Shown in pieces: positions 1 to 57,753 of a DNA stretch of 57,753 nucleotides. The stretch is from positions 1 to 57,753 of the IMG/VR virus record IMGVR_UViG_3300031521_000076, one strand, 5' to 3'. Within the stretch, counting starts at the first letter, position 1, and each line of letters opens with the position of its first letter. Below the pieces are notes generated by a model. It saw only the letters and a program-made list of their open reading frames with translations. It was not told where the DNA came from and did not search any database. This DNA is from a virus. The position numbers and the translations under genes were made by a program.

Positions 1-117
1 AAAAGTTGATGCATTTGCAGTTATTGAAGTAGATGAATTTTGAATGCTAATTACAGGTTGTGATGTAGCAGGAGGGCCTAAAATTAGACCGGTTTTAATT
101 TTAAATTCGTTTGCCAT
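1..117 (-). CDS. Virion/fibre protein, N-terminal fragment
   Basis: Reading the minus strand from an ATG at 117 gives an open frame that runs off the left end of the window, so only the first 39 residues are visible. The translation starts MANEFKIKTGLILGPP and continues into a Ser/Thr/Ala-rich stretch. Starts of this kind, followed by low-complexity Ser/Thr segments, are typical of phage tail-fibre proteins. It is the last visible gene of the minus-strand structural block and is separated from the next gene upstream by an unusual 314-bp spacer. Function beyond 'probably structural' is inference. Confidence 0.5.
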   Translation of the reverse strand, partial: MANEFKIKTGLILGPPATSQPVISIQNSSTSITANASTF

Positions 118-222
118 TAATTGATATATATTATTTTTCTTTCACTGTCCAGAAAAGTTTATTGCTGTAATATATTTATCTTCTTTTTAATATGATGTTG
201 ATTCATTATAGAAGTTTTAAAC

Positions 223-259
223 TTTAACACAACTTTAACACTTAAATGTGAAACTTTTT
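223..259 (-). promoter_or_regulatory. Bipartite conserved element, left copy
   Basis: Read on the minus strand this is AAAAAGTTTCACA (259..247), 8 nt, then TTAAAGTTGTGTTAAA (238..223). The same two blocks with the same 8-nt spacing occur at 54313..54349 on the plus strand, with one mismatch in 29 specified bases. A further partial copy of the second block overlaps downstream (227..212). It lies about 105 nt before the start codon of the gene at 117. I infer a protein-binding or promoter element. Confidence 0.55.
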
Positions 260-347
260 ATGTGAGTACCATAAAAATAGATATCTAGTTCTCCAGGAAA
301 TCTATTACTCTAGTCTGATACCGCTGTTTGAAAGCTGATCTGAACTG

Positions 348-389
348 CTCGAAGCTGTCTACCTGCTGGAAACTCCTCGAAGCTGTCTA
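348..389. repeat. 14-bp direct repeat with competing hairpins
   Basis: CTCGAAGCTGTCTA occurs at 348..361 and again at 376..389. ACAGCTTC at 401..408 is complementary to GAAGCTGT inside either copy (351..358 or 379..386), so the downstream segment could pair with only one of them at a time. A further inverted pair, GCTGTTTG/CAAACAGC, sits at 323..330 and 398..405. The seen facts are the repeats; alternative RNA folds are inference. Confidence 0.5.
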
Positions 390-431
390 GCATAATCCAA
401 ACAGCTTCTGATTCGTTAAAATACTTCTTTT

Positions 432-1442
432 TTATCCTGTGATTACATATTTACATGATGTATCTAATATTGTATTTAATCCCCATGATAATGATACATC
501 ACCATTCCCATATATTGAAACGCCCGTGTAAATCTGTTCGTTAAATTCATAAACTGCTATTTGTAATGGGCCTGTACCAAGTAAATGTCTAGTAGCAGGA
601 ATAGAATAATTAGATTGAATAGTTCCATCAAATGTTCCAGAATATTTACTTGCATAATATGAAGCATCTGTAACTGAAATTGTAATTGTTGAAGCATCTG
701 AATCTATTGTAGTTCCAAGACCAGCTATCAATTCTTTAATATATGCAATATTATTTGCCTCTGTAGAATATATTGAATGCTCTCCTGCTAAGGTGCTTGT
801 AACTGCGTCAAGCTTATTAGTAGATAAATCATTTATTTGTTCAGCTAAAATCTCTATAGATGCATCAATTATAGTACCATTAAATCCAAGAATAACACTA
901 TTAGCATCACTTGAAATAGTAACGTTTCCGGAACCCTTTATTTCTTTTAAATAAAATGTAGTATCTACTGAAGTATCTAAACGTCCTTCATAAATAGCTC
1001 CTGACGAATCTAATAGATTCTCTATTTTAATGGAATGAGAAGGCCCAAAATGATTCGCATTATTGATATAATATAATCCATTTTCACCTTGCAATAAGTC
1101 TGCGTCGATAATCGATGAGCTTGGAGTGGCCTTATTTGAATCATAGGTTAATAATATATTTCCAATATTACCTGAGATTGCAGATGAACGAGAATATTTT
1201 ATATGAATGTAAAAGTTTTCATAATCTTGAAAACTTATTGCTGCTAAATTTACTTGATTAAAAGTTTGCCAATTGTTCCAGATAAGATTATCAAAGGACC
1301 ATTTAAATTCTTTTTTTATAAAAGTTCCAACTAATTCTTCTTCTCTAAATGACCGCATACGCTCCACATTTTGAATTGGAGACATATTTCTAAATTCAAT
1401 GGCTGTTATGTATGTACGACGATCTGGAAAAACATATTGCAT
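432..1442 (-). CDS. Tail fibre/appendage protein
   Basis: This 336-aa protein is of unknown family. Its N-terminal third (to about residue 85) is a globular-looking part with many Trp, Tyr and Phe residues. The remainder is Ser/Thr/Asp/Asn-rich, with short beta-prone segments such as GSGNVTISSDANSVIL and a heptad-like stretch near residues 195-215, which is the usual build of a trimeric tail fibre. The C-terminal part from about residue 265 may be a tip domain. It follows the 151-aa gene in the same minus-strand operon after a 28-bp gap and is the last complete gene before the long spacer. No catalytic motif is visible. Confidence 0.55.
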   Translation of the reverse strand: MQYVFPDRRTYITAIEFRNMSPIQNVERMRSFREEELVGTFIKKEFKWSFDNLIWNNWQTFNQVNLAAISFQDYENFYIHIKYSRSSAISGNIGNILLTYDSNKATPSSSIIDADLLQGENGLYYINNANHFGPSHSIKIENLLDSSGAIYEGRLDTSVDTTFYLKEIKGSGNVTISSDANSVILGFNGTIIDASIEILAEQINDLSTNKLDAVTSTLAGEHSIYSTEANNIAYIKELIAGLGTTIDSDASTITISVTDASYYASKYSGTFDGTIQSNYSIPATRHLLGTGPLQIAVYEFNEQIYTGVSIYGNGDVSLSWGLNTILDTSCKYVITG

Positions 1443-1470
1443 GAAAAATCTTTATTTTATTATTTATTCG

Positions 1471-1926
1471 TTATTTAGCAAACAAGAAAGGTATTAATTT
1501 TTTAAGAACTTCATTTGCAATACCTGAAAATTGAACTGTGGTTAATTCTTGTAATGTAGCAGACGATGATGCTGCCAAAATAATTTGAGTATACGATGTA
1601 GTATAAATTGGTGACATTGAGTTAGAACTACTATCAAACGCTACAAGATTACCTCCATTTGCAGTGCATTGTATAAAACTCGGACCCGGTCTATTTTCAA
1701 AAGCTAATTGAGCATTTAAAAGTGACACAGTTAATCCAACATAAACTCCGTTCCCAAGTGGTTCTTTTCCTGAACCACTTACAATAATAGGTTTATCCAT
1801 ATTCGTAGTTTCAGCATTTCTTAAAGTATCATAAAGATCCTGCATAACAATAGAAACTGATGGTGATGCTATTGTTATAAGTCTTGGGGATGATAGCCAA
1901 TTTATTGATATGTCACTTCTGATCAT
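1471..1926 (-). CDS. Small virion-associated protein of unknown family
   Basis: This is a 151-aa protein with no signal peptide or membrane segment. It is Ser-rich, with hydrophobic beta-like strands. It sits between two fibre genes in the minus-strand operon, which suggests a tail-tip or fibre connector or a fibre chaperone. A T4-late-like TATAAAAT box (1935..1942) lies 8 nt before the ATG, so it may also be transcribed independently of the giant gene upstream. The family is not recognised; the structural role is inferred only from position and composition. Confidence 0.45.
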   Translation of the reverse strand: MIRSDISINWLSSPRLITIASPSVSIVMQDLYDTLRNAETTNMDKPIIVSGSGKEPLGNGVYVGLTVSLLNAQLAFENRPGPSFIQCTANGGNLVAFDSSSNSMSPIYTTSYTQIILAASSSATLQELTTVQFSGIANEVLKKLIPFLFAK

Positions 1927-1934
1927 AATGATTT

Positions 1935-1942
1935 ATTTTATA
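1935..1942 (-). promoter_or_regulatory. T4-late-like promoter box (TATAAAAT)
   Basis: On the minus strand TATAAAAT within AATATATAAAATAAATC lies 8 nt upstream of the ATG at 1926. It matches the box found before other structural genes of this window. Transcription would be expected to start 0-5 nt before the ATG. Confidence 0.5.
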
Positions 1943-1945
1943 TAT

Positions 1946-4900
1946 TTAGTTCGTCTGAAGGTCACTTATAAGAGTAACTGGCAAAGCTATATCGATACTT
2001 TCAATATTTATGTATCGATTATATGGTTTATACCCATATTTTCTAACGCGCCATACTGAATTCGTAACGGGGTCACCATCATAAACTACAGTTGCTACAC
2101 CTAAACCATTAGTAGAAGTGTTTAAAATATAAGGAATTGTAGATGATGCATCATCAATGTATGTATATGCACCAGGAATTGGCACATCATTTTCATCCTT
2201 TACTATTATTGAAAGATTAATAGTTTGAGATGAATAAAGTATTGATGGATCGATATAAGTATAAAATTGAGCACCATCAATATATGAAGTGAATGAAGGG
2301 CCTAACGCAAATATATTTGTTGATACGTTCGTAGCTCTTAAACTGCCATCCAGCCTTGTTATATTCTCAAGCATTTGAAATGATCCCGATGCATCTGATA
2401 CCCATATTGTTCCAACTAATGAACCCACTGATACCTCAAATACATTACTTACTATGGCAGTCGCTGAGGAATTTACGCCTTTAATAGTTTCACCTATAAC
2501 AAAAGGATTAGTTTTAGCTCCATATTCCATGAACTTGACAGCTTCTATTTTAAGTTTCAAATTAAATCCGGTGCTTGCTGATAGAGTTTCAGCTAACATA
2601 TTAGAAGAAGTACAAGTTCTGAATCCTGTATATCCTGGGCCTTTATCAATATCATACATTAAATTTAATCCTTCAAGTAAATCATTAGTAGTTCCTAAAT
2701 CTAAACCATTTAATTTATAAGGCATCATTACAGTAGAAATTGAGCCATCTTGTAAGTATGTTTTAGGAACACACCTAAATCCAGAAACTCCATATATTTT
2801 ATGTGGCCATGTATAAATTATTCCATCACTTGGGTTCTGTAAATAAAGTCTTCCATTTGCAAATTGTGAGGATGAACTCAAAAGATTATAAGGAGCTGGA
2901 TCTTTTATAGATGCAGTAAAATTAATATGAAGTGCTCCTGTTGATGAGTTCCAATAAAGCTCATTGAAAATAGAGTCATATACGGCTATATATGAAGTGG
3001 CCATCCCATCTATAGCTGACCCTAATTGATAAGATTGTATTGTTGATGTTCCTATTGGCGTTGCATTTCCACCCGACATTCCTTTTATAATTGTATTTAA
3101 TGTATTACTAGCAATTGGATTATCAGAGTTATTGATTCGGATATTTTGTAATGTTAAGGTATCAGATGTATTTGCTGCCATATATACTGGAGATACCCCA
3201 AGAAAATTTGGATATCCACCGATATTTAAATTATGAACAAAATTATTATTTGACCCAATATTTAAGTAAAAATAATTTAAAATTAAAGAATAATTTAAAA
3301 ATGTGTTAACGTTTAATATCCTATTATTTGTTACACCAGTATTAAAAATTATTCCGTAAGTTACAGCATTGGCTTTATTAAGTTGATCAACTCCATTTAT
3401 TACATTATATTGACTATTGTTATATAAATTAATGATACCAGGATGATATCCCGCATTAGTTATATTAACAACTCTATTTAGTAACGATGGCGAAAATCCT
3501 TTTGTTGAACTACAATATACTTCAGTCCACAAAGTACCAGTTGGAACAGTTGCATGATATCTAACTTCGATTCCAGAATTAGATGTTTCATCACCATATG
3601 ATCTGCAATAAGGTTTCATTATAATAGGATATCTTGTGCTATTAATGTTTGTTACCGGAGAAACACCGGTCGGAATTGGCGGATCAGCGATATCTCCTAA
3701 ATTTGCCATAGATCCAGCAACTAAAAGTCTTCCTCTATTCTCTTTTATATAAATTGACGCTAAAAGTGATGAAGCATCCGCCCTAAATGTAGTGCTAAAT
3801 CTTCCAAACGATGAATTAACAGTGAAATTTGTAGAAGAATTTCCGACGCCAGTTAACATAATAACTCCATTTGTAATGCTCACATCATTGAGAGGCTCGC
3901 CCGCAATATAACAGGAAAATGTATATGATGCATCTATTGCTGTTCCAAATCTTTGTGAAATATTTCCCATAGAAGCATTTGCAACTAAAAGATCTGCGTC
4001 TGAAGTAACATTATTCATTATAAGTACTGGCGATGGCGCTTGATCTGCAGTAATTATAATATTTGATGCAGTCCATGTAGTTTGAAATGTATTATTTTGT
4101 AAAATTCTATTTGTTGAAATTTGATTCGGGTCATGTACATATACCTCTTGTTCTGTGCTATCATGATACGTCATCGTTCCATTGATTGAAGAATCATATT
4201 TCCTAAGTACAAAATAATAAGTTGAGCCGTCATTTATTGGCTTTCCAGTTATAGTTGCAGATGAAGTATAGGTTGCTTCAGTTACTATAGGTTCGGTTAC
4301 TGCTATTTGAAGTGCAGATATAGATGAAATAGTTTTAGTTCCATTATTTATAGGATTAGTACAACCTGTAATTTCTATTACATCACCTATTTGATATCCA
4401 TCTTGATTTAAAAAATCTCCTACAGAACTATTTATTTGATGAGTAGCTAGAAATGTTATTGGTCTGCTTGGTGATGCAGTTATTAGCATTTTATTTTGAG
4501 AGTGTACTGCCGTTAATGTTGCGAGCGAAGAATATGCGGTTTCTAGTAAAGTGGGCTCTACAACAGTTAGTTTTAATGTCGAAACATTAGATAATGTGTA
4601 ATTTCTATTATTAAGATTAGTTCCCGTTACTATAAGTTTATCATTGATTTTATAGCCGTCAGTAATAAAGGATCCAGTCGATGCAGTTATTCCATGTGAT
4701 GCATCAAACACTAAAGTTCTGCCTGCTGCTGCTGTCATAGTAGGTTTAGCAAGTGTATATGTCCACTGGGCAACTGATGGAGAATTACTACTAAATACTT
4801 TTGTAGACGAATTTTTAGTAAAACCTCTAACATCGCCTTTATAAATTTCAAATGCGGGAGTAGTAGCTGATGGATTTCTTTGTGGCCAACCAAATACTAC

Positions 4901-7486
4901 ACTTTTTGATGCAGAACAATATGCTGAAAACCATTCTGGAAATAATCTGTCAGCTAAAAATGGTGTGGCTGAAAATTCTGAACTATCCCAATATGCATCT
5001 CTACTTCTCGTAAAAAAATTTCTAACTTTAAAATAATAAGGCGTATTATCTACTAATTCTTTATCAGTAATTGGGTCATATCCTATACGTTGTCCTGCAG
5101 AATAGCCCATTGTCATATTACGCATATCATGCGAGTATGTCAAATTTTTAAATGTATTATTAGATGATAATATTGCTGTTAATGGCATCAATCCATAAGT
5201 TTCTATATTTTCAAATACTGAATCGTTTACATATTGATTCAATAAAATTCCACATTGTCCTGCTATATAATTTTGTAATTTATAAAGTCTTACATTTTTT
5301 ATATTCAAATTATTTGAATATCCCACTTCAAACAAACCATATGGCGCTGTCAGTGTGCCTGTGGCACTCGCCATTGAATTCACGACTCCCACTAAATTAT
5401 CAATATTCATATTATGAAGAAATGTAGCAGTTGTAAATATGTTTCGTAAATTATCGCGACCAGCCCGATCATATCCACCTAAAGTAGGAGAATAATTTCT
5501 TCTAGCCGGCATTAAACTCATTCCATAATTTTTTATATTGACATTATAGCATTCAGTTAATGTTGGCAGATTCCAAACTCCTACATTTTTTATATTAATA
5601 GTTTGAGATTGTGTATAATCTAATAACGCTTCATCTATTAAACATGTATCTAAATTTATACTACCGCCATTAATCATATTAATATACATTGATAACGAGG
5701 CTGAATTTGTCATTAAATCTACTGGTATATCTGACGTAAGCATGATATTCGGTATTCTAACTTTTGCACCTAATGGAATAACATTTCCAAATACACCATC
5801 ACCAAACTGTATAATATTAGTTAGTTGCGCGCTATACGGATTATATATTGAAACATCAACCTGTCCTATACCCGCCACGCATGGAGTATTTAATGTTGCA
5901 GTAGAGCTATTAATAATTTTTTCAATTACAGTATTTGATGGTATAGCAGTATTAGATTTTGATGTAATATGTGCACCTGTAAAAATTTTTGATGTATCTA
6001 AAAGAATTGTACGAGACTGAATATTAGTTGACACATTATTTATAAGAAGCAGATTATCTTGATCTGGTGAAGGTTGTTGTACAAAGAAATTTCCTCGGAC
6101 TCCATTGTTTACGGCTGACAATCCTTCAACAAATTTTGGAACAGTTCCACCATAAGCTCCAGTAACATTTAACCAAATTTCGAATATAGATGTATCTTGC
6201 CCAGTTTCTACCCAAATCGCCGGAACCCAATCAGTATATGGCGTAGTAATTTGCTGATTTGGAAATCCAGTTCCTGTACTTAAATCAATCCATCCTCCTT
6301 TTACTGTGATAATTCCCTGACCACTTGTTGGTCTAATTTCTTGCCGAGCTTGTGCAGAAGTTCGGCCTGTAGTAAATCGTATAACATTTGTAGAGGTATT
6401 AACAATATTTAATGTTCCACTATTTATGGTGATACCTGACCAGAATTTATCTTGATCAGTATTTACTGTAACAGTAGCGTTATTATTTATAACTAACGTA
6501 TCATTCGATCTCCAAGGAATATATGTCGGAATAATTTTTGAATATTCCTTTGCACTACTAAACCCTCCAAAAGCGGTCCACGTGATTCCATCTTCTGACC
6601 ATGAAGGTTTTGTGCTAGTTGATAAAGCTACCCATCTACCACCAAATAGTGGATCATAATTTTCACCATATGCTACCGTTTTCCATCTTCCTGCTGCTGA
6701 TTGTAAAGTATTTGTATTTAACCAATCTATTCCATTTAATGAATATGCTGCTGAAGCATCGAGGGCATTCGTTACAGCTACAAATTTTCCTCTATTATTA
6801 CTAGCAATTGAATTCCATGATGTATCTTTTGTCATGGTCGTTTCAATCCATAAAGAACCATCATATGAATATGCACCTTTATTTGTATTTGAAGCTACCG
6901 CCGCCCAAATATTAAGGCATGAATCATATGCTAAACTTGCCCAATTTCTAGATGCAGGCATTGCTCGATAAGACCAATTAGAGCCATCGGTAGATATTTG
7001 GGCAGTTGATGAATTCCACCCCAAAGTTATAAAATTACCATTACCATAAGCAATAGCATTATATTTTGCGCTTCTTTCAAGATTCACAACTTGCCAATTC
7101 ATACCATCTAATGTTCTTGCAGCTGTAGTACTTCCGTCAATGACAGCTACGAATTGTCCATTTCCAAAAGCTATACCTCCCCAACTTGCATCTACGGGTA
7201 AAGTTCGTAAACCCCAATTATTACCTCCATTTGCTGAAGATGCTGCTATAGTACTAGTTCCATTTCCTGTAGAACTGGATACTGCAAGTAATATTTCATT
7301 TCCATAAGCAACATCTGTCCATGCTGTATATGTCGGCATCGCAATATCCGTTGTTGCAGATGGCATAGTAGGTATAGAAATTATACAACCCGCTGTACTG
7401 GCGGTTGAAAGTTTAGGTACAGCAATAAACCGTGGAGTCATTATATTATCAGCATTTACACTTATAGGCACTGTTTGTATTGCCAT
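1946..7486 (-). CDS. Giant tail fibre/adhesin with beta-propeller-like head and regulatory-like C-terminal domain
   Basis: This 1846-aa protein is a likely receptor-binding or distal tail appendage. Residues about 45-310 contain six or seven repeats of about 45 aa with the pattern W..IAYGNG.FVAV followed by S.DG..W, resembling the BNR/Asp-box repeats of sialidase-like beta-propellers. The middle is a long Asn/Ser/Thr/Ile-rich region with parallel beta-helix character (many N-I-x-N steps at about residues 600-750 and 1330-1430). It also holds a duplicated segment near residues 900-1050 (ASHGITASTGSF versus ATHQINSSVGDF, each followed by similar text). The last 110 residues (IKDENDVPIPGAYTYI onward) look like a carboxypeptidase-regulatory or Ig-like beta-sandwich. 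No enzyme active site was identified. The start is the only good ATG, 12 bp after the upstream gene. Confidence 0.65.
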   Translation of the reverse strand: MAIQTVPISVNADNIMTPRFIAVPKLSTASTAGCIISIPTMPSATTDIAMPTYTAWTDVAYGNEILLAVSSSTGNGTSTIAASSANGGNNWGLRTLPVDASWGGIAFGNGQFVAVIDGSTTAARTLDGMNWQVVNLERSAKYNAIAYGNGNFITLGWNSSTAQISTDGSNWSYRAMPASRNWASLAYDSCLNIWAAVASNTNKGAYSYDGSLWIETTMTKDTSWNSIASNNRGKFVAVTNALDASAAYSLNGIDWLNTNTLQSAAGRWKTVAYGENYDPLFGGRWVALSTSTKPSWSEDGITWTAFGGFSSAKEYSKIIPTYIPWRSNDTLVINNNATVTVNTDQDKFWSGITINSGTLNIVNTSTNVIRFTTGRTSAQARQEIRPTSGQGIITVKGGWIDLSTGTGFPNQQITTPYTDWVPAIWVETGQDTSIFEIWLNVTGAYGGTVPKFVEGLSAVNNGVRGNFFVQQPSPDQDNLLLINNVSTNIQSRTILLDTSKIFTGAHITSKSNTAIPSNTVIEKIINSSTATLNTPCVAGIGQVDVSIYNPYSAQLTNIIQFGDGVFGNVIPLGAKVRIPNIMLTSDIPVDLMTNSASLSMYINMINGGSINLDTCLIDEALLDYTQSQTINIKNVGVWNLPTLTECYNVNIKNYGMSLMPARRNYSPTLGGYDRAGRDNLRNIFTTATFLHNMNIDNLVGVVNSMASATGTLTAPYGLFEVGYSNNLNIKNVRLYKLQNYIAGQCGILLNQYVNDSVFENIETYGLMPLTAILSSNNTFKNLTYSHDMRNMTMGYSAGQRIGYDPITDKELVDNTPYYFKVRNFFTRSRDAYWDSSEFSATPFLADRLFPEWFSAYCSASKSVVFGWPQRNPSATTPAFEIYKGDVRGFTKNSSTKVFSSNSPSVAQWTYTLAKPTMTAAAGRTLVFDASHGITASTGSFITDGYKINDKLIVTGTNLNNRNYTLSNVSTLKLTVVEPTLLETAYSSLATLTAVHSQNKMLITASPSRPITFLATHQINSSVGDFLNQDGYQIGDVIEITGCTNPINNGTKTISSISALQIAVTEPIVTEATYTSSATITGKPINDGSTYYFVLRKYDSSINGTMTYHDSTEQEVYVHDPNQISTNRILQNNTFQTTWTASNIIITADQAPSPVLIMNNVTSDADLLVANASMGNISQRFGTAIDASYTFSCYIAGEPLNDVSITNGVIMLTGVGNSSTNFTVNSSFGRFSTTFRADASSLLASIYIKENRGRLLVAGSMANLGDIADPPIPTGVSPVTNINSTRYPIIMKPYCRSYGDETSNSGIEVRYHATVPTGTLWTEVYCSSTKGFSPSLLNRVVNITNAGYHPGIINLYNNSQYNVINGVDQLNKANAVTYGIIFNTGVTNNRILNVNTFLNYSLILNYFYLNIGSNNNFVHNLNIGGYPNFLGVSPVYMAANTSDTLTLQNIRINNSDNPIASNTLNTIIKGMSGGNATPIGTSTIQSYQLGSAIDGMATSYIAVYDSIFNELYWNSSTGALHINFTASIKDPAPYNLLSSSSQFANGRLYLQNPSDGIIYTWPHKIYGVSGFRCVPKTYLQDGSISTVMMPYKLNGLDLGTTNDLLEGLNLMYDIDKGPGYTGFRTCTSSNMLAETLSASTGFNLKLKIEAVKFMEYGAKTNPFVIGETIKGVNSSATAIVSNVFEVSVGSLVGTIWVSDASGSFQMLENITRLDGSLRATNVSTNIFALGPSFTSYIDGAQFYTYIDPSILYSSQTINLSIIVKDENDVPIPGAYTYIDDASSTIPYILNTSTNGLGVATVVYDGDPVTNSVWRVRKYGYKPYNRYINIESIDIALPVTLISDLQTN

Positions 7487-7498
7487 TTCATTTAATTT

Positions 7499-8485
7499 TT
7501 ATTTTATGTGTACACTTAATATGTTGCCATCGATATCTGTATCGAATGTTATATTTCTTTGATTAAATCCGTAATTATTTATCGAAATTGAAGAAACGTC
7601 TCCTATTGTGTTATATATGAAATTTGTAGTTTTTTGCCCAAGAGCTGATAGTGATATTATACTTGATACATTTCCACTAATGTCATAATAAAAAGATACA
7701 TCTGAAATTCTTGGGGTGTATGTTTCATAATCAATAGATGGGTCAAGAGCTGCACTTGCGCCTGACGAATCTAATTTTCCAAAAAGATAAGAAATTGAAG
7801 CATCTCTAGAAGAAAGAGAACCATCTACATATATTTTTGAAACAGCAGTTGAAGAATCTAACTTGTTATGAAAAAGATATGTTATTGACCCGTCTCTCGT
7901 TAATAAGGATCCGTCAGTATATATTTTTAATTCGTTAATAGATGAATTTAATTTGCCAGAAAGATAATTAATAGATATATCTCTAGCATTTATTGAACTG
8001 TCAACATATGATTTTGTTAAAGAATTGTTAAAAAGATATGAAATTGAACTATCTCTAGAAGAAAGCGAGCCATCAACATAAATTCTTAAACTATTTATAG
8101 ATGCGTTTAGTTTTCCTGAAATATAAGCAATAGAAATATCTCTGGCACTTATTGAACCATCATTATAAATTCTTAAACTATTTATGGATGCATTTAGTTT
8201 TCCTGAAATATAAGCAATAGAAATATCTCTGGCACTTATTGAACCATCATTATAAATTCTTAAACTATTTATGGATGCATTCAACTTTACAGATAAATAT
8301 GCAATTGAAATGTCTCTAAGAGCAAATGAACTATCCACATATGCTTTTGTAACATCACTTGGAGCAGTTGAAACATCGCCTATAGGTACAGCATTTCCAG
8401 CTCCATCATAAAAACTTCCGTCGCGATATTGTAATAAATTTTTATATGTAAGTGATACCTTATTCCCCGTTAAATCATACGTCAT
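7499..8485 (-). CDS. Repeat-built trimeric-fibre-like protein
   Basis: This 328-aa protein is made largely of a repeat of about 29 aa, with the pattern RDISIAYISGKLNASINSL followed by R/K-I-Y-x-D-G-S, between about residues 50 and 235. Two adjacent copies are identical even at the DNA level. Each repeat alternates a heptad-like helical part with a short D-G-S turn, as in phage coiled-coil fibre shafts. The C-terminal 90 residues, with DVSFYYDISGNVSSI and DTDIDGNILSVHI, look beta-rich and may form a tip. It is the first gene of the leftward operon, starting 55 bp from the divergent gene at 8541. Confidence 0.65.
   Translation of the reverse strand: MTYDLTGNKVSLTYKNLLQYRDGSFYDGAGNAVPIGDVSTAPSDVTKAYVDSSFALRDISIAYLSVKLNASINSLRIYNDGSISARDISIAYISGKLNASINSLRIYNDGSISARDISIAYISGKLNASINSLRIYVDGSLSSRDSSISYLFNNSLTKSYVDSSINARDISINYLSGKLNSSINELKIYTDGSLLTRDGSITYLFHNKLDSSTAVSKIYVDGSLSSRDASISYLFGKLDSSGASAALDPSIDYETYTPRISDVSFYYDISGNVSSIISLSALGQKTTNFIYNTIGDVSSISINNYGFNQRNITFDTDIDGNILSVHIK
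8106..8279 (-). repeat. Perfect 87-bp tandem duplication
   Basis: Bases 8106..8192 and 8193..8279 are identical. Each encodes one 29-aa fibre repeat. Degenerate copies flank them on both sides (about 7780..8340). Identity at silent positions shows recent duplication or gene conversion, a way to change fibre length. Confidence 0.9.
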
Positions 8486-8540
8486 ATCTCGCCTTAGTTT
8501 TATGTTATATATATTATAACTAAAAGTTTAATACAAGATT

Positions 8541-9377
8541 ATGAGCTTTAAATATAATTGGGACGAAATCAATATCAACTGGGAAGACCTTGATATGAAT
8601 TGGGAAGATGTGGGAATATACACATATGATGTGCTTCCTTTCATACCAATTCCTGGCGTAACAATAGTATGGGAGTATCTTAATAATATTCCCACCGAAA
8701 AAAAGATTGAACTTAATCCTTTAATTATAAAGCCATTAACTTCACAAGTTGCCACAACTCCTATCATTTCTCCAATTGTAACTGAGGAAAAAAATCTTTT
8801 AACTACAAAACTGGATATATGGGCTCTTACTAAAAAATATCAAGCTCTTAGAAGTGTAGAAAGAGGGGATAAATCTGTATCTGGAATATCTGGATTAGAA
8901 TCAATTTATCTAGAAGAAAAACTTATAGATAAAAAAATAGCTACCATCAATGAAATGATAGATGATTTAGATAAAATTATTTTAACATTACCCATATCTA
9001 TTAAACCTTATACTGCAAATTTTGGAATAACTGCAAAAAATCCTAAGCCAATTATAAAAATTGCTGATAACTTAGAAGACAATGTTAACCCAGCAGTAAT
9101 TGATAATTTAATTGATAAAGCGTCATTAACAAGTGAAGATATGATGCTTCCTAAGTCTGCACATGATTTACGTATCAAAACTTCCACAGTTAATTACTCA
9201 TCTCTTAAAAAAGTGTTATCTGCATCAAGTTTATTCACGGTTACTAAAGATACATTTCCCAAATATGAGATGCTTAAACCTACAAATGTTCAGTGGCTAT
9301 TATTTTTATATAAAGATTTTGTCCCTACGGGAGCAAAAACATTTGGATTTCCGTTACAGCCTCCAATTCCAATATAA
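8541..9377 (+). CDS. Putative structural protein with N-terminal Trp-Glu-Asp repeats
   Basis: This 278-aa protein is transcribed divergently from the leftward fibre operon. The first 25 residues contain three copies of a short N-W-(D/E)-(E/D) motif (YNWDEI, INWEDL, MNWEDV). Residues about 85-150 are predicted helical or coiled coil (KYQALRSVERG to ATINEMIDDLDKII). The C-terminus is Pro-rich (FPLQPPIPI). It has no signal peptide or membrane segment. The repeated Trp/acidic N-terminus looks like a short docking peptide. The family is not recognised; a virion or assembly role is inferred from its neighbours. Confidence 0.45.
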   Translation: MSFKYNWDEININWEDLDMNWEDVGIYTYDVLPFIPIPGVTIVWEYLNNIPTEKKIELNPLIIKPLTSQVATTPIISPIVTEEKNLLTTKLDIWALTKKYQALRSVERGDKSVSGISGLESIYLEEKLIDKKIATINEMIDDLDKIILTLPISIKPYTANFGITAKNPKPIIKIADNLEDNVNPAVIDNLIDKASLTSEDMMLPKSAHDLRIKTSTVNYSSLKKVLSASSLFTVTKDTFPKYEMLKPTNVQWLLFLYKDFVPTGAKTFGFPLQPPIPI

Positions 9378-9455
9378 TTTTTTGATAAAAAGCTATTAAA
9401 GTTTTATGCGAGCAAACTTTCTGAAAATAAATTTTTTTCGGTCGGGCATTTGTTT

Positions 9456-9463
9456 TATATTTG
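9456..9463 (+). promoter_or_regulatory. Bacteroidota-type promoter, -7 box TATATTTG
   Basis: TATATTTG matches the Bacteroidota -7 consensus TAnnTTTG, and a T-run (9433..9436) lies exactly 19 nt upstream, where the -33 element is expected. The ATG at 9468 begins 5 nt after the box, so the transcript should be leaderless. Confidence 0.7.
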
Positions 9464-9467
9464 CATT

Positions 9468-9749
9468 ATGAAAACAACTCTATGGCTGATCACCTTAATG
9501 ATCATAGTGGGCTTGAGTGCATGTAGTTACTCGCCCATAGACAACTCAAAATATATGACTATAACTGAGATAGAGGTTTCTGCTGATCCGGTATATTCTA
9601 ATTATTACGGCCGTGGCAACTGGAATATGACACGCATGGACTTCCTATCTTCTAGTAATTTCAAGTTTCGTGACTCTACTGGAAAGTTTCAAATAAACGA
9701 TACTATCGATTTCTGTAAGTTTACAGGAAAAGGAAAAACTATAAAGTAA
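9468..9749 (+). CDS. Small lipoprotein
   Basis: A 93-aa protein starting MKTTLWLITLMIIVGLSAC carries a textbook type II signal peptide: Lys at position 3, a hydrophobic core and an L-S-A-C lipobox, with lipidation expected on Cys19. The mature part is short and polar and ends in a Lys-rich tail. An in-frame ATG 18 nt upstream was rejected because it would precede the promoter's expected start site and bury the signal peptide. A phage lipoprotein made from an early-type promoter could act in superinfection exclusion or envelope modification; that role is inference. It is first in a short run with the 54-aa gene that follows after 6 bp. Confidence 0.7.
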   Translation: MKTTLWLITLMIIVGLSACSYSPIDNSKYMTITEIEVSADPVYSNYYGRGNWNMTRMDFLSSSNFKFRDSTGKFQINDTIDFCKFTGKGKTIK

Positions 9750-9755
9750 ATCAAA

Positions 9756-9920
9756 ATGGAACTTAGCAAAACACTTTTTGAACACTCATTTGAGCATAGC
9801 CTTGAAGAAATAGAGGATTATGTAGAGAAGAACTTTACAATAGATGCTCAAGGAAAAATAATCCGTAAGAATCCGGGTCCAGATGTTATCATCATCGATC
9901 ACCTGAGTTTATTGAAATAA
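9756..9920 (+). CDS. Small acidic protein, 54 aa
   Basis: A short open frame runs from an ATG at 9756 to TAA at 9920. It gives an acidic, helix-prone protein (MELSKTLFEHSFEHSLEEIE...) ending HLSLLK. It begins 6 bp after the lipoprotein gene and ends just before the next promoter, so it fits a two-gene operon. A near-duplicated FEHSFEHSLEE segment stands out. The family is unknown. Confidence 0.5.
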   Translation: MELSKTLFEHSFEHSLEEIEDYVEKNFTIDAQGKIIRKNPGPDVIIIDHLSLLK

Positions 9921-9944
9921 TTTTTTTTGATCACGCTTTTGTTT

Positions 9945-9952
9945 TATATTTA
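9945..9952 (+). promoter_or_regulatory. Bacteroidota-type promoter, -7 box TATATTTA
   Basis: TATATTTA is embedded in TTTTGTTTTATATTT, the same local sequence as the promoter at 9456, with a T-run 19 nt upstream (9922..9925). The ATG at 9957 follows by 4 nt, so the message is predicted leaderless. Confidence 0.65.
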
Positions 9953-9956
9953 CACC

Positions 9957-10568
9957 ATGAAAGGAATCATAAAGTACAACGGAAAGCTCTACAAACGAGC
10001 AAAGAACAAGACCGACGTAAAGAAGGGTGACATTATTCAACTCATTTGTAAACGAGGTTCAAGCTACTTCGCTTACAACGGAGTGTATGAAGTCGTTAGA
10101 GACCCTTACCTCATCGGACGCCCCGGTGATCCTGACGCCAGAATGAGTGGCGCTGAGATTCACATTCCTATCGAGCTCACGGGCCGAAGTTATCCTTTGT
10201 GTTTGAAAATGGGGTACAATGTCGGACACAGTGAGTGGTTCAAACTCGTTGAGAACCCTCGTTCAAACAAACCTTCAACTGTCAACAAAGATGAACTCCA
10301 AAAGTTCCTCGACAAACAAGAAACCATCAATATAAAATTTCAAGCTGGACTGAAACTTGAAGATGAGTTACCCCCACCTTCTGAATTCATCAATGATTCC
10401 GAATGGATGCCTTCACTTCCCGGCGATTACGAACCCGATACAATTGAGTTCGATGAGCTTGATGAAGATGAAGGTTCAGGAAGTTACTGTTGTGGAAAAA
10501 GAATGGTTGAAAGAGGAGTTACATACACATGCCTCAAATGCGGAAATTGGGAATACTCATCATCATAA
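9957..10568 (+). CDS. Unknown protein with C-terminal zinc ribbon
   Basis: This 203-aa protein begins MKGIIKYNGKLYKR, placed directly behind a promoter box; an upstream in-frame ATG at 9927 is rejected as it lies upstream of the box. The first 110 residues are beta-rich and basic (an SH3-like or OB-like small barrel is possible). The middle is acidic (DEDEGSGS region). The end carries C-C and C-x2-C pairs (SYCCGKRM, YTCLKCGNW), a probable zinc ribbon. The codon use is visibly richer in C and G than in the structural genes. No function is assigned. Confidence 0.55.
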   Translation: MKGIIKYNGKLYKRAKNKTDVKKGDIIQLICKRGSSYFAYNGVYEVVRDPYLIGRPGDPDARMSGAEIHIPIELTGRSYPLCLKMGYNVGHSEWFKLVENPRSNKPSTVNKDELQKFLDKQETINIKFQAGLKLEDELPPPSEFINDSEWMPSLPGDYEPDTIEFDELDEDEGSGSYCCGKRMVERGVTYTCLKCGNWEYSSS

Positions 10569-10580
10569 AAATATTTTTAA

Positions 10581-10853
10581 ATGGAAGATAAAGCAATATC
10601 AATGGAAGAACGCTTGTCAAAAATTACAGGCTATGAATACAAGAAAATACTTTATGAAAATCTTAGAGCAAAACTGCTCGCTTGTATAACTCACAGAGAA
10701 CGATATTTACTTGAGATATCTACACTTCATAATAGACGAAACGTTCTGGACCTTGGTTCAGATTATGTCAAGAACCTTCTTGACATACTTCATGACGATA
10801 CAGTTCGAATAGATGAAATAACTGAAATAACGAAGATGATAATGACGTTATGA
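10581..10853 (+). CDS. Small helical protein, 90 aa
   Basis: A 90-aa, mostly alpha-helical, charged protein (MEDKAISMEERLSK...) with no membrane segment. It begins 12 bp after the zinc-ribbon gene and its TGA overlaps the next ATG (ATGA at 10850), so translation is probably coupled. The family is unknown. It belongs to the accessory cassette driven by the promoter at 9945. Confidence 0.55.
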   Translation: MEDKAISMEERLSKITGYEYKKILYENLRAKLLACITHRERYLLEISTLHNRRNVLDLGSDYVKNLLDILHDDTVRIDEITEITKMIMTL

Positions 10854-11191
10854 TAAATAAAAATGACGATACATACACACTTCCTGCCGTTTGGAACGGT
10901 AAGAACTGGGGACACTTCAACATACGCCCAGAGACATGTTGCCTCTATGGTGACAGACCTGAAAACATAGTGCAAGTTACATTCAGGATAGCAAACGACC
11001 AACACACAACTCCCACCAACATAGGAGATGTACCCGATTATTGGGGCTGGCTTGACACGGATTCTCAGGAGTTTGATTCACTTATATACCCTCGGTGGTT
11101 CCTCTTGGACATGTGCTTCCCATACGGGATAACAAAGACTGAAGCCGCAGGAAAAGGAAGAGCTTACCGGCTCGAAATGATCACTAAATAA
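10850..11191 (+). CDS. Unknown Trp-rich protein, 113 aa
   Basis: A compact soluble protein with many aromatic residues (KNWGHF, DYWGWLDT, YPRWFLLDMCF) and a basic C-terminus. It overlaps the upstream gene by 4 bp (ATGA) and is followed after 9 bp by the 154-aa gene. Its base composition is richer in G and C than the virion genes, like its two upstream neighbours, which suggests a shared foreign origin. No motif was recognised. Confidence 0.5.
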   Translation: MINKNDDTYTLPAVWNGKNWGHFNIRPETCCLYGDRPENIVQVTFRIANDQHTTPTNIGDVPDYWGWLDTDSQEFDSLIYPRWFLLDMCFPYGITKTEAAGKGRAYRLEMITK

Positions 11192-11200
11192 CCAAATATT

Positions 11201-11665
11201 ATGAAAACTAAAAAAGAAAGTCTTGCACTTCTATTCGAATTAGGAATGGAATATTATACAGACAGACATGTATCAATAATAGAAAATTTTATTGCAAGTG
11301 GTGAAAAAAATTGTACTAAGCTTTTAGATCAACTTGGATCTTGGAATCAAGATGATCTTATTATAGCTAGAGGTTGGTTTGCGGGGTTAAAACCAAATTG
11401 CTCAAAACACTCTATACCTGATTATTTATCAGATTTGAAAAAAGTTGCCTCAGATTTAGCAGATATGCCTTATGATGCTGTTGCTGAATTTTTCAAACAT
11501 TTTGAAAAAAAACTAATAATTGATACTGGAAATGATCGTGCTGGTGGCCGAGTAGCCACTATGCTTTCTGCTGCAAGTATGAAAGCAGAAGAAATGGAGG
11601 AAGTATTTGAAAAAGCAGCTAAAATATGCAAACCTTATATGAATAGCAAAAAACTAAAATCATGA
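11201..11665 (+). CDS. Unknown helical protein, 154 aa
   Basis: A 154-aa, predominantly helical soluble protein starting MKTKKESLALLFELGMEY. No zinc site or membrane segment was seen. It ends the 9957-11665 run. Its codon use is AT-rich like the rest of the phage, unlike the three genes before it. Function is unknown; a small host-interaction or regulatory protein is possible from its position in the early-type cassette. Confidence 0.5.
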   Translation: MKTKKESLALLFELGMEYYTDRHVSIIENFIASGEKNCTKLLDQLGSWNQDDLIIARGWFAGLKPNCSKHSIPDYLSDLKKVASDLADMPYDAVAEFFKHFEKKLIIDTGNDRAGGRVATMLSAASMKAEEMEEVFEKAAKICKPYMNSKKLKS

Positions 11666-11709
11666 GATATATTTTTGTGCTATAAGTTTTTTTTGTCAAT
11701 AAAAAGTAT

Positions 11710-11717
11710 TACCTTTG
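11710..11717 (+). promoter_or_regulatory. Orphan Bacteroidota-type promoter, TACCTTTG
   Basis: TACCTTTG has a T-run at 11687..11690, exactly 19 nt upstream. It is strongly similar to the promoter of the 383-aa gene (TATTACCTTTACACT...). No plus-strand gene follows; transcription would run antisense through the homing endonuclease gene toward the PARP gene about 1 kb away. Confidence 0.55.
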
Positions 11718-11743
11718 TACTCTAATCACAAATTACGTTTTTA

Positions 11744-12601
11744 TCAAATAATTTTTAACGATATCGTCATACCATTATAATTTATTCCCGAACTTAACAT
11801 CTCGTTTAAAGTAGACGGTTTTATATTATATTTTTTTGATAATTGGCTTTTACTCATTAACTCTTCATACAGATTTCCATTATTATTTATAATATAAAGT
11901 TTAGCAAATCTCAGAAAATGAGTCTGACTCATTTTCTGTTTCGTTTCTGTTGATACAAGTTTTCCTCGATGAGTTTCGCTATTTCTAATTCTCATCTTTT
12001 CTGCCCTTTCTGGGCCATAAATTTCTTCAATATTTTTATTTTTGGTTGTTCTAAACCAATTATTTTCGGATATGTGTCGTTTATGTTCCTCAGTCATAGG
12101 CTTTCTATTTTGAGCTCGTTGTGATAATTTTTGTTTATGCTCATCAGAAAATGTTTTATTTTTCCAGAATTTAGCGTTATTCGGATTATTTTGTTTAGCC
12201 ATTTTTAATGACTTTTTATGTTCTTCGGTTTTAGGTTTGCCTTTCATTATATCCGATATTCTTTTTTTTGATTCTTCAGTGCGTTTAAATCTATGCCCAG
12301 ATATTCCTTCACCACCATCTGTTAGGTTACATAAATCTAAATTATTATCTTTATGTTTTTTGATTAATTCTATTTCTTTGATAAATGCTTCTTGCTCATT
12401 AATTGCGTTTATTTTGTTATATAAAATTGTCCCGCCATTTTTCAAAATCGATAGAATTTTGTATTTAAACTTAGGATTCATGTTATAATTATGAAGCGCG
12501 GCGTGAAGATGCGCATACATTCTAGAGTTGCTGCCCTTACCTACATAAATAACCTCATTTGTTATAGAATTAATTAGTTCATAAGTATAAAATTGTTTCA
12601 T
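11744..12601 (-). CDS. GIY-YIG homing endonuclease with NUMOD3 repeats
   Basis: This is a 285-aa site-specific DNA endonuclease of the free-standing (segD-like) type. Residues 5-80 form a GIY-YIG nuclease domain: FYTYELI then VIYVGKGSNSRMYAH, with Arg27 as the likely catalytic Arg and a Glu in EQEAFIKEIELI as metal ligand. Residues about 100-220 hold several NUMOD3-type DNA-binding motifs (T-E-E-H-K-K and G-K-x-x-S patterns). The C-terminal 40 residues (SKSQLSKKYNIKPSTL) look like a helix-turn-helix of the NUMOD1 type. It runs against all its neighbours and has a late-type box 6 nt before its ATG. This is an intergenic selfish insertion, not an intron gene. Confidence 0.85.
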   Translation of the reverse strand: MKQFYTYELINSITNEVIYVGKGSNSRMYAHLHAALHNYNMNPKFKYKILSILKNGGTILYNKINAINEQEAFIKEIELIKKHKDNNLDLCNLTDGGEGISGHRFKRTEESKKRISDIMKGKPKTEEHKKSLKMAKQNNPNNAKFWKNKTFSDEHKQKLSQRAQNRKPMTEEHKRHISENNWFRTTKNKNIEEIYGPERAEKMRIRNSETHRGKLVSTETKQKMSQTHFLRFAKLYIINNNGNLYEELMSKSQLSKKYNIKPSTLNEMLSSGINYNGMTISLKII

Positions 12602-12607
12602 CGTTTT

Positions 12608-12615
12608 TATTTATA
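12608..12615 (-). promoter_or_regulatory. T4-late-like promoter box (TATAAATA) for the homing endonuclease
   Basis: On the minus strand TATAAATA within GGATATATAAATAAAAACG lies 6 nt before the ATG at 12601. A start about 6 nt after the box gives a leaderless message. This links the endonuclease to the late expression class, although it sits inside an early-type cassette. Confidence 0.6.
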
Positions 12616-12678
12616 TATCCATATAACAGTAAAAAATAATAACAAATTAATAAATATTTTTATTTCAGAAAATAGTTA

Positions 12679-12686
12679 TATATTTG
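12679..12686 (+). promoter_or_regulatory. Bacteroidota-type promoter for PARP, TATATTTG
   Basis: A perfect TAnnTTTG box with a T-run at about 12657..12661 in the -33 position. The ATG at 12705 lies 18 nt downstream. A TTG at 12684 opens the same frame but is part of the box and is rejected as a start. Confidence 0.7.
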
Positions 12687-12704
12687 CATTCTAAAATAAT
12701 AGAC

Positions 12705-13979
12705 ATGAACAACAATAGAAATATTATAAAATTAGTATGTATTTCAAGTGATGGTAACAACAACAAATTCTACATCATGACTAAACTTAATTCAACAGAA
12801 TGGGAAGCTCAATGGGGTAGGATAAAAGGAGAACTTGCAATTGATGTTTCTGCTGGGCAAAAAAAGATTTACCCGATGAAAGATTGGGAAAAATTCTATG
12901 AGCATAAGACGGGTGATAAAAAAGGTTACAAGGACGTTACTCATTTATATGAAGAAATTTTAAAAGACCCTTCAGCCGGGAATAAAGGTGAAGACCCTAC
13001 AGCAATGATATTGAACGCTGCGGTTCGTAAGTTAATGATCGACTTACAAAGATTCGCAAGTATTTCAGTAAAAGAAAATTACTCAGTATCGGTTGAGAAT
13101 GTAACTCAACGAATGGTAGATGAAGCTCAATTAATTTTAGGAAGAGTATCATTAAAAATTGTCAAAGATGGAAACGTTAAAGACGTTAATAATGATCTTT
13201 TAGAACTTTATCGTATCATTCCACGAAAAATGAAAAAGGTATCTTATCATTTAGTTGATTCGTTATCTACAACAGAAAATATTGAATACGTTCAAAAGAT
13301 GATCAGAAATGAACAATCAACTTTAGACGTAATGGCTTCACAGGTTAAATTAAAAAATCAAAGTGAATCGTCAATGGTTACTGTTACTGAACAAAAATCA
13401 CTTCTTGAACAAATGGGTCTCACTGTTGAACACATAACTGGAAAAGAAGTTGAGTTCGTTAAAACATTAGCTGGAGAAAATGCTAAACGTATAAAAAATA
13501 TTTTCAAAGTAATCCATAAAGCATCAGCAGATAAATACGATAATCACTTCAAAGAACTTCGATCATCAAAGGAACAAATGCTTTTTCATGGTTCGCGTAA
13601 TCAGAATTGGTTTCATATACTTCAAAATAGTTTATTGATCAGGCCAGTAGGAGCAATACACACAGGCAGTATGTTCGGAGATGGATTATATTTTGCAAAT
13701 AAAATGCAAAAAGCAATAGGATATACGTCAACAAAAGGAGCTTATTGGACAAGTGGAAGTCAAGATACAGGTTTCATTGCTTTATTTAAGTGTAACGTCG
13801 GAAAACAAAAAGATATTCATCATCATACTTCAGATTGTAAATCATTGAGTCACACAAAAGTGCAAAAAGATGGTTATGATTCAGTATACGCTCATGGAGG
13901 ATTTGATTTAAGAAACGATGAATTTATACTTTATAAATCAGAAAAATGCACAATTGCATACATAATTGAAATATCTTAA
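12705..13979 (+). CDS. Poly(ADP-ribose) polymerase with WGR domain
   Basis: This is a 424-aa ADP-ribosyltransferase of the PARP1/2 type, which transfers ADP-ribose from NAD+ to protein (or nucleic acid). Residues about 8-85 form a WGR domain (WEAQWGRIKGE), which in PARP2/3 reads DNA or RNA ends. Residues about 95-230 match the helical regulatory domain in position and length. The catalytic domain starts near residue 285. The H-Y-E triad is intact: His295 in MLFHGSRNQNW, Tyr329 in GSMFGDGLYFANK, and Glu406 in LRNDEFILY. It has its own promoter and stands between the homing endonuclease and the 383-aa gene. PARPs occur in a few T4-like phages; the target (host polymerase, ribosome, defence proteins or phage DNA ends) is unknown. 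Confidence 0.88.
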   Translation: MNNNRNIIKLVCISSDGNNNKFYIMTKLNSTEWEAQWGRIKGELAIDVSAGQKKIYPMKDWEKFYEHKTGDKKGYKDVTHLYEEILKDPSAGNKGEDPTAMILNAAVRKLMIDLQRFASISVKENYSVSVENVTQRMVDEAQLILGRVSLKIVKDGNVKDVNNDLLELYRIIPRKMKKVSYHLVDSLSTTENIEYVQKMIRNEQSTLDVMASQVKLKNQSESSMVTVTEQKSLLEQMGLTVEHITGKEVEFVKTLAGENAKRIKNIFKVIHKASADKYDNHFKELRSSKEQMLFHGSRNQNWFHILQNSLLIRPVGAIHTGSMFGDGLYFANKMQKAIGYTSTKGAYWTSGSQDTGFIALFKCNVGKQKDIHHHTSDCKSLSHTKVQKDGYDSVYAHGGFDLRNDEFILYKSEKCTIAYIIEIS

Positions 13980-14010
13980 AAATAAATTTTTTATTATCAG
14001 ATAAATATAT

Positions 14011-14018
14011 TACCTTTA
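14011..14018 (+). promoter_or_regulatory. Bacteroidota-type promoter, TACCTTTA
   Basis: TACCTTTA has a T-run exactly 19 nt upstream (13988..13991), and the ATG at 14042 lies 23 nt downstream. The sequence is a close relative of the orphan promoter at 11710. Confidence 0.6.
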
Positions 14019-14041
14019 CACTATCAAAATAACTAAAGTTT

Positions 14042-15193
14042 ATGAACGCAAAAACTGTATCTGATTCAATCACGCCAACTATCGAAGAATTGGTAGCTTC
14101 TACAACGAAAATGAAAGCCGGCAAAATAAAGCTTTTAGATCATCTTGGTAAAATTGAAAGTTTTGATGAAGATGAACCTAATATGGATCGTAAAGAATTC
14201 ACCCGGTTAATTAATGATCTTGATGGAGCAGTAACGAAATATTACGATTACAGAAACAGAGATGTAGAAAGAGATTATTCAAATGATCTTGAAAAAATAG
14301 CCAAGAAAATGGGCTACGATTCAGTTTACGAAGCTACTGATAAAAATCATGCAGACCCCTTCTTAAGAGCAGTTCATTTCTTCCACGTATATGGCTTATA
14401 TGAAGTAAAGAGAAAAGTTGAAGAGATTGAGAAATCCTCACCAAAAAAATTCCAACAAGCTTTTGTTGACAAATATTACCCGAACATAATGACTTGGTAT
14501 GAATTGGCATGCAAAACTGCGGAAATAAAAGAAATTTTAAATCCTACCAAAGAACAGAAACAAGCCAGAGAATTACTTAAAATTAAAGGAGCTGTTAATC
14601 CAGAAATCAAAAAATCAATTGATGAAATTGCTGAAAACTTCAGAAAATTTATTGAAGAAAAAGAATATAACTGGATGATTAGGCTTTGTGATAGATTTAA
14701 AGAACTTTTCCCTGATGGAACTAATGATAAAGATCAATTTGAAAGAAAAAATCGTCAATTCTTTGCTTCACTATCAGGTTTCGTTAAACAACAAATGAGT
14801 ACTAATTACGTAATAAAATACGTACTTATTCCGGATTATGATACAAAAGCAAAGATAAGAGCAAAACGCGTAAGCGAAGAAACTATTAAGTCTTGGCAAA
14901 TGAAAATGTATAACAAGCTTGGTGGATTTATTACTGAACTTGGAAAGAAATTTACTACATCGGTTGAAGGCGGTTCTATAGGCTACAACAGAATACGTTT
15001 CAAATTTGATGATGGTTCACAGTTTGAATTGCAAAATCAGATTGTTGACAAAACCAGCAACTTAGGTACATATTTCTACACATATCCTACTACTTTCCAT
15101 AATGCATTTCTTCCAGATGGAAGTAAAATTGCTAATCCAAATGAATACACTGTAAAGAAAGCTTTTAATAACTATAAGGTCAGTGCCTTATAA
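14042..15193 (+). CDS. Unknown helical protein, 383 aa
   Basis: A Lys/Glu-rich, largely helical, soluble protein. Residues about 60-220 are continuous charged helices. Residues about 285-370 are more beta-like (SIGYNRIRFKFDDGSQFELQ). There is no signal peptide, membrane segment or clear catalytic motif. It has its own Bacteroidota-type promoter and a strong terminator 30 bp after its stop, so it is a single-gene unit beside PARP. A partnership with PARP is possible from adjacency and shared promoter type but is not shown. Confidence 0.55.
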   Translation: MNAKTVSDSITPTIEELVASTTKMKAGKIKLLDHLGKIESFDEDEPNMDRKEFTRLINDLDGAVTKYYDYRNRDVERDYSNDLEKIAKKMGYDSVYEATDKNHADPFLRAVHFFHVYGLYEVKRKVEEIEKSSPKKFQQAFVDKYYPNIMTWYELACKTAEIKEILNPTKEQKQARELLKIKGAVNPEIKKSIDEIAENFRKFIEEKEYNWMIRLCDRFKELFPDGTNDKDQFERKNRQFFASLSGFVKQQMSTNYVIKYVLIPDYDTKAKIRAKRVSEETIKSWQMKMYNKLGGFITELGKKFTTSVEGGSIGYNRIRFKFDDGSQFELQNQIVDKTSNLGTYFYTYPTTFHNAFLPDGSKIANPNEYTVKKAFNNYKVSAL

Positions 15194-15222
15194 ACCATAA
15201 GCCATTGAAAATATATTTTAAA

Positions 15223-15246
15223 GGACCCAAAATTTTGGGTTCTTTT
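15223..15246 (+). terminator. Intrinsic terminator between convergent genes
   Basis: A 10-bp stem, GGACCCAAAA paired with TTTTGGGTTC (15223..15242, one G-T pair, no unpaired loop bases beyond the A/T centre), is followed by TTTT. It ends the 383-aa gene. The AT-rich left flank lets it also work for the convergent 1782-aa gene that stops at 15266. Confidence 0.75.
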
Positions 15247-15269
15247 GTGTTATTGTGTTATTGTGTTAT
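15246..15269. repeat. Three tandem copies of TGTGTTAT
   Basis: The octamer TGTGTTAT is repeated three times without interruption. The last copy overlaps the stop codon of the leftward 1782-aa gene. Slippage here would move the gene's 3' end relative to the terminator. Confidence 0.8.
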
Positions 15270-18200
15270 CCGTTAGTAGGGTCATTTCCATAGAAACAAT
15301 ATGCGTGATCTCCCATATTACTCCATTCAGTATTATCCGTTACAAGTTTAACTGGGTCTCCAGTTTTAAATGTAATATCAATAATATTATCCGCCGTGTA
15401 TTCCTGTGTACCTATACATATCGTTCTGATAACTTTTCCATCATTACTTACCATTGTGCCAGATTGGCCATTAATTAAACTAGTCGATTCTTTAATTAAT
15501 CTAATAGGCATTCCATCTCTTTTTGAGTTAACTATAAGTGTAAGTGCAGAAGAATATGCATCACAAACTACGCACCAAGCGTTCAATTCACCGTAACCTG
15601 GATATAAGTCACTACTCCAAAATCCCGACGAAATTCCCATTTCTCTATCGCCATCTCCAAATCCACCAGTTAATCCTGCCCTACCGCCAGAACCCTTTAC
15701 ATTAAGTAAAGCTTCGTTAGTTGCTCCAGTATTTGGCGCATCCCACCAAGTTGTGCCAGTTTCTTTTATTTTGCCACCAGCAACAGTATCCCCACCTAAG
15801 TATGCAACTAATATTTCTAAATCAGATTTTGAAGGAACTTTCCATCCAGAAGGTGCAATATTTTTAATATCGGTTCCTGTATACCAATTATATAAAGCTC
15901 CATATTTAATAGGAGTTGGAACTGGAACAGGCGGAATAATAATTGTTTCGACATCATTTACTTGAAGAAGCCCCTCATATTTTTTAGTAATTGCATTTCC
16001 GAAACTATCATACGCCATACATTCAATATCATATATCCCAGGCGTATCAAAAATATAAGGAACAGATTCATTAAATACTTTAAAAAGTATTGTGCTTGAA
16101 TCATGATTAATCACTTCCCATATATTTTTTTGATTTAATAAATAAGTTGACGGGTCGTAGATTGCTCTAAGAATTACTAGCGTGCTTATGTCTACCACAA
16201 TAGGTTCAGTGTAATAGTAAAAATTTGAATGTATTAAATTATCTGAAGCGCTATACCATTGTTGATTAGGAATATCTTGATCAAATAAAATGTTCACCAT
16301 CGTAAATGTATTATCGAGATAGTATTCTTGACATGCAGAATCACCCATGTATATGTTAAATTCATTCACAACTTCTGTAGCTGAAATAGTTGTCATTTGC
16401 ATTTCAGAATATGTTGTAAATGCGTGTTTTGCTTCTAACGTGTAATACGTTGGATTTAAGAAAAAATCAGGTAAAGATTTATCAAAAGTATGGGTGTTTC
16501 CTGAAATATCAATGACCGTGTACGTACTGCCCCAATCATATCCATTTGTATGAGTAACAATAATTGCTACATTCTGACCAACTGAAAATATGTAACCTGA
16601 AATATCAGCTACAAAATTATCACTTACATTTCCGTAATTAAATACACCTCTTAAAGTTTGATTTATAGCATATACATCGGTTGAAATATCAATAACTTCA
16701 GAAACAGGAGTACTTAATGTAAGAGTTCTATCATTAGGTGAACCTGTAGCAGTAGAAACCTCATAAATGTTTTCACTAGTAAGTGAATATTTTCCTTTAT
16801 CAAATGATACTAAAGCAATAGTGTCCCCTGAATTAAATGATTGATAATCACAATCTACGATTACTTGAGAAGCTCCTATAGTTTTGATTCGTTCTGTTAA
16901 ATTATAAAATTTATTAATCGAATTTGGCCTTGGAACATCTTGAAAATATGTAATTGATGGAACTTTAATAAAAGGATTACCATCACTATCAATATTCAAT
17001 GTTAATCCCTCTAAAGGTATTGGTCTATCATAAATAGGATAAGGATGTTGTGAAACAAGTGTATTAACTTCATATAATCCAGTCGCATAATATGTGCCGT
17101 CAATCATATCTATCGAGGTAGAATCAAACCCTGCTGTACTTACAGTAACTTCATTGCCTATAATCACAATATAAATTAAGCCGTTCAGATATTTGATATC
17201 GAAATAATTAAGATTTATATCTAAAGGATTTATTGAATTGAATATGGATAAATTTGTGCTAAACGAATCTAATAGAAAACCTACTTCAATTCTGCCAATA
17301 GGAGTATCGATAGCAAATAATTTATCAGATAAATAAAGAGAATAATCAACTAAATTAACAATTTTAGAAGGAAATGAATCCCTACCGCCAGTCATAAATG
17401 TACTTGCACATGTCGTATTACAAGATTGGTCAATGAGAGTGTAAATAGTAGGAGCTTTAATAAATACTGGGTAAGTTTCTTTCGCAATATTATGAAATAA
17501 TGTGTTATATCCATCCCATGCATATAGTTCCACGTTATAATCTCCAATATGATTAACGTGCATAATATAAATACTGTTATCAACTGCCAATGAATTTACA
17601 TTGCCACCAGTCAATCCTGATGGATCTGCCCAATAATAGATACTTGGGTCAACTCTCCAAAGTTCCATTCTTGGAGATGTAACTATTATATTTGAAGTTA
17701 TTTTTTGCTCAATTAAACTTGTGTCATAATTCCAATTAATATAAGATACTGTATTATCCTGAGAACCTAACACATTTTTTGCATTCATTGCAATTTTTCC
17801 ATCTAGAATATCTAAATAATACTCTTTATCACTAAAATTGTACGTAGAGCCATCCACAGTTGTTGAGCTGAAATATTTCATGCTTAATAAAGGTACCCTA
17901 TAATTCAAATCTATCGCATACTGGAGTCTTCCAGAAGCATCTGGTGTAAATGTAACATAATCATCAAAATAATTTATAACGCCTGTGGAAGATTCTAATG
18001 CATAATTTCCAGAGCTTGTATCAGTCATTGGATAAATTGAATAAGCAATTGAATTTGTCCATTCATCTATAGAAGGGTCTCTTAAATAAGCTTTTTCTAA
18101 CATCACCGTTAAATTAGTGGAAGAATTATGAAACACAGATGATGAATCAAAAATGTCATAAAATCTTATATCATTATCTAAAATGAATAAAGGATTTGTT

Positions 18201-20614
18201 ACTAATGTATTTCCTACAACTGCGGCGTTTTTATTTTCAAGAGAAAGTTTCCAAGCGATATCTGAAATATTTACAAATGGATATTGGAATGTCGCGCCAA
18301 CTAATAAAAAACTACTTGGGTCTGCTAAATAAGAAGATGAATCTAATTCATAATATTTGTTAACACAAGGATCTTTAGGATTCCATGCAAACTCGGCCAT
18401 ATCTTTAAACCTATATGGCAAATCCATTACTCGAGTTCTTGATAATTCTAAAAATGTTAGTCTTATGCTAGCATCTCCCGTAATTAATTCTGATGTTTCA
18501 TCAGGACTATAAGGTGTCAAAGTTTGTTCTACACTATAATTGTACCCAATATTATCAGTTTCATAAATAAGATTTTGAACTCTTTCAAAATAAACTCCTT
18601 CTCCAGTTAAATCAGTTATGCGACAATTGATTCCAATGATATTTAGTTCAAGCCATTTTTTAAGCCCTAAGAGTTTAACAAACACTTCCTTTAAATTATA
18701 TGTATAACAATTTTCTGTTTCTGGAGTTCCCCATTCATCGATGGTTCCGGTTTCTCTTGTAATACAATAATGAAGAGATAACTGATTTAGTTTTTTAAGA
18801 GTTTTTCTTTGTTCTGCATTAAATTGAAGCATTGTTTGCGTTCTATCTTTTGCATCATAAGAAACTAAAATTGCTAATTTTGTATGATCTTTTACATTCA
18901 AAAACCATTCCTTTATAAAAATATCATCATATCCTAACCATTTAATAGCATTTATTAATCCTTTGTATGTGCCCACAAATGGCATGATTTTATCATGTTC
19001 AAGAATCATTTGTTTTGACTTGTAATTCAAGATTTCCCAATCTGGCAAATCTTCATTGATGTCAGTTTCTTTAAACACATCTTTCATGTCTTTTGGGTCA
19101 GGTAATCCAAAATTAGTTAAAAGAGTTCTGAATCGTTCATCTTCACCAATTGCTTCAGCATTAACAACGATTTCTCCAAGTATATAAAGTACACCGTCTA
19201 TTAAGTGATAAACTCTAATGGTGCGCTCAAATACTCCTTCATAATCAGATTTAAATCCAATGTTAAGCTGAATAGGAGTATCTAATACTATAGTTGATAG
19301 ATCAAATCCTACAACACTTGACCATGTGATTTCTACTTTATCTTCATCTACATCAAAGAATTGAATTTCATTATCATCCCCAATAAATTCAAAATAAATT
19401 AAATTGTTATCTACATCATAAGGTCTTATATATTGTTCAAGATCTTGTTCAAAAATATATATTTGCTCAGTTTCAACAAGCCCCTGTGAAACTGGTTTAA
19501 GAAAAACAGCTGCAGCAAAAGTAACTGAAGGATAAACAAAGCTTTTTGAAAAATCATTATATATTGAAACATCTACAAATGCATTGTTAATATCATTGTC
19601 ATAAAAGCAATATGCATGATTTCCCATGTGAGTCCACTCGGAAGCATCAGTGACTATTTTAATTTGTGAGCCATCTCTAAACAAGGTTTCGTTTAGCATA
19701 TCAGCTAGCCATACTTGTGTTCCTATTTTTACAGTCCTGTATGTCTTGCCATTATTACCAATATATGGGTCACATTCTTCTCCATCAGCTTTTAATAAAT
19801 CTGCAGCACTTGGAGTAGTTTTTCGTAATTTTATAGAGTATGCTCTAGTTTTTAATTCATTATCTTTATAAAGTGTAGTTCCTGAATTACTACAGTGTGC
19901 TGCTAATGCATTTGTGCTTGATGATATTGTAGTTGTCCAGAAATAACCATTGATATTTTTTTCGGAAAATGAACCATCAAGAGGACTTCTTGTTCCGCCT
20001 CCACGCATTGAAAAATTAGTGTCATTTATTGCTCCTATGTTAGCATTCCAGTAAGTATTTCCTGTTTCTTTTAATCTACCACCAACTGCTCCGTAATTTG
20101 TTGAAGTGGACACTCCTCCTAAATATAGACTCAACGTTTGAACATCTGTTTCTAAAGGAACTTGCCATCCAGTATTTGCTATTAAACTAGGGTCTGTTGC
20201 TGCAAAGAAATTATATAAAGTTCCGTATTTATTAGTTTCTACATAAGAAGAAATATCTAAAACTATTTCGCTTATACTGTTTGTGTAAACCATGTTAGTA
20301 GAAATATCGACGTAATTCACTAAAGGATATGCCGAGCCAAAAATAGGAATAGCTTTATAGATAATTGAAGCATCAAAAGGCGTAACAACTCCCTCATATG
20401 CATAATCATATGCAAGAGTTACATCGTCATTATCATATAAGACTCCACCATTAGTTATGCAAACACCTTCTACTAAAGTGCTTGAATTTGTTATTAAATA
20501 ACCTGCGGCATCTTTTCCAGTAGGAGAAGTAATAACGAGAGGTAATATAGGGCTTGGAGTCCAATTTATATTTGAGCCTTTTGCGTCAAATAATTTCCAA
20601 TTCTGAATATTCAT
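15266..20614 (-). CDS. Giant baseplate wedge-like protein with two FISUMP modules
   Basis: This 1782-aa virion protein sits where T4-like phages carry a large wedge protein (gp7-like), after gp25 and gp6. Residues 130-265 and 288-343 form a FISUMP module; a second is at 1571-1709 and 1725-1780, the very C-terminus. In both, the canonical second half (YGxLYN...GWxVP...LKETG...W) precedes the first half (DGKxxRTxxIGTQ...DGxxxKxVTD...AYCFY.ND), so the domain is circularly permuted. Residues about 490-730 hold a segment with GTYKGLINAIKWLGYDD and IKEWF, resembling the P2 gpI/T4 wedge 'GT..AI...LG' region. The rest is beta-rich with Ig-like stretches. The FISUMP parts probably bind host glycans; the gp7 equivalence is inferred from gene order. 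Confidence 0.6.
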   Translation of the reverse strand: MNIQNWKLFDAKGSNINWTPSPILPLVITSPTGKDAAGYLITNSSTLVEGVCITNGGVLYDNDDVTLAYDYAYEGVVTPFDASIIYKAIPIFGSAYPLVNYVDISTNMVYTNSISEIVLDISSYVETNKYGTLYNFFAATDPSLIANTGWQVPLETDVQTLSLYLGGVSTSTNYGAVGGRLKETGNTYWNANIGAINDTNFSMRGGGTRSPLDGSFSEKNINGYFWTTTISSSTNALAAHCSNSGTTLYKDNELKTRAYSIKLRKTTPSAADLLKADGEECDPYIGNNGKTYRTVKIGTQVWLADMLNETLFRDGSQIKIVTDASEWTHMGNHAYCFYDNDINNAFVDVSIYNDFSKSFVYPSVTFAAAVFLKPVSQGLVETEQIYIFEQDLEQYIRPYDVDNNLIYFEFIGDDNEIQFFDVDEDKVEITWSSVVGFDLSTIVLDTPIQLNIGFKSDYEGVFERTIRVYHLIDGVLYILGEIVVNAEAIGEDERFRTLLTNFGLPDPKDMKDVFKETDINEDLPDWEILNYKSKQMILEHDKIMPFVGTYKGLINAIKWLGYDDIFIKEWFLNVKDHTKLAILVSYDAKDRTQTMLQFNAEQRKTLKKLNQLSLHYCITRETGTIDEWGTPETENCYTYNLKEVFVKLLGLKKWLELNIIGINCRITDLTGEGVYFERVQNLIYETDNIGYNYSVEQTLTPYSPDETSELITGDASIRLTFLELSRTRVMDLPYRFKDMAEFAWNPKDPCVNKYYELDSSSYLADPSSFLLVGATFQYPFVNISDIAWKLSLENKNAAVVGNTLVTNPLFILDNDIRFYDIFDSSSVFHNSSTNLTVMLEKAYLRDPSIDEWTNSIAYSIYPMTDTSSGNYALESSTGVINYFDDYVTFTPDASGRLQYAIDLNYRVPLLSMKYFSSTTVDGSTYNFSDKEYYLDILDGKIAMNAKNVLGSQDNTVSYINWNYDTSLIEQKITSNIIVTSPRMELWRVDPSIYYWADPSGLTGGNVNSLAVDNSIYIMHVNHIGDYNVELYAWDGYNTLFHNIAKETYPVFIKAPTIYTLIDQSCNTTCASTFMTGGRDSFPSKIVNLVDYSLYLSDKLFAIDTPIGRIEVGFLLDSFSTNLSIFNSINPLDINLNYFDIKYLNGLIYIVIIGNEVTVSTAGFDSTSIDMIDGTYYATGLYEVNTLVSQHPYPIYDRPIPLEGLTLNIDSDGNPFIKVPSITYFQDVPRPNSINKFYNLTERIKTIGASQVIVDCDYQSFNSGDTIALVSFDKGKYSLTSENIYEVSTATGSPNDRTLTLSTPVSEVIDISTDVYAINQTLRGVFNYGNVSDNFVADISGYIFSVGQNVAIIVTHTNGYDWGSTYTVIDISGNTHTFDKSLPDFFLNPTYYTLEAKHAFTTYSEMQMTTISATEVVNEFNIYMGDSACQEYYLDNTFTMVNILFDQDIPNQQWYSASDNLIHSNFYYYTEPIVVDISTLVILRAIYDPSTYLLNQKNIWEVINHDSSTILFKVFNESVPYIFDTPGIYDIECMAYDSFGNAITKKYEGLLQVNDVETIIIPPVPVPTPIKYGALYNWYTGTDIKNIAPSGWKVPSKSDLEILVAYLGGDTVAGGKIKETGTTWWDAPNTGATNEALLNVKGSGGRAGLTGGFGDGDREMGISSGFWSSDLYPGYGELNAWCVVCDAYSSALTLIVNSKRDGMPIRLIKESTSLINGQSGTMVSNDGKVIRTICIGTQEYTADNIIDITFKTGDPVKLVTDNTEWSNMGDHAYCFYGNDPTNG

Positions 20615-20617
20615 AGT

Positions 20618-20890
20618 TTAATTTATATTAAGGCTATCCTTTGAGTGCGCAATTGAAAACCATTTTTTAACGGTTTTAGTGTGCTCAATTAAAAAATAAA
20701 GCATTGAATCGAGAGTGCTAAATAAAGATTCATTTAATGGATTTGCATGAAGTTCTGGTGAACTTCCCTTTTTAATAAGTTGACCCTTGTAATCAAATCC
20801 CATATTGAGAAATACATCATTAAAATGCTTTGCAGCATAATAATATGAGGGCCTTATCGTATATCGTTTTCTTCTTGTGCTAGTGTCCAT
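20618..20890 (-). CDS. Small baseplate-operon protein, 90 aa
   Basis: A basic 90-aa protein (MDTSTRRKRYTIRPSYYY...) packed between the gp6-like gene (1-bp gap) and the giant wedge gene (3-bp gap). It has a basic N-terminus, helical middle and no membrane segment. Such tight spacing argues for coupled expression and a baseplate assembly role, perhaps a small wedge subunit or chaperone. Family not recognised. Confidence 0.5.
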   Translation of the reverse strand: MDTSTRRKRYTIRPSYYYAAKHFNDVFLNMGFDYKGQLIKKGSSPELHANPLNESLFSTLDSMLYFLIEHTKTVKKWFSIAHSKDSLNIN

Positions 20891-20891
20891 T

Positions 20892-22787
20892 TTATAAATT
20901 ATTTAAAATAGCTGCGTTGTGTTCTGAGTTAAGATTTTTTCTTGTATACCCTCTAACTTGTATATTTAAATTTGATAATTTATTTTTTACTAAGCTATCT
21001 TCATAAAAAGTTCCTTGGGCATTTTCAAAATTTCCTCTTATTAATGGGTATAAATCTTTTACAGCTACATCATTACCAAATGCATCTTTTACATATCTTT
21101 CTAGAATGATATCACCATAATCGTCTATCCCATAAAATGTTTTATAAATGTTTAAATTATTTTTGTCAGCATCAAACCAAACATTAACAGAATCTACCCC
21201 ATCTACACCTTCGATAATTTTAATCAAATCTGAAACTGGAATTCTGTCTCTTCTTGTATTTTTTAAGAAATAATCCGATGTAATTGAAATTATTGATTGT
21301 CTAACTGTATCATATGATGTGCCCTCCCACAATATAAGTGACATATTTAATGTAAATTTAGGAAACATTAAATCTAAAATTACATTATCCACGGTTAAAA
21401 TTCGTTGGCCACTTTGCTCGATTAAATCCAATATTGCAAGTTTTTCTGTATTCGTTAAGATAAATGAAGATAGCGGGCAAGTGAAATAATTATCATTTGC
21501 AGATATTCTTTTTGTTACATCCGGTACTAAAAATAAATAAACTGTGTTATCATCTTTTTTCTGATCTTCTACTCGAGTTTGATAATAATTAACTTGAGAA
21601 GTTACATTATCTAGTTGAACTTTTTTCGCAGCAGCTTGAGTTGAATCAACTCCAAAAGTAGCTGATAGTGTACGATACTCGGATGTTAGTTGTTCTTGTT
21701 GATTTTTGAATTGAGTGTATTTATCAAGAACAAATTTATCCTCAAATGTAGCAAACCCTGGAATAGCATCTATAATTGTAAAAATATTTAATTTTCGTAA
21801 AAAATAAATGTAATTATTTTCATTAGCAAGAACGAAACTTCTTGAAACTTTAGGTCCTAATAAACGTGACAAATAAAGAGGTTCTTCAGGAGCTCCAAAC
21901 ATGATTTCGTGTTTAATAGAGGCTGATAAATATTTGTTTAAATCAATTTGTTCATTATTGGGAAGATAACCAGTAGAAGCAAAACTCCAACTATTGTTTA
22001 AGTTATTTGCCATTGCGCTTAAATTTCCTGACTCACCATCCGTTATAAGATATTCAACCAAAATCGTTGAGCCCATGGGCGCAACTGCTCCATTGTAACC
22101 ATTTCCAAAAAATAAATCTATTCCGCCAGTTTGCCCAGTTTTTACCATGACAGCCTTTTGGTCAAATGTCATATCTATAATAGAATCTACAGTGCTCCAT
22201 TTCTCTCCATTAACAAATACATTAACATAATAATTATCAATGAATGCGCCCTTTTTATTTTGAAAATTAAATGATTGAAGAGGGTCTCCTGTTCCAGTTG
22301 CCTGTTGATATTCTAATTTTCCTTGAAGTATGTTTGCTTCAACTTGATTAACTATATTCGTTAAGTTGAAAAGCAATTCTTCGCCTGGTAAAACTATAGT
22401 GTATGTTAAGCCATTTTGATTATTTGTTATCTGAGTATAATTTGGAATTGCAATTGTTTGCATTCCTTGTGGCAATTTAGTTCCATTATAGTTAAAAATT
22501 AAAGTGCCCCGGGCTGATATTGCTCTTGATGGATTATGTCCTGTAAGAGTTATAAGTCCTTTTATATTTGCAGGACGAGTAGCTGTTCCAATGTTTAATT
22601 CAGTAATTGAATCTTCATTGTAAAACAATATCATACGTCCATATCCAAGAATAATCTGTAAGAGTTGTCCCATTGGTGAGGCCAATGAAAAATATTGTCC
22701 GAGATCTCCATAACTTTCTTTAATAAACGTTAACGCATCTTGATAAAGTTCTGAGAATCTAACACGCGTGGTATCAAAAATTTCCAT
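20892..22787 (-). CDS. Baseplate wedge protein, gp6/J-like
   Basis: A 631-aa structural protein of the T4 gp6 / P2 gpJ superfamily. The N-terminus has the family pattern of a helical start, an SPMGQLLQIILGYGRMIL helix and a TRPANIKGLITLTGHNP segment. A beta-rich middle (residues about 100-260) follows, and a C-terminal half (about 430-620) contains FLKNTRRDRIPVSDLIKIIE and GVDGVDSVNVWFD, the usual J-like end. gp6 dimers form the ring that links wedges around the hub. It starts 11 bp after gp25, the conserved gp25-gp6 order. Length is close to T4 gp6 (660 aa). Confidence 0.8.
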   Translation of the reverse strand: MEIFDTTRVRFSELYQDALTFIKESYGDLGQYFSLASPMGQLLQIILGYGRMILFYNEDSITELNIGTATRPANIKGLITLTGHNPSRAISARGTLIFNYNGTKLPQGMQTIAIPNYTQITNNQNGLTYTIVLPGEELLFNLTNIVNQVEANILQGKLEYQQATGTGDPLQSFNFQNKKGAFIDNYYVNVFVNGEKWSTVDSIIDMTFDQKAVMVKTGQTGGIDLFFGNGYNGAVAPMGSTILVEYLITDGESGNLSAMANNLNNSWSFASTGYLPNNEQIDLNKYLSASIKHEIMFGAPEEPLYLSRLLGPKVSRSFVLANENNYIYFLRKLNIFTIIDAIPGFATFEDKFVLDKYTQFKNQQEQLTSEYRTLSATFGVDSTQAAAKKVQLDNVTSQVNYYQTRVEDQKKDDNTVYLFLVPDVTKRISANDNYFTCPLSSFILTNTEKLAILDLIEQSGQRILTVDNVILDLMFPKFTLNMSLILWEGTSYDTVRQSIISITSDYFLKNTRRDRIPVSDLIKIIEGVDGVDSVNVWFDADKNNLNIYKTFYGIDDYGDIILERYVKDAFGNDVAVKDLYPLIRGNFENAQGTFYEDSLVKNKLSNLNIQVRGYTRKNLNSEHNAAILNNL

Positions 22788-22798
22788 TTTTTATTATA

Positions 22799-23161
22799 TT
22801 ATTTTATAAGCATTCCTATAATTTTTTCGCCTGAAATATAAATATCTATTACAGCATAATCGTATCCATCAGCTTTTCCAAATGAGACTGAAGCAGTTAT
22901 TTTGTAATCAGATGTTTCTGAAATATAACGGTCAAATTGTATTTGTATCTTTTCTTCTAAATCTTTTTTATTGATTTTTGTTTCAAATATCAAATCTTCT
23001 ATGCCAATTCCGAATCCTAAATCACCAAATACTTGACCGGCACTGGTGCCTAATATCATTTTTATTTTCGTTATAATTGATTCAACGACGTCTGAATGCT
23101 CTAAAACACCATAAACATAATTAGGGTCTTCGGGATTTCGTGTATAAATGTCGCGTATCAT
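22799..23161 (-). CDS. Baseplate wedge protein, gp25-like
   Basis: A 120-aa member of the GPW/gp25 family, a small wedge component that attaches to gp6 and nucleates sheath assembly. Visible features are the N-terminal MIRDIYTRNPEDPNYVYG, the central GTSAGQVFGDLGFGIGIEDL with the typical family run leading to the conserved Asp/Glu, and a beta-strand C-terminus (SFGKADGYDYAVIDIYI). Length matches T4 gp25 (132 aa). It has a perfect late-type box 12 nt upstream of its ATG, and the terminator of the preceding polyprotein gene lies just before that, so it starts a new transcript with gp6. Confidence 0.85.
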   Translation of the reverse strand: MIRDIYTRNPEDPNYVYGVLEHSDVVESIITKIKMILGTSAGQVFGDLGFGIGIEDLIFETKINKKDLEEKIQIQFDRYISETSDYKITASVSFGKADGYDYAVIDIYISGEKIIGMLIK

Positions 23162-23173
23162 ATAAAGTGATTT

Positions 23174-23181
23174 TATTTATA
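23174..23181 (-). promoter_or_regulatory. T4-late-like promoter box (TATAAATA) for gp25-gp6
   Basis: Minus-strand TATAAATA within GATATATAAATAAAATC lies 12 nt upstream of the gp25-like ATG. It is identical to the T4 late consensus. The preceding terminator hairpin abuts it, so this box should drive the gp25, gp6, 90-aa and 1782-aa genes. Confidence 0.65.
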
Positions 23182-23197
23182 TATCTTCCAAAAACAA

Positions 23198-23219
23198 AAG
23201 GAGGCAAATTTGCCTCCTT
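23198..23219 (-). terminator. Intrinsic terminator of the polyprotein gene
   Basis: A perfect 22-bp palindrome (AAGGAGGCAAA paired with TTTGCCTCCTT) is followed on the minus strand by TTGTTTTTGG. It lies 24 bp after the stop of the 1582-aa gene and isolates it from gp25. Confidence 0.8.
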
Positions 23220-23242
23220 GTATTGTATATTAAAAATTAATT

Positions 23243-26200
23243 TTACCACATGTCTATTCCACAGACTTTCGGAATATGCATTCTTACAGAACGTTTTATA
23301 ACTGGCGGCAAAGTATACTTATCATATCTGCCACCTATATGCTGAAAGTGTGCAGGTAAAATAAAGATATCACTTGAAATAAAGCCATTTTGATTATCAT
23401 ATTTTCCTGCTTTTGCTTCGTCTGTCACGAATTTTTCCATGAATTTAAGTTTCCATATTTTATCTACTCCATTAACATTATACCCATCATAATACATGTT
23501 ATTATAAGTAATATATGTGTGCGGGTTCTCTTGATAATAATTATGCGGTTTAGTAAAGTAAATATGCTCATAACTAAAGCCATCTTCTTTTGCTGCAGGA
23601 TATTTTAAGAAAATATATCCAACAATTAATTCACAATATCCGTCAATTAATTCTTCTTTTGATGGCGTATAATTCGGATCATTCATCGTAATAACTCCTG
23701 CCCACTGAAGAAATTCTTTATTGTTAAGAAGATTTTGAAGCTCTTGTGTCAAAATATCAGGTGTTAAGTGTTGTTCACTTTTCTGAATATCATAATTTTT
23801 CTTTAAGCGAGCTTCGAATAAACGAGGATATTCATCTTCTTCTGAACTTTCAAATGGAGCCCCCATTTTTTTCTTAAATTGATGTTCAGCTTCTGGATGT
23901 TTAGAACCAAAACCAGCCGGAACTTCTTTTGATTTTTTAAGCAAAGGAGATAATTCATGCTGAACCCGTTCTGAATGATCTTTGCTTCCAATATAATCTT
24001 TCGGATGGATAAATTCGACAGTGTAATATTCTAACTCCGTTACGCCAAAACCGTCGTCATCGATTGTATTCCAAATATCATTTCCAGTCTTATCATATGT
24101 ATCTGTACATATTTCGCCATTCTGTTTTACAACTTCAACAAGCCATTTTGGATCAGCAAATATTTTTATACTTAATCGATCTTCTAAACTTTTAATAATA
24201 ATCTTAAAAATTTCAATAGGAGGATATGTCCAGAATGATATAACTTTATGTTTAGTCCATATTCTACCTTCATAATATTCATTATCGTGTATGCCATGCC
24301 CATCATCGGAAGGTTGATTCCAACGAAGGTCGCTATGGGTGCCCCTCGCCTTTCCTATGAAGAATTCACCATAAGAATATTTAAAAGCATATGCATCTGA
24401 ATTATTGTATGATAAATTATCACCTGCAAGTTTAGCTGCTGGTGTCCATACTTCATCAGGAGACTCATTTAATCGAGGATAAAATGTTAAACTTTCATCA
24501 ATTTCATCATAATCTTCTTCAAATTCTGGAAGCTTATATTTGAATTGAGGATTTTTAGTCTTAAGTTTTTTAATCATACGTTCAGTTTCTCCTCCAACCC
24601 ATTCAAATACATCACTTCCTATAAAAGTATTACTACTTCCCATTCGTTCTAATAACAAGAAATGCTTTTGATCGTCATATACACCGCTTGCAGATGACGA
24701 CGTTCTTGCAAGTTCATTATATTTCTTTGTTTTAATTTCTTCAGCATCCATTAATGCATTGCCCATTGCGCCATGGTTAAATAATCTATTTTGAAATGCA
24801 ACATATAAGTTTCCATTTTCATCTGCTATAGCACGGACATCCTTGTCATAGTCATTTAGATTTTTTGGATTTTTGAAGATAGGAATTTCTTTTAGCATAT
24901 CATCTTTAACTATAGCGACTATGTCTTTTTTGAAGACAGGAATTTCATGTTCTTCTCTTTTAATTCCGAATTTTCTTTCAAGGTAAGCATCTTTTAAATC
25001 ACTTTCATGTAAAGTAGGATAAAAATCTTCTTCTTTATTTTCAAAGGGGTTGTCTCTTTTTTGTTTGGCACGTTCTTCTGCTTTAGGATGTTTAGAACCA
25101 AAACCAGCCGGAACTTCTTTTTGATTTTTTAATAAAGGTGAAATGACATGTTCTTTATTCTGAGCTTCTTCAGATTGATCTTCGCTTCCAGTGTAATTCT
25201 TCACATTCACAATAGATGACTTTGCTTTCCAAGACTCAGCCCAGGCACCATAAGTTAAGCCTTCTTCAAAATTTTCTAATCCGTCAATTTCTTTTCCAGT
25301 TTTTTTATTTTTAATTATTTCAACTTTCCAAGCAGGATCATTCCATATATTGATATTAGTAGCCTCAATTAAATCATCTATAACTTTTTTAAATTCCTTT
25401 TTGTTTGGCGGGTATGTCCAAAATGAAATAATTTTTAGTTCTGGCCAAATTCTTCCTGGATATCCAATTGAACGTCTAGAACCCGGTTCCATATCGAGGT
25501 GTTTTCCTTCATTTGGAGTAATTACAAATTTCCCTTTTACATAGCCAAATGCGTTATTGGCTGACATATACCAATCCATTCCTTTATATTTACCAGCCGA
25601 TATCTCATCTGGGGATTCGTTTAAATGTGGGTAATATGACTCAAAAGGAGCATTCATTTTTTCCTTAAATTTCTGTTCAGCTTCGGGATGTTTAGAGCCA
25701 AAACCAATTGGCACGGTTTTTTGTTTTTTTAATAAAGGTGATTTTAAGTGTTCCTGATATTCTTTATCTGAAACATCTTCAGATTTCATATCATTTTTAA
25801 GATATTCATCAATAGAAACAAATGTGCTATTATTTTCATTTTCGATATCAAAATTATAAAATTCTAAACGCCAGTTATTTCCAAATATTTTCTTCTTTAT
25901 TTTATTTTCAATCATGCGTATAATTATAACCATATCTGATTTTTCCGGATATTTCCAAAAAGTAATTACTTTAGGTGTAGTATAAAGCCTACCATGATAT
26001 TGTTGATAAAAATTAATTCTGGAATTATATTGTATTTTTGCGTCTCCGTGTGATTTTGCACATGCACCTACCTTCACATCAACAATTTTATTATCGTTTA
26101 CTGTAACAGAAAAGGGTATCGTAATTTTTTCGTTGTATTGATAAAATTTGCCATCTACATTTATAATATCCGGTGATTCATTTAATCTTGGATAGTACGA

Positions 26201-27991
26201 TTCAAATGGAGCTTGCATTTTTTCTTTAAATTTTTGTTCAACATTTATATGTTTTGAACCTACGCCAATAGGTACAATTTTATACTTTTTAAGAAGGGGA
26301 GATATGACATGATCCTGTTTAAGTTCATCTGTGGATCGTTCGTATTCACCGTTATAATCGTCAATATCGATAAATTTTTGCTCAGTTACAGATGGCGACC
26401 AGTTACCCCAATTTTTATCATTGCTACTATCTCCATTTTTCATTTTTTGAAAAATGTCATCGGCAGGAATTTCAATTTTCCAACCATCTCTTTTAAAATT
26501 AATATCTCTTTTTCCAGTTTTATTTAAACGTTTTTCAATATCACTTAACACTTTATTTAGCACTGCTTTATTTTCTGGAAAATGCCAAAATGTTATGATT
26601 TTTTGCGTGAAAAATAATCTACCAGCATAATTGAGTCTAGTGTCATGAGTTGACCCAATACCGCCAACGTGCATTATGTCACCCATATACCAGAATGGCA
26701 TTGCATCTTTATTGTACATAGCAGTTTTACCAGTTTCTGTGTCATAAATTGCATTAGGATTTTCAAATAATCGTGGATAATGTTTTTCTTCCACATTTTC
26801 AAATGGGGCTTGTATTTTAGTTTTAAAACGTTCCTCAGCTTTTGGATGTTTTGACCCAAAACCAGTAGGCACCTCTTTTTGTTTTTTTAATAACGGCGAA
26901 ATAACATGCTGTTTTTCAATTTCTTCTTTTGATCTTTCATCGCTTCCCATATAATCTTTAGGTGATATAAGATCAGTATGTGTTTCGTTGCTGTACCATG
27001 CTTGTCCATCTAAGATTTTTTCATCTTCATCATTGCGGACAATCTCTACTAAATAATCAGGGTCATTTAATATATCGATTCCAGGAGTTCCGGGACTAGT
27101 AGTATGTTTTTTTAAATCTCTTGCAAACTGTTGAAATTCAGTTTTTGAAGGATAGTCCCAAAATGAAAGTATTTTATGATTAGTCCATATTCTGCCAGCA
27201 AATTTATAATCTATGCGGGTTTGATGCCCCTGTTTAGTTTCAATTTCATAATGTTTTCCGCCAGGATCACTTATATAAAATTTATTTTTATAATATCCAA
27301 ATGACAAAGCTTCACTATTTCTAAATGATAATTCTTGTTCGCCATCTTCTGCACATTTCGCATTAGGCGGTAACGCACAGTTATCTGGTGATTCATTTAA
27401 TCTTGGATAGTATGACTCAAATGGTGCTTGCATTTTAGTTTTAAAACGTTCTTCGGACTTTGGATGTTTTGACCCAAAACCAGTCGTAACTTCTTTTTCA
27501 GATTTATTCATTGGAGATGTAGTATGTTCTTTATTAAAATCTTCTTCAGATTGATTTTTGCTAGCTAAATATGATTTTATAGGTATTAATTTATGAATAA
27601 CTTTAACTTCGTCTTTATAACCTTTTTGAATATTATTGTACTTATCGACTATAATTTCTATTTTCCATTCAGGATTATCCCATATATTAATATCGAAATA
27701 CTGTTCAATTTCTGATATAAGTTTTTTAAGCATATCTCTATCAGGATATTCCCAAAAAGAAATTACTTTCCCGGATAACCACAATCTTCCAGCATATTCA
27801 AATGTGTGCCTGTTGAAGGTTAACCCATTTTTTCGTATGTCTTTTAAGTTTTCTTCAAATTTCAAATCCTCATGAGACACGGGTTTATCAGAAATTAACA
27901 ATTTTCCATCATACACTCCAAAACATCTAGAGTCAGAGGAATTCCATCGAAGACCATTTATTCCATCAGGAGATTCAAAAAGTTTTTGCAT
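23243..27991 (-). CDS. Eight-module polyprotein with prohead-protease-like sites
   Basis: This 1582-aa protein divides into eight modules of similar size. Modules 1-5 and 7 are copies of one domain, marked by AGR(I/L)W..K(I/V)(I/L)SFW.YP, then W.(I/V)E(I/V), then ISPLLKK.KEVP.GFGSKHP.AE. Modules 6 and 8 are different domains. Each boundary is a linker ending Y-P-(R/H/T)-L-x-E followed by S, N or A (after residues 200, 410, 605, 792, 996, 1176 and 1393). The N-terminus MQKLFESPD carries the same L-x-E/S site. T4 prohead protease gp21 cuts after (L/I)-x-E and removes such short N-terminal peptides from packaged internal proteins. Predicted products are 194, 210, 195, 187, 204, 180, 217 and 189 aa. 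There is no signal peptide. It lies between the neck candidate and gp25 and has its own terminator. Domain function is unknown. Confidence 0.65.
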   Translation of the reverse strand: MQKLFESPDGINGLRWNSSDSRCFGVYDGKLLISDKPVSHEDLKFEENLKDIRKNGLTFNRHTFEYAGRLWLSGKVISFWEYPDRDMLKKLISEIEQYFDINIWDNPEWKIEIIVDKYNNIQKGYKDEVKVIHKLIPIKSYLASKNQSEEDFNKEHTTSPMNKSEKEVTTGFGSKHPKSEERFKTKMQAPFESYYPRLNESPDNCALPPNAKCAEDGEQELSFRNSEALSFGYYKNKFYISDPGGKHYEIETKQGHQTRIDYKFAGRIWTNHKILSFWDYPSKTEFQQFARDLKKHTTSPGTPGIDILNDPDYLVEIVRNDEDEKILDGQAWYSNETHTDLISPKDYMGSDERSKEEIEKQHVISPLLKKQKEVPTGFGSKHPKAEERFKTKIQAPFENVEEKHYPRLFENPNAIYDTETGKTAMYNKDAMPFWYMGDIMHVGGIGSTHDTRLNYAGRLFFTQKIITFWHFPENKAVLNKVLSDIEKRLNKTGKRDINFKRDGWKIEIPADDIFQKMKNGDSSNDKNWGNWSPSVTEQKFIDIDDYNGEYERSTDELKQDHVISPLLKKYKIVPIGVGSKHINVEQKFKEKMQAPFESYYPRLNESPDIINVDGKFYQYNEKITIPFSVTVNDNKIVDVKVGACAKSHGDAKIQYNSRINFYQQYHGRLYTTPKVITFWKYPEKSDMVIIIRMIENKIKKKIFGNNWRLEFYNFDIENENNSTFVSIDEYLKNDMKSEDVSDKEYQEHLKSPLLKKQKTVPIGFGSKHPEAEQKFKEKMNAPFESYYPHLNESPDEISAGKYKGMDWYMSANNAFGYVKGKFVITPNEGKHLDMEPGSRRSIGYPGRIWPELKIISFWTYPPNKKEFKKVIDDLIEATNINIWNDPAWKVEIIKNKKTGKEIDGLENFEEGLTYGAWAESWKAKSSIVNVKNYTGSEDQSEEAQNKEHVISPLLKNQKEVPAGFGSKHPKAEERAKQKRDNPFENKEEDFYPTLHESDLKDAYLERKFGIKREEHEIPVFKKDIVAIVKDDMLKEIPIFKNPKNLNDYDKDVRAIADENGNLYVAFQNRLFNHGAMGNALMDAEEIKTKKYNELARTSSSASGVYDDQKHFLLLERMGSSNTFIGSDVFEWVGGETERMIKKLKTKNPQFKYKLPEFEEDYDEIDESLTFYPRLNESPDEVWTPAAKLAGDNLSYNNSDAYAFKYSYGEFFIGKARGTHSDLRWNQPSDDGHGIHDNEYYEGRIWTKHKVISFWTYPPIEIFKIIIKSLEDRLSIKIFADPKWLVEVVKQNGEICTDTYDKTGNDIWNTIDDDGFGVTELEYYTVEFIHPKDYIGSKDHSERVQHELSPLLKKSKEVPAGFGSKHPEAEHQFKKKMGAPFESSEEDEYPRLFEARLKKNYDIQKSEQHLTPDILTQELQNLLNNKEFLQWAGVITMNDPNYTPSKEELIDGYCELIVGYIFLKYPAAKEDGFSYEHIYFTKPHNYYQENPHTYITYNNMYYDGYNVNGVDKIWKLKFMEKFVTDEAKAGKYDNQNGFISSDIFILPAHFQHIGGRYDKYTLPPVIKRSVRMHIPKVCGIDMW

Positions 27992-28006
27992 TTATAAATT
28001 TATTTT

Positions 28007-28741
28007 TTAATTAAAAAGAAGAAACCAGTCAGCAGCGTTATCAGTTTTTATCTTATCTTTTAGCTCGGTTAATTCTGCTTGGCCTTCTGCACGAATATCA
28101 GCGTAATTAATTTGAATTCCTCCAATAAGAGTATAATTAAATGTACCGATTATTCTAGCTAATTGAATTTTAGCTTTTGCTATGACCCATTTTATAAATA
28201 CAGGGTCATCATATAAATCTTCAATTGGAATTTTATTCTGTGTAGTAAGCCAAAGAGATTCAGCAGGGTCTCTACCAGTTATAATTAAACGTTTTGTATT
28301 GATACTAAAATGATGCTGAATATCTTTTAAATTAAATTGCTTTGCTAAATCCCAAAAACTCCATTGAATTGTTCTATACGCAATTTGGTCAGAAGAAAGA
28401 GGAGTAAGATAAAGGTCAGCTGCCATTAATCTATCAAATGACATATCGGGGTCATGAATACCAAAAACTCTCTGGCCAGAAGTCATTTCAATACATAATT
28501 TTATGGCCATTACACAATCAGGCAACTGATACGTCCTCGTAGCTTTCCATTGAGGCGTGTTATAATATCTTTTATCAAGCACATACCAACCATCTTGAAC
28601 TGCGTCACGATATTCTCTGTACATCCATTCAGATTCAATTTTCATAATACGTTCTAATTCCTTTGGTGGAACTGAAAATGGTATACTGCAGCTTGCCGTT
28701 ATTTCTCCATTTACATATTCAATAAATTCTTCTTTTAGCAT
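28007..28741 (-). CDS. Neck/head-tail adaptor candidate
   Basis: A 244-aa soluble protein. The C-terminal part, with FIKWVIAKAKIQLARIIGTF, then YTLIGGIQINYADI and a following helix AEGQAELTELKDKI, has the layout seen in T4-like neck or adaptor proteins: a helix with regularly spaced Ala/Gln/Leu, a short loop with Gly-Gly, then a long charged helix. The N-terminal part is helical and rich in Tyr and Trp. It begins 4 bp after the 190-aa gene and precedes the polyprotein by 15 bp. I would place it near gp13/gp14 of T4, but this rests on pattern rather than on a diagnostic motif. Confidence 0.45.
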   Translation of the reverse strand: MLKEEFIEYVNGEITASCSIPFSVPPKELERIMKIESEWMYREYRDAVQDGWYVLDKRYYNTPQWKATRTYQLPDCVMAIKLCIEMTSGQRVFGIHDPDMSFDRLMAADLYLTPLSSDQIAYRTIQWSFWDLAKQFNLKDIQHHFSINTKRLIITGRDPAESLWLTTQNKIPIEDLYDDPVFIKWVIAKAKIQLARIIGTFNYTLIGGIQINYADIRAEGQAELTELKDKIKTDNAADWFLLFN

Positions 28742-28745
28742 CCTT

Positions 28746-29318
28746 TTAGTTATTTTGCATTCTCATTCTTTGTAACTCTCGTTTGTTTTTAAAAGTAACT
28801 ACCTTTGAATTTAATTCTTCTGGGAGCCAGTCTTTTATCGGTCTGAAACGAAATTCTTCCCAACCACCACCCCTCAAATATGTTTTTTCGAGTATGTTAA
28901 TCTCAATGATGTAATTAGGCCAGTTCTTTATAGGCTTTGTCCGAAACTCAGCCTCTCCATTGTCTGTGAGGTCTTCTTCTATCTTATTGTTAGCTATAAG
29001 CTTTTTCATGTCAAGGACAACACATATACCGTCTTCGTTGAAACATGGATCAAAGTATGTTGGATCGACTGTTAGACATGTATTGTTCTCACTTTCGTAT
29101 CCTATTTCATACTTAGGTGTAGGCAAAGGAGGCATTACGCCTTTCTTTAAACAATACTTTCCTGAGTTACCTTCAAAGTCAGAGTAACACGCATCGAAGA
29201 ACTTACCCTCTGTCATCCAGTGGTAGGCTTTGTCAACTTCCATAAGATCGATTTTTGATCGATTGTTTCGATGAAGCTGATCAATACTCAAGCTCTCATA
29301 TACAAATCTTGCTTTCAT
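28746..29318 (-). CDS. Unknown protein with atypical composition, 190 aa
   Basis: A 190-aa soluble protein beginning MKARFVYESLSIDQLHR. It has five Cys in the first 100 residues and a C-terminal half with two similar segments (FRTKPIKNWPNYIIE and FRFRPIKDWLPEEL), suggesting an internal duplication of about 40 aa. Its codons use much more C and G than the flanking virion genes. Its start overlaps the amidoligase-like stop by 1 nt (TAATG) and it ends 4 bp before the next start, so it is built into the operon. Its size matches one polyprotein module but the sequence does not. Function unknown. Confidence 0.5.
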   Translation of the reverse strand: MKARFVYESLSIDQLHRNNRSKIDLMEVDKAYHWMTEGKFFDACYSDFEGNSGKYCLKKGVMPPLPTPKYEIGYESENNTCLTVDPTYFDPCFNEDGICVVLDMKKLIANNKIEEDLTDNGEAEFRTKPIKNWPNYIIEINILEKTYLRGGGWEEFRFRPIKDWLPEELNSKVVTFKNKRELQRMRMQNN

Positions 29319-30733
29319 TACATTTTTTTTCTAATATATAAATTTTGAAAACCGGTGTCTACGGATTGTTTCATGTTTTTTATAAACGTATAATCTCTTA
29401 TTTTTTCAATATTCACTGCTTCAGTTTTCTTTGGAAGTGGAGTATTCATAACAACTATTGTACTTGATTCATCTACTTTAAGATTTTTTCCAAGAGTAGC
29501 AAATTTAACCACACTATTTGTGATTTTGCAATTTACCATTTCTTCATTGTTTTCAACAAATGAATCTATAATTTCATTACCACTATTTGCAGTAACTCCT
29601 CCAAGATATGATTCAGAAATTTTGTTGTTACTTATAACTTTTGCGTTATACAAACGTGCCTTAATAACTTGACAACTTGTAAATGTGCAATTTTCATATA
29701 CACCTGATAAATTACACGAAACCAAATCCACGTTCTTTGTCATGCTACTATAAAGTGTTCCTTTTCGTAATTGAAATCTTCCTAACTCGGTATCATAATT
29801 AAATTGTCCTTCTCTTAATCCTCCGCCTACTATCATTTCAAACAGTGGCCCTCTAACGTTGTTCCAATACGTTTTCAATGTTTGAACAGAAGCCTTTAAA
29901 TCAACAAATACTTTTAGTTTAGCGAATTCTTTCAAAAATATGTCTGGATCGTAATAAGCCATTTGCATATTATCAAAATTTTCAGTTAGTCTTGATAATT
30001 CATATCTTTCGAATTCAGTAGTATCTTCTTCATTAATACTTTGATATGCTTTTACAATAAAATATTCTAAAATAGTTTTTATATCGGCGGGTTTTGATGC
30101 ATAATCTTTTCCTCCAATGTAATTACATTCCAAAATTCCTTGAGTATATTTTGAAAAATCTATTCCATAAAATTTGGAATAAGGAGTGTTTAAAATCATG
30201 CTTATATTTTTTTCTATTCCTGACTCATTTACATAATAAGTGATAGGCGCAAGAGTTTTAACAGATAAAGCATAGGGAGAGCCCTTTTGATTTGGAAATC
30301 TTTGATAAACAAAATTCTCATCAAATTTTAAAACCATTCTACTTGGTTGCATATTAGAAATGCTTTTAAGTGTATCTAAGTGATGATTATCAAAGGATAA
30401 AGATACCTTTAACTGCGTATCCAAAGTAGTCTCACAGTTACTGGAAAGCCATCCAGAGACTTCATTTAATATAGGTATGATTGAATGATAATTCTGAGGA
30501 GCAATATGGAAATTATATCGAGCACGGGTTGCGTTATACTCTTTTAAAAGTATAGCATTTGCAAAAGATGGGTCATAATGATTTTCATTTGTAAGAATAA
30601 CATTTTTTCCTGTTAAGCGTGATAAATCATCTACAATAAAATTTGCATCTTTTGTACAATAAAATTGAAAAATTAATCCAACATCCGAGAAATTCAAAAC
30701 TTCAAGAATGCTGTAGTGCTTTGCATGTCTCAT
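29318..30733 (-). CDS. Amidoligase-like protein with C-terminal beta-helix
   Basis: A 471-aa protein. Residues about 90-260 fit the divergent phage amidoligase (COOH-NH2 ligase) family: a TTLDTQLKVSLSF strand, then MVLKFDENFVYQRFP, then SPYALSVK, then YGIDFSKYTQGILECNYIGG. Such enzymes join an amino group to a carboxyl in an ATP-dependent way and are linked to peptide or cell-wall modification. The usual His-containing strand is altered here (LKVSLSF), so activity is doubtful. Residues about 335-430 form short repeats (VSCNLSGVYENCTFTSCQVI and onward), like a pentapeptide or right-handed beta-helix, unusual for a free enzyme and suggestive of virion attachment. A late-type box lies 10 nt upstream. 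Confidence 0.5.
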   Translation of the reverse strand: MRHAKHYSILEVLNFSDVGLIFQFYCTKDANFIVDDLSRLTGKNVILTNENHYDPSFANAILLKEYNATRARYNFHIAPQNYHSIIPILNEVSGWLSSNCETTLDTQLKVSLSFDNHHLDTLKSISNMQPSRMVLKFDENFVYQRFPNQKGSPYALSVKTLAPITYYVNESGIEKNISMILNTPYSKFYGIDFSKYTQGILECNYIGGKDYASKPADIKTILEYFIVKAYQSINEEDTTEFERYELSRLTENFDNMQMAYYDPDIFLKEFAKLKVFVDLKASVQTLKTYWNNVRGPLFEMIVGGGLREGQFNYDTELGRFQLRKGTLYSSMTKNVDLVSCNLSGVYENCTFTSCQVIKARLYNAKVISNNKISESYLGGVTANSGNEIIDSFVENNEEMVNCKITNSVVKFATLGKNLKVDESSTIVVMNTPLPKKTEAVNIEKIRDYTFIKNMKQSVDTGFQNLYIRKKM

Positions 30734-30743
30734 TTATATGTTT

Positions 30744-30751
30744 GTTTTATA
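30744..30751 (-). promoter_or_regulatory. T4-late-like promoter box (TATAAAAC)
   Basis: Minus-strand TATAAAAC within GAATATATAAAACAAAC lies 10 nt before the ATG at 30733. The same string, up to the first base, occurs before the genes at 33602 and 52246 on the plus strand. Confidence 0.6.
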
Positions 30752-30763
30752 TATTCACGGCAA

Positions 30764-30782
30764 AAGGAGCCTGAAGCTCCTT
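30764..30782 (-). terminator. Terminator-like hairpin
   Basis: AAGGAGC pairs with GCTCCTT around a 5-nt loop, and TTGCCG follows on the minus strand. It lies 18 bp after the stop of the FISUMP/LRR gene. The T-run is short, so termination may be partial. The flanking sequence ATATATTCACGGCAAAAGGAG is nearly repeated at 32155..32175. Confidence 0.6.
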
Positions 30783-30800
30783 CTACTTAAGTAAAAAATT

Positions 30801-32138
30801 TTAATTTGTTTTTAAAACCACTGTCGGATATGCTGCTATGAAATCTGATTTAACTGAGGGGGTGGGAACAATTCCATTTAAAACTCGTAAATCAACTTCA
30901 TTTAAATGACTAAATCTTGATATGCCGCCACTAGTTAATGTGGCAAGAGTTGAATCTAAATCAGTCTGATCAAAGAGGCTTGCTTGCATTTCAAGTTTTT
31001 CTAATGATACTAAATCAGTGACATCAACCATACCGTTACTTATATTGGGAAGATAATCTATGTATAAATTTTTTAAATTAGACAATCCGCTTAAAATAGG
31101 AATTTCTGTAAGTGGTCGATTATTTGTTAACAAAACTCCTATAAGATCTGTAAATAAATTAATATTTTCTACAATCATTAAACTACTCGTGTCTGTAACA
31201 ATAAAATCAGTTAAATTTCCACCGGACAATTCTGTTATACATTGATTTAAATATGCATTATCGATATTAAAAGCATAATAACACATGGCTTCAGTGGCAC
31301 TGTTCCACGATGGCATATTACTTACTAATGTAATCGAAGAATTATCATTGTATTTGCTTTCAATAAGATCACAAGCAAGATATTCAATTCCATTTATACA
31401 TATTGTGGGTAAAATAACCCCGTCATTTTGTATATAAGTTCCAGTTTCTCCATTTAATAAAGTTGTTGTATTTTTTCTTATTCTAACGGCATGGCCCTGT
31501 GAAGCATCAATGTATAAAAAACTGTCGGTCATGTAAGCCACTTCATAATTTGCATCAATTTCAGCTACTCTTTCGAAATTAATACCGGCAGCCCAATATA
31601 TAGCTGAATTCTTTATATTTGCAAATACTCCTGACATTACTTGGCCAGTTCCACGAGCATTAAATCCGAATCCATTAGAAGCATCAGTGTTTGGACCTGT
31701 CCAATAATCTGTACCCGATTCTTTCAACGTTAAACCTGCTACGGGAGCGCCACCGCCGCCTAACATCAAAAAGGCCCAATCTATTTCAGTTAATACTCTC
31801 CATCCAGATTTTACGAATCCTTTAGGATTTGACAATACATATTGATTATATAATGAACCGTATTGTACATCTACGCCCGGGAATGCTATATTAAGATTAG
31901 TGAATTCCGTACCATATGCAGGTAAATTTAAATACACATTCCAATCATTTAAAGAATTTATGTCGGCAATAGGCATATTCACACTATTATCAAAGGTTAA
32001 TCTGAGAGTAAGATAAGGGGGAGGAGTGGGTGGAATATCAGGGTTTATAAAAACTGTTCCCTCTGGATACCACATAGTTCCTTCTCTTTTCGGAATCATT
32101 CCATAAACACCCGCACACCTAAATTGAGTAAGATCCAT
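30801..32138 (-). CDS. FISUMP/leucine-rich-repeat virion protein
   Basis: A 445-aa protein. Residues 92-222 carry the second half of a FISUMP domain (YGSLYNQY, SGWRVLTEIDW, LKESGTDYWTGPN, YWAAG, AVRIRK). Residues 227-290 carry the first half (NDGVILPTICINGIEYLACD, then SSITLVSNMPSWNS and AMCYYAF). The order is therefore permuted, as in the 1782-aa protein. Residues about 303-430 look like irregular leucine-rich repeats (LIGVLLTNNRPLTEIPIL, SGLSNLKNLYIDYLPNIS). The Pro-rich PDIPPTPPPY near residue 35 resembles a linker to a virion anchor. A host-surface adhesin on the baseplate is the best guess. Hairpins bound the gene on both sides. Confidence 0.6.
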   Translation of the reverse strand: MDLTQFRCAGVYGMIPKREGTMWYPEGTVFINPDIPPTPPPYLTLRLTFDNSVNMPIADINSLNDWNVYLNLPAYGTEFTNLNIAFPGVDVQYGSLYNQYVLSNPKGFVKSGWRVLTEIDWAFLMLGGGGAPVAGLTLKESGTDYWTGPNTDASNGFGFNARGTGQVMSGVFANIKNSAIYWAAGINFERVAEIDANYEVAYMTDSFLYIDASQGHAVRIRKNTTTLLNGETGTYIQNDGVILPTICINGIEYLACDLIESKYNDNSSITLVSNMPSWNSATEAMCYYAFNIDNAYLNQCITELSGGNLTDFIVTDTSSLMIVENINLFTDLIGVLLTNNRPLTEIPILSGLSNLKNLYIDYLPNISNGMVDVTDLVSLEKLEMQASLFDQTDLDSTLATLTSGGISRFSHLNEVDLRVLNGIVPTPSVKSDFIAAYPTVVLKTN

Positions 32139-32149
32139 ATTTATGATTT

Positions 32150-32157
32150 ATTCTATA
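32150..32157 (-). promoter_or_regulatory. Weak late-like box (TATAGAAT)
   Basis: Minus-strand TATAGAAT inside GAATATATAGAATAAATC lies 11 nt before the ATG at 32138. It deviates from TATAAATA at two or three positions but keeps the left flank and spacing of the other boxes. Confidence 0.4.
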
Positions 32158-32166
32158 TATTCACGA

Positions 32167-32199
32167 CAAAAGGAGCCTAAAAACATAGAGCTCCTTTTG
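32167..32199 (-). terminator. Terminator of the S1-domain gene
   Basis: A perfect 10-bp stem, CAAAAGGAGC paired with GCTCCTTTTG, closes a 13-nt loop. On the minus strand the stem ends in TTTTG. It lies 30 bp after the stop of the S1 gene and directly before the box for the next gene. Confidence 0.65.
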
Positions 32200-32228
32200 A
32201 TTGTTGGTGTAGCAAATTGCAGTGATGA

Positions 32229-33446
32229 TTATTTTTTAGATGGAAGCATAAAAATTATGCGGTCATCTTTAAATTCGTCAAATAAAACATTTAGTTTTTC
32301 TCCGATAATGAAATTATTTATCATTATTTTATTCTTTTTAAATTCTCTAATTGGTATGAGTCCGTTTATTTCTCCAAGATTTACAATTACTCCAAAATTC
32401 ATTATTGCCGCTATTGAAGATTCAAGAATTGCATCCTTTGAATTTAAAATAAATGATTGAATCTTATGAAGTTTTTCTTCAGGGCTTTCAGTAGTTGCGA
32501 TTATACGATTATCCTTTGTAATTTCGGAAATGTAAAATTTAATTTTATCTCCAGCTAAAACTTGTCTTTCATTGAATAAAGCTTTAATTTCAGTACTCAT
32601 TTTTGAAACATGCAATAATGCTGTAAAAATTTCTCCAAATTCAATAAATATCCCGTATTTAGAACAACCAGTAACGATACCCTCATGTTGTATAGATAAG
32701 TCCAATTCTTGAATTTTACTTGGAAGAATATGAGTAAGATATTTTTTATGAGAAACGATAAACGAATTCATCTCTTTTAAAAAGTCTTCAATCATAACAA
32801 TTATTTCTTTACCAATATATGATTGGAAATCAATAATTTTATTAGGAGCTGCAAGTGAACCTGGCATAAATGCATCAATTCCTTGTACTTCTACGAAGAA
32901 TCCACCCTTATTAGCTTCTACAATTTTAGCAGTGTAAGCTTTTGACGGATTTTTAATCTCTTCCATAAATTCATCTCTAACAGATTTGAGATGTCCTTGC
33001 CATAATGAAATTTTTACTGAAGGAGTCGCTTCTATAATATAGGCATTTAAACCTTTTCCAAGAAATTCTTTTAAAATTTCTTTATTACGGACAACGTTAA
33101 TAAATTCTATTGGTGATGTGTAACCAAAAATTTGTAAGAATTTCTTCTCTCTTGCTAAATCGACAGTAACTGTAAGGCCACCAACCAATTCAATATCGAT
33201 GAGATTTCCGTGAATATTGTAAATGTCCGCAATTTTTACAACATCACCTTGAGTTAAATCTTTTCTTACTACTTCAGATTTATGACCAGTAAAAATGTTT
33301 AATAATTCTTGAGCATATGGCTCTCTGGAAAAAACTTTATCCTTTTCGGATGTCCTGATTGTTTTGTTTTGCAGCAAGCGGTTTGCACCCGTGTATCCAT
33401 CTGCATACATGTTCCAATCGAATTCTTCAGCATGTGTTAAGTTCAT
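32229..33446 (-). CDS. Ribosomal protein S1-like RNA-binding protein
   Basis: This 405-aa protein has three S1 (OB-fold) domains at residues about 168-237, 250-321 and 337-402. The first has the clear S1 signature, VEANKGGFFVEVQGIDAFMP followed by GS, as in domain 3 of bacterial S1. The second has GIVTGCSKYGIFIEFGE and LLHVSKM. The third has FGVIVNLGEINGLIPIREF. A degenerate fourth domain may lie at 60-130. Host S1 has four to six domains and binds mRNA on the 30S subunit. The N-terminal 60 residues are unlike S1 and could dock to the ribosome or virion. It is first in the leftward baseplate block, divergent from the gene at 33602, and could bias translation toward phage mRNAs. Confidence 0.8.
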   Translation of the reverse strand: MNLTHAEEFDWNMYADGYTGANRLLQNKTIRTSEKDKVFSREPYAQELLNIFTGHKSEVVRKDLTQGDVVKIADIYNIHGNLIDIELVGGLTVTVDLAREKKFLQIFGYTSPIEFINVVRNKEILKEFLGKGLNAYIIEATPSVKISLWQGHLKSVRDEFMEEIKNPSKAYTAKIVEANKGGFFVEVQGIDAFMPGSLAAPNKIIDFQSYIGKEIIVMIEDFLKEMNSFIVSHKKYLTHILPSKIQELDLSIQHEGIVTGCSKYGIFIEFGEIFTALLHVSKMSTEIKALFNERQVLAGDKIKFYISEITKDNRIIATTESPEEKLHKIQSFILNSKDAILESSIAAIMNFGVIVNLGEINGLIPIREFKKNKIMINNFIIGEKLNVLFDEFKDDRIIFMLPSKK

Positions 33447-33581
33447 AGTTATTTTTGTTATTAAGTAAATAAATGATTAATTAAAGTAAATTTGTTTAAT
33501 TTATAGATTATATATCATACTTGAATTCTCATATTTAGAACAATTTTGCATCAAAAAACCGCTGTAAAAAAATTAAAGATA

Positions 33582-33589
33582 TATAAAAC
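33582..33589 (+). promoter_or_regulatory. T4-late-like promoter box (TATAAAAC)
   Basis: TATAAAAC within AGATATATAAAACAAAAC lies 12 nt before the ATG at 33602. It heads the rightward structural block in the 155-bp divergent region shared with the S1 gene. Confidence 0.6.
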
Positions 33590-33601
33590 AAAACAAATAA
33601 T

Positions 33602-34228
33602 ATGGACTTGAAAAATCTTTATTTAACTACACTTATTCCAGAATTTCCATACATTTATGACTATAATAATAAAGTATTTAAACGATATTTAGATGTTATT
33701 TATGATGAAACTGGAAGAGTAGTAATAGCTCCTGTAAATACTCCTGGTAGAGTAAAGGCAGGAACAGGCGAATTTGTAAACTTAATTGCCGATAACTTAA
33801 CTGTTAAAAAGCAATGGACAAATTTATATGAAAATGTCAATACTATAGATCAAGATTACTATAATACATTTATAGGGCCTGATGCTTCTACAAGGGATGC
33901 TTCTATAGTAGGTACATTAGAAAATGCGCAATTTCGTTATGTAGATGTATTAAAACCGTATTATAAGTTAGATAATTCATTTGGATATGCATTTAAGAGT
34001 ACAAAAATGGGACAAGAATTTCAAGTTATTTTTGACCCAAGTAATTCTAATCCATCGTATGCATATCAAATTTTGATAAATCCTCTTTTAGGCTATTATT
34101 ACTCAACTGCCGTTGCTGACCAAAATTTAGGATGGGCAAAATTTATTGCAGTTGCATACGATGCATCATATGGAACAACTTGGAAAGTAAAAGAATCAGC
34201 GTTTGGATTAATACAAACCATAGCATAA
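33602..34228 (+). CDS. Virion protein, 208 aa
   Basis: A 208-aa soluble protein, first of the rightward structural operon. It contains aromatic beta-rich segments (FPYIYDYNNKVFKRYLDV; YAFKSTKMGQEFQVIFDP) and several D-x-S turns (DASTRDAS, DPSNSNPS, DASYG). No signal or membrane segment was seen. The next gene follows after 22 bp. The family is not recognised; a tail or baseplate accessory role is inferred from its place before the large fibre-like genes. Confidence 0.5.
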   Translation: MDLKNLYLTTLIPEFPYIYDYNNKVFKRYLDVIYDETGRVVIAPVNTPGRVKAGTGEFVNLIADNLTVKKQWTNLYENVNTIDQDYYNTFIGPDASTRDASIVGTLENAQFRYVDVLKPYYKLDNSFGYAFKSTKMGQEFQVIFDPSNSNPSYAYQILINPLLGYYYSTAVADQNLGWAKFIAVAYDASYGTTWKVKESAFGLIQTIA

Positions 34229-34250
34229 TAAAATTAAATTACAATAAAAC

Positions 34251-36953
34251 ATGGCAACAATAACACCATTTGTTAAAAGAATGCGTACCCAAGGAGGCAC
34301 GATTTATACATTTTCTTCAGCTCTTGAAGACATTGGATTGAACATTAATGAAAGAAATAATGTTGTGAAAATGTCTCATTACGCGTTATTAAATGTTCCA
34401 GCAATTGACGTACCACCAGATAATATTCAACAAAATAGATTTAATGTTCTTGCTATCCCAGGAGCATATGAGTCATTTCTAAATAGCGGAAGTATAAAAG
34501 ATGGACGAGTTATTATTGCTGAAAGTTTTCAAAATTATGCGTTAAATCTCGAAACAAATTTATTAGCTCAAACAACATATAATCCAGCTTTATCAAATAC
34601 TGTCACTGAAAGAGTATTTTGGAAATGGCTAAAAGAAACAGGCGCTATTAGATGGAATAAATTTGATACATCAGCAGGAACTTATTGGAAAGAAGAAAAT
34701 GATACAGATTCATCATCTGGATATAACTCTATTGTAAAATGTATTGGGCAAATAAGCGCCGGGTCCGTAAGAACTAACACGTTTGGGACATATAATGAAA
34801 CTTACGTTTTAGTACCTACATCATTTGGTCAAACACCCGTATATTTCAAACAATTAATTGATGATAATTATCATCATGGAATGTCTATTTTAAATGGAAA
34901 TACGAATATTTTAGGTAGAGAAACTTATTTACAACCTCACCCAGACGGTTTAGATTATAAGGCATATTATGATTTAGCAGATTCTAGCACTGCTGTCGGA
35001 GCAAATGCAATGAAATATGATAATAGCGTAGGATCTTATACGACTGGTTGGTGGTGGACTGCAGAAGGTCTCCCATTAACAAGTGACAATAATTATTATA
35101 CTGATACTGATGCTTATCTTTCTTCTGGAATATATAATGTCAAATTAAAATATGACACAGTAGATATTGAATTCTTACGTTCAAAGGTCGATTGCTTGGC
35201 AATTGAATATGATATTAATAAGCTTAAATCAATTTTTAAAGATACTGATTCTAATTTCTCATTTGATTCTTTAGCAATTAAATATGCAGAGGATGATCAA
35301 TTTGATTTTAATGCAGTACTTATTTATTATTCTGTTTATAATAAAGCGTTAGACACAATTTTAGCAACAAATCTTTTAGGCGTTTTATTTTTAGATGCGC
35401 CAAGCGGAAATACTTCAGATTACCCTATTTCCGAAATATCCATTCCATCTATTACTAAATTGCAAAGTGGTCCTTCAGGTTTCGGCACATCTTATTCATT
35501 TAGACTTAATGTAAAATCTGATTACATGTTGGATGATACAGCAGCTATTATAGTAGATAATGCATCATCATCTCAATTAGTTATTGATGATTTTACTCAA
35601 GTATTTGATAGTCTAAGTAAAACACTTGCAATTCTAAACGGGCAAACAGGAACATTATCTTATATAACAGAACAGTATTTAGATATAACTAGCAATCAAA
35701 CTAATTTAATTAATCAAGTAGCTAGTCTAACAACTGTAGTTAATAATGTAACTAAAGAAATTCAAGGGACTGAAAATGTAATTACTATGTTTTCAGCAGG
35801 AAGTGACCCATTAGTAGAATCTTCTATTTATATGAAGGACGGAAATGTGGGGTTTTTTACAAATACTCCGCAATATCCTATTCAAATGGACAAAACACTT
35901 AAAACAAAAGAAATTATTATAGAAAACTCTATAAAAGATGCTTCTGGAAATGTGCTACTCGGTTATGGTTCGCCTCTTCAATTAGGAAGTTCGACAAATT
36001 TCAGGGAAATAAATTTCTTTACAGGAAATTCAAGTTACGGATTAAAAATAGACACATCGAATAATGTATTTTTCGGAGATATAAAAAATGCTTCAACCGG
36101 ATACACAGTTTATTATGATCCGACAACAAAAAAATTAACATATGCACTAGCTCCATCAGGTGGTGGAGGACCAGCTGGAATAACTTGGACTGGTGGGCAT
36201 ACAGATAATTATATTGTTACTGCTAATACAGATGGCACAATTTCATCAGAAGCAGGATTAACTTTTTCATCGAATGTTCTTAAACCTGCTGGAAATTATG
36301 GAGTTAAACTGCAGATAACTGCAGGAGATTATGCTGCTGCGGGAGCAGGAGGTAATTTAATTTTACAAGCTGGAAGTAATACAGCCGGTGGTGGTGGTGA
36401 TGTTCATATTGAAGCAGGTCACGGAAATATGGGGGCGGCTTCTTATGGTCAAATTTTTATTGGAATGGCATCTACAAATGCAATTTTCATGGGAGGAATC
36501 GTGCCATTTGCATCTAATTACGTCGTTCATTTAAATCCATCCACGGGACAACTTTATTATTCTAAGGATGCTTCTTTAGCTTCAATTATATCCATTGAAG
36601 CTAGTATCGGAAACATTAATACACAATCTAATAAAATGAATGTTTCTATAGGACTTATTGAAGTTAGCGTCGGAAATTTAAATACGATTTCCAGATCAAT
36701 GAATTCTTCTATAGGCATAATGAATGCGTCTTTAGCTAACATAGATTCTTCTATTCAACAATTAGATTCGGCAAAAGCACCTCTTGTTAATCCTCAATTT
36801 TCAGGATCATTTGGAACAGATACATGGGTATTCGAACCTTGTACTGGGCATGCGTTAGTCTTAAGATATGGAACAAAGGTAATGTTTAAATTTTACCCAG
36901 ATGGAAGTATAGGATACAAAACAGGATCATTATGGAATGACCCAACTTTATAA
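34251..36953 (+). CDS. Large tail fibre protein, 900 aa
   Basis: Residues 1-150 are a globular virion-attachment-like domain (VKRMRTQGGTIYTFSSALED; VFWKWLKETGAIRWNKF). Residues about 440-520 are a heptad-rich shaft. From about 520 on come typical trimeric fibre sequences: short beta steps (NVFFGDIKNASTGYTVYYD) and Gly-rich turns (SGGGGPAG; AGDYAAAGAGGN). A late heptad segment follows (IEASIGNINTQSNKMNVSIG and similar repeats at about 780-840). The C-terminal 60 residues (FKFYPDGSIGYKTGSLWN) look like a small tip. No chaperone or peptidase motif was found. It starts 22 bp after the 208-aa gene and ends 19 bp before the next. Confidence 0.65.
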   Translation: MATITPFVKRMRTQGGTIYTFSSALEDIGLNINERNNVVKMSHYALLNVPAIDVPPDNIQQNRFNVLAIPGAYESFLNSGSIKDGRVIIAESFQNYALNLETNLLAQTTYNPALSNTVTERVFWKWLKETGAIRWNKFDTSAGTYWKEENDTDSSSGYNSIVKCIGQISAGSVRTNTFGTYNETYVLVPTSFGQTPVYFKQLIDDNYHHGMSILNGNTNILGRETYLQPHPDGLDYKAYYDLADSSTAVGANAMKYDNSVGSYTTGWWWTAEGLPLTSDNNYYTDTDAYLSSGIYNVKLKYDTVDIEFLRSKVDCLAIEYDINKLKSIFKDTDSNFSFDSLAIKYAEDDQFDFNAVLIYYSVYNKALDTILATNLLGVLFLDAPSGNTSDYPISEISIPSITKLQSGPSGFGTSYSFRLNVKSDYMLDDTAAIIVDNASSSQLVIDDFTQVFDSLSKTLAILNGQTGTLSYITEQYLDITSNQTNLINQVASLTTVVNNVTKEIQGTENVITMFSAGSDPLVESSIYMKDGNVGFFTNTPQYPIQMDKTLKTKEIIIENSIKDASGNVLLGYGSPLQLGSSTNFREINFFTGNSSYGLKIDTSNNVFFGDIKNASTGYTVYYDPTTKKLTYALAPSGGGGPAGITWTGGHTDNYIVTANTDGTISSEAGLTFSSNVLKPAGNYGVKLQITAGDYAAAGAGGNLILQAGSNTAGGGGDVHIEAGHGNMGAASYGQIFIGMASTNAIFMGGIVPFASNYVVHLNPSTGQLYYSKDASLASIISIEASIGNINTQSNKMNVSIGLIEVSVGNLNTISRSMNSSIGIMNASLANIDSSIQQLDSAKAPLVNPQFSGSFGTDTWVFEPCTGHALVLRYGTKVMFKFYPDGSIGYKTGSLWNDPTL

Positions 36954-36972
36954 AAAATAACAAAAATATTAT

Positions 36973-39270
36973 ATGTCAAACGTAAATTCATTTACAGAAA
37001 CAGTTGATTTGCTTGCAAATCAAGTGAACATTGCTTTATCAAATGTTATTGCACTTAATAAAAGCATAACAACTCAAGATGATACAGTAACTTTATCAGT
37101 AGAACAAATGAATCCTATTACAGGAGACGCATCTACAGTAACGTATTCTTTTCCATCTTACAATAGTATGATTAACAAAGTTAACGCGACAAATCAAACA
37201 GTTGATGTTTTTGTAAAAGGTGAGGGCCTTGTTCTTTTAAATGATGGAACTTATCGTCAAATACTAACTCAACCTGTTGCTATTTCTCCAGGAATAATAT
37301 CGGGTGTTCTTCCTCCTACCAAATTTAAAACTCGTAGTAATTGGTTTTTTGAATCGATGATGTTTCCGCAACTTATTGTCACATTTGATTTAAAAGGAAA
37401 AATAGATGATCGTTCAGATAGAGCAGTTGCTAAAAGAGTTATATTTGATAACTTTGATGATAATGAAACCCAATGGTTTTTAGATAACGTATATCCTTTT
37501 GATAGAACATATTATGAAACTATTACATATCTTAATGAGAATCATAAGAAATTTTGGGAAGATGAAGATTTAGTAGAGCTTCCTTTATATACTGAACCTT
37601 ATACTGGATATTTTGTAATAACAAATAAACAAACATTAGCATCAAAAGAGTGGTATTATCTTGATACAATGAATTATGGAGTGACATCAGATTCTCCTAC
37701 GGTTAAAAATAATCAACTTTCAATTGGAGATACTTTACGTTATGCAAATTCAATATGGAAAATAGATGATATCCAAGTTAATGAAAAACGAATTCATGTA
37801 ATTCCTTCAGTTGGAGCAGACCATCCTACGATTAACAACACATTTGAAATTTACAATGCTCCTTTTTCTACTAAGTTATTAGATATTCCTGTAGGATATG
37901 ATGAATGCAATGTTATTTTCTTAAAGGGTGTTAATGATGATTTTAATATCATAGGAGACAATTGGAGTTATGGCATTCCATTTTATTCAAATAATCTTGT
38001 GTTAACAAATAGCACAATGAATCTAGATGAATATTATAAAAAATATGTTTCGGATTTTGGAAGACAATTAGAGGGTCAAGCAAAGGAAAAATACATTCCT
38101 GCATACTTTGGTGTAACTCCAGATGCTCCTGTTTTCTCGGCTTCTAATTTTGCAGTTAAACAATTGAATACTCAAATGAACGCTGCGCTAGATACTGAAT
38201 CTATTAAAAATACACAAACTCAAATAGAATCCACAAAAACTATTATTAATAGTTTAAAAAATACCATATCGCAACAAAAAGCACAATTAACCGAACTTAC
38301 AGATGTTGGCTCAAGGTCAGATTTAAATGCAAAAATAACTGCAAATATTAACGATCTTTCAAAGAAAACTATAGAATACCAATCTTTGGTTAGATCATTA
38401 GCTACAGTAGCATATGAAAATTCTGCAGTTACATCTGATGCAATATATAGAATTCGTGGATTTTTTCCAATTCCTAATCCAAAGGGTTCTCCAGCACAGG
38501 AAATTATTCAATTTGAATATGCATATAGATATTTAAAACTCGATAATACTGGAGTAGCTTTAAATACTTACATTTATACTGATGCAAGTACTGGACAAGC
38601 AGTAAGAGGAACTTATACTGATTGGGAAATAAAATCTACTAAAGTTAAAGAAAAAGTATTTGACGTTTCATCAAACACATATGTTTGGAAAGCAGAAAAT
38701 ATAGGAGATGGTGATGTAAATAACATAAATCAAATAGACATTGCAATATCTAAGGGTGAAAAGGTTGAAATAAAAATTCGTTCTTTAAGTGAAGCCGGTT
38801 GGCCAACAAATCCAGTAAAATCTGAATGGTCACCAACAGTAATTATAGATTTTCCTGCAAACATTGAAGGCTCTAATCAAATTTCAAATATTTTGGCAGA
38901 CGCTGCAGCTGAAGCAACTACACTTAAATTAGATGAAACTATGTCTTCCGCCGGAGTTCCCACTCACTTGGCAGACAGTGTTCCTAACCCAAATTCGGGA
39001 ACAGGTACATATTTCAAACATCAAGCTGCTAATTTAGCGTTTGACCTTAAATCAAAGAATTCCGCAGGTGTAATTAATAATGTCAAAACAACAGATTTAC
39101 AATCTCAGATAGATAATATAGCAGCTTATAGTTTTATTACAGTAGCTAAACCCACAGGAGCTGTTAGTACTTATGGGCAAATAACTGGAACACTTCAACA
39201 ACTTTTACAAGCAATGGTAAATGCAGATCCATCTGTATATGAAAGATTTGTTGCCGACATAATAATTTAA
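36973..39270 (+). CDS. Virion protein with coiled coil and fibronectin-like domain, 765 aa
   Basis: The N-terminal 90 residues include a Ser/Thr-rich segment with heptads. Residues about 100-390 form a globular part (WFFESMMFPQLIVTFDLKGK; NETQWFLDNVYPFDRTYYE). Residues about 395-470 form a clear coiled coil (TQIESTKTIINSLKNTISQQ and on). The following 160 residues look like a fibronectin type III or Ig-like sandwich (FEYAYRYLKLDNTG; KVEIKIRSLSEAGWP). The last 100 residues include another heptad-rich section. Such layouts are typical of long tail or whisker-like appendages. It begins 19 bp after the fibre gene and is followed after 11 bp by the 1556-aa gene. Confidence 0.55.
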   Translation: MSNVNSFTETVDLLANQVNIALSNVIALNKSITTQDDTVTLSVEQMNPITGDASTVTYSFPSYNSMINKVNATNQTVDVFVKGEGLVLLNDGTYRQILTQPVAISPGIISGVLPPTKFKTRSNWFFESMMFPQLIVTFDLKGKIDDRSDRAVAKRVIFDNFDDNETQWFLDNVYPFDRTYYETITYLNENHKKFWEDEDLVELPLYTEPYTGYFVITNKQTLASKEWYYLDTMNYGVTSDSPTVKNNQLSIGDTLRYANSIWKIDDIQVNEKRIHVIPSVGADHPTINNTFEIYNAPFSTKLLDIPVGYDECNVIFLKGVNDDFNIIGDNWSYGIPFYSNNLVLTNSTMNLDEYYKKYVSDFGRQLEGQAKEKYIPAYFGVTPDAPVFSASNFAVKQLNTQMNAALDTESIKNTQTQIESTKTIINSLKNTISQQKAQLTELTDVGSRSDLNAKITANINDLSKKTIEYQSLVRSLATVAYENSAVTSDAIYRIRGFFPIPNPKGSPAQEIIQFEYAYRYLKLDNTGVALNTYIYTDASTGQAVRGTYTDWEIKSTKVKEKVFDVSSNTYVWKAENIGDGDVNNINQIDIAISKGEKVEIKIRSLSEAGWPTNPVKSEWSPTVIIDFPANIEGSNQISNILADAAAEATTLKLDETMSSAGVPTHLADSVPNPNSGTGTYFKHQAANLAFDLKSKNSAGVINNVKTTDLQSQIDNIAAYSFITVAKPTGAVSTYGQITGTLQQLLQAMVNADPSVYERFVADIII

Positions 39271-39281
39271 AAAAATTAGAA

Positions 39282-42200
39282 ATGGGTTTTATTAAAAATT
39301 TCAATAATACAGTAGTCTTAACTTCTAAAAATCCTGAGGCATTTTTGCAATATACGTATGATGGAGCTCCTGGAGAAGACTTCTGGATAATTCCTAATAC
39401 GACATATGCTGAATTACCAGCACCAGGAACATTGTATGTTAACGGATTAGATATTAGAAGTTACGATCCTCTTAATCCTACACCAGAATTTTGTGTACAT
39501 TTAAATGCTACACTAGACCCAGCGTGTTTTCATATTTATAACCCGTTGAATTATAATTTCGACCAAATATTAAGATTTGATATTTATGATGTGTCTGATT
39601 TTTCATCATATCAAGAACAAGGAGTAATTAATGTATTAAACAGACCATACATTATAGAAAAAGGAAACATAAACACGTACCCTATAGATGATGCTCTTAT
39701 AGATGATGAAGCTTCTTATATGTTGATACGTTCTAATCCCAAATTCACTGGAAATATAACTTTGAATGTAGATACTAGCGAAAATATGTATCTTGATACA
39801 TTTAAAATTTCTGACATATTATCAAATAAGAAATATAGAAAACAACAAGTATCGGCAAATAGCATTCTATCAAGTGATATCAGAAGAACTTTTTCATCAC
39901 TTCCCTTGGGAGAATTGTATAGAGTAAGTGATGAAAATACTCTTAATATAAGTATTCCCAAAACAAATTTATCAGATCAATATGACACTACATATAATTA
40001 TGGTGCTAAATTATTAGAAGATGAATTATATGCTGAAGATAATGGCATACTTGCTCCACTTTGGATTAATTCAAAACTTCCAGATTATTTTGCTGCTTTT
40101 AGATTAAGTGGTGTTTATAATCCTGAGACGTATACAACCGATTCGTTAAGCAATTTAGTGTTTAAATATTTAGAAGATAGCAATATCATACGAAGCTGGA
40201 GTATGAAATCCGAAGCTCCACTTGGAAAATATTTGACAACACATCTTAACGACGTTGTAAAATTACAAGCACCGGTTTTCTTATCATTAACAGACCCAGC
40301 TCAAATCGAATCTGACCCAAATACTTGGTATGGCATGGCAGTCGATAAAGGAGTCATGACGGGTCGTTCAGAAACTACATATTTCTTTAATCAAGCCGCC
40401 GATAATTTTACAGATTTAAATGCATTTGTATCTCAAGGATTTGAAAGAAATAACTTGTTATGCCCTAATTTAATTAACATGAATTTCATTTTTAGTGATG
40501 AAGATGTTAGTTTATATTCAATGAACCGTTACTTCGGACTTTATTTAACCGAAAATATTTTATACAAGATAGCTTATTATGCTGAAAATGAAAGTTCTCC
40601 AGTATCTATTTTATCAATGGATGGGAAGGACAGTAGTTTATTTTTAAATTCAGAAATTTTTAATGTTGACGGAACGATAGCAGATGAATTCAAAACAAGA
40701 CTATTCGTTGTTAATGATGATGTTCAATTAAAACGTTTTACGAATAATGCCCAGGTTGATGGGACTACATTTAATGAATATGTAAATAAGCCTAATCAAA
40801 ATATTTTTAGTTCACCAGTTATAAAAAATAATGGTAATCCATTTATAAGTTTTACCCTTAATACCGCATTAGAACAGGGAGAACACCTAAGAATTATCAA
40901 TAAAACATCAAACACAATATGGGAAGTTTATGGCATAGATGCTAGTAGTTATAAATGTGTTCCAAATTGTTCTGTAACGGATTCATCAAACGGAAGACCC
41001 ATAGTTTACAGAACATTCTTTAATGTAAATGGTGACATACAATTCCAATTAAGGGAAATTGAAAAGGCATTCGAAAGATTCACGAAATATGAAACAAGCC
41101 AATTTTATGTCGGAATTCGAGGAAATGATTGGTTATCTTTGATTTTAAATGAAAACGCTAATTTTGATGATAGATGGGTATTTCAACGAATCACTGCATC
41201 TACGTTAAATGATCTAAATGACAGTTTATCAGGCTTTAATAATGCAGCTTTAGCAAGTGACATAACATTCTTTGGCAGATTTACACCTATCCTATCAGAT
41301 TTATTAACTATCGAATATGATTCAACTTATGGGCCAATAGATTTTGAATTTTTTGGAAACCGTCAAAGTATTTCAGTTTCATTCTTAAATAGAGGATTGA
41401 ATAATTTTTATAGCGTGGCAGCTATAAACAATATTCTTGATAAATTTGAAACACCTACATTATATCAAAATCTTGCTGGCTGGTATAAAAGTATTGTTAA
41501 TTTCAAAGTAGGAGTTAACACATATCAGTATGTTCAAGACCCATTTAGTTTAGAAGATAATGTATTAATAATGACATCTGATGAAATTTTATTACTACGT
41601 GATTTGTTTAATGCTTATAACATATATCCTGTAAACATTTCATTAATGGGAATAAATCAAGTAAAAGATATTGATTTTACTGTTAATGATCCGGTATTGG
41701 GAGTAACTAATGAGTATAGTTATAGTAGGCAAAATGATATAAGTACATATAGTATGTTTGTAGGTGCAGATTCATCTGTGGCTATGACAGTTAAAGGCTC
41801 ATTTGTCATTAGTCAAGGAGATGGAATAGCATATCAAAAGGATTATTATACAGGATATTCGGCAGGTTCTTTAATGAATACCTTTGATGCTAGTTTAATT
41901 TTGGCCGCCACTACACCGACATTTATAACTTACGCTGTATTAGATGGTTCATATAATTATGATGTATCTAACGGTAACTCTGATGTATCTCTCGGTAATT
42001 ACTATGATTCGAGTTCACTTCTAAAACACGGTTTAATAGTTCCTTTAATCTCTAAATGGGTAGGTCTTGGAAATGACGCCAGGAACAATCCATTAAGATT
42101 ATTCGTAAATGGAAGCACCAATTTTATTCCTACAACAACTGCGTATAATCAAGAAATTTCATATCCTTCATTTAAGTATTTATCTCCGGGCGGAAGATCA

Positions 42201-43952
42201 TGGGAAGATTATATATTTTATGATGTAAATGATGTAATCGAAGATGGTTCTACATATTCAACTATAAAAGAAGCTATGTTGGCTAATCCATACAATGATT
42301 ATTTCTCAAAATTAATATACACAAATTACAACATAGAATCTACTAAATCTAGATCATCAATTTGTTATTACAACGCATATAAAAATAGTATTGATGTTAT
42401 TTTACTTGGATTAAGTCTTTCAATTAGAGTTGAAAGTATAGCATCTACTGGAATTGACATTAAAAATTATAATAGATTTAAATTTTCATTTATATCGACT
42501 CCTTCAAAAAATAAAAATTCAAATAGACCGATAGATTTTATCGTTAACGAAAATACAAAAACTATTCTAATGGTTTGGTATCAAGGCAATGATGAGCTCA
42601 ATTATTCTATGAGGTATTCGTCATTTTTACCAGGCAAGGGTTTATTAGACGGAGACGATTATGGATTTATTACAGGAAAGGGTACCCCTCCAGAATATTC
42701 ATTTGTGAAGACGCCCTTTATTGTCAATAACTCTACTATTCAAAAGACTTTAGAGTCTGTATATGGAATGCCTTCATCATACTTCACAAGTATGACAAGA
42801 CCTTATGCTCAATTCAATAACAATCTTAATTTATTTAAATCTACATTTCATGCTTTTGGCGAAAACACTATTATCGGAGATGTTTTTTTGCTTGATAATA
42901 CAAGATCTTTTGAGACATTTGCACAATACATTGATTATGAATATAAGCAAAACGCGAATACATTCGGAGATTATGTCGTAAATTCGGGATATAAATACAA
43001 TGAAAATACTAACATGTATGTTAATAACACTACAAATTATAATACATTACAATACTTGCTTCAAACATCAAGATCATATATAATGTATTATATTTTAAGA
43101 GGTGATGAAATAATTACAAGTTTAAGCTTTGGCAGTGTAGTTAACCCGCTTTCTGTATCAATTAATCAGCCAAGAACATACGCAAGTATGACAACATATA
43201 ATGGTTGGTTTAAGCCAAAATTTAACAATATTTTAGAATTTAAATCGAATGAAAACGCAGCTTTAATCAATACTGTAGAAAAGGATTTTACATTTAGCAA
43301 TACAAATTTAAGAGCATATAATAATATTCCGCAACTTTGGTATAATAAAGTAGTTACTACTGTATCAGGTACTGATGTATCAGCCGGAAACGCTATATCG
43401 TTTGTTCCGAATTACAATGTATTTAAATCACAATGGGATGCTAATTATTACACAAAGGATAATTTGTTAGTAAATGGCTATGAAAGTGCTAATGAATTAT
43501 CATCTTTCTTTGGTTCTAAACTTCCTAAATTACCAAATGATATTACATTAGAAAAATGGGACATAACTACAGCATCATATACATCAACCAACTCGAATAT
43601 ACTAATATCACTTAATATATCAAGAGCAATATTATCATTGTTTAAAACTAACTCTATGTTTATATCAAATTGGGCAAGTTTCAATAATTCAAATATCGCC
43701 ATTTCTAATTACATAAAAACTACGATACTGGGATATTATAATATTAGCCAACCAAAAATTGTTTTGAAGTATTATATCAAGCCGTTTGATGGCACTTTAT
43801 TACATTTAGTTAATGATAGTGATTTTGCTCTTAGTAAACAAAATTTTAATGGTCAGTTATCTTATGTTAATAATGAATATTTGTATAACATAGATATCCC
43901 AAAATCTGGAAATTTTTCATATTTTGCATCATTAACTTTAACAGAAAAATAA
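39282..43952 (+). CDS. Giant virion protein, 1556 aa
   Basis: A 1556-aa Asn/Tyr/Ser/Phe-rich protein with no signal peptide, membrane segment or recognised enzyme motif. The N-terminus, MGFIKNFNNTVVLTSKNPEA, leads into beta-rich repeats, with many aromatic strand-like segments throughout. Its size and its place between the coiled-coil protein and the Gly-rich pair suggest a major tail or baseplate appendage. The C-terminus ends YFASLTLTEK. It is linked by 6 bp to the next gene, so all of these are probably co-transcribed from the late box at 33582. Confidence 0.5.
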   Translation: MGFIKNFNNTVVLTSKNPEAFLQYTYDGAPGEDFWIIPNTTYAELPAPGTLYVNGLDIRSYDPLNPTPEFCVHLNATLDPACFHIYNPLNYNFDQILRFDIYDVSDFSSYQEQGVINVLNRPYIIEKGNINTYPIDDALIDDEASYMLIRSNPKFTGNITLNVDTSENMYLDTFKISDILSNKKYRKQQVSANSILSSDIRRTFSSLPLGELYRVSDENTLNISIPKTNLSDQYDTTYNYGAKLLEDELYAEDNGILAPLWINSKLPDYFAAFRLSGVYNPETYTTDSLSNLVFKYLEDSNIIRSWSMKSEAPLGKYLTTHLNDVVKLQAPVFLSLTDPAQIESDPNTWYGMAVDKGVMTGRSETTYFFNQAADNFTDLNAFVSQGFERNNLLCPNLINMNFIFSDEDVSLYSMNRYFGLYLTENILYKIAYYAENESSPVSILSMDGKDSSLFLNSEIFNVDGTIADEFKTRLFVVNDDVQLKRFTNNAQVDGTTFNEYVNKPNQNIFSSPVIKNNGNPFISFTLNTALEQGEHLRIINKTSNTIWEVYGIDASSYKCVPNCSVTDSSNGRPIVYRTFFNVNGDIQFQLREIEKAFERFTKYETSQFYVGIRGNDWLSLILNENANFDDRWVFQRITASTLNDLNDSLSGFNNAALASDITFFGRFTPILSDLLTIEYDSTYGPIDFEFFGNRQSISVSFLNRGLNNFYSVAAINNILDKFETPTLYQNLAGWYKSIVNFKVGVNTYQYVQDPFSLEDNVLIMTSDEILLLRDLFNAYNIYPVNISLMGINQVKDIDFTVNDPVLGVTNEYSYSRQNDISTYSMFVGADSSVAMTVKGSFVISQGDGIAYQKDYYTGYSAGSLMNTFDASLILAATTPTFITYAVLDGSYNYDVSNGNSDVSLGNYYDSSSLLKHGLIVPLISKWVGLGNDARNNPLRLFVNGSTNFIPTTTAYNQEISYPSFKYLSPGGRSWEDYIFYDVNDVIEDGSTYSTIKEAMLANPYNDYFSKLIYTNYNIESTKSRSSICYYNAYKNSIDVILLGLSLSIRVESIASTGIDIKNYNRFKFSFISTPSKNKNSNRPIDFIVNENTKTILMVWYQGNDELNYSMRYSSFLPGKGLLDGDDYGFITGKGTPPEYSFVKTPFIVNNSTIQKTLESVYGMPSSYFTSMTRPYAQFNNNLNLFKSTFHAFGENTIIGDVFLLDNTRSFETFAQYIDYEYKQNANTFGDYVVNSGYKYNENTNMYVNNTTNYNTLQYLLQTSRSYIMYYILRGDEIITSLSFGSVVNPLSVSINQPRTYASMTTYNGWFKPKFNNILEFKSNENAALINTVEKDFTFSNTNLRAYNNIPQLWYNKVVTTVSGTDVSAGNAISFVPNYNVFKSQWDANYYTKDNLLVNGYESANELSSFFGSKLPKLPNDITLEKWDITTASYTSTNSNILISLNISRAILSLFKTNSMFISNWASFNNSNIAISNYIKTTILGYYNISQPKIVLKYYIKPFDGTLLHLVNDSDFALSKQNFNGQLSYVNNEYLYNIDIPKSGNFSYFASLTLTEK

Positions 43953-43958
43953 TAACAC

Positions 43959-45038
43959 ATGAAATATCAATACTCAGCAGGATTAATAGGATATGGTGCT
44001 AAGGGTGCTAGTGGATCTGACGGCTTTCAAGGAATGTCTATGTATTTTACAGATTTTGATGCAATATTTAATATGGCTAATATAGAAAATGCTATAGAAA
44101 ATAATTACGTCTTATGGAGTAGTGCTCCTCCTCAAACATCATTACCTTTAGGCAAAACTTATGTAACAGGTGATTTATTAGTAGACGCCAAAGGAGACAT
44201 TTTTACTATAGATGCTGAGACATTTACATTTTCACCCACTGTTGGCAAATTCTCAAAGGTAGATTTCTTTGAATGGCTTACTGATACTCCAGATGGTTTC
44301 GGAAGATATTATAACATCAATAATCCAAGTGAGGGATATTTAATCGATAATGTAAGAATGTTAACTCCTAATGATTATGTAACAGGCAAAACTATTTATG
44401 GAGTGCCTTTAAAGGAATTTACGAGAATAGAATATTGTGACATATCTGAAAATTCTAAAAACGCCTTTTCATTATACTCTACAGCGGAGAATAAATTTGT
44501 AGATGATAATCAATCATTAGCAATAGTATATGATGTTAATACTGAATCATTTAGAATTGGCAATGTAGATTTTCTAGACACTATACGTAACACTAGTTTG
44601 ACATTAGATGCATCATTAGTGATTCATAATAGACCTCATAATTTTGGACTAAATACACCAGATGGAAATATCTTGACAAATCGAGAAATTAACCCTATTA
44701 CTCTATTCAATGATCCATCTTTTAATGCCAAGCCTTTAAGTTTTTATAGTTCATCTTCATTAGCTCATAAAATTAATGTATATTGGACATTGGCTGATTT
44801 TGCATCTGGGTCGGGAGTATCAGGTGATTTATATTTTTCAAAAGACTCATCTACTGTAAAAGTTTATAATTTATTAGATGTTTCAGAAGGATCGTCAATA
44901 ATACTACATAATGTAGAACCGACAGGATATGTTACATTTGATGGCCTTAAAATAGGGCAACGATACAACTATCACATGATGGTTAAACAAGACGGATGGG
45001 AGCGTTCATCAGATATTTCAACTCGAATATCATTATAA
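43959..45038 (+). CDS. Gly-rich-start virion protein, paralogue A
   Basis: A 359-aa protein whose first 30 residues have a collagen-like G-x-x-G rhythm (GYGAKGASGSDGFQGMSMYF). It is homologous over its full length to the first part of the next gene. Shared blocks are YVTGDLL.DA.G, GYLIDNV, LAIVYD/E, FRIGNVD, TPDG.ILTN.EIN, and a C-terminal (N)VEP.G block. The C-terminal 90 residues look like a fibronectin-type sandwich (YNYHMMVKQDGWERSSDIST). A short attached fibre or decoration protein is likely. It follows the 1556-aa gene by 6 bp. Confidence 0.6.
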   Translation: MKYQYSAGLIGYGAKGASGSDGFQGMSMYFTDFDAIFNMANIENAIENNYVLWSSAPPQTSLPLGKTYVTGDLLVDAKGDIFTIDAETFTFSPTVGKFSKVDFFEWLTDTPDGFGRYYNINNPSEGYLIDNVRMLTPNDYVTGKTIYGVPLKEFTRIEYCDISENSKNAFSLYSTAENKFVDDNQSLAIVYDVNTESFRIGNVDFLDTIRNTSLTLDASLVIHNRPHNFGLNTPDGNILTNREINPITLFNDPSFNAKPLSFYSSSSLAHKINVYWTLADFASGSGVSGDLYFSKDSSTVKVYNLLDVSEGSSIILHNVEPTGYVTFDGLKIGQRYNYHMMVKQDGWERSSDISTRISL

Positions 45039-45050
45039 AATGCGTAAATA

Positions 45051-45058
45051 TATAAATA
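45051..45058 (+). promoter_or_regulatory. T4-late-like promoter box (TATAAATA)
   Basis: A perfect TATAAATA lies 10 nt before the ATG at 45069, in the short gap after paralogue A. It would give paralogue B and downstream genes an extra late start with a leader of about 5 nt. Confidence 0.6.
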
Positions 45059-45068
45059 AAGAAGATTC

Positions 45069-46979
45069 ATGAATGATAAATTAAAATATGCACCAGGAAA
45101 GCCCGGCTTTGGATCAAAAGGCGTTAAGGGTATCGATGGACTTCAAGGCTTATCAATGTACTTTACAAATTTTGAAGGCATTGACCCAATTAATGACCCA
45201 AGAATTGTTGATAGAATAATTAATAATACTGATTTATGGATATTAGGGAATTTGCCTCTACCAGATGGAAGACTTTATGTTACGGGCGATTTGTTCATAG
45301 ATGCTGAAGGCAAAGTATATGAAATAAATTCAGAAACTGATACTTATGAATACAAGTATGCTAACATAAATCTCGGAGGATTTTTTGTTCCACTTGGTGC
45401 TTCATCAAGTGAAGGATATGCTCGTTATTTCAATAGTAATATAGGGCAAAAATACATTATAGATAATGTTCACACTGCTTCAGGATCTGTTGATTATACA
45501 AGTTCCCCGGATGATATCTATGGAATACCTCCTATTAATTTTACTAGAATCGAATTTACCAACATCAAACAAGTCGGTGATATAAATGCATTTACTACAT
45601 ATACAATTGGTAGTACAAATTACAAAGACGCATTAGCAATTGTATATGAAGAAGCTAGCTCAAATTTTAGAATTGGAAATGTTGATAATCTTGGAGTAAT
45701 AAGAGACACAAATTTAATATTTGACGTTTCATCTATGATTATAACTAAACAATATGGGATTAACACATTTACTCCTAATACTCCTGATGGAGCAATTTTA
45801 ACAAATCATGAAATAAATGCCAATTCATTATTTGATTCAAATTTTGAAGGAGCGCCGCCATCATTTAATGGAGTGACAAATATGAATGATTGTGAAATAT
45901 CTTGGAATCTTTCTGATTTTACAAATGATTCAAGTGTACAAGGTGAATTACATTTTTATGAAAAAGTACTTGCTTTTAATGGAAATACTTATCGTTTAGA
46001 TGCTTCAATTGTTAAACCACTGGTATTTTCAAATGTCGAACCTGTGGGAACAATATCTATTAATGGATTATGTAATACTGATCAACATCCATATGAATTT
46101 TATATGAAGCTATTTAAAAATGGCTGGAGTAGAAATTCGGAATATGGCACAATATTTTCGGGCACTCTGTCTGTCGAACCTGTGTATGCACCTATGTCAA
46201 GAGATGCTTGTGTTGGGCCTGGATTCGGTTTCGATGTTAATTCTAATATACTTTGGTACCCACCTACTTTAATAACTAACCCAGATTCAGCTATGAGCAT
46301 CATTTCATATACTACAGGATTAGGTATTTCAGGATGTGACGGTTCAATTTTTGTTGGGGCTGAAGAAAATACAGGCAGACCAAGACTTGGAGTAATGAGA
46401 ATTTATCCCTATGCTGGACATTATTTAGATGTTTCAATAATCCAACAAGGAGATATAACTGATGTTACTGCAGGAGCATTTCTTATTACAAATACAATCA
46501 CATCTGATGGTACAAGTTATAAAAAACAAATTGTCGTATATGATATAAGTTTATATAATCTTCCGTTAACAACTACGGTTGATGTTATTACTTCAATAGA
46601 TTTTAACGCTGCAAATTTTCAAGTTCCTGGAGGTTCTGTAGAGAATCCATACGTATCATTAGTAATACGAACAAAAACAGGCACTTTATTATCAACATCT
46701 GCTTGGACATCAGAATCTAATGAATTAAATCCGGGCGCAATATTAAGTACTAAACATAAATATGCTCAATCAATATCAACGCCATATAGTAGTTTTCCAC
46801 TACGTTTTACTTTAGAAAGTAATGTAGATTGGGTAACATCACCTATTCCAGGAGGACAAGGACAAGCAGATATTAAAGCTACAATTAATGTAAATTATAA
46901 TTCTGGACCACAGATCTATGTAATAGGAGCACCTTTAATTACAGAAGTAGATGTGGAATTTTATCCTAATCCTGCTTAA
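45069..46979 (+). CDS. Gly-rich-start virion protein, paralogue B with extension
   Basis: A 636-aa protein whose first 350 residues repeat the layout of paralogue A: G-x-x-G start (GFGSKGVKGIDGLQGLSMYF), YVTGDLFIDAEGK, KYIIDNV, FRIGNVDNLG, TPDGAILTNHEIN. It adds about 285 residues of beta-rich sequence (CVGPGFGFDVNSNILWYPP onward), possibly a receptor-binding or capping domain. The duplication with a domain gain points to diversification of an exposed fibre. It has its own late-type box and is followed after 16 bp by the membrane-anchored gene. Confidence 0.6.
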   Translation: MNDKLKYAPGKPGFGSKGVKGIDGLQGLSMYFTNFEGIDPINDPRIVDRIINNTDLWILGNLPLPDGRLYVTGDLFIDAEGKVYEINSETDTYEYKYANINLGGFFVPLGASSSEGYARYFNSNIGQKYIIDNVHTASGSVDYTSSPDDIYGIPPINFTRIEFTNIKQVGDINAFTTYTIGSTNYKDALAIVYEEASSNFRIGNVDNLGVIRDTNLIFDVSSMIITKQYGINTFTPNTPDGAILTNHEINANSLFDSNFEGAPPSFNGVTNMNDCEISWNLSDFTNDSSVQGELHFYEKVLAFNGNTYRLDASIVKPLVFSNVEPVGTISINGLCNTDQHPYEFYMKLFKNGWSRNSEYGTIFSGTLSVEPVYAPMSRDACVGPGFGFDVNSNILWYPPTLITNPDSAMSIISYTTGLGISGCDGSIFVGAEENTGRPRLGVMRIYPYAGHYLDVSIIQQGDITDVTAGAFLITNTITSDGTSYKKQIVVYDISLYNLPLTTTVDVITSIDFNAANFQVPGGSVENPYVSLVIRTKTGTLLSTSAWTSESNELNPGAILSTKHKYAQSISTPYSSFPLRFTLESNVDWVTSPIPGGQGQADIKATINVNYNSGPQIYVIGAPLITEVDVEFYPNPA

Positions 46980-46995
46980 CTAAAATAAAAATATC

Positions 46996-47841
46996 ATGAT
47001 AACATTAAAAAATGTAGTAACTGTTTCAAACGCGCAAAAAGTATGGGCTTTTGTAAAAACACAGCTTTTTCTAGCAATAGTAGTAATTGGCTTAATTATT
47101 TATATGCTTATTCAACATTCAAGAATAAATGAATTTCAACGTAAAGAAGCTATAAGCAACCAAAATCAAATTGCTCTTACAGACTCTCTTAAAAATGAGA
47201 GATTAAAAAGTGGAGCTTTACAAACTTCTATAGCAGGATATGTATCAACAGAAAAAGATTTAAAAAATCTTAATAAAGACTTGTATGCAAAAGTAAAAGA
47301 GCAATCTGGAAAAGTTATTTCATTAAATAATGCCGTGATTCAATTAATACAAGACACTAATACTCTTCGTAAATATCTTGTAGAAAAAGATAAAATAATA
47401 GGTGAACTAGTTAAAGTAGATTCAAATACATTTGTTGCTGAATGGACATTGCCATTCAAGTATGATTTAACAAATTTTGATATTTTTACAGGAAAGACAA
47501 CTATAAAAATTCTTAAAAAGAATCCTCTTATTCTTAAACACGTAGATACAGAACTTACTAAAAGAGTTACTCAAATAGATATCACATGGGGACAAAAAGT
47601 AGAAAAAGATAAATTAAGAATATTCATACAAAGTAAATATCCCGGATTTACAGTTGAACAATTATCTGGAGTTCTTATTGACCCGAGCTCTAATCCATTT
47701 TTCAAAGATTTAATGAAAAAGAAACATTGGTTCCAGGGCTTTAGTATAGGCTTGGGTACTGCTGCAGGATTTAATGTAACTAAAGGAGGATACGGACTTG
47801 TAATAGGGCCTGTTTTATCATGGAACATTTATAGTTTCTAA
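46996..47841 (+). CDS. Membrane-anchored coiled-coil protein, spanin-like
   Basis: A 281-aa protein with one N-terminal transmembrane segment at about residues 23-40 (LFLAIVVIGLIIYMLI). There is no signal-peptidase site, so it is likely a type II anchored inner-membrane protein. Residues about 45-135 are coiled coil. Residues 140-235 form a beta-rich globular part. The last 40 residues are Gly-rich and hydrophobic (FSIGLGTAAGFNVTKGGYG, then PVLSWNIYSF), like a beta-hairpin that could enter the outer membrane. This matches the layout of Bacteroidota phage proteins proposed as spanins. Its place among tail genes rather than next to the endolysin is a caution; a tail-tip or tape role is the alternative. 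Confidence 0.45.
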   Translation: MITLKNVVTVSNAQKVWAFVKTQLFLAIVVIGLIIYMLIQHSRINEFQRKEAISNQNQIALTDSLKNERLKSGALQTSIAGYVSTEKDLKNLNKDLYAKVKEQSGKVISLNNAVIQLIQDTNTLRKYLVEKDKIIGELVKVDSNTFVAEWTLPFKYDLTNFDIFTGKTTIKILKKNPLILKHVDTELTKRVTQIDITWGQKVEKDKLRIFIQSKYPGFTVEQLSGVLIDPSSNPFFKDLMKKKHWFQGFSIGLGTAAGFNVTKGGYGLVIGPVLSWNIYSF

Positions 47842-47857
47842 AAAATAAATTTATATA

Positions 47858-49633
47858 ATGGCTAATAATATTTCAAAATACGTCGCGTTATCAGAATTTT
47901 TACTCTTGGAATATGAGTTTAATAGAGATGGTGTGGAAACTGCGTTAACTCTGCCAATGGTTGTAGGAGATGCTAGTTTTAATACTACATATTTTCATGA
48001 GGGTTCAACGGCGTTAAGCACTACACATAATGTACTACCTCTTAATTCAATACAAGCTGATGTTAATAGAGCCACGTGGTTTTTTGACCCAGTAAGTTAT
48101 GAATCGACATACCCATTATTTTGGGAAGCATCCACAGCTCTTACTACTACATCATATCCTCTTGATAAAATAAAAGTACATATAGTTTCTGGTTATAATT
48201 TTAGTGACGTCGGTGGATTTTTGTTACAATTTCAAGCAGAAACTTCTACAGGTAAATTAATTGATTTAGCTAATTTTACGTATGCAAAACAACCTCAAAT
48301 AGTTGATGGAAATGTTATCAAGTTTGCATCAAATACATTGTTTCTTGGAAATAAATTCTATGATAAATATTTAGAGTTATCTATTCCATCAGTTCAAGCG
48401 TTGGGAAACAAATCATTAAGCAAAGATATTGAAACTGTTCTTAGCATTAAAAATTTAAGTGATGTTCACATTACATATAGCACAATATATGATATTGTAG
48501 AAAATTACTACATTCTTAGTGAAAACACAAGTTTGCAGCTTCCAGTTCAAAGTAACGCAGATAACTTCAATGCATATATTGCTGAATCTACTGCAGGTGA
48601 TTACATTGAATTTTATGCTACTTGGAATAATTTGATTATTGGAAATTATATGGGAGATATAGAATCTGGAAGAATTCCACTTTATACTTCTAATAATCCT
48701 AATGATAATTTTCAAGAATTTACAGATACTTATGGAACAGGTGCAAACAAATGGGTTGTTATTCATGAAATTTCTGTATATGAACAAATACCGGGCGCTT
48801 CTATTCTTACTCAAAAATATGCATTTACTCAGGATGAAAATTTTTCAAATCCTAATTTTTTACGCCCAATTTTAATCAATTCTGATATAGCTGCTTCATA
48901 TTCTATTCAATATGTATGCAGACTAAATAATAGAATGGATGGAACTCAAATTATTAGAAAGGCATCATTTTCATCTACTGATCCTAAAAAATATGGATTA
49001 AAGTTTTCAAGAATTAACGTAGAAAATATCATTCCTTATAAAGTATTTAACAAACTTGATGCCGAAAAACCAAATATTTTAACTGGTAGTGGTTTGGAAA
49101 AAATAAAATATGTAAAAGTGTTTTATGATACAGTTACAGTTGTTATGAATGCTTTTAATGAAGTTTTTCCTAATGGAGCTGGCCCATTATTTTTAAAAGC
49201 GACTGATTCTATATATAAATTTAAATTTGAAAGAGTTAGTACAAATGGTGATAAAGTTAATGTTGATTTATCAGGTGCTTTTAATTATGCGTTGTCATTT
49301 ATTCTTGATGATAATTCTAAAATTGAAGTAGGCCCAACATATTCAACTAATATGAATACCACTATTGGTGAAATTGAATTTAAACTTACAGAGAATCAAT
49401 TATCAACATTAAAAATACAAGCAAATAACGTATATTCTATTATAGTAAAAAATCCTAATGGAAGTGAATATACATTCTATCAAGGAACATATTATGACAT
49501 GACAAACTTACAAGCAGTTATTTCTAATTATAGTACTATGTTTACAGCTACGGATTTACAAGCTAAAATAGCTGAATTACAGGCACAAGTCAATTCATTA
49601 AATGCTGCGGTTGCTTCATCTTCTATTGAATAA
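47858..49633 (+). CDS. Virion protein with C-terminal coiled coil, 591 aa
   Basis: A 591-aa beta-rich protein starting MANNISKYVALSEFLLLEYEF. It lacks signal or membrane segments. Repeated Ser/Thr blocks (STALSTTHNV; STALTTTSYPL) mark an internal duplication near residues 50-110. The last 30 residues are a heptad coiled coil (DLQAKIAELQAQVNSLNAA), suggesting trimerisation. It lies 16 bp before the tail-tube-like gene, which favours a tail or hub-associated role. Family not recognised. Confidence 0.5.
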   Translation: MANNISKYVALSEFLLLEYEFNRDGVETALTLPMVVGDASFNTTYFHEGSTALSTTHNVLPLNSIQADVNRATWFFDPVSYESTYPLFWEASTALTTTSYPLDKIKVHIVSGYNFSDVGGFLLQFQAETSTGKLIDLANFTYAKQPQIVDGNVIKFASNTLFLGNKFYDKYLELSIPSVQALGNKSLSKDIETVLSIKNLSDVHITYSTIYDIVENYYILSENTSLQLPVQSNADNFNAYIAESTAGDYIEFYATWNNLIIGNYMGDIESGRIPLYTSNNPNDNFQEFTDTYGTGANKWVVIHEISVYEQIPGASILTQKYAFTQDENFSNPNFLRPILINSDIAASYSIQYVCRLNNRMDGTQIIRKASFSSTDPKKYGLKFSRINVENIIPYKVFNKLDAEKPNILTGSGLEKIKYVKVFYDTVTVVMNAFNEVFPNGAGPLFLKATDSIYKFKFERVSTNGDKVNVDLSGAFNYALSFILDDNSKIEVGPTYSTNMNTTIGEIEFKLTENQLSTLKIQANNVYSIIVKNPNGSEYTFYQGTYYDMTNLQAVISNYSTMFTATDLQAKIAELQAQVNSLNAAVASSSIE

Positions 49634-49648
49634 TATAAATAATTAACA

Positions 49649-50200
49649 ATGAGTATTTTAAATGCAAAATTAAATCAATTCACAATTTATTTTCCGCAGG
49701 ATTTTTTCTATCCTGAAATAAGAGAGCGTTGGACACCTGTAGTTAAAAGATTAAAACTTCAATATTTATCCCTTGAAGATTATTTTAATGCAACTGTTCA
49801 ATCTCTTACATTTCCTGAAGTCGTGCTTACTCCTGTTAATCAACCTCAGACAATGTTTAATATAAAATATCGTGGAGGAAAAGAACTTGAGCCAATGCTT
49901 GACAAAAATATTACAATTACATTTAAATTAACTGAAGGGTTTATAACGTATTGGATGCTATTTGACCAAATAGAATTATTTCAACAATATGGTATTAAAC
50001 AACCATTTTGGCCATCAATGTATGTAAGTTTTCTTGATCATCATGGATTCGAATTAATGACATTTGAATTTCAGAAAATAGTTCCTACTTTATTATCACA
50101 GTTACCAATTAGTTACTCTACAGTTGCTGCTGAATTCAATACATTTTCTTTAAATTTATTATATAATAGATATAAAATTTCGCGTAGATTAACTAATTAA
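49649..50200 (+). CDS. Tail-tube-like protein
   Basis: A 183-aa protein resembling the T4 gp19/baseplate-hub tube fold. It has an N-terminal extension, then EDYFNATVQSLTFPEVVL, where the 'SL.FP.V' strand corresponds to the tube family's opening strand. Next come FNIKYRGGKELEPMLDKNIT and ITFKLTEGFITYWMLFDQI, matching the usual strand followed by the helix packed at the subunit interface. Length is close to T4 gp19 (163 aa). It ends a run of virion genes. It could equally be a hub or tube-initiator protein (gp48/gp54-type), since the main tube gene normally follows the sheath gene, which is not in this window. Confidence 0.55.
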   Translation: MSILNAKLNQFTIYFPQDFFYPEIRERWTPVVKRLKLQYLSLEDYFNATVQSLTFPEVVLTPVNQPQTMFNIKYRGGKELEPMLDKNITITFKLTEGFITYWMLFDQIELFQQYGIKQPFWPSMYVSFLDHHGFELMTFEFQKIVPTLLSQLPISYSTVAAEFNTFSLNLLYNRYKISRRLTN

Positions 50201-50276
50201 AATATACATTATAAGAAAGCATAAGTGAATATATATAGAAAAATAAAATGTTTAAGAATTAAAATAACTTGAATTT

Positions 50277-51104
50277 ATGAATCAATTTATTCCACCTCCA
50301 GTAATTTACAATGATTCAGACCCAGCAAAAATGGTAGCTGATTTAGTGTTAAATTTAAGTAATCAATTGGCAAATTATTTTCCGGCAATTGATCCGACAG
50401 TAACTCCAAAAGCTGAATATTTGGATGGTACTTGTAGTATAGCAATTGTACAAGCATCCACTAATAAAACAGCTTCCGTTAATCAGATTAGAGGTGTATT
50501 TTTAGATCCATCTATTAAAATAGCTTCGGGAAATATCCCATCTATTGCTGCAGGTGTAAGATCTCTTGTAACTGTAGATTTAGGTTCTTTGCATAATAAA
50601 ACAAATGCTTTAATAGGGTTTTTTAGTTCAACTGCTATGGATTCAAGCATATCACTAATATCAAGAATCTTTATTGGAAGAAATAATGATTTGCCAGCAC
50701 TTCAAGATGGTTTAACAATAGCCGGACAATATAATTTTTGTATTAACACATTAATTCAATTGCCAAATAATTCATTTGTTGTGCCAACAAATATGTTAAG
50801 AGTTACTTCAAATTATTTAAAAACTGCTAGAGAATGGTGGATAAGTTCTGGAAATGCTGAGCAATATAACACAAATTCTTATTTAGTAAGAGGCATATCT
50901 TCATATGAAAATATTGGAGCAGGAGTATTGGTTGGATGGTATGGAGCATTAAATACAGGATTCTTAGGATTAGATAAAAAGGTTCAGTGTGAATCAGCAT
51001 GGTTAACACAACTAGATAGTTCTACTATTCTAAATATAGCGCTTAAAAATGTGGACTCTACTCCTAATGCTTCGTTAGGTTTTAAAGTAGCTATTTATGA
51101 ATAA
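50277..51104 (+). CDS. Virion protein, 275 aa, coupled to a glycosyltransferase
   Basis: A 275-aa beta-rich, Ser/Asn/Ala-rich soluble protein (MNQFIPPPVIYNDSDPAKM...). There is no signal peptide. It resembles exposed head- or tail-decorating proteins in composition. A late-like TATAGAAA (50234..50241) lies upstream but about 35 nt from the ATG. Its last 8 bases overlap the start of the glycosyltransferase gene, so the two are co-translated; the protein is a candidate acceptor for that enzyme (inference). The 76-bp gap before it has no gene. Confidence 0.5.
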   Translation: MNQFIPPPVIYNDSDPAKMVADLVLNLSNQLANYFPAIDPTVTPKAEYLDGTCSIAIVQASTNKTASVNQIRGVFLDPSIKIASGNIPSIAAGVRSLVTVDLGSLHNKTNALIGFFSSTAMDSSISLISRIFIGRNNDLPALQDGLTIAGQYNFCINTLIQLPNNSFVVPTNMLRVTSNYLKTAREWWISSGNAEQYNTNSYLVRGISSYENIGAGVLVGWYGALNTGFLGLDKKVQCESAWLTQLDSSTILNIALKNVDSTPNASLGFKVAIYE

Positions 51105-52224
51105 TATTTTAATTTTAATTCCTGATGAGTTAAAAAAACCTATGGGTGGAATGGGCGAACAAGCAAGAAATATGCTTGACGTCTTTCCACCTAATTATGT
51201 TTTTAACGTAATCGGTTCCGCAAATTCAGAAGAATTTAGAAATCGAAATTATCATTATTATCCTGTAATGAAAATGAACACCTTGGATGGAAATCCTGAG
51301 CCATTTTCATTAACTTATTTAAATCAATCATTATTTATTGAAAAAGCATTGTCATTATCTGATAAACCCGATATTGTTCATGCGTTTGATTGGAGTGCAT
51401 TTTGGGCTGGTAGAATAATCGCTCAACACTATAACATTCCTTTAGTAGTTACGATGCAATTATCAATTGAAAAACAAATAGAACATCCGCATTATTTACA
51501 AGTTTTATCATATCAGATGGCATGCGCTATTGAAATTAGCGGGTTAATTGAAGCTAACGCAATAATTCAAGTTTCAGAAAGTTACGCAAAATTATTTCCA
51601 TTTATTTTATTACCAAAAACTACTATAATTCATAATGGAATTAACTCTAATGAATGGGTAAGCAAAACAAAAGTTAAGTTGCCAGGAGATAATCCAATCA
51701 AACTTGTATATATAGGAAGATATGCTGAAATGAAAAACATACAAACTCTTATTCAGTGTAAAATTCCAAATGAAATTGATCTAATTTTCATAGGAACTAC
51801 AAGCGGGGGAAATAGTGAATTATTTGATGCAATGGTAGATTTTTGCAACAAAACAGAAAATGCTTATTTTGTTGGTGCTAAATATGGTCAGGAAAAAATT
51901 GACTGGTTGATGACAGCAGATGCTATAATAATTCCTTCAATACATGAGCCCTTTGGCATTGTGGCATTAGAAGCATTGGCTAGTAAATCAATTTTATTGT
52001 CATCGTTTGTTAATGGAATGGGAGATTTTTTAACTGAAGATTATGCAATTAATTGTGGAACTACAGTAAATAGCATTGAATTAGCTTTCCAAAAATTGAT
52101 TAATCTTTCACAAGAAGATAAACAAAAATATATAGATGCTGGTATTAAAATTTGTGACAATCATACTTGGAGTTGTCAAGCTGAAAAATTATCTAAAGTA
52201 TACGATTCAGTACTAAAAAGATAG
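51097..52224 (+). CDS. GT4-type glycosyltransferase
   Basis: A 375-aa retaining GT-B fold glycosyltransferase. The N-terminal domain has a Gly loop (KKPMGGMGEQARN, residues 14-25) as in GT4/GT5 enzymes, and IVHAFDW at 93-99. The C-terminal donor domain has YIGRYAEMKNIQTLI (205-219) and the EX7E motif, PSIHEPFGIVALEAL with Glu284 and Glu292. No transmembrane segment is present, so it acts in the cytoplasm on a nucleotide-sugar donor. It stops with TAG, showing that TAG is a stop here. Wedged between virion genes, it may glycosylate virion proteins; phage DNA or host glycan modification are alternatives. Confidence 0.85.
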   Translation: MNNILILIPDELKKPMGGMGEQARNMLDVFPPNYVFNVIGSANSEEFRNRNYHYYPVMKMNTLDGNPEPFSLTYLNQSLFIEKALSLSDKPDIVHAFDWSAFWAGRIIAQHYNIPLVVTMQLSIEKQIEHPHYLQVLSYQMACAIEISGLIEANAIIQVSESYAKLFPFILLPKTTIIHNGINSNEWVSKTKVKLPGDNPIKLVYIGRYAEMKNIQTLIQCKIPNEIDLIFIGTTSGGNSELFDAMVDFCNKTENAYFVGAKYGQEKIDWLMTADAIIIPSIHEPFGIVALEALASKSILLSSFVNGMGDFLTEDYAINCGTTVNSIELAFQKLINLSQEDKQKYIDAGIKICDNHTWSCQAEKLSKVYDSVLKR

Positions 52225-52227
52225 ATA

Positions 52228-52235
52228 TATAAAAC
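52228..52235 (+). promoter_or_regulatory. T4-late-like promoter box (TATAAAAC)
   Basis: TATAAAAC within AGATATATAAAACAAACAC lies 10 nt before the ATG at 52246 and nearly repeats the box at 33582. It starts just after the glycosyltransferase stop codon. Confidence 0.6.
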
Positions 52236-52245
52236 AAACACTATA

Positions 52246-52572
52246 ATGACAGACTTTCCTACATATTATGATTTGAAATATGCAAATACTTCAAAAATAT
52301 TTGAATCAGAACAAATAAAAGATCTCACTCCTGACCAAATTATAGAGGCAGAACATGTTTATAATGTATTAGTTGAAAAACTTCAAAAGGGTGAGCAGAT
52401 TGACGAGGGTCTATTTGGAGCACTAGTCGGGGGCACGGTTGGTGCACTTGTAGGTCCTGCCATAGGAAATGCTATCTGTAATGTACTGGGAATTAATAAA
52501 GATGGTCCACTTGGTAAATTACTTACGAGTCGCCTCGTATCAACAGCAATGGGAGTTGCATTAGGAAAATAA
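52246..52572 (+). CDS. Glycine-zipper protein, 108 aa
   Basis: A 108-aa protein with a polar helical N-terminal half and a C-terminal glycine zipper (GLFGALVGGTVGALVGPAIG) followed by a hydrophobic end (LLTSRLVSTAMGVALGK). The same C-terminal pattern recurs in small proteins of T4-like phages. It could insert in a membrane or pack inside the head. Residues 17-20 (KIFE before S) fit an I-x-E prohead protease site, which would mean that it is processed like an internal head protein; this is weak evidence. It has its own late-type box. Confidence 0.5.
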   Translation: MTDFPTYYDLKYANTSKIFESEQIKDLTPDQIIEAEHVYNVLVEKLQKGEQIDEGLFGALVGGTVGALVGPAIGNAICNVLGINKDGPLGKLLTSRLVSTAMGVALGK

Positions 52573-52589
52573 TTTTTAAACTTTATTGG

Positions 52590-53246
52590 ATGACTATAAT
52601 TGGCTTTGATTTTTCAATCAATAAACCCGCGGCTGCGATTTACACCACAGATTTCCCATTTTTACCTACTTGGCAATTTTTTGGATGGCCCTATGGTATG
52701 AAACTAAAAATGTTTGATTTATATAACAACTCTGGTGTAACTTTATTTAATCGAGAAGATGATAAGGAAAAAGGAACTGATGTTTCTGATCTTATGCGAT
52801 ATGGAGTTAAAAATGCACAATATTTATCGGAATTGATTCAGGAGTCACTGAAAATTTACCTTAATAGTAATCCTTATATAGTGTTTGAAGGTCTCTCTTA
52901 TGCCTCCTCAGGAGCTCACGTGATTCAATTAGGAGCCTATAAGTATATGTTAATGCATTACTTATCAAAATTTGTTTCTTTAGATAGAATGTTTACATAT
53001 TCTCCTATAACGATAAAGAGCGTGGCCGGATGTGCAAAAAAGGGAATGGGAAAACCAGAGATGATTCAATCATTTATTGTTAATGGGCCAGAATGTGAAT
53101 TCAGAGAATCACTCATAAATTCGCCATCTGAATTTCAAAGTGGAAAAAAGAATAATTGGATAATGGGGATAGATGATTTTGTAGACGCTTTTTGGGTCAT
53201 AGAAACATTTATAGCTAAAGAAAATAATCAATTAAATATACTATGA
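52590..53246 (+). CDS. RuvC-like Holliday junction resolvase
   Basis: A 218-aa RNase H-fold nuclease. The first strand carries the catalytic Asp7 in IIGFDFSINKP. A second acidic residue, Glu100, lies in YIVFEGLSYASSGAH. The PITIKSVAGCAKKGMGKPEM segment matches the RuvC 'P..VK....G.G.A.K..M' region. The final acidic cluster is Asp195, Asp196 and Asp199 in MGIDDFVDAFWVIE. These are the four-acid set of RuvC. It resolves branched DNA during recombination and before packaging, the job of gp49 in T4. The TGA overlaps the start of the HNH gene (ATGA). Confidence 0.8.
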   Translation: MTIIGFDFSINKPAAAIYTTDFPFLPTWQFFGWPYGMKLKMFDLYNNSGVTLFNREDDKEKGTDVSDLMRYGVKNAQYLSELIQESLKIYLNSNPYIVFEGLSYASSGAHVIQLGAYKYMLMHYLSKFVSLDRMFTYSPITIKSVAGCAKKGMGKPEMIQSFIVNGPECEFRESLINSPSEFQSGKKNNWIMGIDDFVDAFWVIETFIAKENNQLNIL

Positions 53247-54229
53247 ATCATCTAAAAATCTATAATACTATTATTCAAAAAGCTAAATCTGAAAATAGAA
53301 TTAAATTACATAAAAATCATGATGATTTTATATATTATGAAAATCATCATATACTTCCAAAATGTATAGGAGGAGATAATAATAAAGAAAATTTAGTTTT
53401 ATTAGTTCCTAAAGAACATTTCATGTGCCATAAATTATTGACGTATATTTATTATGAAAATATTAAATTAGTTTATGCCTTTCATTGGATGTGTTATACA
53501 AAAAATTCAAATCATGATCGTACATATACAGTCACTGCTCGAGATTATGCGTATTTAAGAGAATTATATGTTTTAAGAGCAGTTTCAGATGAAACTAAAA
53601 TAAAAATAGGAAATGCTCACCGTGGAAAGCATTTAACTGAAGATCACAAGAAAAAATTAAGTCGAATTAAAAGTGTTGAAGAAATACAAAAAATTATACA
53701 AACACGAAAAGACAGAGAGTGTGGAAAAGGAGAAAAAAATTCGATGTATGGGAAGGGTTATTTAATATCCGGAGATAAAAACGGAAGATATCATAAAAAG
53801 CATTCTGAAGAATCTATATTTAAAATGCAGATAAGCGCCAAAAATAGAGATAAAATTAATTATCAAACTGAAGAATATAGAAATAAACAAAGTAAAAATT
53901 CATCAGGGAAGAACAATGGTATGTTTAATAAGTGTGCATATGATATATGGGTTGAAAAATATGGAAAAATAGAAGCTGATAAAAGAAATAATATAAAAAA
54001 ACAAAAATTACGTAAAGCTAAAAAACCGGCCAAAACTGAACAAGCAAAAGAAAATATGCGAATAGGCGCTTTAAACAGGCAAAAGTATGAATGTGAACAT
54101 TGTGGAAAGACTTTTGATGCAGGAAATCTTAAACAACACCAAATGCGAATAAAAACCTTACAAATCAAAGAGAAACTTGAACAGTGCCCGCGAGACGGAA
54201 TCGAAATGAATGCATATTTAGACAAATAA
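53243..54229 (+). CDS. HNH homing endonuclease with NUMOD3 repeats and zinc finger
   Basis: A 328-aa mobile endonuclease. Residues 30-65 hold the HNH core: YYENHHILPKCIGG (His35/His36), Asn50 in NKENLVLL, and KEHFMCH (His59, His63). Residues about 110-225 carry NUMOD3-type DNA-binding repeats (GNAHRGKHLTEDHKKKLS and similar). Near the C-terminus there is a C2H2-like finger (CEHCGKTFDAGNLKQHQM). It overlaps the resolvase gene by 4 bp and is followed by a gene-free 165-bp region. It is free-standing; no sign of a group I intron or intein was seen in the resolvase gene. Confidence 0.85.
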   Translation: MNHLKIYNTIIQKAKSENRIKLHKNHDDFIYYENHHILPKCIGGDNNKENLVLLVPKEHFMCHKLLTYIYYENIKLVYAFHWMCYTKNSNHDRTYTVTARDYAYLRELYVLRAVSDETKIKIGNAHRGKHLTEDHKKKLSRIKSVEEIQKIIQTRKDRECGKGEKNSMYGKGYLISGDKNGRYHKKHSEESIFKMQISAKNRDKINYQTEEYRNKQSKNSSGKNNGMFNKCAYDIWVEKYGKIEADKRNNIKKQKLRKAKKPAKTEQAKENMRIGALNRQKYECEHCGKTFDAGNLKQHQMRIKTLQIKEKLEQCPRDGIEMNAYLDK

Positions 54230-54312
54230 ACAGACAATAAATCAAAAATAGCCACTCACGAAAGATATAACATTTCCTTGAGCCTTAGATACTAATTATA
54301 TGGAACACCTCA

Positions 54313-54371
54313 AAAAAGTTTCACACAAAAATGTTAAAGTTTTGTTAAATATTAATTAAAGTTTTGTTAAA
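54313..54371 (+). promoter_or_regulatory. Bipartite conserved element, right copy, with doubled half-site
   Basis: AAAAAGTTTCACA (54313..54325), 8 nt, then TTAAAGTTTTGTTAAA (54334..54349), followed by a second perfect copy of the 16-mer at 54356..54371 (22-bp spacing, about two helical turns). The first two blocks match the element at 223..259. The second 16-mer supplies the TTTTG that sits 18 nt before the TATACTTA box of the next gene, so a bound protein would contact the promoter. Confidence 0.65.
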
Positions 54372-54384
54372 ATAAATTAAAAAT

Positions 54385-54392
54385 TATACTTA
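54385..54392 (+). promoter_or_regulatory. Bacteroidota-type promoter, TATACTTA
   Basis: TATACTTA (TAnnTTTG with two changes) lies 18 nt after TTTTG (54362..54366) and 2 nt before the ATG at 54395. The message would be leaderless. Confidence 0.45.
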
Positions 54393-54394
54393 AA

Positions 54395-54721
54395 ATGAAG
54401 AATATTAATAATGAAGTTTTCCTGAATAAAATCAGTCAAAGAATTAACAATGGCGAATTCGATAGTATGTTTGTAGTACCCTTTATGACTCGTAATTTAC
54501 TTATTTCAAGCATCAAGAATCATTTAAATGAAAGAGAATTAGATGGAAGAGTAAGAGTTTTGACAGATAAAGAAATATCTGACTGTATTAAAGAAACTAA
54601 AGAAATTGCTACTGAAATATTAAAAGCATATATCGCGAATAAATTTATGGAAATTACAGAAGATGGTTTGGTTTATACTGAACTTGGATTGCAAGCTGTA
54701 AAATATTCAAAATCTCAGTAA
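54395..54721 (+). CDS. Small helical protein, 108 aa
   Basis: A 108-aa, mostly helical soluble protein (MKNINNEVFLNKISQRINNG...). The C-terminal half (VLTDKEISDCIKETKEIATE... then GLVYTELGLQAVKYSK) might form a winged-helix-like shape. The unusual upstream regulatory region and leaderless start suggest a regulated gene, perhaps a regulator. A separate promoter for the next gene follows within 75 bp. The family is not recognised. Confidence 0.5.
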   Translation: MKNINNEVFLNKISQRINNGEFDSMFVVPFMTRNLLISSIKNHLNERELDGRVRVLTDKEISDCIKETKEIATEILKAYIANKFMEITEDGLVYTELGLQAVKYSKSQ

Positions 54722-54761
54722 AATATTGTGCATATTTATTTTTTCTTTCAAAAACTTTAGT

Positions 54762-54769
54762 TATATTTG
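54762..54769 (+). promoter_or_regulatory. Bacteroidota-type promoter, TATATTTG
   Basis: A perfect TAnnTTTG box with a T-run exactly 19 nt upstream (54739..54742). The ATG at 54796 is 26 nt downstream. It drives the nucleotidyltransferase and the fusion gene behind it. Confidence 0.7.
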
Positions 54770-54795
54770 CACATATACACTAAAAATCAATTTAC

Positions 54796-55404
54796 ATGAT
54801 AACAATTTTAATACCGGGCGGGTTCAAACCCTTGCATATGGGTCACTTAGACATGATTAATAAATATGTCAGTAATCCTGATGTGGAAAAAGTTATTCTT
54901 CTTGTGGGACCAAGTGTTCGTGATGGCCTTGATCAATCACAAGCAATTCAAATTATTGAGCTCGTATTAAAGGGTTATCCAAAGGTTATTGTGAAAGCAG
55001 TAAACGAAATATCTCCTGTGTTGGCTGCTTATCATTTCATAGATAAAGCCGAAAAGGGTACATATGCAATGGGTTGCTCTAAAAAAGGAGAAGATTACAA
55101 AAGAGTTAATAAATTTGTCAACGATTATGCATCTAAAAAATACCCTCTTCCTGAAGGTGTTAATGTTATAGAATTTCCTGTAGATGTAAAGCCGGCTATT
55201 TACATAGATAGAACGGATGGAAATAATGGGAAACCTATTTCAGCTTCAATACTTCGTCAAGATGTTCTTAATAATGATTATGAAAATTTTTATACAAATT
55301 ATGCAACAGAACAACTAACATTTAATGATGAAGAAGTTATAGGAGCATTATTTAATCTTTTAACATCATGTGTAACTACTTTCGATAAAGAAATTCAAAA
55401 CTAA
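54796..55404 (+). CDS. HIGH-superfamily nucleotidyltransferase (adenylyltransferase-like)
   Basis: A 202-aa nucleotidyltransferase that should join a nucleotide to a phosphorylated substrate. The ATP-binding H-x-G-H motif is in IPGGFKPLHMGHLDM near residue 17. The second signature, ISASILRQDVL (residues about 152-162), fits the I-S-x-T/S-x-x-R motif of NMN and pantetheine-phosphate adenylyltransferases. Length is close to these families. Many T4-like phages carry such a protein next to the same fusion gene found here (4-bp gap). The substrate is unknown. NMN would link it to NAD+ supply, of interest because this phage also encodes a NAD+-consuming PARP. Confidence 0.75.
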   Translation: MITILIPGGFKPLHMGHLDMINKYVSNPDVEKVILLVGPSVRDGLDQSQAIQIIELVLKGYPKVIVKAVNEISPVLAAYHFIDKAEKGTYAMGCSKKGEDYKRVNKFVNDYASKKYPLPEGVNVIEFPVDVKPAIYIDRTDGNNGKPISASILRQDVLNNDYENFYTNYATEQLTFNDEEVIGALFNLLTSCVTTFDKEIQN

Positions 55405-55408
55405 AATA

Positions 55409-57307
55409 ATGAGTGGAAAAGCAATTTCAAATAGCCGAAGGCTAACAAAGACTGAACTAATAGGCACATTTGGTTTTATATCAGATATTCTTATAAATAA
55501 ATTATATTTGGATAAAAGATCTTTTATCCCTGCTGGTTCTTATTGTAAGAAAGCAGAAGGAGAAATGTATGGTGATCTTGATATTCTTATTGAAAGCTCT
55601 TATATTACGGTGGGTACAATTGATTTTATATTTACTGAATTGGGGTATAAGACTTATAAAATGTCAGGCTTTGATCAAATTTCAATAGAAATCCCGATAT
55701 GCGGTGATTCAACATTAGGATTTGCCCAAGTAGATTTAATGCTTACTAATAATCTAAAATGGTCTGAGTTTGCATATTATTCTCCGGCTGCTGGTGAATC
55801 TAAATACAAAGCAATGTATCTTGGTTCATTAATTATGGCTATTGTTTCTGAATCTTATAAAAAACTTATTAAAGATTCTTCGGGAATTTTACAATCTTAT
55901 TCAATGCTAGCCTATCGTTTAAATGAAGGAATTGTTAAAGTTACAAAATCTCATATAGGAAAAAAGGGCTATATAAAAACTGCAAAAATAATTGATGAAG
56001 AATTTTTAACTGATGACCCAGCAGAAGTGATGATATTATGTTTCGGCAATAAAACACGAGTTAAATCTTTTGAAGAAGTTTGGACTCTTATTAATGACCC
56101 TGATTTTATTCATAAAGAAAAACTTCCTGAAATTCTTAGTAAATATAAATACTATTTGACAAATGCTCATGTAGAATTTCCAAAAGAACTTGAAGAACGA
56201 AAAATCAATACACATATAAAACATATAGAAGAACTTCTTTTCGAAGAAGGTGGAATTGAATTAATGGAAACTGTCTTAACAGGATTATATATTATAACAC
56301 TTGATCAACCAAGCGATCTTAAATTATCTGTTAAAATAGATGGCTCTCCCGCAATGTTTGGATGGTCAAAATTTGATGGTCTTCCAGATTATGGTGTATC
56401 AACTAAAGTAGTTTTCAATAAAACTCCTATTACATGTCACACGGATTTAGAAATTGATCTTATATTTGGCAATCGTCCAAATCTGGCGCATTCATTAAAA
56501 CTTTTTTTAAAATATATAGAATTCATTCATATTCCTGTCGGGGAAATGTGGCAGGGGGACTTTTTATTTGATGATAATAGTTTGCAAATAGCTTCACCTG
56601 ATTCATATTCATTTAGGCCCAATACTATAAAATATTTTGCAAAAAAAGAATTAATTGGCGAATCTGATTTTGGAATAATGTGGCACACTCGCTATACAGG
56701 AAGCATTATAAATCCAAGAGCTCATTATGATGTAGATATTTCTAAATTATGTAAAATTCATGGGCTTTATATGGCTGACCCATATCTTAAAAATGTTAAA
56801 GATTATGGAAATTTTTCAATTCAAAATGACATAACGAATATTAGAGTTAAACTTGAAGAGTTAAAAAGTATACATTATGAAGCGCTTATGGGTTATAAAA
56901 CTTTTAATGTGTTATTCCAAAAGTATCATAATCAAGTAATTAAAAAGGGCGAAGTTCTTGATAATGATTTTCAATCAAAATTTTTAATGTTTGTAAGAAC
57001 TGAAAAAGGAGATAATGTCGCGCTTAAAGTAATGGAGATAATTGCTGCTAATACGAAAGCAATTTCATTAATAATTCAAATAATTTTTTATCTAACTGAA
57101 TTTAAAAATTATCTTTCCTTTAAGCTTAATAAACACGCTCCTTATCAATCCTTTGTTGAACTTAAAACGGGAGAGCTCCAAAGTATTAATCAAGAAGGAT
57201 TTGCGATTTCTACTCCAAATGGAGATATTGTAAAATTTGTTGATAGAGGAGCGTTTTCCTTTCTTAATTTTTCAAATGATGTAATAAAAGGGTGGGAACA
57301 TGAATAA
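55409..57307 (+). CDS. Nucleotidyltransferase / ligase-like fusion protein (DUF6267-like)
   Basis: A 632-aa fusion. Residues about 38-112 fit a pol-beta-type minimal nucleotidyltransferase: PAGSYCKKAEGEMYGDLDIL gives Gly43-Ser44, then Asp56-x-Asp58, with a third acid at Asp109 (FAQVDLML). Residues about 300-470 fit a covalent nucleotidyltransferase/ligase core: LSVKIDGSPAMFGW gives the K-x-D-G motif with Lys309, then VGEMWQGDFLFDD (motif III-like) and SFRPNTIKYF. The C-terminal 150 residues are helical, ending in a beta-rich tail (EGFAISTPNGDIVKFVDR). This resembles the DUF6267 family of T4-like phages. Coupled to the HIGH-type enzyme, it suggests RNA end healing and sealing or a nucleotide-conjugation pathway; the chemistry is inferred. 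Confidence 0.65.
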   Translation: MSGKAISNSRRLTKTELIGTFGFISDILINKLYLDKRSFIPAGSYCKKAEGEMYGDLDILIESSYITVGTIDFIFTELGYKTYKMSGFDQISIEIPICGDSTLGFAQVDLMLTNNLKWSEFAYYSPAAGESKYKAMYLGSLIMAIVSESYKKLIKDSSGILQSYSMLAYRLNEGIVKVTKSHIGKKGYIKTAKIIDEEFLTDDPAEVMILCFGNKTRVKSFEEVWTLINDPDFIHKEKLPEILSKYKYYLTNAHVEFPKELEERKINTHIKHIEELLFEEGGIELMETVLTGLYIITLDQPSDLKLSVKIDGSPAMFGWSKFDGLPDYGVSTKVVFNKTPITCHTDLEIDLIFGNRPNLAHSLKLFLKYIEFIHIPVGEMWQGDFLFDDNSLQIASPDSYSFRPNTIKYFAKKELIGESDFGIMWHTRYTGSIINPRAHYDVDISKLCKIHGLYMADPYLKNVKDYGNFSIQNDITNIRVKLEELKSIHYEALMGYKTFNVLFQKYHNQVIKKGEVLDNDFQSKFLMFVRTEKGDNVALKVMEIIAANTKAISLIIQIIFYLTEFKNYLSFKLNKHAPYQSFVELKTGELQSINQEGFAISTPNGDIVKFVDRGAFSFLNFSNDVIKGWEHE

Positions 57308-57314
57308 ATAAAAC
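57307..57314 (+). promoter_or_regulatory. Weak late-like box (AATAAAAC)
   Basis: AATAAAAC differs by one base from TATAAAAC and lies 11 nt before the ATG at 57326, followed by the ACAAAC run seen at the other late boxes. It overlaps the stop codon of the fusion gene. Confidence 0.4.
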
Positions 57315-57325
57315 AAACAAACATT

Positions 57326-57753
57326 ATGGCAAGCACGATATCGAAAAAAAGATTATCAGATTTAGTATGTGTCTTAGGTCTGGATTGTTCAAAGTATCAA
57401 AAGGATATTAATTGGGCTAAAGCAAAAGCGGCAGGAATTGATTTTGCCTTTATTAAAATTACTGAAGGGACGACTGGACACGAGGATAATATTTATAATG
57501 TAAAAGCTAGAGCTCAATCTGCACAGCAAAATGGTGTAAAAATTGGATACTATCATTTTGCAAGACCAGGAAATGTAGCAGAACCTGAAGCTGATGCAAA
57601 AGAAGAAATTGAAAATGTAATGAGTCATATAAATTCTTTGCCTAAAGCAAATTTACCACTAGTTCTTGACCTTGAAGCATATTCAACGCAAATGTTATGG
57701 GATAAGAAAATTGATCATATGAATAGATTTGTATCAACCTTTATTGCCGGAAT
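57326..57753 (+). CDS. GH25-family endolysin (lysozyme), N-terminal part
   Basis: An open frame from the ATG at 57326 runs to the window end (142 complete codons). It encodes a glycoside hydrolase 25 muramidase, which cleaves the MurNAc-GlcNAc bond of peptidoglycan. Visible family motifs are VLGLDCSKYQKDINWAKAK (with the catalytic-site Asp of strand 1), AGIDFAFIKITEG, KIGYYHFARP and LPLVLDLEAY, which carries the D-x-E catalytic pair. There is no signal peptide. The first 12 residues (MASTISKKRLSD) precede the barrel. It is expected to be the host-lysis enzyme. Confidence 0.88.
   Translation, partial: MASTISKKRLSDLVCVLGLDCSKYQKDINWAKAKAAGIDFAFIKITEGTTGHEDNIYNVKARAQSAQQNGVKIGYYHFARPGNVAEPEADAKEEIENVMSHINSLPKANLPLVLDLEAYSTQMLWDKKIDHMNRFVSTFIAG

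Follow-up and report, generated by a model that had tools for sequence, protein, structure and literature searches.

A putative capsid-cargo polyprotein of a T4-type jumbo phage, with predicted prohead protease sites at its module boundaries

Background

The prohead protease gp21 of phage T4 cleaves after L/I-x-E, and the propeptides that target T4 proteins to the capsid are 10–19 amino acids (aa) in length (PMC9026906). The T4 capsid targeting sequence also packages foreign proteins (PMC9026906, PMC3012670). The substrates of phiKZ gp175 and SPN3US gp245 (ejection or inner-body proteins) are paralogous head proteins that lose N-terminal propeptides by an S77-like maturation after x-x-E. No multi-product precursor is described in the phiKZ and SPN3US maturation literature that was searched, a search that mostly did not extend to subscription papers. 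For the polyvalent proteins of phages and conjugative elements, processing by embedded zincin-type peptidases has been proposed (Iyer et al. 2017, PMC5512222).

The gene described here lies in an IMG/VR virus record of 57,753 bp (hereafter the window: the whole stretch of DNA analysed, a fragment without head genes). Its product resembles the T4 internal proteins (IPI–III and Alt, with gp21 as the S77 protease) in having L/I-x-E after a short N-terminal peptide, in that such a peptide is common to unrelated cargo, and in the presence of S77 and Gp23 proteins in relatives. In contrast to T4, which has one cargo per gene, up to eight modules are fused here, each preceded by a site, and, to the extent covered by the searches, the module folds bear no relation to T4 proteins. 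The phiKZ and SPN3US substrates are similar in being paralogous and in the type of maturation, but the phiKZ motif is S/A/G-x-E, whereas the motif here is [LIM]xE. Polyvalent proteins share with this locus the multi-domain chains, the variable effector domains, the presumed injection and the analogy to RNA-virus polyproteins; they differ in that no embedded peptidase was found here, a predicted site for a protease acting in trans stands at every boundary, and the modules are tandem paralogues. Pfam detects no polyvalent-family effector domain in the window chain, and only relatives carry fusions to lysozyme, 2H phosphoesterase or nucleotidyltransferase. The likeness to RNA-virus polyproteins (one precursor, many products and protease sites between them) is an analogy only, as the cut here would be made by a capsid-maturation protease in the prohead of a DNA phage.

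Results and discussion

The precursor gene and its predicted sites

The polyprotein gene and its parts are listed in Table 1, where an arrow marks a predicted cut. The coordinates given for the gene in the preliminary description are correct, and the strand, which was missing there, is the minus strand. A stop codon directly precedes the ATG (the ORF is open from stop to stop), so a longer N-terminus is impossible in that frame. A second record, of 66,208 bp (the 66-kb twin), contains the gene with 100% identity. The polyprotein has no Pfam match, and neither Pfam nor PHROGs detects a peptidase domain in it.

Table 1. Predicted parts of the polyprotein and candidate further substrates in the window
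Feature	Coordinates	Strand	Basis
Whole precursor ORF, 1582 aa, 184.7 kDa	23243..27991	-	Translation
N-terminal peptide MQKLFE, predicted cut LFE↓S (residue 6)	27974..27991	-	Equivalent N-terminal signals in 29/32 relatives
Module 1, type A, residues 7-200, ends YYPRLNE↓S	27392..27973	-	Homology
Module 2, type A, residues 201-410, ends YPRLFE↓N	26762..27391	-	Homology
Module 3, type A, residues 411-605, ends YYPRLNE↓S	26177..26761	-	Homology
Module 4, type A, residues 606-792, ends YYPHLNE↓S	25616..26176	-	Homology
Module 5, type A, residues 793-996, ends YPTLHE↓S	25004..25615	-	Homology and structure prediction
Module 6, type B, residues 997-1176, ends YPRLNE↓S	24464..25003	-	Stand-alone genes in relatives
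Module 7, type A, residues 1177-1393, ends YPRLFE↓A	23813..24463	-	Homology
Module 8, residues 1394-1582	23246..23812	-	C-terminal half weakly like module 6
Candidate second cargo, 190 aa, N-terminus MKARFVYE↓S	28746..29318	-	Next gene but one upstream of the polyprotein
Candidate substrate, 108 aa, N-terminal ...KIFE↓S	52246..52572	+	...RIFE↓A in the colinear relative G003

The motif LxE↓[SNA] occurs nine times in the 1582-aa chain, compared with 1.3 times in shuffled sequences (maximum of 6 in 2000 shuffles). Eight of these motifs coincide exactly with the N-terminal site and the seven module boundaries, so that every site named in the preliminary description was recovered; the ninth (LIE↓A at residue 876) is off-boundary, inside a confidently predicted helix of module 5. 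Plain [LI]xE is not enriched (17 observed, approximately 19 expected), and this count was therefore rejected as evidence. An additional IDE↓S site is found immediately ahead of the boundary between modules 6 and 7. The proposed uniformity of the products holds, with predicted sizes of 180–217 aa (21.0–25.1 kDa).

The genomic neighbourhood of the gene consists of baseplate (gp25-like and gp6-like) and tail genes with no head genes, and the position is by itself no pointer to the head. Elsewhere in the window are a gene for a phage protein with a PARP catalytic domain (12684-13979; PF00644, E = 1e-22) and two homing-endonuclease genes amid virion genes (11744-12601 and 53243-54229). A 1782-aa virion protein, encoded at 15266-20614, contains Fib_succ_major domains (PF09603); these tail domains hint at a Bacteroidota-type host, which is a guess.

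Module families

The type A modules (1–5 and 7) are homologous, with pairwise identities of 31–47% and BLAST E values of 6e-20 to 2e-47, and the pattern GR..K...FW..P is invariant in this module type. The six copies of one domain that had been described thus stand, but the two other modules, described as unrelated, are weakly alike (26% identity between modules 6 and 8 over 81 aa, E = 1e-4). Module 6 belongs to a family separate from type A that is encoded elsewhere by stand-alone genes, and no relative of module 8 was found outside the window phage. A transglutaminase or papain-like identity for module 8, considered on the basis of a C-H-D pattern, was rejected, as no significant match to the papain-like domains of L044, L040 or L051 was obtained.

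Structure prediction, which had been proposed for the modules, gave a confident core for module 5 (pLDDT >90) preceded by a linker that is predicted to be disordered (pLDDT <50). It did not lead to a known fold: there was no match with E <0.001 for modules 5 and 6 in the PDB, nor for module 5 in BFVD. Similarly, the module family has no Pfam match above the curated cut-off and no credible or consistent PHROGs match, and no module was matched in a tblastn search of named phages or in a single search of GTDB genomes.

Chains related to the window polyprotein have a type A module fused to lysozyme, 2H phosphoesterase (a weak Acb1 match) or nucleotidyltransferase domains. These fusions would fit a role in early host take-over or counter-defence, and prove nothing for the window chain. 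The chain at L013:6741-9119 has a 2H phosphoesterase domain weakly similar to the anti-CBASS protein Acb1, then DNITE↓SPD and then a type A module.

Conservation of the boundary site in relatives

A profile of the six type A modules identified 70 loci in viral contigs (IMG/VR), a set that was enlarged by a second scan. In these relatives, a module stands alone, is paired, forms part of a longer array or is combined with other domains in a large chain. When 67 non-redundant type A modules (<60% identity) were aligned at the module start, [LIM]xE was directly ahead of the module in 62, compared with a mean of 0.8% and a maximum of 6.3% at 123 control offsets. Glutamate is at P1 in 63 of the 67 and absent in four. 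The rule applies to 29/32 modules at the start of a protein and to 33/35 at internal boundaries, and loci obtained later keep it in 8/9 non-redundant copies, with VFE in the ninth. The sequence farther upstream is variable, while conservation spans the site itself (LxE, then [SNT]PD).

All 13 type B modules listed in fused chains follow [LIV]xE↓[SGDN], and these modules have no N-terminal sequence in common with type A. The YPxL linker behaves differently according to its position: the E is missing in 13/16 cases in which the linker ends the protein, and kept in 26/27 cases in which a module follows it. One of the terminal cases is L006, whose chain stops at a TAG in the E position. This in-frame TAG (L006:8670-8672) stands exactly at the P1 Glu of a boundary (YYPRLN[TAG]NPN) and splits the array; it may reflect recoding, a nonsense mutation or an error. 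In L021–L025 and L053 (e.g. L021:3902-6600), module arrays have an open frame only when TGA is translated as Trp; since TGA sits at conserved Trp positions, these phages are probably stop-recoded. One chain of this clade has five modules, each after [LI]xE.

N-terminal signals and fusion joints

Separate, adjacent small genes encode the two module types (A and B) in L036 and L016. The products begin with MIKLKxL(I/L)xE or MKLKKLLRE↓NPD, as do those of unrelated neighbours that match poly(A) polymerase/HD, M78 peptidase, kinase-like and nucleotidase families; L011 also has the former signal on unrelated proteins. Signals of relatives' small module genes that are common to unrelated genes are exemplified by MIKLKxLIKE↓ and MRAKLVKE↓. 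The clade to which the window belongs has a signal of its own, M[RK]AK[LF][VI]xE, which is found in several unrelated genes of G003 (a 323-kb relative, see below) and in the module genes of L019, L027 and L070, and which the N-terminus of the candidate second cargo in Table 1 resembles. These peptides are roughly 8–18 aa long in relatives. At only 6 aa, MQKLFE of the window is shorter, and falls below the range of the T4 targeting propeptides as well. Enrichment of N-terminal [LI]xE across whole genomes is clear in G008 only, modest in G003 and G011, and not seen in G002, G004 or G010; because it is patchy among genomes, we did not use it as a main argument.

Some fused chains retain the N-terminal signal of their own genome internally (IKLKNLINE↓S in L036 and MKLKNLIKE in L007). 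In a 304-aa G003 protein (L131, G003:45663-46577), the N-terminal signal recurs within the chain as MRAKLVKESLNE (NNNNMRAKLVKESLNE), which marks a gene-fusion joint. In L008/L009 the orthologous polyprotein is divided between two genes where one module meets the next, and the downstream part begins with MHIIKEDLINE↓SPDG.

Prohead protease and capsid protein

The preliminary description called for a gp21-like protease in the genome. No peptidase S77 gene is found in the window (57.8 kb) or in the 66.2-kb twin, probably because these two fragments stop short of the head region. The protease is, however, present in the colinear relative G003, which is 323 kb in length, shares more than 20 orthologues with the window (about 30–66% identical) and has three type A modules at its polyprotein locus. 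The G003 S77 domain is of the T4 gp21 type (209366-211756, E = 3.6e-16). The gene product of 796 aa combines the protease with a coiled, scaffold-like C-terminal part of approximately 600 aa, and that of G004 is similar (811 aa). The gene adjoins that for a Gp23-type capsid protein containing HALNE↓AAMGG, with LNE↓A at the expected site.

In total, S77 (PF03420) was detected in 12 of 25 module-carrying records, G003 among them, and GELxHP and ISSR motifs are present in five of the relatives' S77 proteins. Each of the six module-carrying records with Gp23 (PF07068) also has S77 (6/6), and in seven of seven capsid proteins of relatives [LIM]xE is found where it is expected. Neither S77 nor Gp23 was detected in four large module-carrying records (72–235 kb), probably because these are incomplete or too diverged.

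Proposed mechanism and alternatives

We propose, with a probability of roughly 0.73, that the ORF encodes a precursor of virion-packaged proteins in a T4-type jumbo phage, and that this precursor is cut at its module boundaries by the prohead protease. The precursor would enter the prohead core, where the S77 protease of the phage would cut after each boundary E. The sites would be of the T4 gp21 kind (L/I/M-x-E↓S/N/T/D/A/G), situated in a flexible linker ahead of each module. About eight proteins of 21–25 kDa would be released in equal numbers, stay with the DNA and enter the next host on ejection. The most likely origin of the arrays is that neighbouring cargo genes, each with a short N-terminal signal for targeting and cleavage, were duplicated and fused in frame. 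Because six residues are few for an N-terminal signal of the T4 type, the targeting signal may lie elsewhere, the conserved basic tail (SPLLKK..VP.GFGSKHP.AE) or the linker being alternative elements. We infer cleavage, packaging, injection and a host-directed function from sequence, and with them the loading of "many effectors at equal dose" put forward in the preliminary description. That interpretation is supported, in that each of its predictions that is testable in silico came out favourably.

Partial cutting is the most credible alternative, although we consider it unlikely: the protein would be packaged and cut at its N-terminus or at some boundaries only, and the remaining LxE motifs would be relics of gene fusion. 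Old N-terminal signals are indeed still recognizable at fusion joints, and in SPN3US cleavage has been shown for not all predicted motifs (PMC10052503), but the intact sites at 33/35 internal boundaries across diverged chains, and the loss of E from terminal sites, argue against relics. Slightly less credible is an intact multi-domain virion protein, perhaps a baseplate or tail accessory, in which LxE belongs to the module fold or to a conserved linker. The location of the gene between baseplate and tail genes is consistent with such a protein, as are the conservation that continues across the site and the terminal YPRL that persists without E, which implies some role of the linker itself. Several observations suggest, on the other hand, that the site is not merely part of the fold: the same LxE stands ahead of modules from two non-homologous families with dissimilar N-termini; modules also occur as single genes, and LxE closes short N-terminal peptides that these share with unrelated genes; such signals persist inside fused chains; the L008/L009 chain is divided at a module boundary; E is lost at terminal YPxL and kept at internal YPxL; and the linker has a low pLDDT, whereas the off-boundary motif is in a confident helix.

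The least probable of the readings considered is an effector resembling polyvalent proteins, injected whole, or cleaved not by the prohead protease but by another peptidase (a host protease or an embedded domain). The fusion of modules to lysozyme, 2H phosphoesterase and nucleotidyltransferase domains in related chains recalls such proteins (PMC5512222), but no peptidase domain was detected in the window protein, and its sites agree both with the S77-type motif and with those in the capsid proteins of related phages.

Conclusions

The precursor reading, if extended to the relatives, would make these chains a widespread and undescribed class of DNA-phage capsid-cargo polyproteins, in which fused effector modules carry their own protease sites and are released equally in the capsid; on balance, we lean towards this view. 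If it is true, the capsid-maturation protease would also serve as a polyprotein-processing enzyme, and many cargo proteins would be loaded from one gene in a fixed ratio, with one targeting event per chain. The function of most genes of uncultivated jumbo phages is not known. For these phages, [LIM]xE directly before a domain would provide a rule for spotting virion-delivered proteins.
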